43,385 nt of DNA, from NCBI GenBank assembly GCA_014879465.1, contig JACSSA010000106.1:1-43385 (forward strand), in the 5' to 3' direction. Positions 1 to 43,385 of the stretch are shown one piece after another. Position 1 is the first letter of the stretch. Every line of letters starts with the position of its first letter. The position numbers and the translations under genes were made by a program. Source of the DNA: Rhodothermales bacterium (GTDB taxonomy: Bacteria; Bacteroidota; Rhodothermia; Rhodothermales; BA12). Under the pieces are notes generated by a model. It had not been told where the DNA came from, did no database searches, and saw only the letters and a program-made list of their open reading frames with translations.

Positions 1-665
1 GGCGGGCCGGGAGGGAGGAAATCGTCCGGGCCGTCGTCGTCCGGATCGTCGTCGTCCACGTCGTTCTCGGGGTGGTGGCCACTGTCGCCGCTGTTTTCGC
101 GGCTGCGCATCCGTGCGTCGGCGCGGCCGAGGGCTTCGGCGAGGATGTCGGGCGGGAAGCCGGCGAGAAACTCGGCGAGGCTCTCGATGGTCGTCTCCTC
201 CTCCACGCTGTCGTCGGGCATCTCCACGACGCCTTCGTCGAGTGCCTTGTAGAGCGTGGGTGCAAAATGGTCGAGCAGCCCGACGAGGCCGCTCACGCAC
301 CGCATCAGCTGGGTTTGGGTGAGTGCGGAATCTTCGAGCGCAAACTCCACGATGGGGCGGACTTCGCCGTCGGACGGGTCGTATTCAAACTGCACAAGCT
401 TGGTCTTCCACTGCACCGTCATGCAGGTGCGCAGGAACACGTCGAGGTGGTCGCTCTCGGCGGCATTGAAGGCGCTGGGGGCGAAGATTTTGACGTACTG
501 CCCGTCTTCTTCAAGTGTGATGGCGATCAGCAGCGCCGGTTCGCCGTCGCTGTTGCGGTACTGCTCCATCTCGTACATCAAGACGAGCGTGCGGTCGTCG
601 TGGTGGCGGTAGCGAACGGCCGCAGCGTCGAGGTACTGCGAGACTTCGTGGAGGGTGGTGGCCAT
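1..665 (-). CDS. YbjN/type III chaperone-like domain protein with acidic C-terminal tail (partial, runs off window start)
   Basis: Manual minus-strand translation from ATG at 665 is open to the window edge: MATTLHEVSQYLDAAAVRYRHHDDRTLVLMYEMEQYRNSDGEPALLIAITLEEDGQYVKIFAPSAFN...; not in ORF track because it lacks a stop in the window. Confidence 0.7.
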   Translation of the reverse strand, partial: MATTLHEVSQYLDAAAVRYRHHDDRTLVLMYEMEQYRNSDGEPALLIAITLEEDGQYVKIFAPSAFNAAESDHLDVFLRTCMTVQWKTKLVQFEYDPSDGEVRPIVEFALEDSALTQTQLMRCVSGLVGLLDHFAPTLYKALDEGVVEMPDDSVEEETTIESLAEFLAGFPPDILAEALGRADARMRSRENSGDSGHHPENDVDDDDPDDDGPDDFLPPGP

Positions 666-753
666 CGGCGGGAGGGGGCTGAGGCGTAGGGTAGGGTGCA
701 GGACATGGCGAATGCAAGCCCCAAACGTGTCGATTGCGGGAAGCAGGCGGCTC

Positions 754-2067
754 TTATTCGGGTGTGGCCCATGCGGCGCTCTGGGCCAGCCGTGTCCGCG
801 CCGCCGCGGCGTCTTCTTGCCCCGGCATCCCGTCGGATTGGTACGCGGCGAGCGCTTGTGCTTCGCTCGGGACATCGAGGGTGGGGACGGCCTTGGCGGC
901 CTGCACATAGGCGTCGCGGAAGGGCACGCCTTGCGCCACGAGGTCGAGGGCGTAGGCGGTGGCGAAGAGGTCGGGCGAGAGCGCCTCGCGCATCCGCTCG
1001 ACGTTCCACGTCACCCCCGGCAGCAGCGCCGTCATCGCCGCGAGCAGGTCAGCGGCCACCGACGTGGCGCGGAGGACGGCCTCCTTGGTGAGTTGCAGGT
1101 CGCGGTGGTAGCCGCTGGGAAGGTTCGCCGGAAGCGTCATCAAGAGGTGCGCTTCGGCGGTGAGGCGGTGGTAGTGCGCCCGCGCCAGTTCCAGCACGTC
1201 CGGGTTGCGCTTCTGCGGCATGATGGACGATCCGGTCGTGTAGCGCTCGGGCAGCGAGACGAAGCCAAACTCGGCGGTGGCGTAGAGGACAAGGTCGGAG
1301 GCCATCCGGTTGATCGTCGCGCCCACCTGCACGCACGCGTGGGCGACGGCCAGCTCCACCTTTCCCCGCGACAGCTGCACGGCGGTCACGGGCCGCTGCA
1401 CCCGCGTGTAGCCGAGGGCTTCGGCGGTGGCGGAGCGGTCGAGCGGGAGGCCCGGTACGCCGTACCCGGCGGCGCTGCCCAGCGGCGACGCGTCGGCGGC
1501 GTCGAAGGCGGCGCGAAGTGCGGCAAGGTCGTCGGCGAACAGGTCGGCGTATCCGAGCGCCCAGAGCGCCACGGTGCTCGGCATCGCCCGCTGAAGGTGC
1601 GTGTAGCCGGGCAGTAGCGTGGCCGGGTGCGCTTCGGCCACGTCGCAGAGCAGCCCGCCGAGGGTTGCGGTTTGATGCGCCAGATGCACGAGACGGTCTT
1701 TGAGGACGAGGCGGAGCGCCGCCAGCACCTGGTCGTTGCGGCTGCGCCCCGTGTGTACCTTCTTGCCCGCATCGCCGGTCTGTTCGGTGAGGAACCGTTC
1801 GAGCACGGTGTGTGCGTCCTCGTCGTCCTCGGTCACCGTCACATCGCCGGCCGCCACGGCGCGCTCGAAGGCGTCGAGGGCGCGGTCGAGGGCTTCGCGT
1901 TCGGCGTCGGTTAGCACCCCGGCGGCGTGAAGGCCGTGGGCATGGGCGCGGGTGGCGCGGGCATCGTAGGCGAGCAGGGCGCGGTCCCAGAGGTAATCGT
2001 CGCCCACAGTGAAGCGCATCACCCAGTCGTCGGCAGCAACGCCCTTGTTCCAAATCGGAGAAGCCAT
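754..2067 (-). CDS. argH: Argininosuccinate lyase
   Basis: ORF 754..2172, start assigned to MASPIWNKGVAADDWVMRF; signature GSSIMPQKRNPD, HTGRSRNDQV. Confidence 0.95.
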   Translation of the reverse strand: MASPIWNKGVAADDWVMRFTVGDDYLWDRALLAYDARATRAHAHGLHAAGVLTDAEREALDRALDAFERAVAAGDVTVTEDDEDAHTVLERFLTEQTGDAGKKVHTGRSRNDQVLAALRLVLKDRLVHLAHQTATLGGLLCDVAEAHPATLLPGYTHLQRAMPSTVALWALGYADLFADDLAALRAAFDAADASPLGSAAGYGVPGLPLDRSATAEALGYTRVQRPVTAVQLSRGKVELAVAHACVQVGATINRMASDLVLYATAEFGFVSLPERYTTGSSIMPQKRNPDVLELARAHYHRLTAEAHLLMTLPANLPSGYHRDLQLTKEAVLRATSVAADLLAAMTALLPGVTWNVERMREALSPDLFATAYALDLVAQGVPFRDAYVQAAKAVPTLDVPSEAQALAAYQSDGMPGQEDAAAARTRLAQSAAWATPE

Positions 2068-2126
2068 CGGGAGGTAGAGAAACCGCCGATGAAACCGCCT
2101 CAGGCGCTGTCCGTGCCGCCTTCGCC

Positions 2127-2164
2127 AAAAAAAGACCCCGCCCGGCACATCGGCCAGGCGGGGC
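2127..2164 (-). terminator. Rho-independent terminator downstream of T9SS protein 1
   Basis: GC-rich inverted repeat (GCCCCGCCTGGC/GCCGGGCGGGGT on minus strand) followed on minus strand by T7. Confidence 0.8.
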
Positions 2165-2185
2165 ATCTTCACGCATGCGCTCCGA

Positions 2186-3196
2186 TTACCGGATCACGAC
2201 GGTCTTGGCCGCGGCCAGTCCGTTGCCGAGGGCACGGACGATGTACACGCCGGGGGTGAGGCCGTCGGGAAGGCGCGCTTCGACGGTTCCGCTGGCCGAC
2301 CCGGCGAACAGCGTCGTCACCTCACGGCCCAGCACGTCGTAGAGCGTCACGTTCACCGAGCCGGGCGTGTCCACGGTCAGCCGAACCCGCGACCCCCAGA
2401 TGGCGAGCGCCCGGTTGCCGGGGCGGGACTCGTCGTCGGCGGCCGTAGCAACGGGCCATGCGGTGGTCACGCGGACGCCGTCGAGGAACACGCTGTACGC
2501 TTGCGCACCTTGACGGAGAGCAACCGCGCCCGGGTTGATGTCGGAGGCCGTGACGTCCGGAGCCGAGAGCGTCGGCGTGCTCGGCTCTGATGTCAAGGAC
2601 GAGCCTTGCGGCAGCACGAACAGGTCAACGGGGTCGTTGCCCGTGCCGTCTACAATCGTGTATTTGATGACGACGAGGTAGGACGTGCCAAACGTTCGCT
2701 CGGTCGTTTCGGCAGCAAGAGCGGTACCGCTGGTTCCTGCCTTCGAGAGCGTGAACACAAACCCGCTGCCAGCGGTTTGAAGGCCTACGCGAGCGCGGAA
2801 GCTGGCTCCAGCGAGGCCGTTGGCGGCGAGGTGGAAGAAGTAGTCGGATGTGGCCGTGGCTGCTGCCACGTTCACAACGGCGGCGGCGTAGGTCGTTCCG
2901 GTCGTCACCGACGTAAACTCGTTGTTGAGGTCTTTACGCGAGCCGCTGCCTCCCGCCACGACGAGCGAACCCGTCGGGGAGGTCGTGTAGCCCGCGAACG
3001 CAAGGTCGTTGCCGTCCACCGTGGGGCCGTTGGTGGTTGAGGTGCCGCTGTGGACTTTCCAGCCGCCTTTGCCGTTGAGCGTGTCGCCGGCCGTGTAGCC
3101 AAAGCCTTCGTAGAAGGGCAGCGAAGGCAGCGTTTGGGCCGACACCAGCGGGGCGGCGAGTAGGGCAGCGGCAAGAAGAGTGTAGCGAAGACGCAT
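2186..3196 (-). CDS. Secreted protein with T9SS type A C-terminal sorting domain
   Basis: Signal peptide MRLRYTLLAAALLAAPLVSAQ; C-terminus VNVTLYDVLGREVTTLF...LPDGLTPGVYIVRALGNGLAAAKTVVIR. Confidence 0.8.
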   Translation of the reverse strand: MRLRYTLLAAALLAAPLVSAQTLPSLPFYEGFGYTAGDTLNGKGGWKVHSGTSTTNGPTVDGNDLAFAGYTTSPTGSLVVAGGSGSRKDLNNEFTSVTTGTTYAAAVVNVAAATATSDYFFHLAANGLAGASFRARVGLQTAGSGFVFTLSKAGTSGTALAAETTERTFGTSYLVVIKYTIVDGTGNDPVDLFVLPQGSSLTSEPSTPTLSAPDVTASDINPGAVALRQGAQAYSVFLDGVRVTTAWPVATAADDESRPGNRALAIWGSRVRLTVDTPGSVNVTLYDVLGREVTTLFAGSASGTVEARLPDGLTPGVYIVRALGNGLAAAKTVVIR

Positions 3197-3263
3197 CGTC
3201 GTTGAGAGCTTGTAATCGGGAAGGTGAAGGTACACGTTTTAGGGACGGAACGTGTTTTCATGA

Positions 3264-3304
3264 CAAAAAAAGTGCCCCGCTCGGCAACGAGGCCGAGCGG
3301 GGCA
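3264..3304 (-). terminator. Rho-independent terminator downstream of T9SS protein 2
   Basis: 12-bp perfect stem TGCCCCGCTCGG/CCGAGCGGGGCA followed on minus strand by a T-tract. Confidence 0.85.
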
Positions 3305-3326
3305 ACCGGTTGGGAAGTGCTCGCGA

Positions 3327-4649
3327 TTAGCGTACAACGAGGCGCGTCGTGACGGCCCGCCCGTCGGACTCGGCGCGCACCACATACACCCCCGACGACA
3401 CGCCGTCGAGTTGCAGCACCGTCGTGCCCGATCCTACGCGCTCGGCCATCACCCGGCGGCCCAGCAGGTCGTACACCGACACGTCCGCGCCGTTCTCGCT
3501 CTCCACCCGGAGGCCGCGAGCGCCAAGAGCCGTGAGCGCCAACCCGCCCTGCGCCGCGATCTCAACGGTCGTGGTGGGCGAGTAGTGGACGGTGCCGTCG
3601 GTGTCGACTTGGCGGAGGCGGAACGTGTGGGTTCCGGCGGTGAGGTTGTTGACGTCGAAGGTGTAGGCGTTGCGCTCGGTGGTCGTGCCGTGTCCGGCCA
3701 CGAGGCCCGAGACGGTGTTCCACGACTCGCCGTCTTGCTGTTCGACGTAGAAGCCGAGGTTGTTCGTCTCCGAGGCCGTCGTCCACGCGAGGCGGGCGGT
3801 GGTGCCGTTGGCTTGGCCCGTGAAGGCGTTGAGTTCCACCGGCAGCGGCGCATCGTTCCAGGTAAGACCCACACGCACGCCGTCGATCATCATGCTGCCC
3901 GAGTTTTGCGACGTCCCGGTGGTGGTGGTGCCTTGGCGCAGTGCGATGGCACCAATGTTTGCCGGGTCGGTGCCCGCGCTTGTCTGCGTGGCATCGGGTG
4001 CACCGGGTTCGGTCGTGATGTCGGAGCCTGCCGGAAGGGTGTAGAGGCTGGCCACGTTGTTGCTTGCGCCGGCTACCATCTCGTATTTCAGAACGAGCAG
4101 CACCGACGTTCCAGTAGCGAATTCGCCCGAGGCAAAAACCGGGGCATTGCTAACGGCACTGACACCGTATTTGACCGTTCCTGGCGTAGCACCAGCCGCC
4201 GCCCACACGCGTCCGACATAGCCGGCACCTGCAAGGGTGTTGATGGAGAGGTGCATGAAGTACGAGCCATTCACCCCGTTCGGGACGGCCGTGGGCGTCA
4301 CAATCGCCGAGGCGTAGATGACCGTTCCGTCGGCGGTTTGCTGGGTGAACTGATGGCTAATGTCTTCGCCACGCGAAGCCAGCAGCTGAATACCGCTGCC
4401 ACTTTGCGAGGGGTAAGCGGGCGTGGTGGCAAGGGTACGGTTGAAGGTCGCCCCGGCCTTGATCTGGTTGATGGTGCCGCTGTGCGTCGCCCAGCCCGTA
4501 GTTGCGTTTGTGGCAGAGACGTCACCCGACAACGTGCCGCCTACGGTAAGACTGTCGGCGTAGGCGAAGTTATCTACGAACAGCGATTGTCCAAAGGCGA
4601 TTGGGGCGGTGACGAGGCCAAGAAGGCCGAGCAGTAACGTTTTTTGCAT
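3327..4649 (-). CDS. Secreted protein with T9SS type A C-terminal sorting domain
   Basis: Signal peptide MQKTLLLGLLGLVTAPIAFGQ; VELNAFTGQANGTTARLAWTTASETNNLGFYVEQ region; C-terminal VSVYDLLGRRVMAERV...GVSSGVYVVRAESDGRAVTTRLVVR. Confidence 0.85.
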   Translation of the reverse strand: MQKTLLLGLLGLVTAPIAFGQSLFVDNFAYADSLTVGGTLSGDVSATNATTGWATHSGTINQIKAGATFNRTLATTPAYPSQSGSGIQLLASRGEDISHQFTQQTADGTVIYASAIVTPTAVPNGVNGSYFMHLSINTLAGAGYVGRVWAAAGATPGTVKYGVSAVSNAPVFASGEFATGTSVLLVLKYEMVAGASNNVASLYTLPAGSDITTEPGAPDATQTSAGTDPANIGAIALRQGTTTTGTSQNSGSMMIDGVRVGLTWNDAPLPVELNAFTGQANGTTARLAWTTASETNNLGFYVEQQDGESWNTVSGLVAGHGTTTERNAYTFDVNNLTAGTHTFRLRQVDTDGTVHYSPTTTVEIAAQGGLALTALGARGLRVESENGADVSVYDLLGRRVMAERVGSGTTVLQLDGVSSGVYVVRAESDGRAVTTRLVVR

Positions 4650-4678
4650 CGCGTGTAAAAGGGGCTGGAGACGGAATG

Positions 4679-4701
4679 GCTTGGGCACTGCTTGCCCAAG
4701 C
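4679..4701. other. Inverted repeat in 5' leader of T9SS protein 2
   Basis: gcttgggca-ctgct-tgcccaagc, perfect 9-bp stem. Confidence 0.5.
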
Positions 4702-4766
4702 GGGAAGTGCCGGAAAGTACGACGCGGGCTTTGCCGAAGTGTAACGATTTTCAGGATGTACGTTTT

Positions 4767-5837
4767 TTAGTCGGTGCGCTGCGCACCGAAAAACGCCCGC
4801 GCCGTGTCGGCGTACACGCGGGCGGCCTCGTCGACTTTCCACAGCTCGATGCGCTCGTCGGGGGTGTGGCTGCGCTCGCTCGGTCCCGGCCCCATCTTGA
4901 CGGTCGGCACATCGGCGAGGAACGTCCAGTCGCTGGCCGTCGGGCTTCCAAACGGCTCGCCGTCGGGATGGGCGGCCTGCACGGCGCGGAGGATGCGTGC
5001 GCCCTTGGGGGTGGAGACGGGCACATAGCGTTCGGAGTGCACCGTCACGTCTCCGCGCACGATGTCTCGGACCATCGCGGTTGCCTCTTGCGGCGAATAC
5101 GCGGGGGTGAGGCGGATGTCGAGCGTGACGCGGGCGTTGTCGGGGACGACGTTTTTGGCACTGCCGGCCTCCACGACGGTTGGCGTGAGGGTGATGGGGC
5201 CGAGGTACGGATCGTCGCGGTCGAACCGCAGCGTGCGCAGCGCGGCAAGGTCGTCCACGAGGTGCCAGATGGCGTTGTCGCCGAGGTGGGCGCGGGCGGC
5301 GTGGGCGGTGCGGCCTTTGGCATCAAGATGCAGAATCAAGAGGCCCTTTTGCGCCACGCACGGATGCAGCTCCGTCGGTTCGCCGACCACCGCCCCGGCC
5401 AGCGGCGGCAGGTGCGGGCGCAGCGCTTGCAGGCCGTTGTAGCCGCCGCCCATCTCCTCGCAGGCCGTGAGCGCCACCATCACGGTGCCGTTCGCGGGCA
5501 TAAACCCTTCGGCCTTCAGCGCCAGCACCGCCGCCAGCATCGCCGAGCCGGAAGCCTTGGCGTCCACGGTGCCGCGTCCCCAGAGCACGCCCTCTTCTTC
5601 GTAGGCGTCGAACGCGCCGTGCGGCATCGTCTTCGACGGCGGGACGACGTCGAGGTGCGAGTTGAACAGCAGCACGTCCGGCCCGTCGCCGAGCGCCCAC
5701 ACCACGTTGTTCTCGTGGCGCATCACGCGCAGCCCGTGTTGCCGTCCCAGCGCCTCGACGTAGTCCGCAATCGGGCCTTCCTCGTGCGAGAGCGAGGGAA
5801 AGCGGACGAGTTCTCGGAGCAGGTCGGAGGCGGTCAT
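4767..5837 (-). CDS. argE: M20 family peptidase, N-acyl-ornithine deacylase (ArgE-like)
   Basis: MTASDLLRELVRFPSLSHEEG...LLFNSHLDVVP...LWGRGTVDAKASG; context in arg cluster. Confidence 0.85.
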   Translation of the reverse strand: MTASDLLRELVRFPSLSHEEGPIADYVEALGRQHGLRVMRHENNVVWALGDGPDVLLFNSHLDVVPPSKTMPHGAFDAYEEEGVLWGRGTVDAKASGSAMLAAVLALKAEGFMPANGTVMVALTACEEMGGGYNGLQALRPHLPPLAGAVVGEPTELHPCVAQKGLLILHLDAKGRTAHAARAHLGDNAIWHLVDDLAALRTLRFDRDDPYLGPITLTPTVVEAGSAKNVVPDNARVTLDIRLTPAYSPQEATAMVRDIVRGDVTVHSERYVPVSTPKGARILRAVQAAHPDGEPFGSPTASDWTFLADVPTVKMGPGPSERSHTPDERIELWKVDEAARVYADTARAFFGAQRTD

Positions 5838-5925
5838 GGATAGCGGGTGGGTAGTTGGGGGTAGGTTGGGAGGGGGCGGAAGGTCTTTCAGGCAACCCTC
5901 TACAGGGAGCGAAGCGACCGACCCA

Positions 5926-6705
5926 TTACCGACGAACGGTCGTTCCGCCGGTGCCGACGAGCAGGTCGCCGGGAGCGAGGATGGACACGTCGGGGATGCC
6001 CGCGCGCAGCGCTTGCATCGCCACGTCGAGTTTGGGGCGCATCCCGCCCGCAATCCAGCCGTCGCGGATGCCTGCTTCGACGGTTGCGGCGTCGAGCGCG
6101 TCGAGGTGCGAGGCCGGATCGTCGGCGTGACGTCGGACGCCGCCGGTTTCGGTGACGAGGCGGAAGGCCGAGGCGTGAAGCGCTTCGGCGAGGGTGCACG
6201 CGACGGTGTCGGCGTTGACGTTGAGGAGGTTGCCGTGGGCGTCGGCGCACAGCGGCGACACGACCGGCACAAACCCCGCGTCGAGGAGCGTGTCGAGCAG
6301 CCGAACGTTCGCCCCCGTCACGTCGCCGACGTGCCCAAAGTCGACGGTTTCGCCGTCGACGATCACCGGCGGGCGGCGCGTCACCTGCACAAGGCCACCG
6401 TCGAGACCGGCGATGCCCACAGCATCCACGCCCACCGTCCGCGCCGAGGCCACGAGCGCTGCCGAGGCCTTGCCGCGAATGGCGTAGGCCGTCACGTCGA
6501 GGTCGAGGTCGCCCGTCACGCGTCGTCCGGCCACCATGCGAGGCTCGCCGCCGAGCCTGCGCGTCAGCGCCGACGATTGCGGCCCGCCGCCGTGCACCAC
6601 GACCGCTCGCTGTCCGTCGTCAAGGAGTCGTTTTACGCCGTGCCAAAACGCGCCGAGCGCCTCGGCATCGTCCACAAGCGCCCCGCCGATTTTGAGAACG
6701 GTCAT
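5926..6705 (-). CDS. argB: N-acyl-glutamate kinase
   Basis: MTVLKIGGALVDD...VVVHGGGPQSSALTRRLG...NVNADTVA...GGMRPKLDVAMQAL. Confidence 0.9.
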   Translation of the reverse strand: MTVLKIGGALVDDAEALGAFWHGVKRLLDDGQRAVVVHGGGPQSSALTRRLGGEPRMVAGRRVTGDLDLDVTAYAIRGKASAALVASARTVGVDAVGIAGLDGGLVQVTRRPPVIVDGETVDFGHVGDVTGANVRLLDTLLDAGFVPVVSPLCADAHGNLLNVNADTVACTLAEALHASAFRLVTETGGVRRHADDPASHLDALDAATVEAGIRDGWIAGGMRPKLDVAMQALRAGIPDVSILAPGDLLVGTGGTTVRR

Positions 6706-6827
6706 TTCGGGTTGGGATGTTGGTTGTTGGGGGTAGTTCGGGCGCTTCGCTCCCTTGGGGTCAGAAGGGCTTCGAGGGCGTCATCAGACCACAAGCAACC
6801 CTCAAAAGCGAGCCGACGGCGAGCGCT

Positions 6828-7850
6828 CTACACGCGCAATCCCCACACCCATTCGAGGATGGCTTTCTGGGCGTGGAGGCGGTACTCGGCTTGGTCGAGG
6901 TGGATGGCGCACGGGCCGTCGAGGACGGCATCTTCCACCACCACGCCGCGTCGCACGGGCAGGCAGTGCATAAACGCCGCGTCGTTGGTGCGGGCCATCT
7001 TGTCCGTCGTCACCGTCCAGTTCGCGTGGGTTTGGCGGAACGTCTCGTCGGCGTCGTAATCGGTGTAGACGAGCGGTGTCGCCCACGCCTTGGCGTACAC
7101 CACATCGACGTCGTCGTAGGCGGCATCGACGTCGTGGACGATCTCGAACGACGCGCCGTGCTGCTGGGCATAGGCTTCGGCCTGCGCGACAATGTCGGCA
7201 CCGAGCGGTGCGCCTTTGGGGTGGGCGAGGCGCACGTCCATCCCGAGGCGGGTGGCCATCAGTAGCGCCGAGTTGGGCACGGCCTGCGGCAGCGGCTTGG
7301 GATGCGGTGCCCAGGTGAGCAGCAGCCGCTTGCCCTTCACGTTGCCGCCGAACCGATCCGTCAGCGTGGCGGCGTCGGCGAGGGCTTGGCAGGGGTGAAA
7401 CTTGGCCGACTCGAGGTTGATGACCGGGACGGACGAGATCGCCGCGAAGGTTTTGAGGTGGGCGTCTTGCTCGTCGGCCAGCCGGTCGGTGAGGGTGGCA
7501 AACACCCGGACGCCGAGCGCGTCGTAGTAGCGGGCGAGCACGCCGACGGCCTCGGTGACGTGTTCGGCCTTGCCGCCGTCCATCACGACGCCGCGTTCCC
7601 ATTCGAACCCCCAGACGCCGTGGCCCACGTCGATCACCGTCGGGTGCGCGCCGAGTTGCACGGCGGCCAGCTCCATCGACGTGCGCGTGCGCAGGCTGGA
7701 GTTGTAGAAGACGAGGCCGAGGGATTTGCCGCGCGCGGCGTCGGTGTAGGCTGAGGGCGAGCGATGCGCCTGCCGGTGCTGCCGGGCGCGGGCGAGGCAG
7801 GCGTTCCAGTCGGCGTCGGACACGTCGGTCCAGTCAAGAAGGTCAGGCAT
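6828..7850 (-). CDS. argF': N-acyl-ornithine carbamoyltransferase (ArgF' type, N-acetyl- or N-succinyl-L-ornithine)
   Basis: NSSLRTRTSMELAAVQLG, MDGGKAEHV, ESAKFHPCQALAD, MHCLPVRRGVVVEDAVLDG; start at MPDLLDWTDVSD. Confidence 0.88.
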   Translation of the reverse strand: MPDLLDWTDVSDADWNACLARARQHRQAHRSPSAYTDAARGKSLGLVFYNSSLRTRTSMELAAVQLGAHPTVIDVGHGVWGFEWERGVVMDGGKAEHVTEAVGVLARYYDALGVRVFATLTDRLADEQDAHLKTFAAISSVPVINLESAKFHPCQALADAATLTDRFGGNVKGKRLLLTWAPHPKPLPQAVPNSALLMATRLGMDVRLAHPKGAPLGADIVAQAEAYAQQHGASFEIVHDVDAAYDDVDVVYAKAWATPLVYTDYDADETFRQTHANWTVTTDKMARTNDAAFMHCLPVRRGVVVEDAVLDGPCAIHLDQAEYRLHAQKAILEWVWGLRV

Positions 7851-7898
7851 AGGAAAGGTCGAAGTTCGAGCGTCGAAGGGCGAACGGGGAAGCGATCC

Positions 7899-7927
7899 GT
7901 AGGAGCGGGCCGGAGGCTCGCCCGTAC
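7899..7927. repeat. REP-like imperfect palindrome in argF'/argD spacer
   Basis: gtaggagcgggcc-gga-ggctcgcccgtac type inverted repeat. Confidence 0.4.
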
Positions 7928-9094
7928 TCACGGCGTGTCCAGAACGTCCCGCAGCGTGTCGCAAAAATCGTCCACCACGTCCATCGGGACGGTGTAGGGC
8001 GGCATCAACCGCATCGTGTTCTTGTCGCCGGAGGTTCCGGTGAGGTAGCCGCGCTCCAAGAGCGCCTGCACGACCGGAGCGGCGGGGCGGTCGAGTTCGA
8101 CGCCGATCAAGCAGCCGCCGCCGCGCACCTCCACGACGTTCCCGGCGAGGCGTTCGGCCACCCGGTCGAACACCTGCGTCGCCCGCGCCATCAGCCCGTC
8201 GGCCTCGATGGTGCGGAGCGTGGCCGTGAGCGCCGCCATCGCCACCATCCCGCCGCCGAAGGTCGTGCCTTGGTCGCCGAGTTTGACGTGTGCCGCGACG
8301 GCGTCGGACGCCAGCACCGCACCAACCGGAATGCCCGAGGCGAGGCTTTTGGCGAGGGTGATGAGGTCGGGCCGCACGCCGATCGATTCGGAGATGGAGA
8401 ACGTGCCGGTGCGCCCCACGCCCGTCTGCACCTCGTCGAAGATCAGCAGACAGTCGGCGGCGTTGCACGCGGCGCGGAGGCGCTCGAAGTATGCGTTGGA
8501 GGCCGTATACAGCCCCGCCATCGACTGGATGGGTTCGAGGATGACGGCGGCCACGTCGTCGTGCGCGTCGAGCGCCGCTTCCAGCGCGTCGGCGTCGCCG
8601 AAGGGCACGAACGTCGTCTCCGGGAGGATGCCTTCGTACGGACGGCGGTACGCGCCTTCGGTGGCGATCAGGCTGCCGAGGGTGCGCCCGTGGAAGCCTG
8701 CGGTCATCGCGACCACGCGCGTCTTGCCGGTGAACGTCCGCGCCATTTTGAGCGCGGTTTCGTTGGCCTCGGTGCCGGAGTTGCAGAAGAAGACGTGCTG
8801 AAGGCCTTCGGGGGCGAGGCGGGCGAGGGTCTCGGCGGCTTCGGCACGCACGGGGCTGTAGACGACGTTCGAGTAGAACATCAACCGGGCGGCCTGCTCG
8901 GCAATGGCGTCGACGACCGGCTTGGCGCTGTGGCCGATGGGCACGACGCAGTGGCCGCCGTAGAAGTCGGCGTAGCGGCGTCCGTCGGTGTCCCACACCC
9001 AAATGCCCTCGCCACGGTCGAGCGCGAGAGGAAACTTCTTGTAGGTCGGAATCTGGTACCGATCCTCGGTGGCGATGATGTCGGCAGTAGTCAT
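7928..9094 (-). CDS. argD: Acyl-ornithine aminotransferase
   Basis: PLP class III aminotransferase: LIFDEVQTGVGRTG, LAKSLASGIPVGAVLAS, FGGGMVAMAA. Confidence 0.92.
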   Translation of the reverse strand: MTTADIIATEDRYQIPTYKKFPLALDRGEGIWVWDTDGRRYADFYGGHCVVPIGHSAKPVVDAIAEQAARLMFYSNVVYSPVRAEAAETLARLAPEGLQHVFFCNSGTEANETALKMARTFTGKTRVVAMTAGFHGRTLGSLIATEGAYRRPYEGILPETTFVPFGDADALEAALDAHDDVAAVILEPIQSMAGLYTASNAYFERLRAACNAADCLLIFDEVQTGVGRTGTFSISESIGVRPDLITLAKSLASGIPVGAVLASDAVAAHVKLGDQGTTFGGGMVAMAALTATLRTIEADGLMARATQVFDRVAERLAGNVVEVRGGGCLIGVELDRPAAPVVQALLERGYLTGTSGDKNTMRLMPPYTVPMDVVDDFCDTLRDVLDTP

Positions 9095-9188
9095 GGGTTC
9101 GTTGATCGTAGGGCGTTGTGGGATGTCTGAAACAGGGCGGAGCAGGACATTCCAAGGGCGTTGTCTGACCATCCCCAACCTTCCATGT

Positions 9189-9626
9189 TCAAACCTTTCG
9201 GATGTAGGTGTAGACGGGATCCTTCTCGAAGCCGGTGGCCTCGTAGAGCCGCTGGGCGGTGGTGTTGGCGTGGCCGGTGGCCAGCACGACCACGACGGCC
9301 CCGGTGGTGCGGGCGTGGGCGTGGGCGGCGTCGAGCAGGGCACGGCCTGCGCCGGTTCGTCGGGACGATTCGGCCACAAACAGGTCGTTCAGCACCCAGA
9401 TCGGAGCCATCCGCACGGACGAGAACGACGGGTAGAGCAGGGTGAAGCCCACGGCCTGTCCGTCGTGCTCGGCGAGAAACACCACCGCTTCGCCCCGTTC
9501 GAGGCGCTCGCGCAGAAACGCCTCCGATCCGGCGCGGTCCGACGGTTGCCGGTAGAACACGCGGTAGCCGTCGAAGAGCGGCACAAGCGCCGGAAGGTCG
9601 TCGAGGGTGGCGCGGCGGGTGGTCAT
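9189..9626 (-). CDS. GNAT family N-acyltransferase
   Basis: MTTRRATLDDLPALVPLFDGYRVFYRQ...LNDLFVAESSRRTGAGRALLDAAHAHA...NTTAQRLYEATGFEKDPVYTYIRKV. Confidence 0.85.
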   Translation of the reverse strand: MTTRRATLDDLPALVPLFDGYRVFYRQPSDRAGSEAFLRERLERGEAVVFLAEHDGQAVGFTLLYPSFSSVRMAPIWVLNDLFVAESSRRTGAGRALLDAAHAHARTTGAVVVVLATGHANTTAQRLYEATGFEKDPVYTYIRKV

Positions 9627-9696
9627 ATAGGTTTCTGGTGTATGGTTTATGGTGTATAGGACAAATTGCTATCCGTGCACCCTAAGCCATATACAT

Positions 9697-10719
9697 TTAC
9701 ACGTTTGGCACCAGCCCTCGTAGCGACGGCCAGCCCATCGCCAGGTTCAGGTTTTGGACGGCCTGCGATGCCGCGCCTTTGAGCAGGTTGTCGAGGCCGA
9801 AGCCGACCACCAGATGCCCGTCTTTTTCCGCGAGGCCGAGGTCGCAAAACGGCGTACCCACGGAGGCGCGCAGCTCCGGCAGCGTCTCCCACAGCCGCAC
9901 CGCGCCGGTTCCAGCCGGATAGGCCGCCGCGTACCAGCCGCGCACGGTGTTGAGCGAGACGCCGTCGGGCAACGGAACGTGCGCCGTGCCCCAGATGCCG
10001 CGCGTCCACGGGCCGGAAGCAGGCACGAACTGCAGGTGGGCGCGGTGGCCCAGCGCCGCTTCGATCTCCGGCTGGTGCTGGTGGTCGAGGATTTTGTACG
10101 CCCGCACGTTGCCGTCGCGGGTGGGGAAGTGGGTGGTGGCCGAAGGCCGCGCGCCGCTCCCCGACGCGCCCGTCAACGCCGTCACATACGCGTCGAAGTC
10201 GCCGGGCAGATGCTGCGCGAGCGGCCACAGCGCAAGGGCGATGCCCGACGCGAAACAGCCGGGGTTGGCGATGCAGCGCGTGCCCACGGGCGGCGGCGTG
10301 ACCTCGGCAAGACCGTAATGGAAATCCGGCAGCCGCTCCGGGATCGGATGGTCGAACTTGAACTTCTGCGGGTAGATCGTCGCGTCTTGGAAGCGAAAGT
10401 CCGCCGACAAATCGACAATCGTCCCGGCATATCCCGTCGCGTCGAGGCGCTGGACGGCTTTGGCGCTCTGCCCGTGCTCGGCAGCGATGAACACGACGTC
10501 GAAGCGCGTCACGTCGATCTCGTCGTCGGAGAAGTGCAGATCGGTTTGGCCGAGGAGCGTCGGGTGCGCCACCGACACATGTTGCCCGGCGAACGTCCGG
10601 CTGGTGACGGCGGCGAGATCGACGCCGGGGTGCGCCAGCAGCAGCCGAACGAGTTCGCCGCCGCCGTAGCCTGCGCCGTGGAGGATGGCGGCTCGGACGA
10701 TAGGTTGGGGTGGATTCAT
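9697..10719 (-). CDS. argC: N-acyl-gamma-glutamyl-phosphate reductase
   Basis: RAAILHGAGYGGGELVRLLLAHP; CIANPGCFASGIALALWPL. Confidence 0.93.
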   Translation of the reverse strand: MNPPQPIVRAAILHGAGYGGGELVRLLLAHPGVDLAAVTSRTFAGQHVSVAHPTLLGQTDLHFSDDEIDVTRFDVVFIAAEHGQSAKAVQRLDATGYAGTIVDLSADFRFQDATIYPQKFKFDHPIPERLPDFHYGLAEVTPPPVGTRCIANPGCFASGIALALWPLAQHLPGDFDAYVTALTGASGSGARPSATTHFPTRDGNVRAYKILDHQHQPEIEAALGHRAHLQFVPASGPWTRGIWGTAHVPLPDGVSLNTVRGWYAAAYPAGTGAVRLWETLPELRASVGTPFCDLGLAEKDGHLVVGFGLDNLLKGAASQAVQNLNLAMGWPSLRGLVPNV

Positions 10720-10899
10720 CGGGGGTGGTGTCGTCCGTGGTGCGTTTGCCGCCTGCGACGGCTGTTTGTGGTCAGACGATGCTCTTGGATGGCGGTCGTG
10801 GTCGAGCAAGGCGCTTTCTGACGAATAACAGGGAGCCGTAGGGGTCATCTCCGACAACCGCGAGACGAAGCCTCGCGCCCAACCGTCTGCTCCCAATCC

Positions 10900-11985
10900 T
10901 CACGCCCCCATCGCCCCGGAAAGCGGGAAGACGTTGATGGCGTGCATGGGCGTTTGGATGGCCGTATGCACGCAGTTCGTCAGCGCGTCCATGTCGGAGC
11001 GGGCGTTGTGCGCGGCGATGCCGAGGGCGTTTTGGAGGTACTGCTTGCCCACGAGGTTGTCGGTGACGGGGCCGGTGATGGCGGTGATCTCGCGGCGGTA
11101 GCGTTCGCGGAACATCCGGTCGGCGGCCCACGCGCCGGCCAGGTCGGTGGCGGCCACGACGTGCGCCCGCGTGAAGCGCTGAAGCTCCTTGTCCATAAGC
11201 AGGCCGTCCACGCCGTAGTAGCCGATAAAGCCGTCGCCGAGTTCGAGCACGATCACATCCGGACGGGAGCGGTTGAGGTGGGCAACGATGCCCTTGGCCA
11301 GCGGCTCCATCGCCTTGTCGGTGGACGAGACGACGCCGGTCTCGGTGAACGTCGCCACCGCCACCGCGCCGCTCTCGCGCATCGCGCGGACGTCGCGCAT
11401 CAGGCTCGCGCCGGTGAGCTTGGCCGCTGCCACGCGCAGACCTTTGGCTGTGAGGCCGTGCACCAGCTGGGCGCAGGCGTAGGTCTTGCCCGTGTTCATC
11501 GACGTGCCGGACACCATGATCAGCGGCGCGCTCGACGTGAGTTCGTATACCGGATCGAGCGCGTGGTCTTGAAGCCGGGCGTGCTGCCACGCGCCGCCCG
11601 CGCCTTCCACCATCACCGCGCCGAGCACCTCCACACGCAGCGCCGGGCCGAGGTCGGGGTGGTCGCTCGTGCCCTTGCCGACGATGCCGCCCATGTTGAG
11701 CACGTTGAGCACGTCGCCGACGGCGATCTGGCGCGGCACGCGGCCCGAGTAGCCTTTGAGCGCTTGCCGTTCGCCGAGCGCGCCGAGCAGAATGTCGCCC
11801 TTGTGGATGGTGTGGAACGTACCGTCGCTGGTTTCGAGCTGGTTGTAGCCTTCCTTTTGGTCGAGCGCTTTCACGGCCACGACGTAGCCCTCGGAAGCGA
11901 TCACATAGTCGGAGAGGGCCACCGTGTGCGAGAGGCCGCACAGGCCCGCCGAGGAGGCGATGCGGTCGGCGGTAAGGGTCGTCAT
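10900..11985 (-). CDS. DUF1611 domain-containing protein (P-loop)
   Basis: P-loop VSGTSMNTGKTYA; N-terminal SDYVIASEGYVVAVKAL domain; C-terminal LELGDGFIGYYGVDGLL. Confidence 0.7.
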   Translation of the reverse strand: MTTLTADRIASSAGLCGLSHTVALSDYVIASEGYVVAVKALDQKEGYNQLETSDGTFHTIHKGDILLGALGERQALKGYSGRVPRQIAVGDVLNVLNMGGIVGKGTSDHPDLGPALRVEVLGAVMVEGAGGAWQHARLQDHALDPVYELTSSAPLIMVSGTSMNTGKTYACAQLVHGLTAKGLRVAAAKLTGASLMRDVRAMRESGAVAVATFTETGVVSSTDKAMEPLAKGIVAHLNRSRPDVIVLELGDGFIGYYGVDGLLMDKELQRFTRAHVVAATDLAGAWAADRMFRERYRREITAITGPVTDNLVGKQYLQNALGIAAHNARSDMDALTNCVHTAIQTPMHAINVFPLSGAMGA

Positions 11986-12016
11986 CGGCGTGAGAGGTAG
12001 GAAGCGGTGGGGATTC

Positions 12017-12045
12017 GTAGGGGCCGTTCGCGAACGGCCCCGTAC
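12017..12045. repeat. REP-like palindrome between argG and DUF1611 gene
   Basis: gtaggggccgttcg|cgaacggccccgtac, perfect 11-bp core arms. Confidence 0.6.
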
Positions 12046-12049
12046 AGCG

Positions 12050-13264
12050 TCATCGGGCGTTTCGGGCGCGGTGGGCGAGGAGGGCGTGAACGCCGTAGAT
12101 GGTGGTGAAGCCTTCGGCGTCGCGTCCGTCCCAGAGCGTGTTCTCTTCGCCGTAGGTGGCCACGCCGGTGTTGAACATCGAGGCCGGGGCCGTCGCCCCC
12201 AGCACGCGGGCGGAGCCTTTGAACAGCTGCACCGCCACGTCGCCCGTCACCACGTCTTGGCTGGACGAGAAGAAGGCTTCGAGGTCGCGCATCACCGGGT
12301 CGAAGTACTGGCCTTCGTGCAGCAGCATCCCGTAGAAATCGCCGAGGTGGTCCTTTTGGTACCGCTGCCAGCGCGTGAGCACGAGCTTCTCGAGTTCGCG
12401 GTGGGCGGGGATGAGAATGGCGGCGGCGGCGGCCTCAAAGCCCACGCGCCCCTTGATGCCGAGGATGGTGTCGCCCACATGCATGCCGCGCCCGACGCCG
12501 TGCCGCCCGCCGATCTCGGCGAGTCGTTCGACGATCTCGATGGCGGAGAGCGCCTCGCCGTTCAGCGCCACGGGCACGCCCTGCTCGAAACGGAGCGTGA
12601 GCGTCTCGGGCGTGTTGGGGGCATCTTCGGGCGCGGTGGTGTCGGGGTAGGCGTCGTTGGGCAGGACGCCGTCGGTGCGGTGCGTCTCCTTGCCGCCAAT
12701 CGTCGTACCCCAGAGGCCCCGGTTGATCGAGTACGCCGCCTTCTCGCGGTTGACGGGGAAGCCGCGCTGTTCGAGGTAATCGGCGGTGGCGTCGCGGCTG
12801 AGGGCGAGTTCGCGGATCGGCGTGATCACCTTCATGCCCTCGCCGAGAATCCGCACGGCCACGTCGAAGCGGACTTGGTCGTTGCCCGCGCCCGTCGAGC
12901 CGTGGGCCAGCGCTTGCGCGCCCAACTCGCGGGCCACGTCGAGCGCCATCCGCGCCTGCGTGACGCGCTCCGGCCCGACGCACAGCGGATAGACCTGTCC
13001 GCGCAGCACGTTGCCCATCACGAGGTAGCGCAGCGTCTCGTCCCACAGCGCCTGCCGGGCATCGATGGTGCGGTGCTCCGCCGCGCCGAGTTCGAGCGCC
13101 CGCGCTTCGACTTCGGCGAGCTGCTCGGCGTTGAAGCCGCCCGTGTTGACCGTGACCGTGACGACGGGCACGCCGTACGTTTCCTTCAAGTACGGCACGC
13201 AGAAGCTCGTGTCGAGGCCGCCGGAGAAGGCGAGGACGATGGGGGCGGTGGAGCCGTCGGGCAT
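12050..13264 (-). CDS. argG: Argininosuccinate synthase
   Basis: IVLAFSGGLDTSFCVPYLKETYG; STGAGNDQVRFDV. Confidence 0.95.
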   Translation of the reverse strand: MPDGSTAPIVLAFSGGLDTSFCVPYLKETYGVPVVTVTVNTGGFNAEQLAEVEARALELGAAEHRTIDARQALWDETLRYLVMGNVLRGQVYPLCVGPERVTQARMALDVARELGAQALAHGSTGAGNDQVRFDVAVRILGEGMKVITPIRELALSRDATADYLEQRGFPVNREKAAYSINRGLWGTTIGGKETHRTDGVLPNDAYPDTTAPEDAPNTPETLTLRFEQGVPVALNGEALSAIEIVERLAEIGGRHGVGRGMHVGDTILGIKGRVGFEAAAAAILIPAHRELEKLVLTRWQRYQKDHLGDFYGMLLHEGQYFDPVMRDLEAFFSSSQDVVTGDVAVQLFKGSARVLGATAPASMFNTGVATYGEENTLWDGRDAEGFTTIYGVHALLAHRARNAR

Positions 13265-13593
13265 GGAACGGAGAGGGTTAGAAAACGGAAACGCGCCAGA
13301 CCTCGGGAGAGAGGACGGGCGCGTGCTCGGGGTTTGTGGCGAAAGGCCGATCTAAGACGATCAGCCGCACGATGCCGCTACCAAGCCCGTCCCGTCCAAC
13401 GCAGGGCGTCGGGGACGTCGGGTCGCGGGGCGACGAGGCAGGCGGGCGGAAGGCGTACGCATGGGCTTAAGGTAGAGCCGGAAACGTCCTGCTCGGCGGC
13501 CTCGGATGTGGCGAATCCGTGCAATCTGCCCTGTGTTGCCATCGAAGCGCTTCCGGGCGCGTCTCTTCACCAAAGCTTTGGCACAAGCCAAAC

Positions 13594-13625
13594 ACCCTGC
13601 CAAGGTCCGAAGACCCTGACAGGGT
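13594..13625 (-). terminator. Hairpin terminator downstream of ssb
   Basis: Minus strand ACCCTGTCAGGGTC-TTCG-GACCTTGGCAGGGT: 14-bp stem (2 G.U) with UUCG tetraloop, just past ssb stop. Confidence 0.7.
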
Positions 13626-13648
13626 GGAAGTAGCGGCAAGCCTCCCGA

Positions 13649-14251
13649 TCAGAACGGGAGATCGTCGTTGTCTACGTCGAAGGCGCCGCCGTTGTCGTAC
13701 TCCACGTCCGAGCGGCCACCCTTGGCCGGGGCTTGGCGCTGCGGGGCCGGGCGTTGTCCGCCACGGCTTCCGCCGCCACGGGGCGCATCGTCCCACGGCC
13801 CGGAGGCGTCGTCGTTCGAGCGGGAGCGGCCGCCGCCGTTGTAGCCGCCGCGCGGCTCCGACGAGCCGATGCCGCTGCGCTGGTACGAGCGGTCGTCGCC
13901 GCCTTCGCCGCCGCCTTCACGGGAGCCGAGGATCTGCATCTCGCGGGCCTTGATTTCGGTCTTGTAGCGCGTGTTGCCGTCCTTGTCCTCGTACGAACGG
14001 GTTTGAAGGCTGCCCTCGATGTAGACCTGCGAGCCTTTCTTGAGGTACTGCTCGCAAATCTCGGCGAGGCGATCCCAGACGACCACCGAGTGCCACTCGG
14101 TCTTGTCTTGGACGTTGCCGTCGCGGTCTTTGTACGACTCGTTCGTGGCGAGGCGCAGTTCGGTAACGGCGGTGCCGTTGGGAGTGCGGCGCAGTTCGGG
14201 GTCGGCCCCGAGGTTGCCGATGAGAATCACTTTGTTGATTCCGCGTGCCAT
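13649..14251 (-). CDS. ssb: Single-stranded DNA-binding protein
   Basis: [38 protein letters not shown]; acidic C-terminal DNDDLPF. Confidence 0.95.
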
Positions 14252-14496
14252 AGTGTCCTCCGTGAGGTTTGGGAATGAATCCTGACGTTTCGCGATGAGT
14301 CCGCCCGCACCGTTGCGGGCCAGTCCGTAGGTTTGACGAGGTCGCCAGGAGGATGATGGTCAGCCGGGGCACCGTGCCTCGGTTCGCAACGATAGAATCA
14401 CGAACCGCCGCCGCATACCCTCGACGCGAAAAAAATACGCCGGGCCGAGTGACAATCGTATGTCACACGGTTTCGGTGGATAAAAACCAACCGCTC

Positions 14497-15840
14497 TTAC
14501 GCCGCGCTTCCCACGATCCGCAGCGCCAGTTCCAGCGCCTGCTCGGCGTTGAGGCGCGGGTCGACGGTCGAGCGGTAGGCCCGTGTCAAATCGTCGTCGG
14601 AGAGGCCGCGCGCGCCGCCGGTGCACTCGGTCACGTCTTCGCCGGTCAGTTCGAGGTGGACGCCGCCCAGGTGCCCGCCGAGGGCCTTGTGGATGCGGAA
14701 CGACTGCTCGACTTCGCTGGCGATATTCTCAAACCGGCGCGTTTTGACGCCTGTGGCGGTGGATTCGGTGTTGCCGTGCATGGCGTCGCACACCCACAGC
14801 ACGGGGTGGCCGGCGGCCCGCACCGTCTCCACAATGCGCGGCAGGTGGTCTTCCACCCGGCTCGCGCCCATCCGGGCAATCAGCGTCAGGCGGCCCGGCT
14901 CGCGGTCGGGGTCGAGGTGCCGAAGCAGCAGCCGGAGCGTCTCGGTGCTCGTCTCGTGCCCCACCTTCACGGCAATCGGGTTGCCGATGGTGGCGGCGTA
15001 GGCCACGTGCGCGCCGTCGGGGTCGTGGGTGCGCAGGCCGATCCACGGCAGGTGGGTGGAGAGGTTGAACGGTACATCGAGGTTGCGCACCGTGCGGGTG
15101 AGCGCTTGCTCGTAGGCGAGGATCAGCGCCTCGTGGCTGGTGAAGAACTCGGCGCGGCGGAAGTCGTCGACGTGCTCGTCGGTGAGGGTGAAGACGAACG
15201 AGAGGGCGTCTTGGATGCGGGCGACGATGTCGTGGTAGGCCTCCGACATCGGCGTGTCGCGCACGAAGTCAAGCTCCCAGTTCTCGGCGTTGTTGAGGTC
15301 GGCGAAGCCGCCGTCCACCAGCGCACGCGTGAAGTTGAGGGTAAGGCCGGCCTTGTAGTAGGCGCGGAGGAGCCGTCCGGGATCGGGCGTGCGGGCCTCG
15401 GGTGTGAACGCGGCGGCATTCACGATGTCGCCCCGGTAGGCGGGCAGCGTCACGCCGCCGCGCGTCTCGGAGTCGGAGGAGCGAGGCTTGGCGTACTGCC
15501 CGGCAAAGCGCCCGACGCGCACCACCGGCTTGCGCAGCCCGTAGATGAGCACCAGGCTCATCTGCATCAGGACTTTGAGCCGTCCGGTGATGACCGAGGC
15601 CGTGGCGTCGCCGAAGCTCTCGGCGCAGTCGCCGCCTTGGAGCAGAAACCGCCGTCCGGCCACCGCGTCGGCAATCTGGCGTTTGAGGCGGAGAATCTCC
15701 CACGACGTCACCAGCGGCGGCAACGTGCTCAGCTGGTGTAGCGTGCGGGCGAGCGCCTCGGCGTCGGGGTACGTCGGCTGCTGGCGTGCGACGGGGGGCG
15801 TGGCGGGAAGCGTTTCGGACACGGCAGGGCGGAAAAGCAA
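14497..15840 (-). CDS. Class II 3-deoxy-7-phosphoheptulonate synthase
   Basis: Class II motifs LLQGGDCAESF, RVGRFAGQYAKPRS, WVCDAMHGNT, GGVHLELTGEDVTECTGG. Confidence 0.93.
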   Translation of the reverse strand: MLFRPAVSETLPATPPVARQQPTYPDAEALARTLHQLSTLPPLVTSWEILRLKRQIADAVAGRRFLLQGGDCAESFGDATASVITGRLKVLMQMSLVLIYGLRKPVVRVGRFAGQYAKPRSSDSETRGGVTLPAYRGDIVNAAAFTPEARTPDPGRLLRAYYKAGLTLNFTRALVDGGFADLNNAENWELDFVRDTPMSEAYHDIVARIQDALSFVFTLTDEHVDDFRRAEFFTSHEALILAYEQALTRTVRNLDVPFNLSTHLPWIGLRTHDPDGAHVAYAATIGNPIAVKVGHETSTETLRLLLRHLDPDREPGRLTLIARMGASRVEDHLPRIVETVRAAGHPVLWVCDAMHGNTESTATGVKTRRFENIASEVEQSFRIHKALGGHLGGVHLELTGEDVTECTGGARGLSDDDLTRAYRSTVDPRLNAEQALELALRIVGSAA

Positions 15841-15947
15841 GGCGGAACCTGTAACCTACCGCGCCCGAACGCCCCGAGGCGGTGAAGGGTTGGGGAAGCG
15901 TACCCGCCGGAAGCGCTTTGCGGCTGCGGCTTGGCCCTATACGCAGC

Positions 15948-15980
15948 GCCGCCGTCCCGCAGATGCTGAAGGACGGCGGC
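15948..15980. terminator. Possible terminator hairpin between DUF4920 gene and DAHP synthase gene
   Basis: gccgccgtcc...ggacggcggc perfect 10-bp arms, no clear U-tract. Confidence 0.4.
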
Positions 15981-16005
15981 TACACTCGGACCGGCTTGCG
16001 GCGTC

Positions 16006-16560
16006 TCAGCCGTTCTTGACGAACACGCCGGTGGCCGTCAAGCGCAGCTCGGGGACGGTCGCGCTCGACGTGTCGGCGTGCTCGTGGTCGCCTTTGGCTT
16101 CCATTTCCGCGTGTTCTGCGGCTTGCGTCGCGGCATCTTCGGACATGTGCCGGGCGTGGTCGGCGGAGATCGTCGTCTCGTCGAACGTGCCTTCGGCGAT
16201 GATGCGGCGTCCGGAGATGTCTTTGGGAAGCGTGAAGACGTACGCGCCCGCCGAGTCTTTCGGCATCGCCACACGGACGGTTCCGGTGGGCGTTTGGAGC
16301 GTCGCCCAGCAACCGGCGGCTTGGCACACCTGATGCACCGTGCCGTAGATCTGGATCGTCCGCCCGGTGTACTCTTCCGGCGCGGCGGCCACGTCTTCGG
16401 CGGGCAGCACCGTCGTGGTGTCGGCAGAGGGCGCGCCGTAGGTCGTCCACCCTTCCAGCGAGGCGGTGGCAACGGGCGTTTCGGGTGCGGTGGGTTCGGA
16501 CTTCTGGCACGCCGAGAGGGCGAGCGCGGCGGCGAAAACGAGCGGGAGGGTAGTACGCAT
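16006..16560 (-). CDS. DUF4920-like lipoprotein
   Basis: MRTTLPLVFAAALALSACQKSEP lipobox; YGTVHQVCQAAGCWATLQTPTGTVRVAM. Confidence 0.75.
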   Translation of the reverse strand: MRTTLPLVFAAALALSACQKSEPTAPETPVATASLEGWTTYGAPSADTTTVLPAEDVAAAPEEYTGRTIQIYGTVHQVCQAAGCWATLQTPTGTVRVAMPKDSAGAYVFTLPKDISGRRIIAEGTFDETTISADHARHMSEDAATQAAEHAEMEAKGDHEHADTSSATVPELRLTATGVFVKNG

Positions 16561-16576
16561 CGGACGAAGGAAAGGC

Positions 16577-16750
16577 TTAGCGGTTGGCAAGAAACAGGAA
16601 GGCGGCGGAGAGGCCGAGCGCGATGGCCCCGAAGGCAGCGAGGATTTTGGCGGCTCGGGCCTGGCGGCGGGCCATCATCAGCTGGGCGATCACGAGGTCG
16701 GAGAACCCCACGACGGCGAACGCGATGGCGACCATCGTGTAGGTGCTCAT
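16577..16750 (-). CDS. Small two-TM membrane protein C (57 aa)
   Basis: Manual translation MSTYTMVAIAFAVVGFSDLVIAQLMMARRQARAAKILAAFGAIALGLSAAFLFLANR; start overlaps upstream stop (ATGA). Confidence 0.6.
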   Translation of the reverse strand: MSTYTMVAIAFAVVGFSDLVIAQLMMARRQARAAKILAAFGAIALGLSAAFLFLANR

Positions 16751-16917
16751 GGCGTGGGCGGGGGAATGCGAAGCATCAACACGCCTCCTGCCGCAGCAAG
16801 CACGCCGAGCATACCCGTTACCACAGCCATGCGCGTGCGCCCTTGGCGGTAAGCCAAGACGGCCAATACGCCGTCGAGGGCGGCAAGGCCGAAAAGCAGC
16901 AGCGCCGGGACGAGCAT
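16747..16917 (-). CDS. Small two-TM membrane protein B (56 aa)
   Basis: Manual translation MLVPALLLFGLAALDGVLAVLAYRQGRTRMAVVTGMLGVLAAAGGVLMLRIPPPTP; start overlaps upstream stop (TGATG). Confidence 0.55.
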   Translation of the reverse strand: MLVPALLLFGLAALDGVLAVLAYRQGRTRMAVVTGMLGVLAAAGGVLMLRIPPPTP

Positions 16918-17084
16918 CAGACAGCGGTGCGGTTGGCGTAGAACGTTGCGGCGGCGGCTACGAGCGCGACGATCCCGAAGACGAGCATCAGCCTCGCTTC
17001 GCGGGTGCGCCCGCGCCGCCGAAACGACGCATACAGGGCGAGGTCGAGCGCAGCCATCGCCACGAGAAAGTAGGCGTAAACCAT
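16917..17084 (-). CDS. Small two-TM membrane protein A (55 aa)
   Basis: MVYAYFLVAMAALDLALYASFRRRGRTREARLMLVFGIVALVAAAATFYANRTAV; starts 5 nt past the nuoF stop. Confidence 0.6.
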   Translation of the reverse strand: MVYAYFLVAMAALDLALYASFRRRGRTREARLMLVFGIVALVAAAATFYANRTAV

Positions 17085-17088
17085 CGCG

Positions 17089-18468
17089 TTAGTCGGACAA
17101 GACGTAGCCCGGGTCAGCCACGGCCTCGCCGAGCGTTTCGGGCGACACAAACCCGCCGGGCACCAGGCTGGGCTTGCATTTGGCCTCGAACTCGCTGCGG
17201 AAGCGCGTCACCGTCCACCGCACCGGCCACGCGGCGGCGTCGGCGAGGGCGCACACCGTGCGGCCTTCCATGTTGTCGCACAGTGAGATCAGCAGGTCGA
17301 GGTCGCGGAGGTTGCCCTCGCCCTCGTCGATGCGCGTCACCAGCTTTTCGAGCCAGCCGGTGCCTTCGCGGCAGGGCGTGCACTGGCCGCAGGACTCGTG
17401 GTGGTAGAAGTGTGTGGTGCGCCGCAGGAACGACACCATGTCCACGTCTTCGTCCATCACCAAAACGCCCGCCGTGCCAAGCATCGAGCCGCCGTCGCGC
17501 ATCGACTCGGCGTCCATCGTGACGCCCTCGCACATCTCGGCGGTGAGCACCGGCACCGACGAGCCGCCGGGCACGACGGCCTTGAGCTTCTTGCCGCCCC
17601 GGATGCCGCCGCAGACCTCGTAGATCAGATCCGTCAGCAGCATCCCCGTCGGGTATTCGTAGACGCCGGGGCGGTTGACGTGGCCGGAGACGCCGTAGAG
17701 CAGCGGGCCGGGGTGCTTCGGTGCGCCAAGGCCGGCAAACCACGACGCGCCCTTGTGGACGATCAGCGGCACGCACGCGAGCGTCTCGACGTTGTTGATG
17801 GTCGTCGGGTTCGCCCAGAGGCCTTTTTGCGCCGGAAACGGCGGCTTGATGCGCGGATACGCACGCTTGCCTTCCAGCGACTCCATCAACGACGACTCTT
17901 CGCCGCAGATGTACGCGCCCGCACCCTTGTGGATGACGATGTCGCAGTCCCAGCCGGTGCCGAAGAGGTTCTTTCCGACGAGGCCCTTGGCGTAGGCCTT
18001 CGCCAACTCGCGCTCCATGTGCGAGATGTAGTCGGCGTACTCGCCGCGCACATAGAGGTAGGCCGTGTGCGCGCCGATGCCGTACGCGCCCATCATCATC
18101 CCCTCGAAGAGCAGGTGCGGGTTGTACTCAAAGATCTGACGGTCTTTGAACGTGCCCGGCTCCGACTCGTCGCCGTTGCACGCGAGGTAGCGGGGCTGGC
18201 CGGGCTTGTCGGGGGGCATAAAGCTCCACTTCAGGCCGGTCGAGAAGCCCGCGCCGCCGCGTCCGCGCAGGCCCGAGGCCTTCACTTCGTCCACGAGCCG
18301 CTTGCGTTCCCAGCCCTCCTTGAGGATCTTTTCGAGCGCCGTGTACGCGCCGTTCCGGAGCGCCACGTCGAGCAGGTGGAGGTCGCGGACGGGCGGCAGG
18401 ATGACGCGCTGGTACGAGCGCCAGTCGCCGGCTTTGGACGTGGGAGTTTGCTTAGGAGCTTCCATCAA
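17089..18468 (-). CDS. nuoF: NADH-quinone oxidoreductase subunit F
   Basis: GLRGRGGAGFSTGLKW, CNGDESEPGTFKDR, ESCGQCTPCREGTGW. Confidence 0.95.
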   Translation of the reverse strand: MMEAPKQTPTSKAGDWRSYQRVILPPVRDLHLLDVALRNGAYTALEKILKEGWERKRLVDEVKASGLRGRGGAGFSTGLKWSFMPPDKPGQPRYLACNGDESEPGTFKDRQIFEYNPHLLFEGMMMGAYGIGAHTAYLYVRGEYADYISHMERELAKAYAKGLVGKNLFGTGWDCDIVIHKGAGAYICGEESSLMESLEGKRAYPRIKPPFPAQKGLWANPTTINNVETLACVPLIVHKGASWFAGLGAPKHPGPLLYGVSGHVNRPGVYEYPTGMLLTDLIYEVCGGIRGGKKLKAVVPGGSSVPVLTAEMCEGVTMDAESMRDGGSMLGTAGVLVMDEDVDMVSFLRRTTHFYHHESCGQCTPCREGTGWLEKLVTRIDEGEGNLRDLDLLISLCDNMEGRTVCALADAAAWPVRWTVTRFRSEFEAKCKPSLVPGGFVSPETLGEAVADPGYVLSD

Positions 18469-18487
18469 CGAAGTCGGATCAATCGGG

Positions 18488-18520
18488 ATACGCCGGGGCG
18501 GGACAGCACCCCGCCTGTAC
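18488..18520. repeat. REP-like GC-rich imperfect palindrome in nuoF/nuoE spacer
   Basis: tacgccggggcgggacagcaccccgcctgta. Confidence 0.35.
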
Positions 18521-18535
18521 GGGAAGTAGCGGGCG

Positions 18536-19267
18536 TCACGCGCCTTCGGTGCCCTCGTGGAGCGGGTCGTGCGAAGGGGCAGCGTCGTGGCGGTGGCCGC
18601 CGAGGCTGTGGAAGAACGGCGCGGGGATGGCCTTCTCGGTGGCCTCGGCGTCGGAGCGGCGGTTGCCTTGCATCTCGTCCTCGTCCTGCGGCAGCGTCAC
18701 CGACTCAAACGGCCACGAGCCGGTTTCGCGGAGCGTGGCGACCATCCGGTCGAGTTTCTCGTCGGTGAGGTTGTGGACGTACCGGCCGTTCGTGATTTGG
18801 AGCATCGGGCCGGTGCCGCACGCGCCGAGGCATTCGGCCTCTTGCAGCGTGAACTGCCCGTCGTCGGTCGTCTCGCCCATGTGCACGCCGAGCGTCTTCT
18901 CGAGGTGGGCCATCCGGTCGTACGCACCGCACACCTGGCACGAGTGGCCGGTGCACACGTCGAGCACGAAGCGCCCCTTCGGCTCCTTGAAGTACATCGT
19001 GTAGAACGTGGCGACGCCGTAGGCGTGGGCGTAGGGAATGCCCAGCGTGTCGGCGACGAGCTGGATCACTTCCGGAGCGAGCCATCCGAACTTCTCTTGC
19101 GCCATCCAGAGCAGGCGCATCACTGCGGCTTCGGCTTCGGGATACGAGGCCCGGTAGGCGTCGATACGGGCGCGCTCCTCGTCCGTCCAGACAAGCTGCT
19201 CGGGTGTGAACGATCGCTCGGGGTTGCGCTCGGGCAGGGGCGAGATTTCGAGGTGAATGTTGGACAT
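18536..19267 (-). CDS. nuoE: NADH-quinone oxidoreductase subunit E, C-terminally extended
   Basis: 2Fe-2S motif CTGHSCQVCG...CLGACGTGPMLQI. Confidence 0.93.
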   Translation of the reverse strand: MSNIHLEISPLPERNPERSFTPEQLVWTDEERARIDAYRASYPEAEAAVMRLLWMAQEKFGWLAPEVIQLVADTLGIPYAHAYGVATFYTMYFKEPKGRFVLDVCTGHSCQVCGAYDRMAHLEKTLGVHMGETTDDGQFTLQEAECLGACGTGPMLQITNGRYVHNLTDEKLDRMVATLRETGSWPFESVTLPQDEDEMQGNRRSDAEATEKAIPAPFFHSLGGHRHDAAPSHDPLHEGTEGA

Positions 19268-19359
19268 AGGGAAAGTCGAATGTCGAGGGGCGGGCGACGA
19301 ACAAGGCGAAGAGGAGCGTGGAAAGGGCCGTTCGACATTCGTCGCCCGGCGTTCCCCAC

Positions 19360-20679
19360 TCACTTGTCCGAGTCGCCGAGCACCGGGTCAACCGTGCCGA
19401 TGAGCACCACCATGTCGCCCATCTGCGCGCCTTCCATCAGGTGTTCGAGGCCTTGCAGGTTGGCAAAGCTCGGCGTGTTGATGCGGGCGCGGAAGGGCTG
19501 GCCCGTGCCGTCGCTGGTCAGGTAGAAGCCAAGTTCGCCCTTGGGCGCTTCGATGGCGGCGTAGGTGTGAGCGCCCCGCGGCGGGCACACGCCCTCGGAG
19601 GTGTACATAAAGTCCTGAATCATGCCCTCCATCGAGTAGTAGGCCTGATCCTTCGAGACCACCGCCTTGCGTCCGTCGTCGTTGCGAATCGGGCCGGGCT
19701 TTATCCGCTCCAAGCACTGGCGGATGATGGCGATGGATTCGAGCATCTCCTCCATCCGGCAGAGGTAGCGGGCGTACGAGTCGCCCTCGGTGCGGGTCGG
19801 GATGGTGAAGTCCACGTCGGCATACTTCAGGTACGGCTCGAACAGGCGGATGTCGTGGGCGATGCCGGAGCCGCGCAGGTTGGGGCCGCGCATGCCGAGG
19901 GCGATGGCCTCGTCGGCGGTCAGCACGCCAATGCCGACGTTGCGGTCCATCCAGATACGGTTGCGGGTGAGCAGCTTGCGCCAGCCGTTGATGATGTCCG
20001 GGTAGCGGTCCACGAAGTCGCGGATGAGACGCAGCGCCTCGGGCGTGAGGTCGTTGGCGACGCCCCCGATGCGGCTGTGGCTCACGGTGAAGCGCGCCCC
20101 CGCAATCTCGTCCATGATCTTGTAGATGTCCTCGCGGGCTTGGAACGCCCAGAGGAAGACGCTCACCGCGCCCGCGTCCATCAACCCCACGCCCATCCAG
20201 AGCATGTGGCTGGACAGGCGGGCCAGTTCGCTGCCGATCATCCGGATCCACTGCGCCCGCTCGGGCACCTCGATGGCGGCGAGTTTCTCGACGGCCAAGC
20301 ACCAGCCCACGTTGTAGGCGTAGGGCGCGATGTAGTCCATGCGGTCCGTGTAGGGCATGAACTCTTGGTACGTCTTGTGCTCGGCCAGCTTCTCCGTGCC
20401 CCGGTGCAGGTAGCCGATGTCGATGACGCACCGCTCGATGGTCTCGCCGTCGAGCTTGACCACCGCCCGGAGCACGCCGTGCGTGGCCGGGTGTTGCGGC
20501 CCGATGTTGAGCGTCATCTCGTGCTCGAGCGCGTCGTGCACCCGCCCGTCGCCGAGGCCGTGGCGTTCTTCGAGCCACGCGTGTTTGGATTCAAGACGGG
20601 CGTAGAGCGCCTCTTGGTGGCGCGGCCAGAACGTGAACAGGTCGTCGGCAGGCGCGGCGAGGGTGTGCGGTTCGGACAT
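19360..20679 (-). CDS. nuoD: NADH-quinone oxidoreductase subunit D
   Basis: MTLNIGPQHPATHGVLR; IGYLHRGTEKLAE; DPVLGDSDK. Confidence 0.95.
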   Translation of the reverse strand: MSEPHTLAAPADDLFTFWPRHQEALYARLESKHAWLEERHGLGDGRVHDALEHEMTLNIGPQHPATHGVLRAVVKLDGETIERCVIDIGYLHRGTEKLAEHKTYQEFMPYTDRMDYIAPYAYNVGWCLAVEKLAAIEVPERAQWIRMIGSELARLSSHMLWMGVGLMDAGAVSVFLWAFQAREDIYKIMDEIAGARFTVSHSRIGGVANDLTPEALRLIRDFVDRYPDIINGWRKLLTRNRIWMDRNVGIGVLTADEAIALGMRGPNLRGSGIAHDIRLFEPYLKYADVDFTIPTRTEGDSYARYLCRMEEMLESIAIIRQCLERIKPGPIRNDDGRKAVVSKDQAYYSMEGMIQDFMYTSEGVCPPRGAHTYAAIEAPKGELGFYLTSDGTGQPFRARINTPSFANLQGLEHLMEGAQMGDMVVLIGTVDPVLGDSDK

Positions 20680-20724
20680 ACGAAGAAAGGCGACGGAGCG
20701 AAAGGGGAGCAGGCGTTGGGCGCG

Positions 20725-21369
20725 TCACTCGCCGCTCACTTCGGGTTCTTGGAAGCTCTTGGGCGTGGGCGACGAGGCCGCCGGGAACGGGTCGTAGCTG
20801 AGGTCTTCGCCGGGCAGGTGTCCGGGCAGCGGCAGGCTGCCGGGGATGCCCAGCAGCGGAAATTCCTTGCGCAGCGGGTAGTACTGAAAATCCTCCGGCA
20901 TAAACATCCGCCGCAGGTCCTCGTGACCGTCGAAGACGAGGCCGAACATGTCGAAGACCTCGCGCTCGAACCAGTTGGCCGAGCGGTACACGCCGGTGGC
21001 CGAGGGCAGGTGCAGATCGGATTCGTCCACGCGGGTTTTGACGCGCAGCCGCCGCCCACGGTGCAGGTCGCAGACGTTGTAGAAGACTTCGTAGCGGTCG
21101 TCTTCGGTGAACCGGTCGAGGCCGCCGAGGTCGGCGAGGTAGGAGTAGCCGTCGGCGTGCAGGCGTTGCAGCGCCTCCGCGATGCGCCCCTTGGCCACAA
21201 ACACCGTCGTCTCGCCCGCGTACGTCTCGTCGCCCGTCACGCCGTCGCCGAAGGCGTCGCGCAGCATCGCCACCGCCTCCGGGCGGTCGGTGGTGGGCTG
21301 GGCGTGCGGGTTGACGGCGTTGGGCCGGGCCGCATCGACCGGGGTGAAGTGAAACTTGAGGGATTCCAT
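20725..21369 (-). CDS. nuoC: NADH-quinone oxidoreductase subunit C
   Basis: YEVFYNVCDLHRGRRLRVKTRVDE; SANWFEREVFDMFGLVFDGHEDLRRMFMPEDF. Confidence 0.93.
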   Translation of the reverse strand: MESLKFHFTPVDAARPNAVNPHAQPTTDRPEAVAMLRDAFGDGVTGDETYAGETTVFVAKGRIAEALQRLHADGYSYLADLGGLDRFTEDDRYEVFYNVCDLHRGRRLRVKTRVDESDLHLPSATGVYRSANWFEREVFDMFGLVFDGHEDLRRMFMPEDFQYYPLRKEFPLLGIPGSLPLPGHLPGEDLSYDPFPAASSPTPKSFQEPEVSGE

Positions 21370-21445
21370 ACGTTGATTAATCGTGTATGGTTGATGGAGT
21401 ATGGAAAGGGGTTAGATGCACCAAGCGGTGCACCGCCGGCCCTGC

Positions 21446-22039
21446 TCAGTTTTGCGTGTAGAGGATGTCGGGCGTGACGATCCGGTTGCCGTCGGGCGCC
21501 ACGATCCGCGGGCGTTCAGCGCCGACGAGCGCGCGGTCGAGCGTCTCGATCTTGCCAGCGGTGTAGTCCTGCGCCAGCGAATAATCGTTGCGGATCTTCT
21601 CCTGAATGTCCATCAGCGCGTGCAGCACGGCCTCCGGGCGCGGCGGGCAGCCGGGCACATAGACGTCCACCGGCAGGAAGTTGTCGCAGCCCTGCACGAC
21701 GCCGTAGCAGCGGTGCATCCCGCCGGTCGAGGCGCACGCGCCCATCGAGATGACCCACTTGGGGTCGGCCATCTGGTCCCAGATGCGGCGGATGGTGTGG
21801 GCCATCTTGTACGACACCCACCCGGCGACGATCATCAGGTCGGCTTGGCGGGGCGAGAAGCGCATGGCCTCCGAGCCGAACCGCGCGACGTCGTACTTCG
21901 GCCCGGCGAACGCCATCATCTCAATGGCGCAGCAGGCGAGGCCCATCGGCATCGGCATGAGCGAGTTCGAGCGCGCCCAGTTGACGACGTAGTCGAGGCG
22001 GGTGGTGAGGAAGCCTTCCTCGAAGAGCGGATCGGCCAT
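21446..22039 (-). CDS. nuoB: NADH-quinone oxidoreductase subunit B
   Basis: [10 protein letters not shown]...[11 protein letters not shown]...[17 protein letters not shown]. Confidence 0.95.
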
Positions 22040-22228
22040 ACGGAGGCAGGGAAGAGGCGATGAAGGGCGTACCGACGGGGCGGGGGAGGGGTTTCGGGCG
22101 GTGGCTCGCTGCGCAGTTGAGGGTGGGTCGTTCGGCTTTGCCTCGCTGTAGTCAGATAAGGCAGGGCCGCCTCAGGCAACAGGTCGCGCAGCGACCGTCC
22201 CAATTCCCATAGCGAAGCGGCCTACCCA

Positions 22229-22603
22229 CTAAAACTCCAGCCCGCCTTTTTTGATGTCGTACACGAGGCCGAGCGTGAGCACGGCGAGGAACACGCCCAC
22301 GACGCCGAGCACGAACAGGCCCAGCTGCGGGCTGCGGGTGAGAAACTCGCGGAACGTGACGGCCCACGGGTAGAGGAAGACCACTTCTACGTCGAACACG
22401 ATGAAGATCATCGCCACGAGGTAGAACTTGACCGAGTAGCGGTCGCGGGCCGTGCCTACCGGATCCATTCCGCTCTCGTAGGCCATCGTCTTGACGGCGT
22501 TCGGGCGTTTGGGGCCGAGCTTCTTGGCTGCAATGAGCAGCGTATAGGCCAGCCCGGCGGCCATCAGGATTTGCAGAAACAGCGGGATGAACGAGGCGAG
22601 CAT
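22229..22603 (-). CDS. nuoA: NADH-quinone oxidoreductase subunit A
   Basis: [41 protein letters not shown]. Confidence 0.93.
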
Positions 22604-22832
22604 CGGCGTGCCAGGACGTGGAGTGAGGCAGGACACGGCAAAGTACCGCGTAGCGCCCCTCGTTTTCAACGCGAAGTGTGCGAAGTTGGCGGTTGACGTT
22701 TCGTTGTGGTCGGCCTGCGGCCCGCGTTTCCGTGAAGTCCGGGCCACGGGGTCGGAACGCGAGCGGGCGGCCCTACATTCCACCCGTCCCCCCAGCCTCT
22801 TTGCGTACCGGGCCGAAGCGGCCCCCGTGTCT

Positions 22833-23933
22833 ATGGGTAAAGTGATCGCCGTGGCGAATCAGAAGGGCGGCGTCGGCAAGACGACGTCGGCGGTGAACCT
22901 TGCGGCCAGCCTCGCCGCAACGGAGCATCCGACGCTGCTTCTCGACTTCGACCCGCAAGCCAACGGTACCAGCGGTACAGGCATCGAGCCGCGCACCGTG
23001 ACGACGAGCGCCTACGAGGTGCTCATCGGCGAAGCCACCGCCGAGGAGGCCGCCATTCCCACCGGAATGCCGTTTCTCGACCTCATCCCGTCGCACATCA
23101 ACCTCGTGGGCGCGGAGATCGAGATGATCGACGTGGCCGAGCGCGAACGGGCGCTCAAAAACGCGCTCGCGCAGGCCCGCCGCCGCTACGACTTCATCGT
23201 CATCGACTGCCCGCCCAGCCTCGGGCTGCTCACACTCAACGCCCTCACCGCCGCCGACTCGGTGCTGATTCCGGTGCAGGCCGAGTACTTCGCGCTCGAA
23301 GGCCTCGGGCAACTGCTCAACACGATCAAGATCGTCCGGCAGCACCTCAACCCGGATTTGGAGATCGAGGGCGTGCTGCTCACGATGTACGATACGCGGC
23401 TGCGTTTGGCCACGCAGGTGGCCGAGGAAGTCCGCCGGTATTTTGGCGACAAGGTGTTCCGCACCATCGTGCAGCGCAACGTGCGCCTCGCCGAAGCGCC
23501 GAGTTTTGGCAAGCCGGTGCTGCTCTACGACGCCGCCAGCCTGGGCACGCGCAACTACATGAGCTTGGCCCGCGAGGTGCTCGCCAACAACCAACGCTAC
23601 CTCCACACGCCGCCCGAAGCGCCCGGTGGGCCGCTGCCGCTCGTGCGTGCGGCAGCAGCGGCCTCGCCTCCCGCCACCCCGCCGGACGCGCCGCTGCCGA
23701 TGCCGGCCATGCCCGCCCCGTTGGAGTCGATTGCGATGGCACCTCGCCCCTTGACGACGTCCGACAACCCGCCGCCGGGCACGCTGCCGTCGCGGAGCAA
23801 CGCGGCGGCGATGCACTCGGCGTATGCCGTTCCTGAGGCATATGCGGCGCATGCGGGGGCACCCCACCGTGCCGACGAAGGCGATGGCGGCTGGAACGGC
23901 CACGTCTTTCCGTCGTCTCCAGACGCTTCCTGA
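22833..23933 (+). CDS. parA: ParA family chromosome-partitioning ATPase with Pro/Ala-rich C-terminal extension
   Basis: [42 protein letters not shown]-type Walker B; parB follows. Confidence 0.93.
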
Positions 23934-23957
23934 TCGCTCCGGCCCTACCGTTTTTCT

Positions 23958-24932
23958 ATGTCTACGTCTGCCTCTTCGCGCAAAGGAGCCGCCCTTGGCC
24001 GGGGTCTTGGCGCGCTGCTCTCCGCCCCTTCCAGCGCTGCCGATGCGCCCGAAGGCGGCGACGTGCGCCCGCCGTCGTCGCTCTACCAGTTTGAGGATCG
24101 CGTGCGGTTTCTCGGACGGGTGGCGGAGCTGGAAATCGACCAGATTCGCCCCAACCCGTACCAGCCGCGCAAGCACTTCGACGAAACGGCGCTCGAAGAA
24201 CTGGCCGCGTCCATCCGCCAACTCGGCATCATCCAGCCCGTCACGGTGCGGGCGATGGGGTCGGGACGGTTCGAGATCATCTCGGGCGAGCGGCGTCTTC
24301 GGGCCAGCCGCCGCGCCGGGCTGAAGCGCATCCCGGCGTTCGTGCGCGAGGCCGACACCGAGGCGATGCTGGAGATGGCGATCGTGGAGAACGTGCAGCG
24401 CGAGGCGCTCAACCCGATCGAGGTGGCGCTCGGCTACCAGCGGCTGATCGAAGAGTGCGGCCTCAACCAAGAAGCCGTGGCGGCGAAGGTGGGCAAGAAC
24501 CGCACGACCGTCACCAACTTCCTCCGCTTGCTCCGGCTTCCGCCGCGTGTGCAGGCGGCGCTGCGCGACGGCACGCTCTCGGCCGGCCACGCCCGCGCCC
24601 TCGTGGCCCTCGAAGACGCCGAGGCACAGGTGCGCATTATGGTGAAGGCCGTGGACGAAGGCCTGTCGGTGCGCGACGTGGAAGACCTCGTCCGGCAGGC
24701 CAAGGACAAACCCGCCGCCTCCGAGGCTCCCGAAGCGTCCGCGCCGGTCAAGCCCGCGCCCAACCGCGACGACCTCGTGCTCCAGCAGTTCGCCGACCGT
24801 CTCCGCAGCCGCCTCGCCACGCAGGTGGCCATCAAGCACAAAGGGCCGCAGGGCGGACGCATCGAGATTGCCTACTACTCAAACGACGACCTCGAACGCC
24901 TCCTCGGTGCCCTCGGTGCGCTGGAAGGGTGA
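23958..24932 (+). CDS. parB: ParB/RepB/Spo0J family partition protein
   Basis: IRPNPYQPRKHFDETALEELAASIRQLGIIQPV; ISGERRLRASRRAG; GKNRTTVTNFLRLLRLP. Confidence 0.95.
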   Translation: MSTSASSRKGAALGRGLGALLSAPSSAADAPEGGDVRPPSSLYQFEDRVRFLGRVAELEIDQIRPNPYQPRKHFDETALEELAASIRQLGIIQPVTVRAMGSGRFEIISGERRLRASRRAGLKRIPAFVREADTEAMLEMAIVENVQREALNPIEVALGYQRLIEECGLNQEAVAAKVGKNRTTVTNFLRLLRLPPRVQAALRDGTLSAGHARALVALEDAEAQVRIMVKAVDEGLSVRDVEDLVRQAKDKPAASEAPEASAPVKPAPNRDDLVLQQFADRLRSRLATQVAIKHKGPQGGRIEIAYYSNDDLERLLGALGALEG

Positions 24933-24980
24933 GACAAGCGTTTGAGGTGCGAAGGTTGAAGCGCCAAGATCGCACGCAAA

Positions 24981-25019
24981 AAGGGCCAAACGAAGGAAGC
25001 GACTCCTCGTTTGGCCCTT
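24981..25019. terminator. Bidirectional terminator between convergent parB and PPIase genes
   Basis: aagggccaaacga...tcgtttggccctt 13-bp arms, flanking A-run on the left. Confidence 0.8.
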
Positions 25020-25045
25020 GACGTTTCGCCCTTCGGACGCGCGTC

Positions 25046-25522
25046 TTACGCGATCTCGATGGCGGTGATCGTGTCGCCTTGGCGGATGGCGTTGACCACG
25101 TCCTGCCCGGCGGTCACCTTGCCGAACACCGTGTGGCGTCCGTTCAGGTGCGGCTGCGGGCCGTGGGTGATGAAGAACTGCGAGCCGTTGGTGTTCGGCC
25201 CGGCGTTGGCCATCGAGAGGACGCCCGTCTCGTGCGTGAGCGGGTTCATGTGGAACTCGTCGGCGAACGTGTAGCCCGGCCCGCCGCGCCCGGTGGCGGT
25301 CGGGTCGCCGCCTTGGATCATGAAGTTGGAAATGACGCGGTGGAACGTCGTGCCGTCGTAGAAGCCGTCGGTCGCGAGGGAGACGAAGTTGTTGACGGTG
25401 TTGGGCGCGTACTGGGGGAACAGGTCGAGCACAATATCGCCCTTGGACGTGTGCATTGTGGCGCGGTACGTCTTCGTCGGGTCGATCTGCATTGCCGGAG
25501 CGGCGGGGTAGGACTTGGCCAT
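25046..25522 (-). CDS. Cyclophilin-type peptidyl-prolyl cis-trans isomerase
   Basis: [48 protein letters not shown]. Confidence 0.95.
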
Positions 25523-25644
25523 AGGAGTGCGGGTAGGGGGTGATGGAGCAGCATACGCCGAAAGCCCGCGCCGGTGCCGCAACCGGCCGGTGACACTTGG
25601 GCGAAGGCGCGGCCCAGTCGTGCATGCAAGACTGGGAACGCCGT

Positions 25645-27075
25645 TTACAAGACCGGCCCCAGCGTAGCGACGACGTTGTTGAAGATCCGTCGGGGCGCGG
25701 GAACGGCCCGAACCGCGTCGAGGGAGACGGGGGTGGAGCGGGCGAGGTAGGACGCCTGCCGCTCGCGAACGGCGCGGGTAACGGCCTCGTCCTGCACCAA
25801 GAGGTTGTTCTCGTAGTTCAGGTCGAAGCTGCGCAGGTCGAGGTTGGAGGAGCCGACCAGGCACACCGTGCCGTCTACGGTGAGGGATTTGGCGTGGAGC
25901 AGGCCGCCCTGAAACTCGTGGATGGTGCAGCCGGCCTCCAGCAGCTGGCGGTAGTAGCTGTGGCTGGCCGCTGCCACAATCCAGCTGTCGTTGCGGGCAG
26001 GGAAGATCAGCGTCACCTGCACGCCGCGCCACGCGGCGGCGGTGAGCGCCCCCAACAGCAGCGCGTCGGGGACGAAGTACGGCGTGGTGATGACGACTTC
26101 GCGCCGGGCGCAGCTCAGCAGCGTGGCCACGAGCTGCGGTGTGGCTCCGCCTCGCCCGGTCGGGCCGTCGCCCATCACCTGCGCGCACACGTTGCCTTGG
26201 GGCGGTACGGTCGCAATGCGAAAATCCTCGAAGGGCTGGTTGGTGGCCTGCATCCAGTCGCTGGCAAAAAGCAGCGCGTTTTGCGTCACCACCGGGCCGG
26301 TCACACGCAGCATCACGTCCACCCACGGCGCAAACCGCGGTTTGGTGCGGAACTCCGGGTCGGCCATGTTGCGGCTTCCGCAGTAGGTGATCTGCCCATC
26401 AATCACCACGATTTTGCGGTGGTTGCGCAGGTCGATCCGGCTGAACAGGAGGGTGTTCAGGACGTTCGAGAAGGGCAAGGCAATGGCGGTTTGCACGCCC
26501 GCCTCGCGCATCCTCGTCCATAGCGGCGAGTGGACGAAAGCCCGCGACCCCATCCCATCGGCCAAGGCCCGGCATGTTACGCCCCGCTGCGCGGCGTGCA
26601 TGAGCGCCTCGGCCACCGCCGTACCGGTGCCGTCATCCAACCAGATGTAGGTGAGCACATGCACATGGTCGGTGGCCGCGTCGATATCGGCAACGAGGCG
26701 GCGGACGGTCTCGTCGGCGTCGGCCATCAACTCGACGGTGTTGCCGTCGGTCGGCTGGAAGCCGTTGATCGACGTGGCATAGCGGAACGCGGGCGCGAAG
26801 TCGGGGTGAATCAACGCCTCGACGGTATCGCGCGGGGTCTTGTACCGAGCGGCCTTGGCCCGGATGGTGGCCACAATCTGCGCATGGCGCATGGTGGCGC
26901 GGCGATTCAGTTTGTTGCGGCCCAGAAAATAGTAGAGCACGGCCCCGACATACGGAACCAGCACCACCACCACGAACCACGCCATGCGGGCTTGCGGGGA
27001 GTACGTGTCGCGCAAGAAGATGTGCACCGACATCGCGGCGACCACAGCGACGTACAGCAGCAGGAACAGGTTCAC
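25645..27075 (-). CDS. cls: Cardiolipin synthase (PLD superfamily)
   Basis: Two N-terminal TM segments; two HKD motifs ([29 protein letters not shown]). Confidence 0.9.
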
Positions 27076-27141
27076 GGCGCGGAGGAGAGAAGGGTGTAGT
27101 TCCTCGGGCTAAACGACGGCGCGGTGCAGGCGGCGTTTCGG

Positions 27142-28170
27142 TCAGTCCACCTCGCACGCACCCTGGGCTTGCCAGTACTCAGGCGGGAATTGCCGAGTCG
27201 TTTGGTGGGTGTTTGTGACGGCGAGGATGAATGGATGTCCCTCGGAAAAAAGATCGCGGTCGAACGCGATGTCGGGCAGGCGCTGCATCGTGGCCGCGCC
27301 GAGGCGCTGCGGGTACGTCTCGATGCGGTCGCCGAGCGTGGTGTCGGTGTAGGCTTCGTAATCGTTGAGCCATAGGAGCGCGTGCGTATCGCCGTTTTTG
27401 ACTTCGTGGATGCGAGACACGCGGCGGAAACGCGTTCCGCCGTCGCCGGTGTGGAAGCGGTAGGCGAGGGCGCGGAGCCGTCCGGAGTTGGCCTCGAACC
27501 AGTAGACGAACCGGTCGTCGTGGTCGCGGCCGCCGCCGTCTTGGTCGAACGTCACCTCGACGGTGTGGTGCATGCGGCCGTCGAATCCCGCATCGTCCAG
27601 TCGTTTGAGCCGCACCGCCGGATCGTTCAGGTTGTACGGCAGCAGGGCGAAGTAAACGACGGAGTTGAGCTGTGTCTCGGCGGCCCGCACGATGGCGGCG
27701 GCGTTGGCGCGGACGCTGTCGCGCAGCGGGGCGATTTCGGCGTCGAAGTCGTGGAAGGTGATGTAGCTGAGGGACGGAGGCGCGTTTAGCGGGTCGCCAC
27801 GCAGGATCCGTCGGTAGGCCTCAAAGGCGAACGTGTCTACCACAAGCCCGTCGTTTGTCAGGCGGGCCAGTTCGCGGAAGGGGGCGTCGCCTATGGTGTC
27901 CAGCGGAACCGGCCCGCCTTGATCGGTCGAGAAGCCGAGGTCTACGGCGGGATACATGCGATAGGCGAAGCGTCTACCCTGTCGGGCGGCAACGTAGGCC
28001 GTTCCGCGAAAGCTAAACGCTACGCATGCCTCGTCCAGTTCGGCTACGCCGTGGACGCGGCGGGCGCGGTTGACGATCTCACGGGCCGACGGCTCCGGGG
28101 AGACGAGTGCGGCGGCGGTCACGACGGCCACGAGCGCGGCGGCGGCAAACGCGGGGCGGGCAAGGGACAT
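27142..28170 (-). CDS. DUF6503-like secreted/lipoprotein-like protein of unknown function
   Basis: N-terminal signal-like segment; REIVNRARRVHGVAELDEACVAFSFRG... Confidence 0.55.
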   Translation of the reverse strand: MSLARPAFAAAALVAVVTAAALVSPEPSAREIVNRARRVHGVAELDEACVAFSFRGTAYVAARQGRRFAYRMYPAVDLGFSTDQGGPVPLDTIGDAPFRELARLTNDGLVVDTFAFEAYRRILRGDPLNAPPSLSYITFHDFDAEIAPLRDSVRANAAAIVRAAETQLNSVVYFALLPYNLNDPAVRLKRLDDAGFDGRMHHTVEVTFDQDGGGRDHDDRFVYWFEANSGRLRALAYRFHTGDGGTRFRRVSRIHEVKNGDTHALLWLNDYEAYTDTTLGDRIETYPQRLGAATMQRLPDIAFDRDLFSEGHPFILAVTNTHQTTRQFPPEYWQAQGACEVD

Positions 28171-28197
28171 CGTTGTGCGGCGGGTAGATGCCGCAAA

Positions 28198-28665
28198 CTA
28201 CGCCCTCGCACCGCGCCCGTCCGCATCACCCGAGGCGGGGCGATCCGTCGACGTCTCTAAAAGTAGCAGGCGCGCAGCGCTCCATCGAAACCGGCCCGTT
28301 TCGAGGCAGCAGCGTTTGAACCGCCGCCCGGAGCCGCAAGGGCATGGGTCGTTGCGGCCCAGTTTTTCGGCCAGTTCTTTGGTGCCGCGCACGACGCGGT
28401 CTCCGCGCTGGACGTGCGTTTCGGACGGGTAGCCGCGTCGTCGCTTACTCGTCGTCTCGAAAGGAGGGGGCGTCGGCGAACGGTTCGTCGGCGGGCGCGC
28501 TAAAAGCGGCGCAGGGTGGTGCGTGGCATGGCGACCTCCACGGTTGGATGAAGCGCCCAACCTACCGCAGCGCAAGACGTCGTGCGGTGAAGACACCGTC
28601 GATTGCAGGTTCGTTCGCTCGTGGGTGCCGGGCGGCGTGCGTTTCAGACGGGTAGCCGCCTCCAC
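28198..28665 (-). CDS. SEC-C zinc-binding motif protein (start uncertain, true ORF may be shorter)
   Basis: [23 protein letters not shown]. Confidence 0.6.
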
Positions 28666-28707
28666 GTTGGGTCTTCAAGTCAGAGACAGCCTACTCCTTA
28701 CACACGC

Positions 28708-28750
28708 ACAGCCCGCCGGGCCTCTCAGGGATGAGGTCTCGGCAGGCTGT
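28708..28750. other. Strong inverted repeat downstream of response regulator gene
   Basis: acagcccgccg...cggcaggctgt, 11-bp arms with one mismatch/wobble and an inner helix. Confidence 0.5.
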
Positions 28751-28810
28751 ACGTCGTTCGGGCTGCTGCCGGGGGGGCAGGGCAGGAGCCCAGAACGGGG
28801 GGGCAAGGCG

Positions 28811-30169
28811 TTACGAAACGGACCGGCCTTCAAGCTCGAAGCGTTCCATGTAGCGGTAGAGGGTGGAGCGGGTGATGCCGAGCGCCTGTGCAGCCCGCTG
28901 GATGTTGCCGTTGAACACCCGCAAGGCCTCGGCGACCGCGTCGCGCTTGACGTCTTCGAGGGGGCGGACGCCCCGGTGGGTGCGCCCGTGCGCGTCGGCG
29001 TCGTCGGGGGTGATCAGGTCGGTGACTTCGATAGCGGGACCGTCGGCAAGCAGGAGTGCCCGTTCCACCGCGTTTTTGAGCGCTTTGACGTTGCCGGGCC
29101 ACGCATGGTCGAGCACCACGCGCTTGGCAGGCGTGGAGAAGGGGCGGGGCGCGAGGTCGGGATGGCGTTCGAGGTAGCCTCGGCGGAACTGTTCGGCCAG
29201 CAGCACCGCGTCGTTGGCGCGCTCGCGCAGCGGCGGCAGCGGGATGCTCAGGTCAAACACGCGATCAACCAGCTCTTCGCGGACGAGGCCTTCGCGCACC
29301 AGCGTCTCCGCGTCGCGGGTGCTGGTGGCAATCAGCCGGGCGGTCAGCGTTTGGCGCGTGCGTCCGCCGATGCGTACAAACGACCCCTCCCGCAGAGCCG
29401 CGAGCAAGCGGTTTTGCGTTGGGCGGCCCAGTTCTGCGATCTCGTCGAGTACCAGCGTGCCTTCGGCGGCTTGTTCGAGCAGGCCGGGTTGGGGCTGATC
29501 GTCCGGCCCGCGCTCAAGGCCAAAGAGGGCGACTTCGAGGCCTTCGTCGGGGGCAACGGCGCAGGCGAGGGTCAGGAAGGGGTGGGCACGACGCGGGCCA
29601 GCGTAGTGAATCGTGCGGGCGGTCAGCTCTTTGCCCGTTCCGGGTTCGCCCGACAAGCCCACATACACCGAATCGTTCTGGATGGCTTTGTCCACGAGCA
29701 CATACACCTTTTGCATCGCGGGACTTTCGCCCAGCAGCGCGGCGTTCGTGCCGTCGTCGAAGCGTGCCCGGAGGCAGGCCAATTCTGAGCGCAGGCGGTA
29801 GCGCTCGGCCACATGTTCGGCCACGCGCTGCACCTTGTGCAGGTCGTCTTGGCCCTTGGTGATGTAGTCGTACGCGCCAAGGCGCACGGCCTCGACGGCC
29901 ACCGAGACGTCGATCTGAGCCGAAAGCACGAGGATGGCGAGGTCGGGGCGGCGCTCCCGCAGCTGACGGAGTGTTTCGAGGCCGCCTTGACCGGCCATGA
30001 TGAGGTCGAGCACGACGAGGTGGACGTCGCCATTGAGTTCGGCAAGTGCGGTCTCACCCCGGCTGAACACGTCCACGCGAAGGCTGGGGATGCGTTCAAG
30101 CTGGTAGCGAAGCACCGACGCGTAGGCGCGGTCGTCTTCCACGACGAAGCAGCGGATGGGGGCGCTCAT
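28811..30169 (-). CDS. NtrC-family-like response regulator: receiver, AAA+ and Fis HTH domains, GAFTGA absent
   Basis: Receiver LVVLDLIMAGQGG; AAA+ GEPGTGKE and GTLVLDEIAELG; C-terminal GNIQRAAQALGITRSTLYRYMERF. Confidence 0.9.
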   Translation of the reverse strand: MSAPIRCFVVEDDRAYASVLRYQLERIPSLRVDVFSRGETALAELNGDVHLVVLDLIMAGQGGLETLRQLRERRPDLAILVLSAQIDVSVAVEAVRLGAYDYITKGQDDLHKVQRVAEHVAERYRLRSELACLRARFDDGTNAALLGESPAMQKVYVLVDKAIQNDSVYVGLSGEPGTGKELTARTIHYAGPRRAHPFLTLACAVAPDEGLEVALFGLERGPDDQPQPGLLEQAAEGTLVLDEIAELGRPTQNRLLAALREGSFVRIGGRTRQTLTARLIATSTRDAETLVREGLVREELVDRVFDLSIPLPPLRERANDAVLLAEQFRRGYLERHPDLAPRPFSTPAKRVVLDHAWPGNVKALKNAVERALLLADGPAIEVTDLITPDDADAHGRTHRGVRPLEDVKRDAVAEALRVFNGNIQRAAQALGITRSTLYRYMERFELEGRSVS

Positions 30170-31338
30170 ACGGGTTCGGAGGGAAGGGAGGCGACGGCAA
30201 GCGTGGGGCGGGCCCAGCAGCAGCGAAAGGCCGCGCCGCCTTCGGGGGAGGGAAGGTGCACGATGCTTCCGCCCCAACTTTCGATGGTGGTGCGGCAGAA
30301 ATAGAGGCCGAGGCCCGCTGCGCCGCTCGCGCCAGGGCCGCGGCTGAAGCGGCGAAACAGCATCGGGCGAAAGGCTTCGGGTACGCCCATGCCTTCGTCC
30401 GTCACCGTGAGACAGATGCGGTGGGGCAGGGTGTTGAGGGCCATGCGGACGGTGGAGCCGGGCGGGGTGTGGCGCAGGGCATTATCGAGCAGGTTGGCAA
30501 CGACGCGTTCGAGGCGCACCCGTTCGCCTACCACCAGCGGTGCCGTAGTGGCATCGGTGTGGTCTTCGAAAAGCAGATGGACATTCTTCTGCCGGGCCGT
30601 AGCGCCAAACGAGGCCAGCATGGCTTTGACCGCCTCGCGCACATCGGGAAACGGCCCGTCGAGAGGCGCAGGCGGGCGCTGTTGCGCCAGTACCGCGTCG
30701 AGGAAGCCGCGCACATACGCTTGCATCCGGTCGACTTGGGATTGGGCGATGCTGTGCAGTTCGAGGCCGGGTTCGGCCACAAACCCGTCTTGCCGCAAGA
30801 ATTCAAGGCTGGCCCGAAGCGAGGCGAGCGGCGTACCAAGGTCGTGAAGGAGGCAGGAGATCGCGTCCTCGTGCTGCTGAAAGTCGCGGCGGAGGGCTTC
30901 GAAGGCCAAGGCTTGTTCGCGGCTCTGCTGAAGCGCGTGGCGGTAAGCGTCGAAGGGAATGGCGGGCGGGCGCAGCAGCAGCAGCGGGCCGGAATCGAGG
31001 CGGAGGGCAAGGGCTTCCAGGATCACCTCCGAGCCGTCGGGGGCGGTTTCGGTCCATACGCCCGAGGCGAGCGGTCCAGGGGCATGCCCAAGCCAGAAGT
31101 CGTCGGCGTCGGCGAGGAAGGCGTCGAGAAAAAGCGAGACGGCCCGCAAGTCGGCGCGCGTGTCGTCAAGGCCGGGCCAGAGCGTCGTAAACCACGCAGG
31201 AGTGTCTCCGGTAACGGCGAAGCGTCCCGAAGGCAACGGGCGCAGCAACGCACCGCCCAGCAGCGTGGCGATCTGGCTGGCAGAGTCCGGAAGCGGAGAT
31301 AGCGGCACGGGGAAGCGGCGGATAGCGGTGCGACCCAT
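30166..31338 (-). CDS. Histidine kinase without obvious TM segments
   Basis: H-box CLLHDLGTPLASLRASLEFL; N-box VVANLLDNALRHTP; DEGMGVP; GLGLYFCRTTIESWGG; stop overlaps RR start. Confidence 0.9.
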   Translation of the reverse strand: MGRTAIRRFPVPLSPLPDSASQIATLLGGALLRPLPSGRFAVTGDTPAWFTTLWPGLDDTRADLRAVSLFLDAFLADADDFWLGHAPGPLASGVWTETAPDGSEVILEALALRLDSGPLLLLRPPAIPFDAYRHALQQSREQALAFEALRRDFQQHEDAISCLLHDLGTPLASLRASLEFLRQDGFVAEPGLELHSIAQSQVDRMQAYVRGFLDAVLAQQRPPAPLDGPFPDVREAVKAMLASFGATARQKNVHLLFEDHTDATTAPLVVGERVRLERVVANLLDNALRHTPPGSTVRMALNTLPHRICLTVTDEGMGVPEAFRPMLFRRFSRGPGASGAAGLGLYFCRTTIESWGGSIVHLPSPEGGAAFRCCWARPTLAVASLPSEPV

Positions 31339-31359
31339 AGGAGAGCGGAAAGGCGCGTT

Positions 31360-31860
31360 TCAGACGAGATGCTGGGCGAGCCGGGTGAAAGCGTCGTCAA
31401 CACCTTCGCCGGTTCGGGCACTCGTAAGCACAAGCGCAATGTGGCCCGGGAAGGTGTCGGCGGCGTCGGGCGGTACGTCCCACTCCGTGGAGAGGTCGGC
31501 CTTGTTGAGCACTACCACATAGGGAAGTGGACCGTACGCCTCTTCGATGCGGCGGCGCAGGCCTGCGGCTTCGGTCAGCGTGGCACGGCGCGTTCCGTCG
31601 GCCACGAGCAGATAGCCAGCAGCCCCGCGAAGCCGCTCGGTTTGAAAGGTTTGGAAACGATCCTCGCCGTTGAGATCCCACACGACAAGGTCGATAGGCG
31701 CTGCGCCCACCTCCACCGTTTTGCGATCCACCTTCACGCCAATCGTCGTCAGGTAGCGCTCCGAGAACACCCCGTGGACAAACCGGCTCACCAAGCTGGT
31801 CTTGCCGACGGCCGACGCGCCGACAAGGCAGATCTTGCGAGGAAGGTGCGAAGGCAGCAT
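31360..31860 (-). CDS. Ras/Rab-like small GTPase (alternative start at 31893)
   Basis: G1 GASAVGKTS; TTIG switch I; G3 WDLNGED; G4 NKAD; G5 TSARTGEGV. Confidence 0.85.
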   Translation of the reverse strand: MLPSHLPRKICLVGASAVGKTSLVSRFVHGVFSERYLTTIGVKVDRKTVEVGAAPIDLVVWDLNGEDRFQTFQTERLRGAAGYLLVADGTRRATLTEAAGLRRRIEEAYGPLPYVVVLNKADLSTEWDVPPDAADTFPGHIALVLTSARTGEGVDDAFTRLAQHLV

Positions 31861-32071
31861 CGGGACGGGAGGCCGTGTTGTTTTTTGATACATTCGAAAA
31901 CGAATCGCGGGCAATATACGACGTTGGATTCGTGAATGTACCACCCTGAGACATCTTGGTGCGAGAAAATCCTGTTTGCCTTCGCGCTGCACGGCCCGAC
32001 TTTTGCCGGGTGTACCGATGCCGGGCACTGTGCCCGATCTTTCCAGCTTTGGGCTTCTTCGAGCTGAGCTT

Positions 32072-32626
32072 ATGGACATGGACGCGCTTCTCTCCGATTC
32101 CAACGCCCCGGGGCTGCCACCGCCCCCTGTCTCCCCGACGGCCGCGCCGTCGCCCGATGCCGAGAACCTCGCCCGCATCCGAAGCATCCTCTTTGGCCAG
32201 CAGGTGGAGACGTTTGAGCACCGCTTCGCTGCGCTCGAAACCGACCTTTCTACCCGTCTCGCTGCGCTGGAACGCACGCTTGCCGACCGCGCCGATGCCC
32301 TCGGCGGGCGCCTTGACACGCTCCGCGACGACACCACCGCCCGTTTTCACGCCCAACAGGCCACCCACGACGCCGCCACCGACGCGCTCCGATCGGCCCT
32401 TTCCGACGTTGCCACAACCAACGAAGCGGCTCGTGCGGACCTGAACGCCACCTACGCCGCCCGCGCCGATGCGCAGGACGAGACGGTGCGCACGCTCTCG
32501 GCCACCGTCGACCGCCTCACCGACGGGCTGTCTCGCGACAAGGCCGACCGGGCGCTCCTCGCCGAGTTGTTCGATCATCTTGCCCAGCGGCTGCGTGGCT
32601 CGTCCGAGGCCGCCAGCGACGTCTGA
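32072..32626 (+). CDS. Coiled-coil protein, divergent from the GTPase operon (alternative start 31976)
   Basis: ENLARIRSILFGQQVETFEHRFAALETDLSTRLAALERTLADRADALGGRLDTL; heptad-like repeat. Confidence 0.7.
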   Translation: MDMDALLSDSNAPGLPPPPVSPTAAPSPDAENLARIRSILFGQQVETFEHRFAALETDLSTRLAALERTLADRADALGGRLDTLRDDTTARFHAQQATHDAATDALRSALSDVATTNEAARADLNATYAARADAQDETVRTLSATVDRLTDGLSRDKADRALLAELFDHLAQRLRGSSEAASDV

Positions 32627-32634
32627 TCGCGCCC

Positions 32635-34533
32635 GTGGAACCGACCGCCGACGAACCCATCCGCGACGCCGCCGACGAGCGTCCCCGCGCCGATGACGAC
32701 GTAGAGACGTCCCCCGAGGACGTCTCTGCTGCCGATTCCGCTGCGCCTTTGTTGGATGCACCGGAATGGGACGTGACCGACTCGACAGGTCTGGTTGCCG
32801 AAGCCTCGGACGCGGCTGCGCCGGAGGCTTCGGATTGGCAGGTGCTGGGGTCGCTTGGGCCGCTGCCGGATGACCTCGCCCAACTGCGCGCGTTGCTTGT
32901 GGGGCCGGAGCAGGCGGAAATCGCCCGGCTGCGCCGCCGCCTTCGCCTTCTCGAACAGAAAGGGCAGGGGCTGGCCGCCGATGCCGTGGCCGAGGCGCTT
33001 CCCGACGCGGTCGTGGAGAACGACCGTCAAGGGCCTCGTTTGGCTACGGCCCTTGCACCTACCGTGCGGCAGTCGCTGCAGGTGGCCGTGCGCGAGGATC
33101 CGGAGCCGGTGGCCGAAGCCATCTTTCCGATCATCGGCCCGGCCATACGACGGGCGGTGACGGACGCCATGCGCTCGATGACGTCATCGATCAACCAGAC
33201 GATGGAGCGGTCGCTGTCGCTGCAATCGGTCGGGTGGCGCGTGGAGGCGGCCCGCACGGGGCGTCCGTTTTCGGAGATCGCGCTCTCTCACATGCTCCAA
33301 TACCGGGTGGAGCAGGTCTTCTTGATCGACCGAGAGACGGGGCTTCCGCACCTGCATGTGGTGGCCGACGACGTGCCGGAGCCGGACGCACAGCTTTTTG
33401 CCGGGATGCTCACGGCCATCCGCGACTTTGCCCACGACACCCTCGGCGCGTCGTCGGACACGTTGGGGCGTTTGCAGATGGGCGAGATGGAGGTTTGGAT
33501 TGAGGCCGGGCCGTCGGCCTATGTGGCGGCGGTGGTGCGGGGCGTGCCGCCGCCGGAACTGCGCGGCACGCTTGCCGAGGTGGTGGAGGGCGTGCACCTG
33601 AAATACGGGCGCGAACTGGCCCAACCGCCCGGCGCGGTGCCGCTCGACCCGGCGCGCCCGGCGCTGGCGATGGCGCTTACCCGGCAACTGCGCGAGACGC
33701 GCAAGGGGCTGAATCCGTTCGCCAAAACGGTGCTGGTGCTGGCCGCGCTGGCGCTCGTCGGCTGGATCGGCCTGTCGGCGTGGCGGGCTTGGGCTTGGCG
33801 CGACGCGGTGGCGCGGCTGCGGGCGACGCCCGGCGTGGTCGTGACCGAGGCGCGCCGCACCGGCGGCACAGGCCACGTCGAGGGCCTGCGCGATCCTCTG
33901 GCCCTCAACGCGCAAGCGGTTGTGTCCGCTTCGCGGTGGAAGAACAGGCCGGTCGAGTGGGCGCTGCGGCCGTTCGTCTCTCTTGAGCCGACGTTTGTGG
34001 CGGCCCGCGCCTCCCGGCTGCTCAATGCACCGTCGACGGTGACGCTCGCCGTGCGCGGCGACACGCTCGTCGTGGGCGGCCGCCCCGACGCCTCGTTTGT
34101 GGAGAAGGCCAGGCGCGAAGGGCCGTATGTAGACGGCGTGCGCGAGGTAGCGATTGTGCGAGACTTCGCGGCCGAACGGGCGCAGATGCGGCAGATCGCC
34201 GCACGGCTCAACGCCACCCAACTCGTTTTTGCCAGCAACTCCTCCGAGCCGACGGGCTTTGCGGCGGCGGCGGCGGACTTCGCCGAGCTCGAACGCTTGG
34301 CCGCCGCGACCGGCACAGCCTACCGCGCCGAGGTGACAGGCTACGCCAGTCCCGAAGGCACCGATGCCGAGAACCAAGCGCTCAGTCAAATCCGCGCCGA
34401 ACGTACGGTTGAACGGCTGGTCGCCGCCGGTGCCAAAGCCGAGCGGTTTGCTACGCGCGGAGCGGGCGTGGACGCCAGTTCCGAGCCGTCGCGCCAGCGC
34501 CGAGTCGTGTTTCGGGTGAACGTGGGGTCGTAA
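32635..34533 (+). CDS. OmpA-domain protein with large predicted cytoplasmic N-terminus and single TM
   Basis: GTG start; LVGPEQAEIARLRRRLRLLEQKG; APTVRQSLQVAVREDPEPVAEAIFPIIGPAIRRAV; TM FAKTVLVLAALALVGWIGLSAW; OmpA-like VTGYASPEGTDAENQALSQIRAERTVERLV. Confidence 0.85.
   Translation: MEPTADEPIRDAADERPRADDDVETSPEDVSAADSAAPLLDAPEWDVTDSTGLVAEASDAAAPEASDWQVLGSLGPLPDDLAQLRALLVGPEQAEIARLRRRLRLLEQKGQGLAADAVAEALPDAVVENDRQGPRLATALAPTVRQSLQVAVREDPEPVAEAIFPIIGPAIRRAVTDAMRSMTSSINQTMERSLSLQSVGWRVEAARTGRPFSEIALSHMLQYRVEQVFLIDRETGLPHLHVVADDVPEPDAQLFAGMLTAIRDFAHDTLGASSDTLGRLQMGEMEVWIEAGPSAYVAAVVRGVPPPELRGTLAEVVEGVHLKYGRELAQPPGAVPLDPARPALAMALTRQLRETRKGLNPFAKTVLVLAALALVGWIGLSAWRAWAWRDAVARLRATPGVVVTEARRTGGTGHVEGLRDPLALNAQAVVSASRWKNRPVEWALRPFVSLEPTFVAARASRLLNAPSTVTLAVRGDTLVVGGRPDASFVEKARREGPYVDGVREVAIVRDFAAERAQMRQIAARLNATQLVFASNSSEPTGFAAAAADFAELERLAAATGTAYRAEVTGYASPEGTDAENQALSQIRAERTVERLVAAGAKAERFATRGAGVDASSEPSRQRRVVFRVNVGS
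32701..32729. repeat. Palindrome inside the OmpA-protein ORF
   Basis: gtAGAGACGTCCcccgaGGACGTCTCTgc, 10-bp perfect arms plus one wobble and one more pair. Confidence 0.65.
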
Positions 34534-34614
34534 CTACGGTTGGAATCCGGAGTGACAGACGACCGACACCCTCCCGTGCCGATCTTGTCCGGCATCCACC
34601 CAACCCTTACCCGG

Positions 34615-35175
34615 ATGCCCGCCGAGCGTCGCCGCGTTGTTGTTTCCGAATTCCTCTCGCTCGACGGCGTGATGGAGAACCCGTCGTGGACGTTCCCGTA
34701 TTGGAACGACGACGTGGCAGCCTTCAAGACCGAAGAATCCAAGCCGGTTGAGGCGCTGCTTTTGGGGCGGCATACCTACGAGATGTTCGCTGCGGCGTGG
34801 CCCGACTCGCCGGACGAAGGTGCGCCGTGGATCAACGCGCTGCCCAAGTACGTCGCCACCACGACGCTCGCACCCGCCGACTTCGAGCGCATCGGCTGGA
34901 ACGCCCGTTCGTTGGGCGACGATGTGCCCGAGGCCGTTCGTGCCCTCGTCGCGGAGCCGGGTGGCGACCTGCTCGTCTACGGCAGCGCCGAGCTTGTCCA
35001 AACGCTGCTCGAATACGATCGGGTAGACGAACTTCGGTTGCTCGTCTACCCGCTGACACTGGGCGAAGGCAAGCGGCTCTTCGGCACGGTTCCGGCCACA
35101 TTTGCCCTTGCCGAAGCCCGGGCACTGTCGTCCGGCGTGGTGGCAATGGTCTATCGGCGACGAGAGAACGCCTGA
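34615..35175 (+). CDS. Dihydrofolate reductase/RibD C-terminal family protein
   Basis: VVVSEFLSLDGVMENPSWTFPY; ALLLGRHTYEMFAAAWP; DLLVYGSAELVQTLLEYDRVDELRLLVYPLTLGEGKRLF. Confidence 0.9.
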   Translation: MPAERRRVVVSEFLSLDGVMENPSWTFPYWNDDVAAFKTEESKPVEALLLGRHTYEMFAAAWPDSPDEGAPWINALPKYVATTTLAPADFERIGWNARSLGDDVPEAVRALVAEPGGDLLVYGSAELVQTLLEYDRVDELRLLVYPLTLGEGKRLFGTVPATFALAEARALSSGVVAMVYRRRENA

Positions 35176-35271
35176 CGGCTCAGTCCGTGGGGCAGGGGTT
35201 TGCGCCGGCCAAGTCCTTCGGATGCATCCGTGGAACAGGTTGTTGGCGAACGCTTATGAACCCTTTCCGCT

Positions 35272-35344
35272 GGACCCGTAGCTCAGTGGTTAGAGCAGGG
35301 GACTCATAATCTCTTGGTCGCAGGTTCAAACCCTGCCGGGTCTA
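35272..35344 (+). tRNA. tRNA with CAT anticodon (elongator Met or Ile2)
   Basis: Cloverleaf: GGACCCG acceptor, GCTC..GAGC D arm, CTCATAA anticodon loop, GCAGG-TTCAAAC-CCTGC T arm, CGGGTCT 3' arm. Confidence 0.9.
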
Positions 35345-35350
35345 CTTTTG

Positions 35351-35386
35351 CGCACCCTGGCAGGGCCGATGTCTTGTCAGGGTGCG
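35351..35386. terminator. Hairpin between tRNA and converging aminotransferase gene
   Basis: cgcaccctggca...tgtcagggtgcg inverted repeat. Confidence 0.65.
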
Positions 35387-35390
35387 GCGT

Positions 35391-36524
35391 TTAGCCGAAC
35401 CGCTGCACGGCATCGAGCATCCGCGCAAGGTCGTCGTCGGTGTTGGTCCATGTCGGCGAGACGCGCACGAGCCGGTTTCGGGCCGAGACCGTGATCCGCT
35501 CGCTCGCCAGCGCCTCAACGAGCGCGTCGGGGCGCGGGTGGCGGAAGGTGACGATCCCGGAGGCGTGCGCCTCGTCGTCGGAGCCGTAGCACGCGAGGCC
35601 GAGTCGGTCGAGGTTCTCGCGGAGTCGCCGCGACAGGCCGAGTACATGCGCCTCGATGGCGTAGGGGCCGAAATCCTCCACCTGTTTGAGCGCCGCGCCG
35701 AAACCCAGCGCGCCCATGTGGTTGAGCGTGCCAAGGCGGAAGCGACGGGCGTCGGGGTGGAACCGCAGGTCGTAGGCGAAGAAATCGTCCCACTTGACCG
35801 GCACGTTGAGCCAGCCTGCGCGCGGGGTGATGCGTTCCTGCACGGCCTCGGTGAGGTAGAGGTAGCCGATGCCCTGAGGCCCCATCCACCACTTTTGCGC
35901 CCCGCCCGCGAGGAAATCCACGCCGGAACGAACGGCGTCCAACTGCAACACGCCGTGGCCTTGAACGGCATCGACGGCGAGCAGTGCCCCGTGGGCGTGG
36001 ACGAGGTCGGCGAGGGCGGCCACATCGACCCGAAAGCCGGACAGAAACTGCACCCACGAGACGGTGACGAGCCGGGTGCGGGGGGTGAGCACGGCGGCGA
36101 CGTCGTCGAGGGAGAACGTGCCGTCGCGATGGGGAATGAAGTCCACCCCGACGCCCTTGCGTTCGAGGTGGAGGAACGGGTAGACGTTGGCCGGAAACTC
36201 GCAGGCGGGCAGGGCGATGCGGTCGCCGGGCTGCCAGTCCAACCCCTCGGCGAGTACGGAGAGGGCTTCGGTGGTGTTGGCCGTGAACTCGACGCGGTCG
36301 CGGACGGTGCCGAGGCTTCGGGCGAGGCGGTCGAGAGCGGCCTCGGTTTGGGGCAAGACCTGCGCGAAGTTGTCGACGGCTCGCCCGTGCCGGTCGGCGA
36401 TATCGGCCTCCAGCGCATCGACGACGCGGGTGGAGTACACGCCGGTGGCGGCGTGGTTGAGGTAGGTCTGCGCGGCGGTGTGCGGAAAGAGCGCGCGGAC
36501 GGCGGCGTGGTCGAGCACGGGCAT
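35391..36524 (-). CDS. Class V aminotransferase (cysteine desulfurase-like fold)
   Basis: YLNHAATGVYSTRVV; LAVDAVQGHGVL; DFLAGGAQKWWMGPQGIGYLYL. Confidence 0.88.
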   Translation of the reverse strand: MPVLDHAAVRALFPHTAAQTYLNHAATGVYSTRVVDALEADIADRHGRAVDNFAQVLPQTEAALDRLARSLGTVRDRVEFTANTTEALSVLAEGLDWQPGDRIALPACEFPANVYPFLHLERKGVGVDFIPHRDGTFSLDDVAAVLTPRTRLVTVSWVQFLSGFRVDVAALADLVHAHGALLAVDAVQGHGVLQLDAVRSGVDFLAGGAQKWWMGPQGIGYLYLTEAVQERITPRAGWLNVPVKWDDFFAYDLRFHPDARRFRLGTLNHMGALGFGAALKQVEDFGPYAIEAHVLGLSRRLRENLDRLGLACYGSDDEAHASGIVTFRHPRPDALVEALASERITVSARNRLVRVSPTWTNTDDDLARMLDAVQRFG

Positions 36525-36610
36525 CGGGGGAAGGGCCGAGAGGCGAAGTGGGAGCGCGGAAGTCCAAACGCCTTGGAACTTGGCCTTTGATGTTGGTTCC
36601 TCCCGCCGCC

Positions 36611-37654
36611 TCACCCCGTGCTGTCGGCGCGTTGGGCGGCGCGGCGCTCGCGCATCAGCCGATAGAAGTCCTCGGCGGCGCGCTGGTGCTCGGCAAGGGT
36701 GCGAGAGAACGTATGGCAACCGTCGCCCTTGGCGACGAAATACAGGTAGTCGTTCGTGTCGGGTTTGAGCACGGCCTTGACGGCGCTGGCGGCGGGGTTG
36801 GTCACCGGCCCCGGTGGCAGGCCTTTAAACAGGTAGGTGTTGTACGGATGTTGGATGCGGTAGTCCACGAACAGCAGCCGACGTTTCGCCCCTTCGCGCT
36901 CCAGAATAGCATATTGGACGGTCGGGTCGGCCTGCAGCGGCATCCCAATCCGGTAGCGATTGAGGTAGGTTTCAGCCACAATCGGACGTTCGCCGGGGCA
37001 ACTCGTCTCCCATTCCACGATGCTCGCCATCGTGGCGACCTGCGCGTTGGTGAGGCCGTCGGGTTGCGGGCCGTTTTCGCGCACGAGATCGTCGAACTTC
37101 TCCTTGATCGTCTTCACCACCCTGTTCGGGCTGTCGAGCCAGAAGAAGTAGTAGGTGTCGGGCAGCATAAAGCCGAGCAGGTCGCGCTGCTCCGTGTCGA
37201 GGGCGCGGGCAAGGCTGTCGGACGTGAGCGCCCGCTTCATCCCGTCCGGCCCGGCGTAGAGGTTGCGCCCCGCCACGGCCGCAAGACGGTCGAGCGTGAC
37301 GCCCGGCGGTACGGTCACCTTGACGTACGACTGCTCGCCGCGCCGCAGCTTGCCCAGCAGGTCGTAGGCCGACATGCCCTCCGGCACTTCGTAGTAGCCG
37401 GCATCGAGTTGGCGCGCCCAGCCCGTCCACTGGGCAAGGTTCTCGAACCGGCTGCGGCTCTTGATAATGCCCGCCGCATCGAGGCTGTCCACAATCTGCG
37501 AGAACGCCGCGCCGGGCGGAATTTTGACGCCACGCTTGGCATCGTCGCTGTAGTTCGGGGTGATGGAGCCGAAGACGTACCACGCGCCCGCCGCACCGAC
37601 GGCGAGAACGAGGGCCACGAGCGCCAGCAGGGCGTTGCGGGTGGAGGCGGTCAT
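36611..37654 (-). CDS. mltG: Endolytic transglycosylase MltG
   Basis: N-terminal TM; ATMASIVEWETSCPGERPIVAETYLNRYRIGMPLQADPTVQYA; YNTYLFKGLPPGPVTNP. Confidence 0.93.
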   Translation of the reverse strand: MTASTRNALLALVALVLAVGAAGAWYVFGSITPNYSDDAKRGVKIPPGAAFSQIVDSLDAAGIIKSRSRFENLAQWTGWARQLDAGYYEVPEGMSAYDLLGKLRRGEQSYVKVTVPPGVTLDRLAAVAGRNLYAGPDGMKRALTSDSLARALDTEQRDLLGFMLPDTYYFFWLDSPNRVVKTIKEKFDDLVRENGPQPDGLTNAQVATMASIVEWETSCPGERPIVAETYLNRYRIGMPLQADPTVQYAILEREGAKRRLLFVDYRIQHPYNTYLFKGLPPGPVTNPAASAVKAVLKPDTNDYLYFVAKGDGCHTFSRTLAEHQRAAEDFYRLMRERRAAQRADSTG

Positions 37655-37808
37655 AAACGAAAAAACAAGGGCATTCGCAGCGCCAAAGGTCGGGTGCTGC
37701 CGGTTCGTTCCGGAAAGCCCTTTCATCGTCTTCATCCGATCTGCGTTTGCCGCGAAGAAGGAACAGCGGAGGCGGGAGGGTTCTATCTGCCCCATACCCC
37801 GCCGACCG

Positions 37809-39041
37809 ATGAACCTGCTGCATTCCTTCCGCGCGCTTCGCCCCCGTACCGCCGCTCTGGCCGAGCAGGTGGCGTGCGTTCCCTACGACGTCGTCTCCGC
37901 CGCCGAAGCGCGCACGATGCTCGCCGATAACCCGGCATCGTTCCTGCGGGTCGTCCGCCCCGACGCCACGCTGCCGCCCGGCACCGACGAGCACGCCGAC
38001 GCCGTGTACGAGGCCGGGGCCGCCAACCTGGCCGCGATGGTGACGACGGGCGAACTCGTCCCTGACGATCAACCCGGCCTCTACGCCTACCGCCTCGCGT
38101 GGCGTGGGCGAGCGATGACGGGGATTTTCGGATGCGTTTCGGTGGAAGACTACGACGCGGGGCGCATCGTTCGTCACGAACTGACCCGCCCGGACAAGGA
38201 GGACGACCGGACGCGCCATCTGCTTGCCCAAATGGCCCATGCCGAGCCGGTGATGCTCGCCTTTCGCGACGAGGCCCGCGTGGCCGAGGCGCTCGATGCG
38301 GTGCAGCAGACGCCGCCGCTCTACGCCTTCAAGGCCGCGGCGGCGGGCGTGCCCGGCGAAACCGTCGAGCACACGCTCTGGCGCTTCGACGAGGCCGCCG
38401 GCGCGGCGCTCCTCGACGCCTTTGCGGCCGTCCCGCAGGTGTACGTCGCCGACGGGCACCACCGATGCAAGGCTGCCAGCCGCGCGTTCCACGCTCTCGA
38501 CGGGCAGAACGCTGAGGCCGCACGTTTCCCCGCCGTCCTGTTCCCGGTGGGGTCGATGCGCATCCTCCCGTACCACCGCATCGTGACGGATGTGCCGGAG
38601 GCGTTTGAGGCCGACGTGCGCACACGGTTGGTCGCGACCGACGACGCTTCACCGCAGCCCGTGCGCACCGGCGATGTCTCGGTGTACCTCGGCGACGGAA
38701 GGTGGCTGGGGATCGCGCTGCCCGATACGGACGCTTCCGACGTGGCGGCCCGCCTCGACGTGGCCCGGCTGGCCGAGTTCGTGCTCGCGCCGATCCTCGG
38801 CATCGAAGACGCCCGGACGGATCGTCGGCTGGAGTTTGTGGGCGGGATTCGTGGGACGGACGAACTGGAGCGCCGCGTGGATGCGCTCCGCGCAGAGGGC
38901 CACGCGGCGGTCGCGTTTGCGATGCATCCGACCGCGATGGCCGATCTCCTCGCCGTCTCCGACGCGGGCGAGCTGATGCCGCCGAAGTCTACATGGTTCG
39001 AGCCGAAGCTCCGCAGCGGTCTGCTCGTGCACCCGTTCTGA
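37809..39041 (+). CDS. DUF1015 family protein
   Basis: FRALRPRTAALAEQVACVPYDVVSAAEAR; YVADGHHRCKAASRA. Confidence 0.88.
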   Translation: MNLLHSFRALRPRTAALAEQVACVPYDVVSAAEARTMLADNPASFLRVVRPDATLPPGTDEHADAVYEAGAANLAAMVTTGELVPDDQPGLYAYRLAWRGRAMTGIFGCVSVEDYDAGRIVRHELTRPDKEDDRTRHLLAQMAHAEPVMLAFRDEARVAEALDAVQQTPPLYAFKAAAAGVPGETVEHTLWRFDEAAGAALLDAFAAVPQVYVADGHHRCKAASRAFHALDGQNAEAARFPAVLFPVGSMRILPYHRIVTDVPEAFEADVRTRLVATDDASPQPVRTGDVSVYLGDGRWLGIALPDTDASDVAARLDVARLAEFVLAPILGIEDARTDRRLEFVGGIRGTDELERRVDALRAEGHAAVAFAMHPTAMADLLAVSDAGELMPPKSTWFEPKLRSGLLVHPF

Positions 39042-39133
39042 ACACGCACCCGTATGGCCGGGTGTTTCGCTCGTTGCTGCTTGTTTTGAAACGGCGGCGG
39101 TGCGACCTTAGGGGACGCTTTTCCCTTACGCCC

Positions 39134-40171
39134 ATGCGCCGCCTGCTTGTTGCCTCCGCCGTATTCTTGGCCGCCTGCCAGTCCGCCCCGCTGCGCCCCG
39201 ATGCCCCGACGCCCGGCAGCCGCCTCGAAAAGTGCGGACGGGTGCTCGGCCTTGGCGAAGGCGATGCGTGGGACGCTGGGATGGTCGAATCGCCGACCGT
39301 GTGGTACGATGCGGCGGCGCGCCGGTACGGAATGCTGTACGTTGGGTACGGGCGCAAGCCCGGCACCACCGGCTACGGCTATGCCAAGGTGACCGCCCCG
39401 CACCTCGGCCTTGCGTGGAGCGCCGACGGGCGGACATGGACGAAAGACCCGCGCAATCCGGTGTTTCGCGGCGACGTTACCGGGGCTACCGGGCCGTTTC
39501 TGATGCGTGAGGGTGGCCTTTACCACCTCTTCTACATCTCCACGACCGAAGCCGGCTACGAGAAGGGTACCAAAACCATCGGCCACGCCACGTCGACGAA
39601 TCTGGTCGACTGGACGCCCGATCCGCTCAACCCGATGGTCGCGCCCTCGGGCGACGGCTGGCGCAACGAAGCGGCGTGGCGGCCGATGATCGTCCGCGAC
39701 GGCGAGCGCTATGTGATGTTCTTCAACGCATCGGGGGTGATTGGCGGCCACCACGAGGAGTTTATCGGCCTCGCCACCTCGACGGATTTGCGGCATTGGA
39801 CGGTGGACGATGCGCGCTCGCCGCTCCTGGGCGGCACCCCGACACCGGGCACATGGGACGCGATGGGACGGGCGGGCGATCCGTCGGTGTACCGCGTGGG
39901 CGACCGTTGGTACATGGCCTACTACTCGTGGGACCGGACGCACGCGCAGGACGGCCTCGCATGGACGACGGCGGAGGCCTTCCCGTACGGATGGCGGCCG
40001 TACGCCGGCAACCCGATCCTGCGCGTCGGGCCGCCGGGAACGATTGACGCCGAGCATGCGCACAAGCCGACGGTCTTTCGGCACGACGGCAAGCATTTTC
40101 ACTTCTACACCGCCGTGGACACCGCGCAGGTGCGCACCATTGCTCTTGCGATGGACGGCGGGTGCCGGTGA
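39134..40171 (+). CDS. Glycosidase-like beta-propeller lipoprotein (GH43/GH130-like fold)
   Basis: Lipobox MRRLLVASAVFLAACQS; WDAGMVESPTVWYDAAARRYGMLYVGY; GLAWSADGRTWTKDPRNPVF; repeated blade motifs. Confidence 0.75.
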   Translation: MRRLLVASAVFLAACQSAPLRPDAPTPGSRLEKCGRVLGLGEGDAWDAGMVESPTVWYDAAARRYGMLYVGYGRKPGTTGYGYAKVTAPHLGLAWSADGRTWTKDPRNPVFRGDVTGATGPFLMREGGLYHLFYISTTEAGYEKGTKTIGHATSTNLVDWTPDPLNPMVAPSGDGWRNEAAWRPMIVRDGERYVMFFNASGVIGGHHEEFIGLATSTDLRHWTVDDARSPLLGGTPTPGTWDAMGRAGDPSVYRVGDRWYMAYYSWDRTHAQDGLAWTTAEAFPYGWRPYAGNPILRVGPPGTIDAEHAHKPTVFRHDGKHFHFYTAVDTAQVRTIALAMDGGCR

Positions 40172-40183
40172 AGTACCGAGCGG

Positions 40184-41368
40184 ATGGAGAACGGGGCATT
40201 TGCCGTAGGCCCCAGCCGACATCTCCGTATTTTTCCTTTGCCCGGTTCCTCCTACGCCCTTTACCCTTTGCGCGCCTACAACTTCTCCGCCGGTCCGGCC
40301 TCGCTTCCCGAAGAGGTTCTGCTCGAACTCCGCGACGAACTCCCGACGTATCCCGGCCTTGGGGCGGCGCTCTTCGAGGTGTCGCACCGCTCCAAACCGT
40401 ACGCTGCCGTTCACGATTCCGCCGTAGACGCACTCCGGCGGCTGCTCGGTCTTGAGGAAGACTGGCATGTGCTCTTTCTCACCGGCGGCGCGTCGATGCA
40501 GTTCTACCAGGTGCCGCTCAATCTGCTCGGCTCCGGCCAAACCGCCGCGTACGTCAACACGGGCGTTTGGGCAACGAAGGCCATAGCTGAGGCGCAAAAG
40601 GTCGCATCGGTACGCGGCGCGGAACTGCGTGTGGCCGCGTCGAGCGAGTCCACCGGCTTCGACCGCATCCCAGACCCGGCGTTGTGGGACATGCCCCGCG
40701 GCGCGGCCTATCTGCATTTCACGTCCAACAACACGATCTACGGCACGGAGCTGCTGGACGACGTGCATGCGGGATCCATCCCGGTTGTCTGCGACGCCTC
40801 GTCGGATTTTCTGTCCCGACCGCTCGACACGACGTGCTACAGCATGCTTTATGCGGGGGCGCAGAAGAACCTCGGCCCGGCGGGCGTCGCGCTCGTGCTG
40901 CTTCGCGACGATCTGCTGCGCAACCGCCCGGCGTCGCTGCAAACGGGCCTCCCGGCAATGCTCGACTACGCCAGCCACACCGGAGCGCTCTACAACACCC
41001 CGCCCGCGCTCTCGGTATACCTCACGGAGAAGGTGCTGCGGTGGATCGAACGGCAGGGAGGGCTGGCGGAGATGGATCGCCGAGCGGCTGCCCGCGCCGG
41101 GTTGCTGTACGAACGGATTGATCGGACGGATTTCTACCGAGGCACCGCTGCACCTGCATGGCGCAGCCGGATGAACGTCACGTTCCGTCTGCCGTCGGAG
41201 GAGTTGGAAGCCGCGTTTCTGAAGGAATCCGAGCGTCGAGGGATGATCGGGCTGAAGGGCTACCGGACGGTCGGCGGCATCCGCGCCAGCCTCTACAACG
41301 CCATGCCTCAAGAGGGTGTGGAGGCGCTGGTGGCGTTGATGGACGATTTCGAAGCCCGGATGGGGTGA
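40184..41368 (+). CDS. serC: Phosphoserine aminotransferase (start possibly TTG at 40268)
   Basis: RAYNFSAGPASLPEEVL; HVLFLTGGASMQFYQVPLNLL; YAGAQKNLGPAGVALVLLRDDLL. Confidence 0.92.
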   Translation: MENGAFAVGPSRHLRIFPLPGSSYALYPLRAYNFSAGPASLPEEVLLELRDELPTYPGLGAALFEVSHRSKPYAAVHDSAVDALRRLLGLEEDWHVLFLTGGASMQFYQVPLNLLGSGQTAAYVNTGVWATKAIAEAQKVASVRGAELRVAASSESTGFDRIPDPALWDMPRGAAYLHFTSNNTIYGTELLDDVHAGSIPVVCDASSDFLSRPLDTTCYSMLYAGAQKNLGPAGVALVLLRDDLLRNRPASLQTGLPAMLDYASHTGALYNTPPALSVYLTEKVLRWIERQGGLAEMDRRAAARAGLLYERIDRTDFYRGTAAPAWRSRMNVTFRLPSEELEAAFLKESERRGMIGLKGYRTVGGIRASLYNAMPQEGVEALVALMDDFEARMG

Positions 41369-41444
41369 CGAGGCGGGTTCTGCCGGGAACAGCGTCAATG
41401 CCCCCGGCACGTCTCGGCGGCGATCTTCGCCAGGCCGTCACCCA

Positions 41445-42980
41445 TCACCCCACCCAGCGTTGGCGGTCGAGGCTGCGGTACTGGATGGCCTCGGCCAGAT
41501 GTTCGGGGCGGATCGCATCGGACGCGGCCAAGTCGGCGATGGTGCGGGCGAGTTTACGCAGCCGGTCGAACGCCCGCGCCGACAGTCCGAGCCGCTGCAC
41601 GGCGGCCACCAAGAGCGCTTGCGAGGCGTCGTCGAGGGCGCAGAAGCGGTGGACGGCTTTGGCATCCATCGCGGCGTTGGTGCGGAAGCCCAGCCCGGCA
41701 AACCGCTCCGCCTGCCGCTCGCGGGCGGCCACGACGCGCTTGCGTATGGCTGCGCTTGGTTCCGCCACACCGCGACGGGCGAGGTCGGACACCGGCACGG
41801 CGGGCACGTCCACCTGCACGTCGATCCGGTCGAGGAGCGGGCCGGACAGCCGGGCGAGGTAGCGCGACACCAGCGCCGGGCTGCATGTGCACGCCCGCGA
41901 GGCGTCGCCCGCATGGCCGCACGGGCACGGATTCATCGCAGCGACAAGCATAAACCGCGCCGGGTACTCGACGGCGTAGCGGGCGCGGGCGAGCGTGATC
42001 GCACCCTCTTCGAGCGGCTGGCGGAGCACGTCGAGCACCTGCCGCCGGAATTCGGGCAGCTCGTCGAGGAAAAGTACGCCGTGGTGCGCGAGGCTGATCT
42101 CGCCGGGCAGCGGCGGCGCGCCCCCGCCGCACAACCCCGCGTCGGAGATGGTGTGGTGCGGCGCGCGAAACGGCCGCACCGCCACAAGGCCCGCGTGCCC
42201 GAGGCGTCCGCCCACCGAGTGTACGGCCGTTGTCTCCAGCGCCTCGTCGAGCGCCAGCGGCGGGAGAATGGACGGCAACCGGCGGGCGAGCATCGTCTTG
42301 CCTGACCCCGGTGGCCCGGCCAACAGGACGTTGTGCCCGCCCGCCGCCGCCACTTCGAGCGCTCGCTTGGCCAACTCTTGCCCCTTCACGTCGGCGAAGT
42401 CGAGGCCGGGCGTTGCAGCCACGTCGAAACGCTGCCGGGCGTCGCGCCGCACGGGATCGAGCCGCAGCGAGCCGCTCAGCACCCCGACGGCCTCCGCAAG
42501 CGTCGCCACGCCGAACACGTCGAGTCCGTCCACCAGCGCCGCCTCGTCGGCATTGGCGTGGGGCACGAGGATGCGCCGCCGCCCGTCGCGTCGCGCCTGA
42601 AGCGCGGCCGGAAGCACACCCCGCACGGGCCGCACCGCGCCGTCGAGGGCGAGTTCGCCCAGCACCGCCGCCTCGTCGAGCCGCTCGGGTGGCAGCGTGC
42701 CCAGCTGTGCCGCCGCCAGCCCGACGGCAATCGGAAGGTCGAAGGCCGTGCCCTCCTTGCGCACGTCGGCGGGGGCGAGGTTGACGGTGGCCACGCCGCG
42801 AGGCACCGGCAGGCCCGTGTTCTTGAGCGCCGCCCAGACGCGGTCGCGGCTCTCGCGCACGGCTCCGTCGGGAAGGCCGACGACCGTGTAGCGCGGCAGG
42901 CCGGGTTCGAGGTGTGTTTCGATTTCGATGGGAAGAGCCTCCACGCCGAGGGCGGCGCTGGACCAGACGCGGGAGAGCAT
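41445..42980 (-). CDS. comM: YifB/ComM family Mg-chelatase-like AAA+ protein
   Basis: VWSSAALGVEALPIEIETHLEPGLPRYTVVGLPDGAVRESRDRV; GPPGSGKTMLARRLPSILPP; NPCPCGHAGD. Confidence 0.94.
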   Translation of the reverse strand: MLSRVWSSAALGVEALPIEIETHLEPGLPRYTVVGLPDGAVRESRDRVWAALKNTGLPVPRGVATVNLAPADVRKEGTAFDLPIAVGLAAAQLGTLPPERLDEAAVLGELALDGAVRPVRGVLPAALQARRDGRRRILVPHANADEAALVDGLDVFGVATLAEAVGVLSGSLRLDPVRRDARQRFDVAATPGLDFADVKGQELAKRALEVAAAGGHNVLLAGPPGSGKTMLARRLPSILPPLALDEALETTAVHSVGGRLGHAGLVAVRPFRAPHHTISDAGLCGGGAPPLPGEISLAHHGVLFLDELPEFRRQVLDVLRQPLEEGAITLARARYAVEYPARFMLVAAMNPCPCGHAGDASRACTCSPALVSRYLARLSGPLLDRIDVQVDVPAVPVSDLARRGVAEPSAAIRKRVVAARERQAERFAGLGFRTNAAMDAKAVHRFCALDDASQALLVAAVQRLGLSARAFDRLRKLARTIADLAASDAIRPEHLAEAIQYRSLDRQRWVG

Positions 42981-43241
42981 CGGAGTGGGGAATACGACAG
43001 GCGGGCGCGTTCGCAGACGCGGGACGTTGGGATAGAGTCCGCCGCCGCCGCCGCATACCCTTGCGCGGGGGTCTTTTTTCGATACCCGGCGCGTGCCGCT
43101 GTGCCCAGCGCCTGTTGGGTTGACGACGCCGTTCATCCGGTTGTCGGCTCCGTGCATGCTCGTACGGCGATGCGCCGAAGCGCATCGTCTGCCCTGATGC
43201 CGCTGCCCCGGTAGCAGGCAGGGAGGAGAAGCGGCCTGCGC

Positions 43242-43385
43242 CTACCGTTCGGGCGCGTGCATGGTATAGCCCAGCGCGAGGACGGCGCGTAGGGTGCCCT
43301 CGGCGGTGCGGCGGTCGTAGGCCTTCTCGCCCTCGCTCAACTCGGCGTAGGGCACGAGGCCGGGGTGGGTCTTGCGCACGTCGTC
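43242..43385 (-). CDS. RyR-domain-containing protein, C-terminal fragment (partial, runs off window end)
   Basis: Manual translation DDVRKTHPGLVPYAELSEGEKAYDRRTAEGTLRAVLALGYTMHAPER*. Confidence 0.75.
   Translation of the reverse strand, partial: DDVRKTHPGLVPYAELSEGEKAYDRRTAEGTLRAVLALGYTMHAPER

What the first reader, a model, noticed from the sequence alone, without database searches (positions are those of the whole stretch)
28811..34533. Candidate envelope-signalling system: small GTPase, histidine kinase and response regulator divergent from coiled-coil and transmembrane OmpA-domain proteins
Seen: minus-strand genes GTPase (31860-31360), HK (31338-30166) and RR (30169-28811) are spaced 21 nt apart or overlap by 4 nt, so they look co-transcribed. 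A roughly 200-bp divergent spacer separates them from a coiled-coil gene and an OmpA-domain gene 8 nt apart. The HK has no obvious TM segment. The OmpA protein has a ~360-aa N-terminus before a single TM and a C-terminal peptidoglycan-binding-type domain. Inference: the OmpA protein could report envelope state to the GTPase, which gates the soluble HK/RR. I recall similar OmpA/GTPase neighbourhoods in other phyla but know of no assigned function.
Basis: partly seen in the sequence, partly recalled or inferred. Interest (0 to 1): 0.85.

Follow-up and report, generated by a model that had tools for sequence, protein, structure and literature searches.

The report
Envelope-tethered Rab-like GTPase signalling module
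Next to each other in this bacterium lie genes for a Rab-like molecular switch, a membrane protein that reaches toward the cell wall, and a two-part control system; the same kit recurs across many bacterial phyla and was described but not tested in 2014, and here its membrane part is predicted to carry the kind of domain that controls Rab switches in our own cells.

Summary
The five genes are real, at the stated coordinates and spacings. The locus meets the published features of 'Rup Group 1', a predicted, untested system: Rab-like GTPase lacking the catalytic Gln, coiled-coil protein, protein of unknown domain + TM + OmpA, and an output protein with an invariant N-terminal Gln (Wuichet & Sogaard-Andersen 2014, PMC4316618). 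Added here: (1) among 77 good genomes of the order, GTPase, OmpA-protein N-domain and kinase N-domain occur in exactly the same 13; in one genus they co-persist although unlinked. (2) The unknown domain is predicted to have a longin/roadblock fold (closest: MglB, TRAPP Bet5, Mon1-Ccz1), so the OmpA protein is best read as a membrane-tethered regulator of the GTPase. (3) The kinase N-terminus is a predicted PAS domain; the Gln sits on its exit helix, and the same module precedes six output types elsewhere. (4) In this genome the response regulator has lost the sigma-54 GAFTGA loop that its orthologues keep, and the OmpA domain lacks the usual peptidoglycan-contact Asp. All function is inferred; nothing was tested biochemically.

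The parts
31360..31860 (-). Rab-like small GTPase, 166 aa, Rup Group 1 type (G3 = WDLNGED, no catalytic Gln)
30166..31338 (-). soluble histidine kinase, 390 aa: N-terminal PAS domain (about 18-123), exit helix with invariant Gln137, then HisKA and HATPase_c
28811..30169 (-). NtrC-type response regulator, 452 aa: receiver, AAA+, Fis-type HTH
29492..29515 (-). place of the lost GAFTGA (sigma-54 contact) loop in the RR; reads ERGPDDQP
31861..32071 (.). divergent spacer between the two gene groups; no sigma-70-like promoter match found
32072..32626 (+). coiled-coil protein, 184 aa, with the cross-phylum motif ILFGQQVETFEHRF
32635..34533 (+). OmpA-like membrane protein, 632 aa: cytoplasmic N-domain, one TM (about 362-382), wall-side part with a divergent OmpA domain (about 547-612)
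33262..33711 (+). predicted longin-like domain inside the OmpA-like protein (150-aa stretch used as profile A8)

Best explanation
This is a Rup Group 1 signalling module. Shown by sequence: genes for a Rab-like GTPase, a single-span membrane protein with a conserved cytoplasmic N-domain and an OmpA-like C-domain, a coiled-coil protein, and a soluble HK/RR pair, conserved together. Predicted by structure comparison: the N-domain is a longin/roadblock-type platform for small GTPases, and the HK N-terminus is a PAS domain. Inferred: (i) the longin-bearing protein, positioned or altered by its wall-side domain and scaffolded with the coiled-coil protein, sets the GTP/GDP state of the GTPase (as GEF or GAP; which one is unknown); (ii) the GTP-bound GTPase docks on the PAS domain and exit helix of the kinase, where invariant Gln137 either completes GTP hydrolysis in trans (the Gln missing from the GTPase) or forms the docking site, and this changes kinase activity; (iii) phosphate passes to the AAA+ response regulator, which in this genome most likely acts without sigma-54 remodelling.
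For: The same 13 of 77 good genomes hold GTPase, N-domain and HK N-domain. The genes are unlinked but co-retained in one genus of three genomes. Within families the three are present or absent together. Of 101 GTPase loci, 88 have the N-domain gene within 3 kb and 66 within 200 nt. Longin-like fold: AF2, Foldseek, sub-threshold matches to Bet5 (E 0.027) and to Fuz/Mon1 longin (E 0.012). No Robl_LC7 (MglB-type) match in this genome, so another regulator is needed. Outputs are swapped behind one PAS-plus-Gln module: HK, GGDEF, HD-GYP, sigma-54 AAA+, class III cyclase, SpoIIE phosphatase, which implies flow from GTPase to output. PAS fold of the HK N-terminus. Catalytic Gln absent from the GTPase. 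Family definition: PMC4316618.
Against: No interaction, exchange or hydrolysis has been measured, here or in the papers found. The fold match is moderate (Foldseek E about 1e-4 to 1e-3; TM 0.60-0.65 by target length) and sequence matches to longins are below threshold. Some relatives lack TM and OmpA (L050, L135), so the envelope link is not universal. The OmpA domain here has Ser in place of the usual Asp. The RR has lost GAFTGA. Many rows of A7 from outside the order were picked with a pattern containing Gln; the alignment, made without it, still gives Gln in 41 of 42 homologues by my count.
Confidence: 0.6

Rival explanations
1. Reverse flow: the kinase (or other PAS protein) is the sensor, its Gln makes it the GAP of the GTPase, and the GTPase acts back on the longin/OmpA and coiled-coil proteins to organise the envelope. 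This is like the published proposal that the GTPase is the output of actinobacterial conservons.
For: Gln in trans would make the PAS protein a GAP, as Wuichet & Sogaard-Andersen suggested; several module copies have an HK with no adjacent RR (L058, L059, L065); PAS domains often sense.
Against: In other genomes the same position holds terminal effectors: GGDEF, HD-GYP, cyclase, sigma-54 AAA+, SpoIIE phosphatase, which fit better downstream of the GTPase; here an RR follows the HK.
Confidence: 0.2
2. Positioning system: as with MglA/MglB, the GTPase marks a place in the cell (for example where the OmpA protein meets the wall) and brings the output enzyme there, with no envelope sensing.
For: Longin/roadblock similarity with MglB as the first Foldseek match; coiled-coil partner; OmpA-type domain could anchor.
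Against: No localisation data; the HK/RR pair ends in a DNA-binding regulator, which does not need a place.
Confidence: 0.12
3. Decaying copy: in this genome the module is partly degenerate (RR without GAFTGA, divergent OmpA domain) and has lost its transcriptional output.
For: Loss of GAFTGA against ten orthologues; Asp to Ser in the OmpA motif.
Against: All five frames are open; GTPase G1-G5 motifs, HK catalytic motifs, RR receiver Asp and Walker motifs are intact; the change in the RR is in frame; the OmpA Asp also varies in relatives.
Confidence: 0.07
4. Chance neighbourhood of unrelated genes.
For: None beyond the lack of experiments.
Against: Identical presence in 77 genomes, co-retention when unlinked, and linkage across phyla.
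Confidence: 0.01

Closest known systems
Rup Group 1 systems (Wuichet & Sogaard-Andersen 2014, PMC4316618)
   Same: GTPase without the G3 Gln; coiled-coil gene; unknown domain + TM + OmpA gene; output gene (HK or GGDEF/EAL) with an invariant N-terminal Gln; neighbouring genes.
   Different: Here the HK is followed by its own NtrC-type RR, which lacks GAFTGA in this species. The unknown domain is now predicted to be longin-like and the Gln-bearing region PAS, and four more output types are seen elsewhere.
MglA-MglB
   Same: Ras-like GTPase with a longin/roadblock-superfamily partner; MglB is Foldseek's first match.
   Different: The GTPase is Rab-like; the partner is a membrane protein with a longin-like order of elements; no Robl_LC7 match in this genome.
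Actinobacterial conservons (Cvn, actinobacterial G protein systems; PMC13343842)
   Same: Histidine kinase, roadblock-type protein, protein of unknown function and small GTPase in one operon.
   Different: Conservons use MglA-type GTPases and MglB homologues and have no RR; here the GTPase is Rab-like, the regulator carries TM and OmpA, and an RR is present.
Eukaryotic longin GEFs of Rabs: TRAPP (Bet5/Trs23) and Mon1-Ccz1
   Same: Rab-like GTPase paired with a longin-fold protein at a membrane; structural and weak profile matches.
   Different: Sequence similarity is below significance; no evidence of GEF activity; the bacterial protein is tied to the wall side, not to vesicles.

Membership tests
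Rup Group 1 GTPase system | Ras/Rab-like small GTPase of at most 240 aa, nearer Rab than MglA | tested here: met
   166 aa; Ras PF00071; the 60 best PDB matches shown are Rab-type, none named MglA. No tree with MglA was built.
Rup Group 1 GTPase system | Catalytic Gln of the G3 motif absent | tested here: met
   WDLNGED here; Q in 5 of 102 relatives
Rup Group 1 GTPase system | Neighbouring gene for a coiled-coil cytoplasmic protein | tested here: met
   32072-32626; shared motif across phyla
Rup Group 1 GTPase system | Neighbouring protein with conserved unknown domain, often TM and OmpA | tested here: met
   32635-34533; OmpA E 6e-6 here, over cut-off in relatives; one TM
Rup Group 1 GTPase system | Output protein with an N-terminal region holding an invariant Gln | tested here: met
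   HK Q137
Longin domain | bb-a-bbb-a-a topology and structural match to longins | tested here: met
   Predicted model only: topology; Bet5, Sec22b and others TM 0.60-0.65 by target length
Longin domain | Significant sequence or profile match to a longin family | tested here: inconclusive
   Bet5 E 0.027, Fuz_longin_1 E 0.012 in three members; all below threshold
Longin/roadblock regulator of small GTPases | Binds and regulates the small GTPase | not testable with these tools
   Needs binding and exchange assays or a complex prediction
Roadblock/MglB | Robl_LC7 profile match | tested here: not met
   No match for the window domain; one relative only, E 0.07
Sigma-54 activator (NtrC family) | GAFTGA loop | tested here: not met
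   Reads ERGPDD---QPQPG against GSFTGA/GAFTGA in ten order orthologues
Peptidoglycan-binding OmpA domain | Asp and Arg of the peptidoglycan-contact site | tested here: inconclusive
   Motif comparison only: Arg kept, Asp replaced by Ser

The most novel reading that the evidence does not exclude
A widespread bacterial Rab-longin switch: a single-span membrane protein carries a true longin domain inside the cell and a wall-side domain outside, controls a Rab-like GTPase, and the GTPase controls interchangeable effectors (kinase, c-di-GMP and cyclic-nucleotide enzymes, sigma-54 activators, phosphatase) through one PAS-helix module that supplies the missing catalytic Gln in trans. This would be a bacterial counterpart, perhaps a relative, of the longin-Rab pairs that organise eukaryotic membranes.
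Probability: 0.35. Interest if true: 0.85.

Novelty: new member of a known kind. Interest (0 to 1): 0.6.

Why it matters
Rup Group 1 systems have been on paper since 2014, and I found no experiment on them in the papers searched. A predicted fold for the unknown domain, a PAS assignment for the Gln-bearing region and a list of six output types turn 'unknown function' into specific tests: who binds whom, which protein is GEF or GAP, and which way the signal runs. If the longin prediction holds, Rab-like GTPases and longin-type regulators already work as a pair in bacteria, which bears on where the switches of eukaryotic membrane traffic came from.

Tried and rejected
Pfam and NCBIfam gave no useful family for the coiled-coil protein or for the N-domain of the OmpA-like protein; Pfam on 64 N-domains gave only scattered hits. 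The PDB profile search with A8 ranks two designed chlorophyll-dimer proteins first (E 0.002); I treat these as spurious because they rest on repeated pieces with i-Evalues of about 9 or worse. A sigma-70-like promoter in the divergent spacer: none found. Membership of MglA-MglB: rejected. Sigma-54 transcription as the default output of this genome's RR: rejected because GAFTGA is gone, although the genome has sigma-54. The motif pattern gave false places in several outputs; I left most of those rows out of A7.

Full report
Observation. The window is contig C194 of a 2.97-Mb draft genome, 99.3% complete. Pfam identifies a Ras-family GTPase, a HisKA/HATPase kinase, an NtrC-type response regulator and a marginal OmpA domain; the coiled-coil protein and the N-terminal 360 residues of the OmpA-like protein have no useful family. 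Hydropathy supports a soluble HK and a single TM near residues 362-382 of the OmpA-like protein.

Prior knowledge. Wuichet & Sogaard-Andersen 2014 (PMC4316618) defined Group 1 of the Rup GTPases: they lack the G3 glutamine, and their genes lie with a coiled-coil gene, a gene for a conserved unknown domain often followed by a TM helix and OmpA, and an output gene (HK or GGDEF/EAL) whose N-terminus has an invariant Gln. They proposed a membrane-signalling system and said that no member had been characterised by experiment. Each of these features was tested here and met (membership table). Searches for later papers found no experiment on Group 1, within the limits of an open-licence library.

Linkage and co-occurrence. 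In 114 genomes of the order, the GTPase model hits 20, the OmpA-protein N-domain model 20 and the HK N-domain model 18. In the 77 good genomes the three sets are the same 13 (chance of two such sets coinciding 5e-15, not corrected for kinship). Presence varies within families f2 and f11, and the three vary together there. In genus g4 (G003, G017, G028) GTPase and HK are on one contig and the coiled-coil and OmpA-like genes on another, well away from the contig ends, yet all are kept. In f9 genomes two modules exist; the second copy has no adjacent RR. In the 80 loci kept (mostly Cyanobacteriota, also Chloroflexota, Campylobacterota, Spirochaetota, Calditrichota and Desulfobacterota by their titles) plus the loci from this order and phylum, 88 of 101 have the N-domain gene within 3 kb of the GTPase and 66 within 200 nt. 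The coiled-coil gene shows a cross-phylum motif of the form [IL][IL]FGxQxxxYExRF.

The unknown domain. AlphaFold2 on residues 71-360 of the OmpA-like protein with 64 sequences gives mean pLDDT 81: a helical part, then a domain of order bb-a-bbb-a-a, which is the longin order; the difference between longin and roadblock topology is described in PMC10933270. A short helix also precedes the first strand. Foldseek's best PDB matches are MglB in complex with MglA (6e-5), an adaptor sigma subunit (2e-4), Mon1-Ccz1 with Ypt7 (6e-4) and TRAPP Bet5 (7e-4, TM 0.65 by target length); Ragulator and Sec22b follow. Profile searches point the same way but stay below significance: Bet5 E 0.027, and a Fuz/Mon1 longin family E 0.012 in three members. 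I take longin-like as likely, not proven. Zhang et al. 2012 (PMC3521125) argued that eukaryotic longins derive from MglB-like partners of small GTPases. No Robl_LC7 protein is found in this genome, so the longin-like domain is the best candidate regulator of the GTPase.

The output module. The HK N-terminus is modelled at mean pLDDT 90 as a PAS domain with a long exit helix; the best Foldseek match is the PAS domain of Rv1364c (6.5e-4). Gln137 lies on that helix and is the only invariant column among 53 outputs; many of those rows were chosen with a pattern containing Gln, but the alignment, made without it, gives Gln in 41 of 42 homologues by my count. The same module precedes HK, GGDEF, HD-GYP, sigma-54 AAA+, class III cyclase and SpoIIE phosphatase domains. 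Because several of these are terminal effectors, the signal most likely runs from GTPase to output; this is inference.

Peculiarities of this genome. The RR keeps the receiver Asp, Walker A/B and the two arginines of the arginine-finger region, but has a three-residue gap and substitutions where ten orthologues of the order read GSFTGA or GAFTGA. GAFTGA contacts sigma-54 (general knowledge of the family), so this RR probably acts without sigma-54 remodelling, although the genome has sigma-54. The OmpA domain keeps the Arg but has Ser for the usual Asp of the peptidoglycan-contact site, a position that also varies in relatives, so wall binding is uncertain.

Verdict. A real, conserved module and a member of a known but untested kind. 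Every functional step remains inference.

Noticed in passing
L060:10317-11243 (+), L062:8767-9708 (-), L067:8755-9708 (-): In genus g4 an extra gene between GTPase and HK carries the same Gln motif (VDVT...QQLFQQANEL) and, in L060, a sub-cut-off class III cyclase match (E 0.0033): a second, different output beside one GTPase.
   Followed up: partly
L123:7482-8804 (+): Spirochaetota MAG: the output gene beside the GTPase ends in a SpoIIE phosphatase domain.
   Followed up: partly
L131:4075-5232 (+): Anaerolineae MAG: the output gene is PAS_4 plus a class III nucleotide cyclase.
   Followed up: partly
L072:6398-8191 (-), L073:6405-8165 (-), L133, L137, L139, L141, L144, L146: The output is a one-component sigma-54 AAA+ regulator with the Gln-bearing N-terminus and no receiver domain.
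   Followed up: partly
L050:8604-9936 (-): A version whose longin-bearing protein is only about 280 aa, without TM or OmpA, next to GTPase and HK.
   Followed up: no
L058, L059, L065: Second module copies in f9 genomes have no adjacent RR and, by phmmer, no coiled-coil gene.
   Followed up: partly
L098: A cyanobacterial-looking locus in a MAG labelled Candidatus Gracilibacteria; probably a mis-binned contig.
   Followed up: no
window 25645-27075 (-): PLD-family protein (cardiolipin-synthase-like) beyond the RR end of the locus; a DUF6503 protein (27142-28170) and a SEC-C protein (28198-28665) lie between.
   Followed up: no
window 36611-37795 (-): YceG/MltG-family protein about 2 kb past the OmpA-like gene, beside a class-V aminotransferase (35391-36719).
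   Followed up: no
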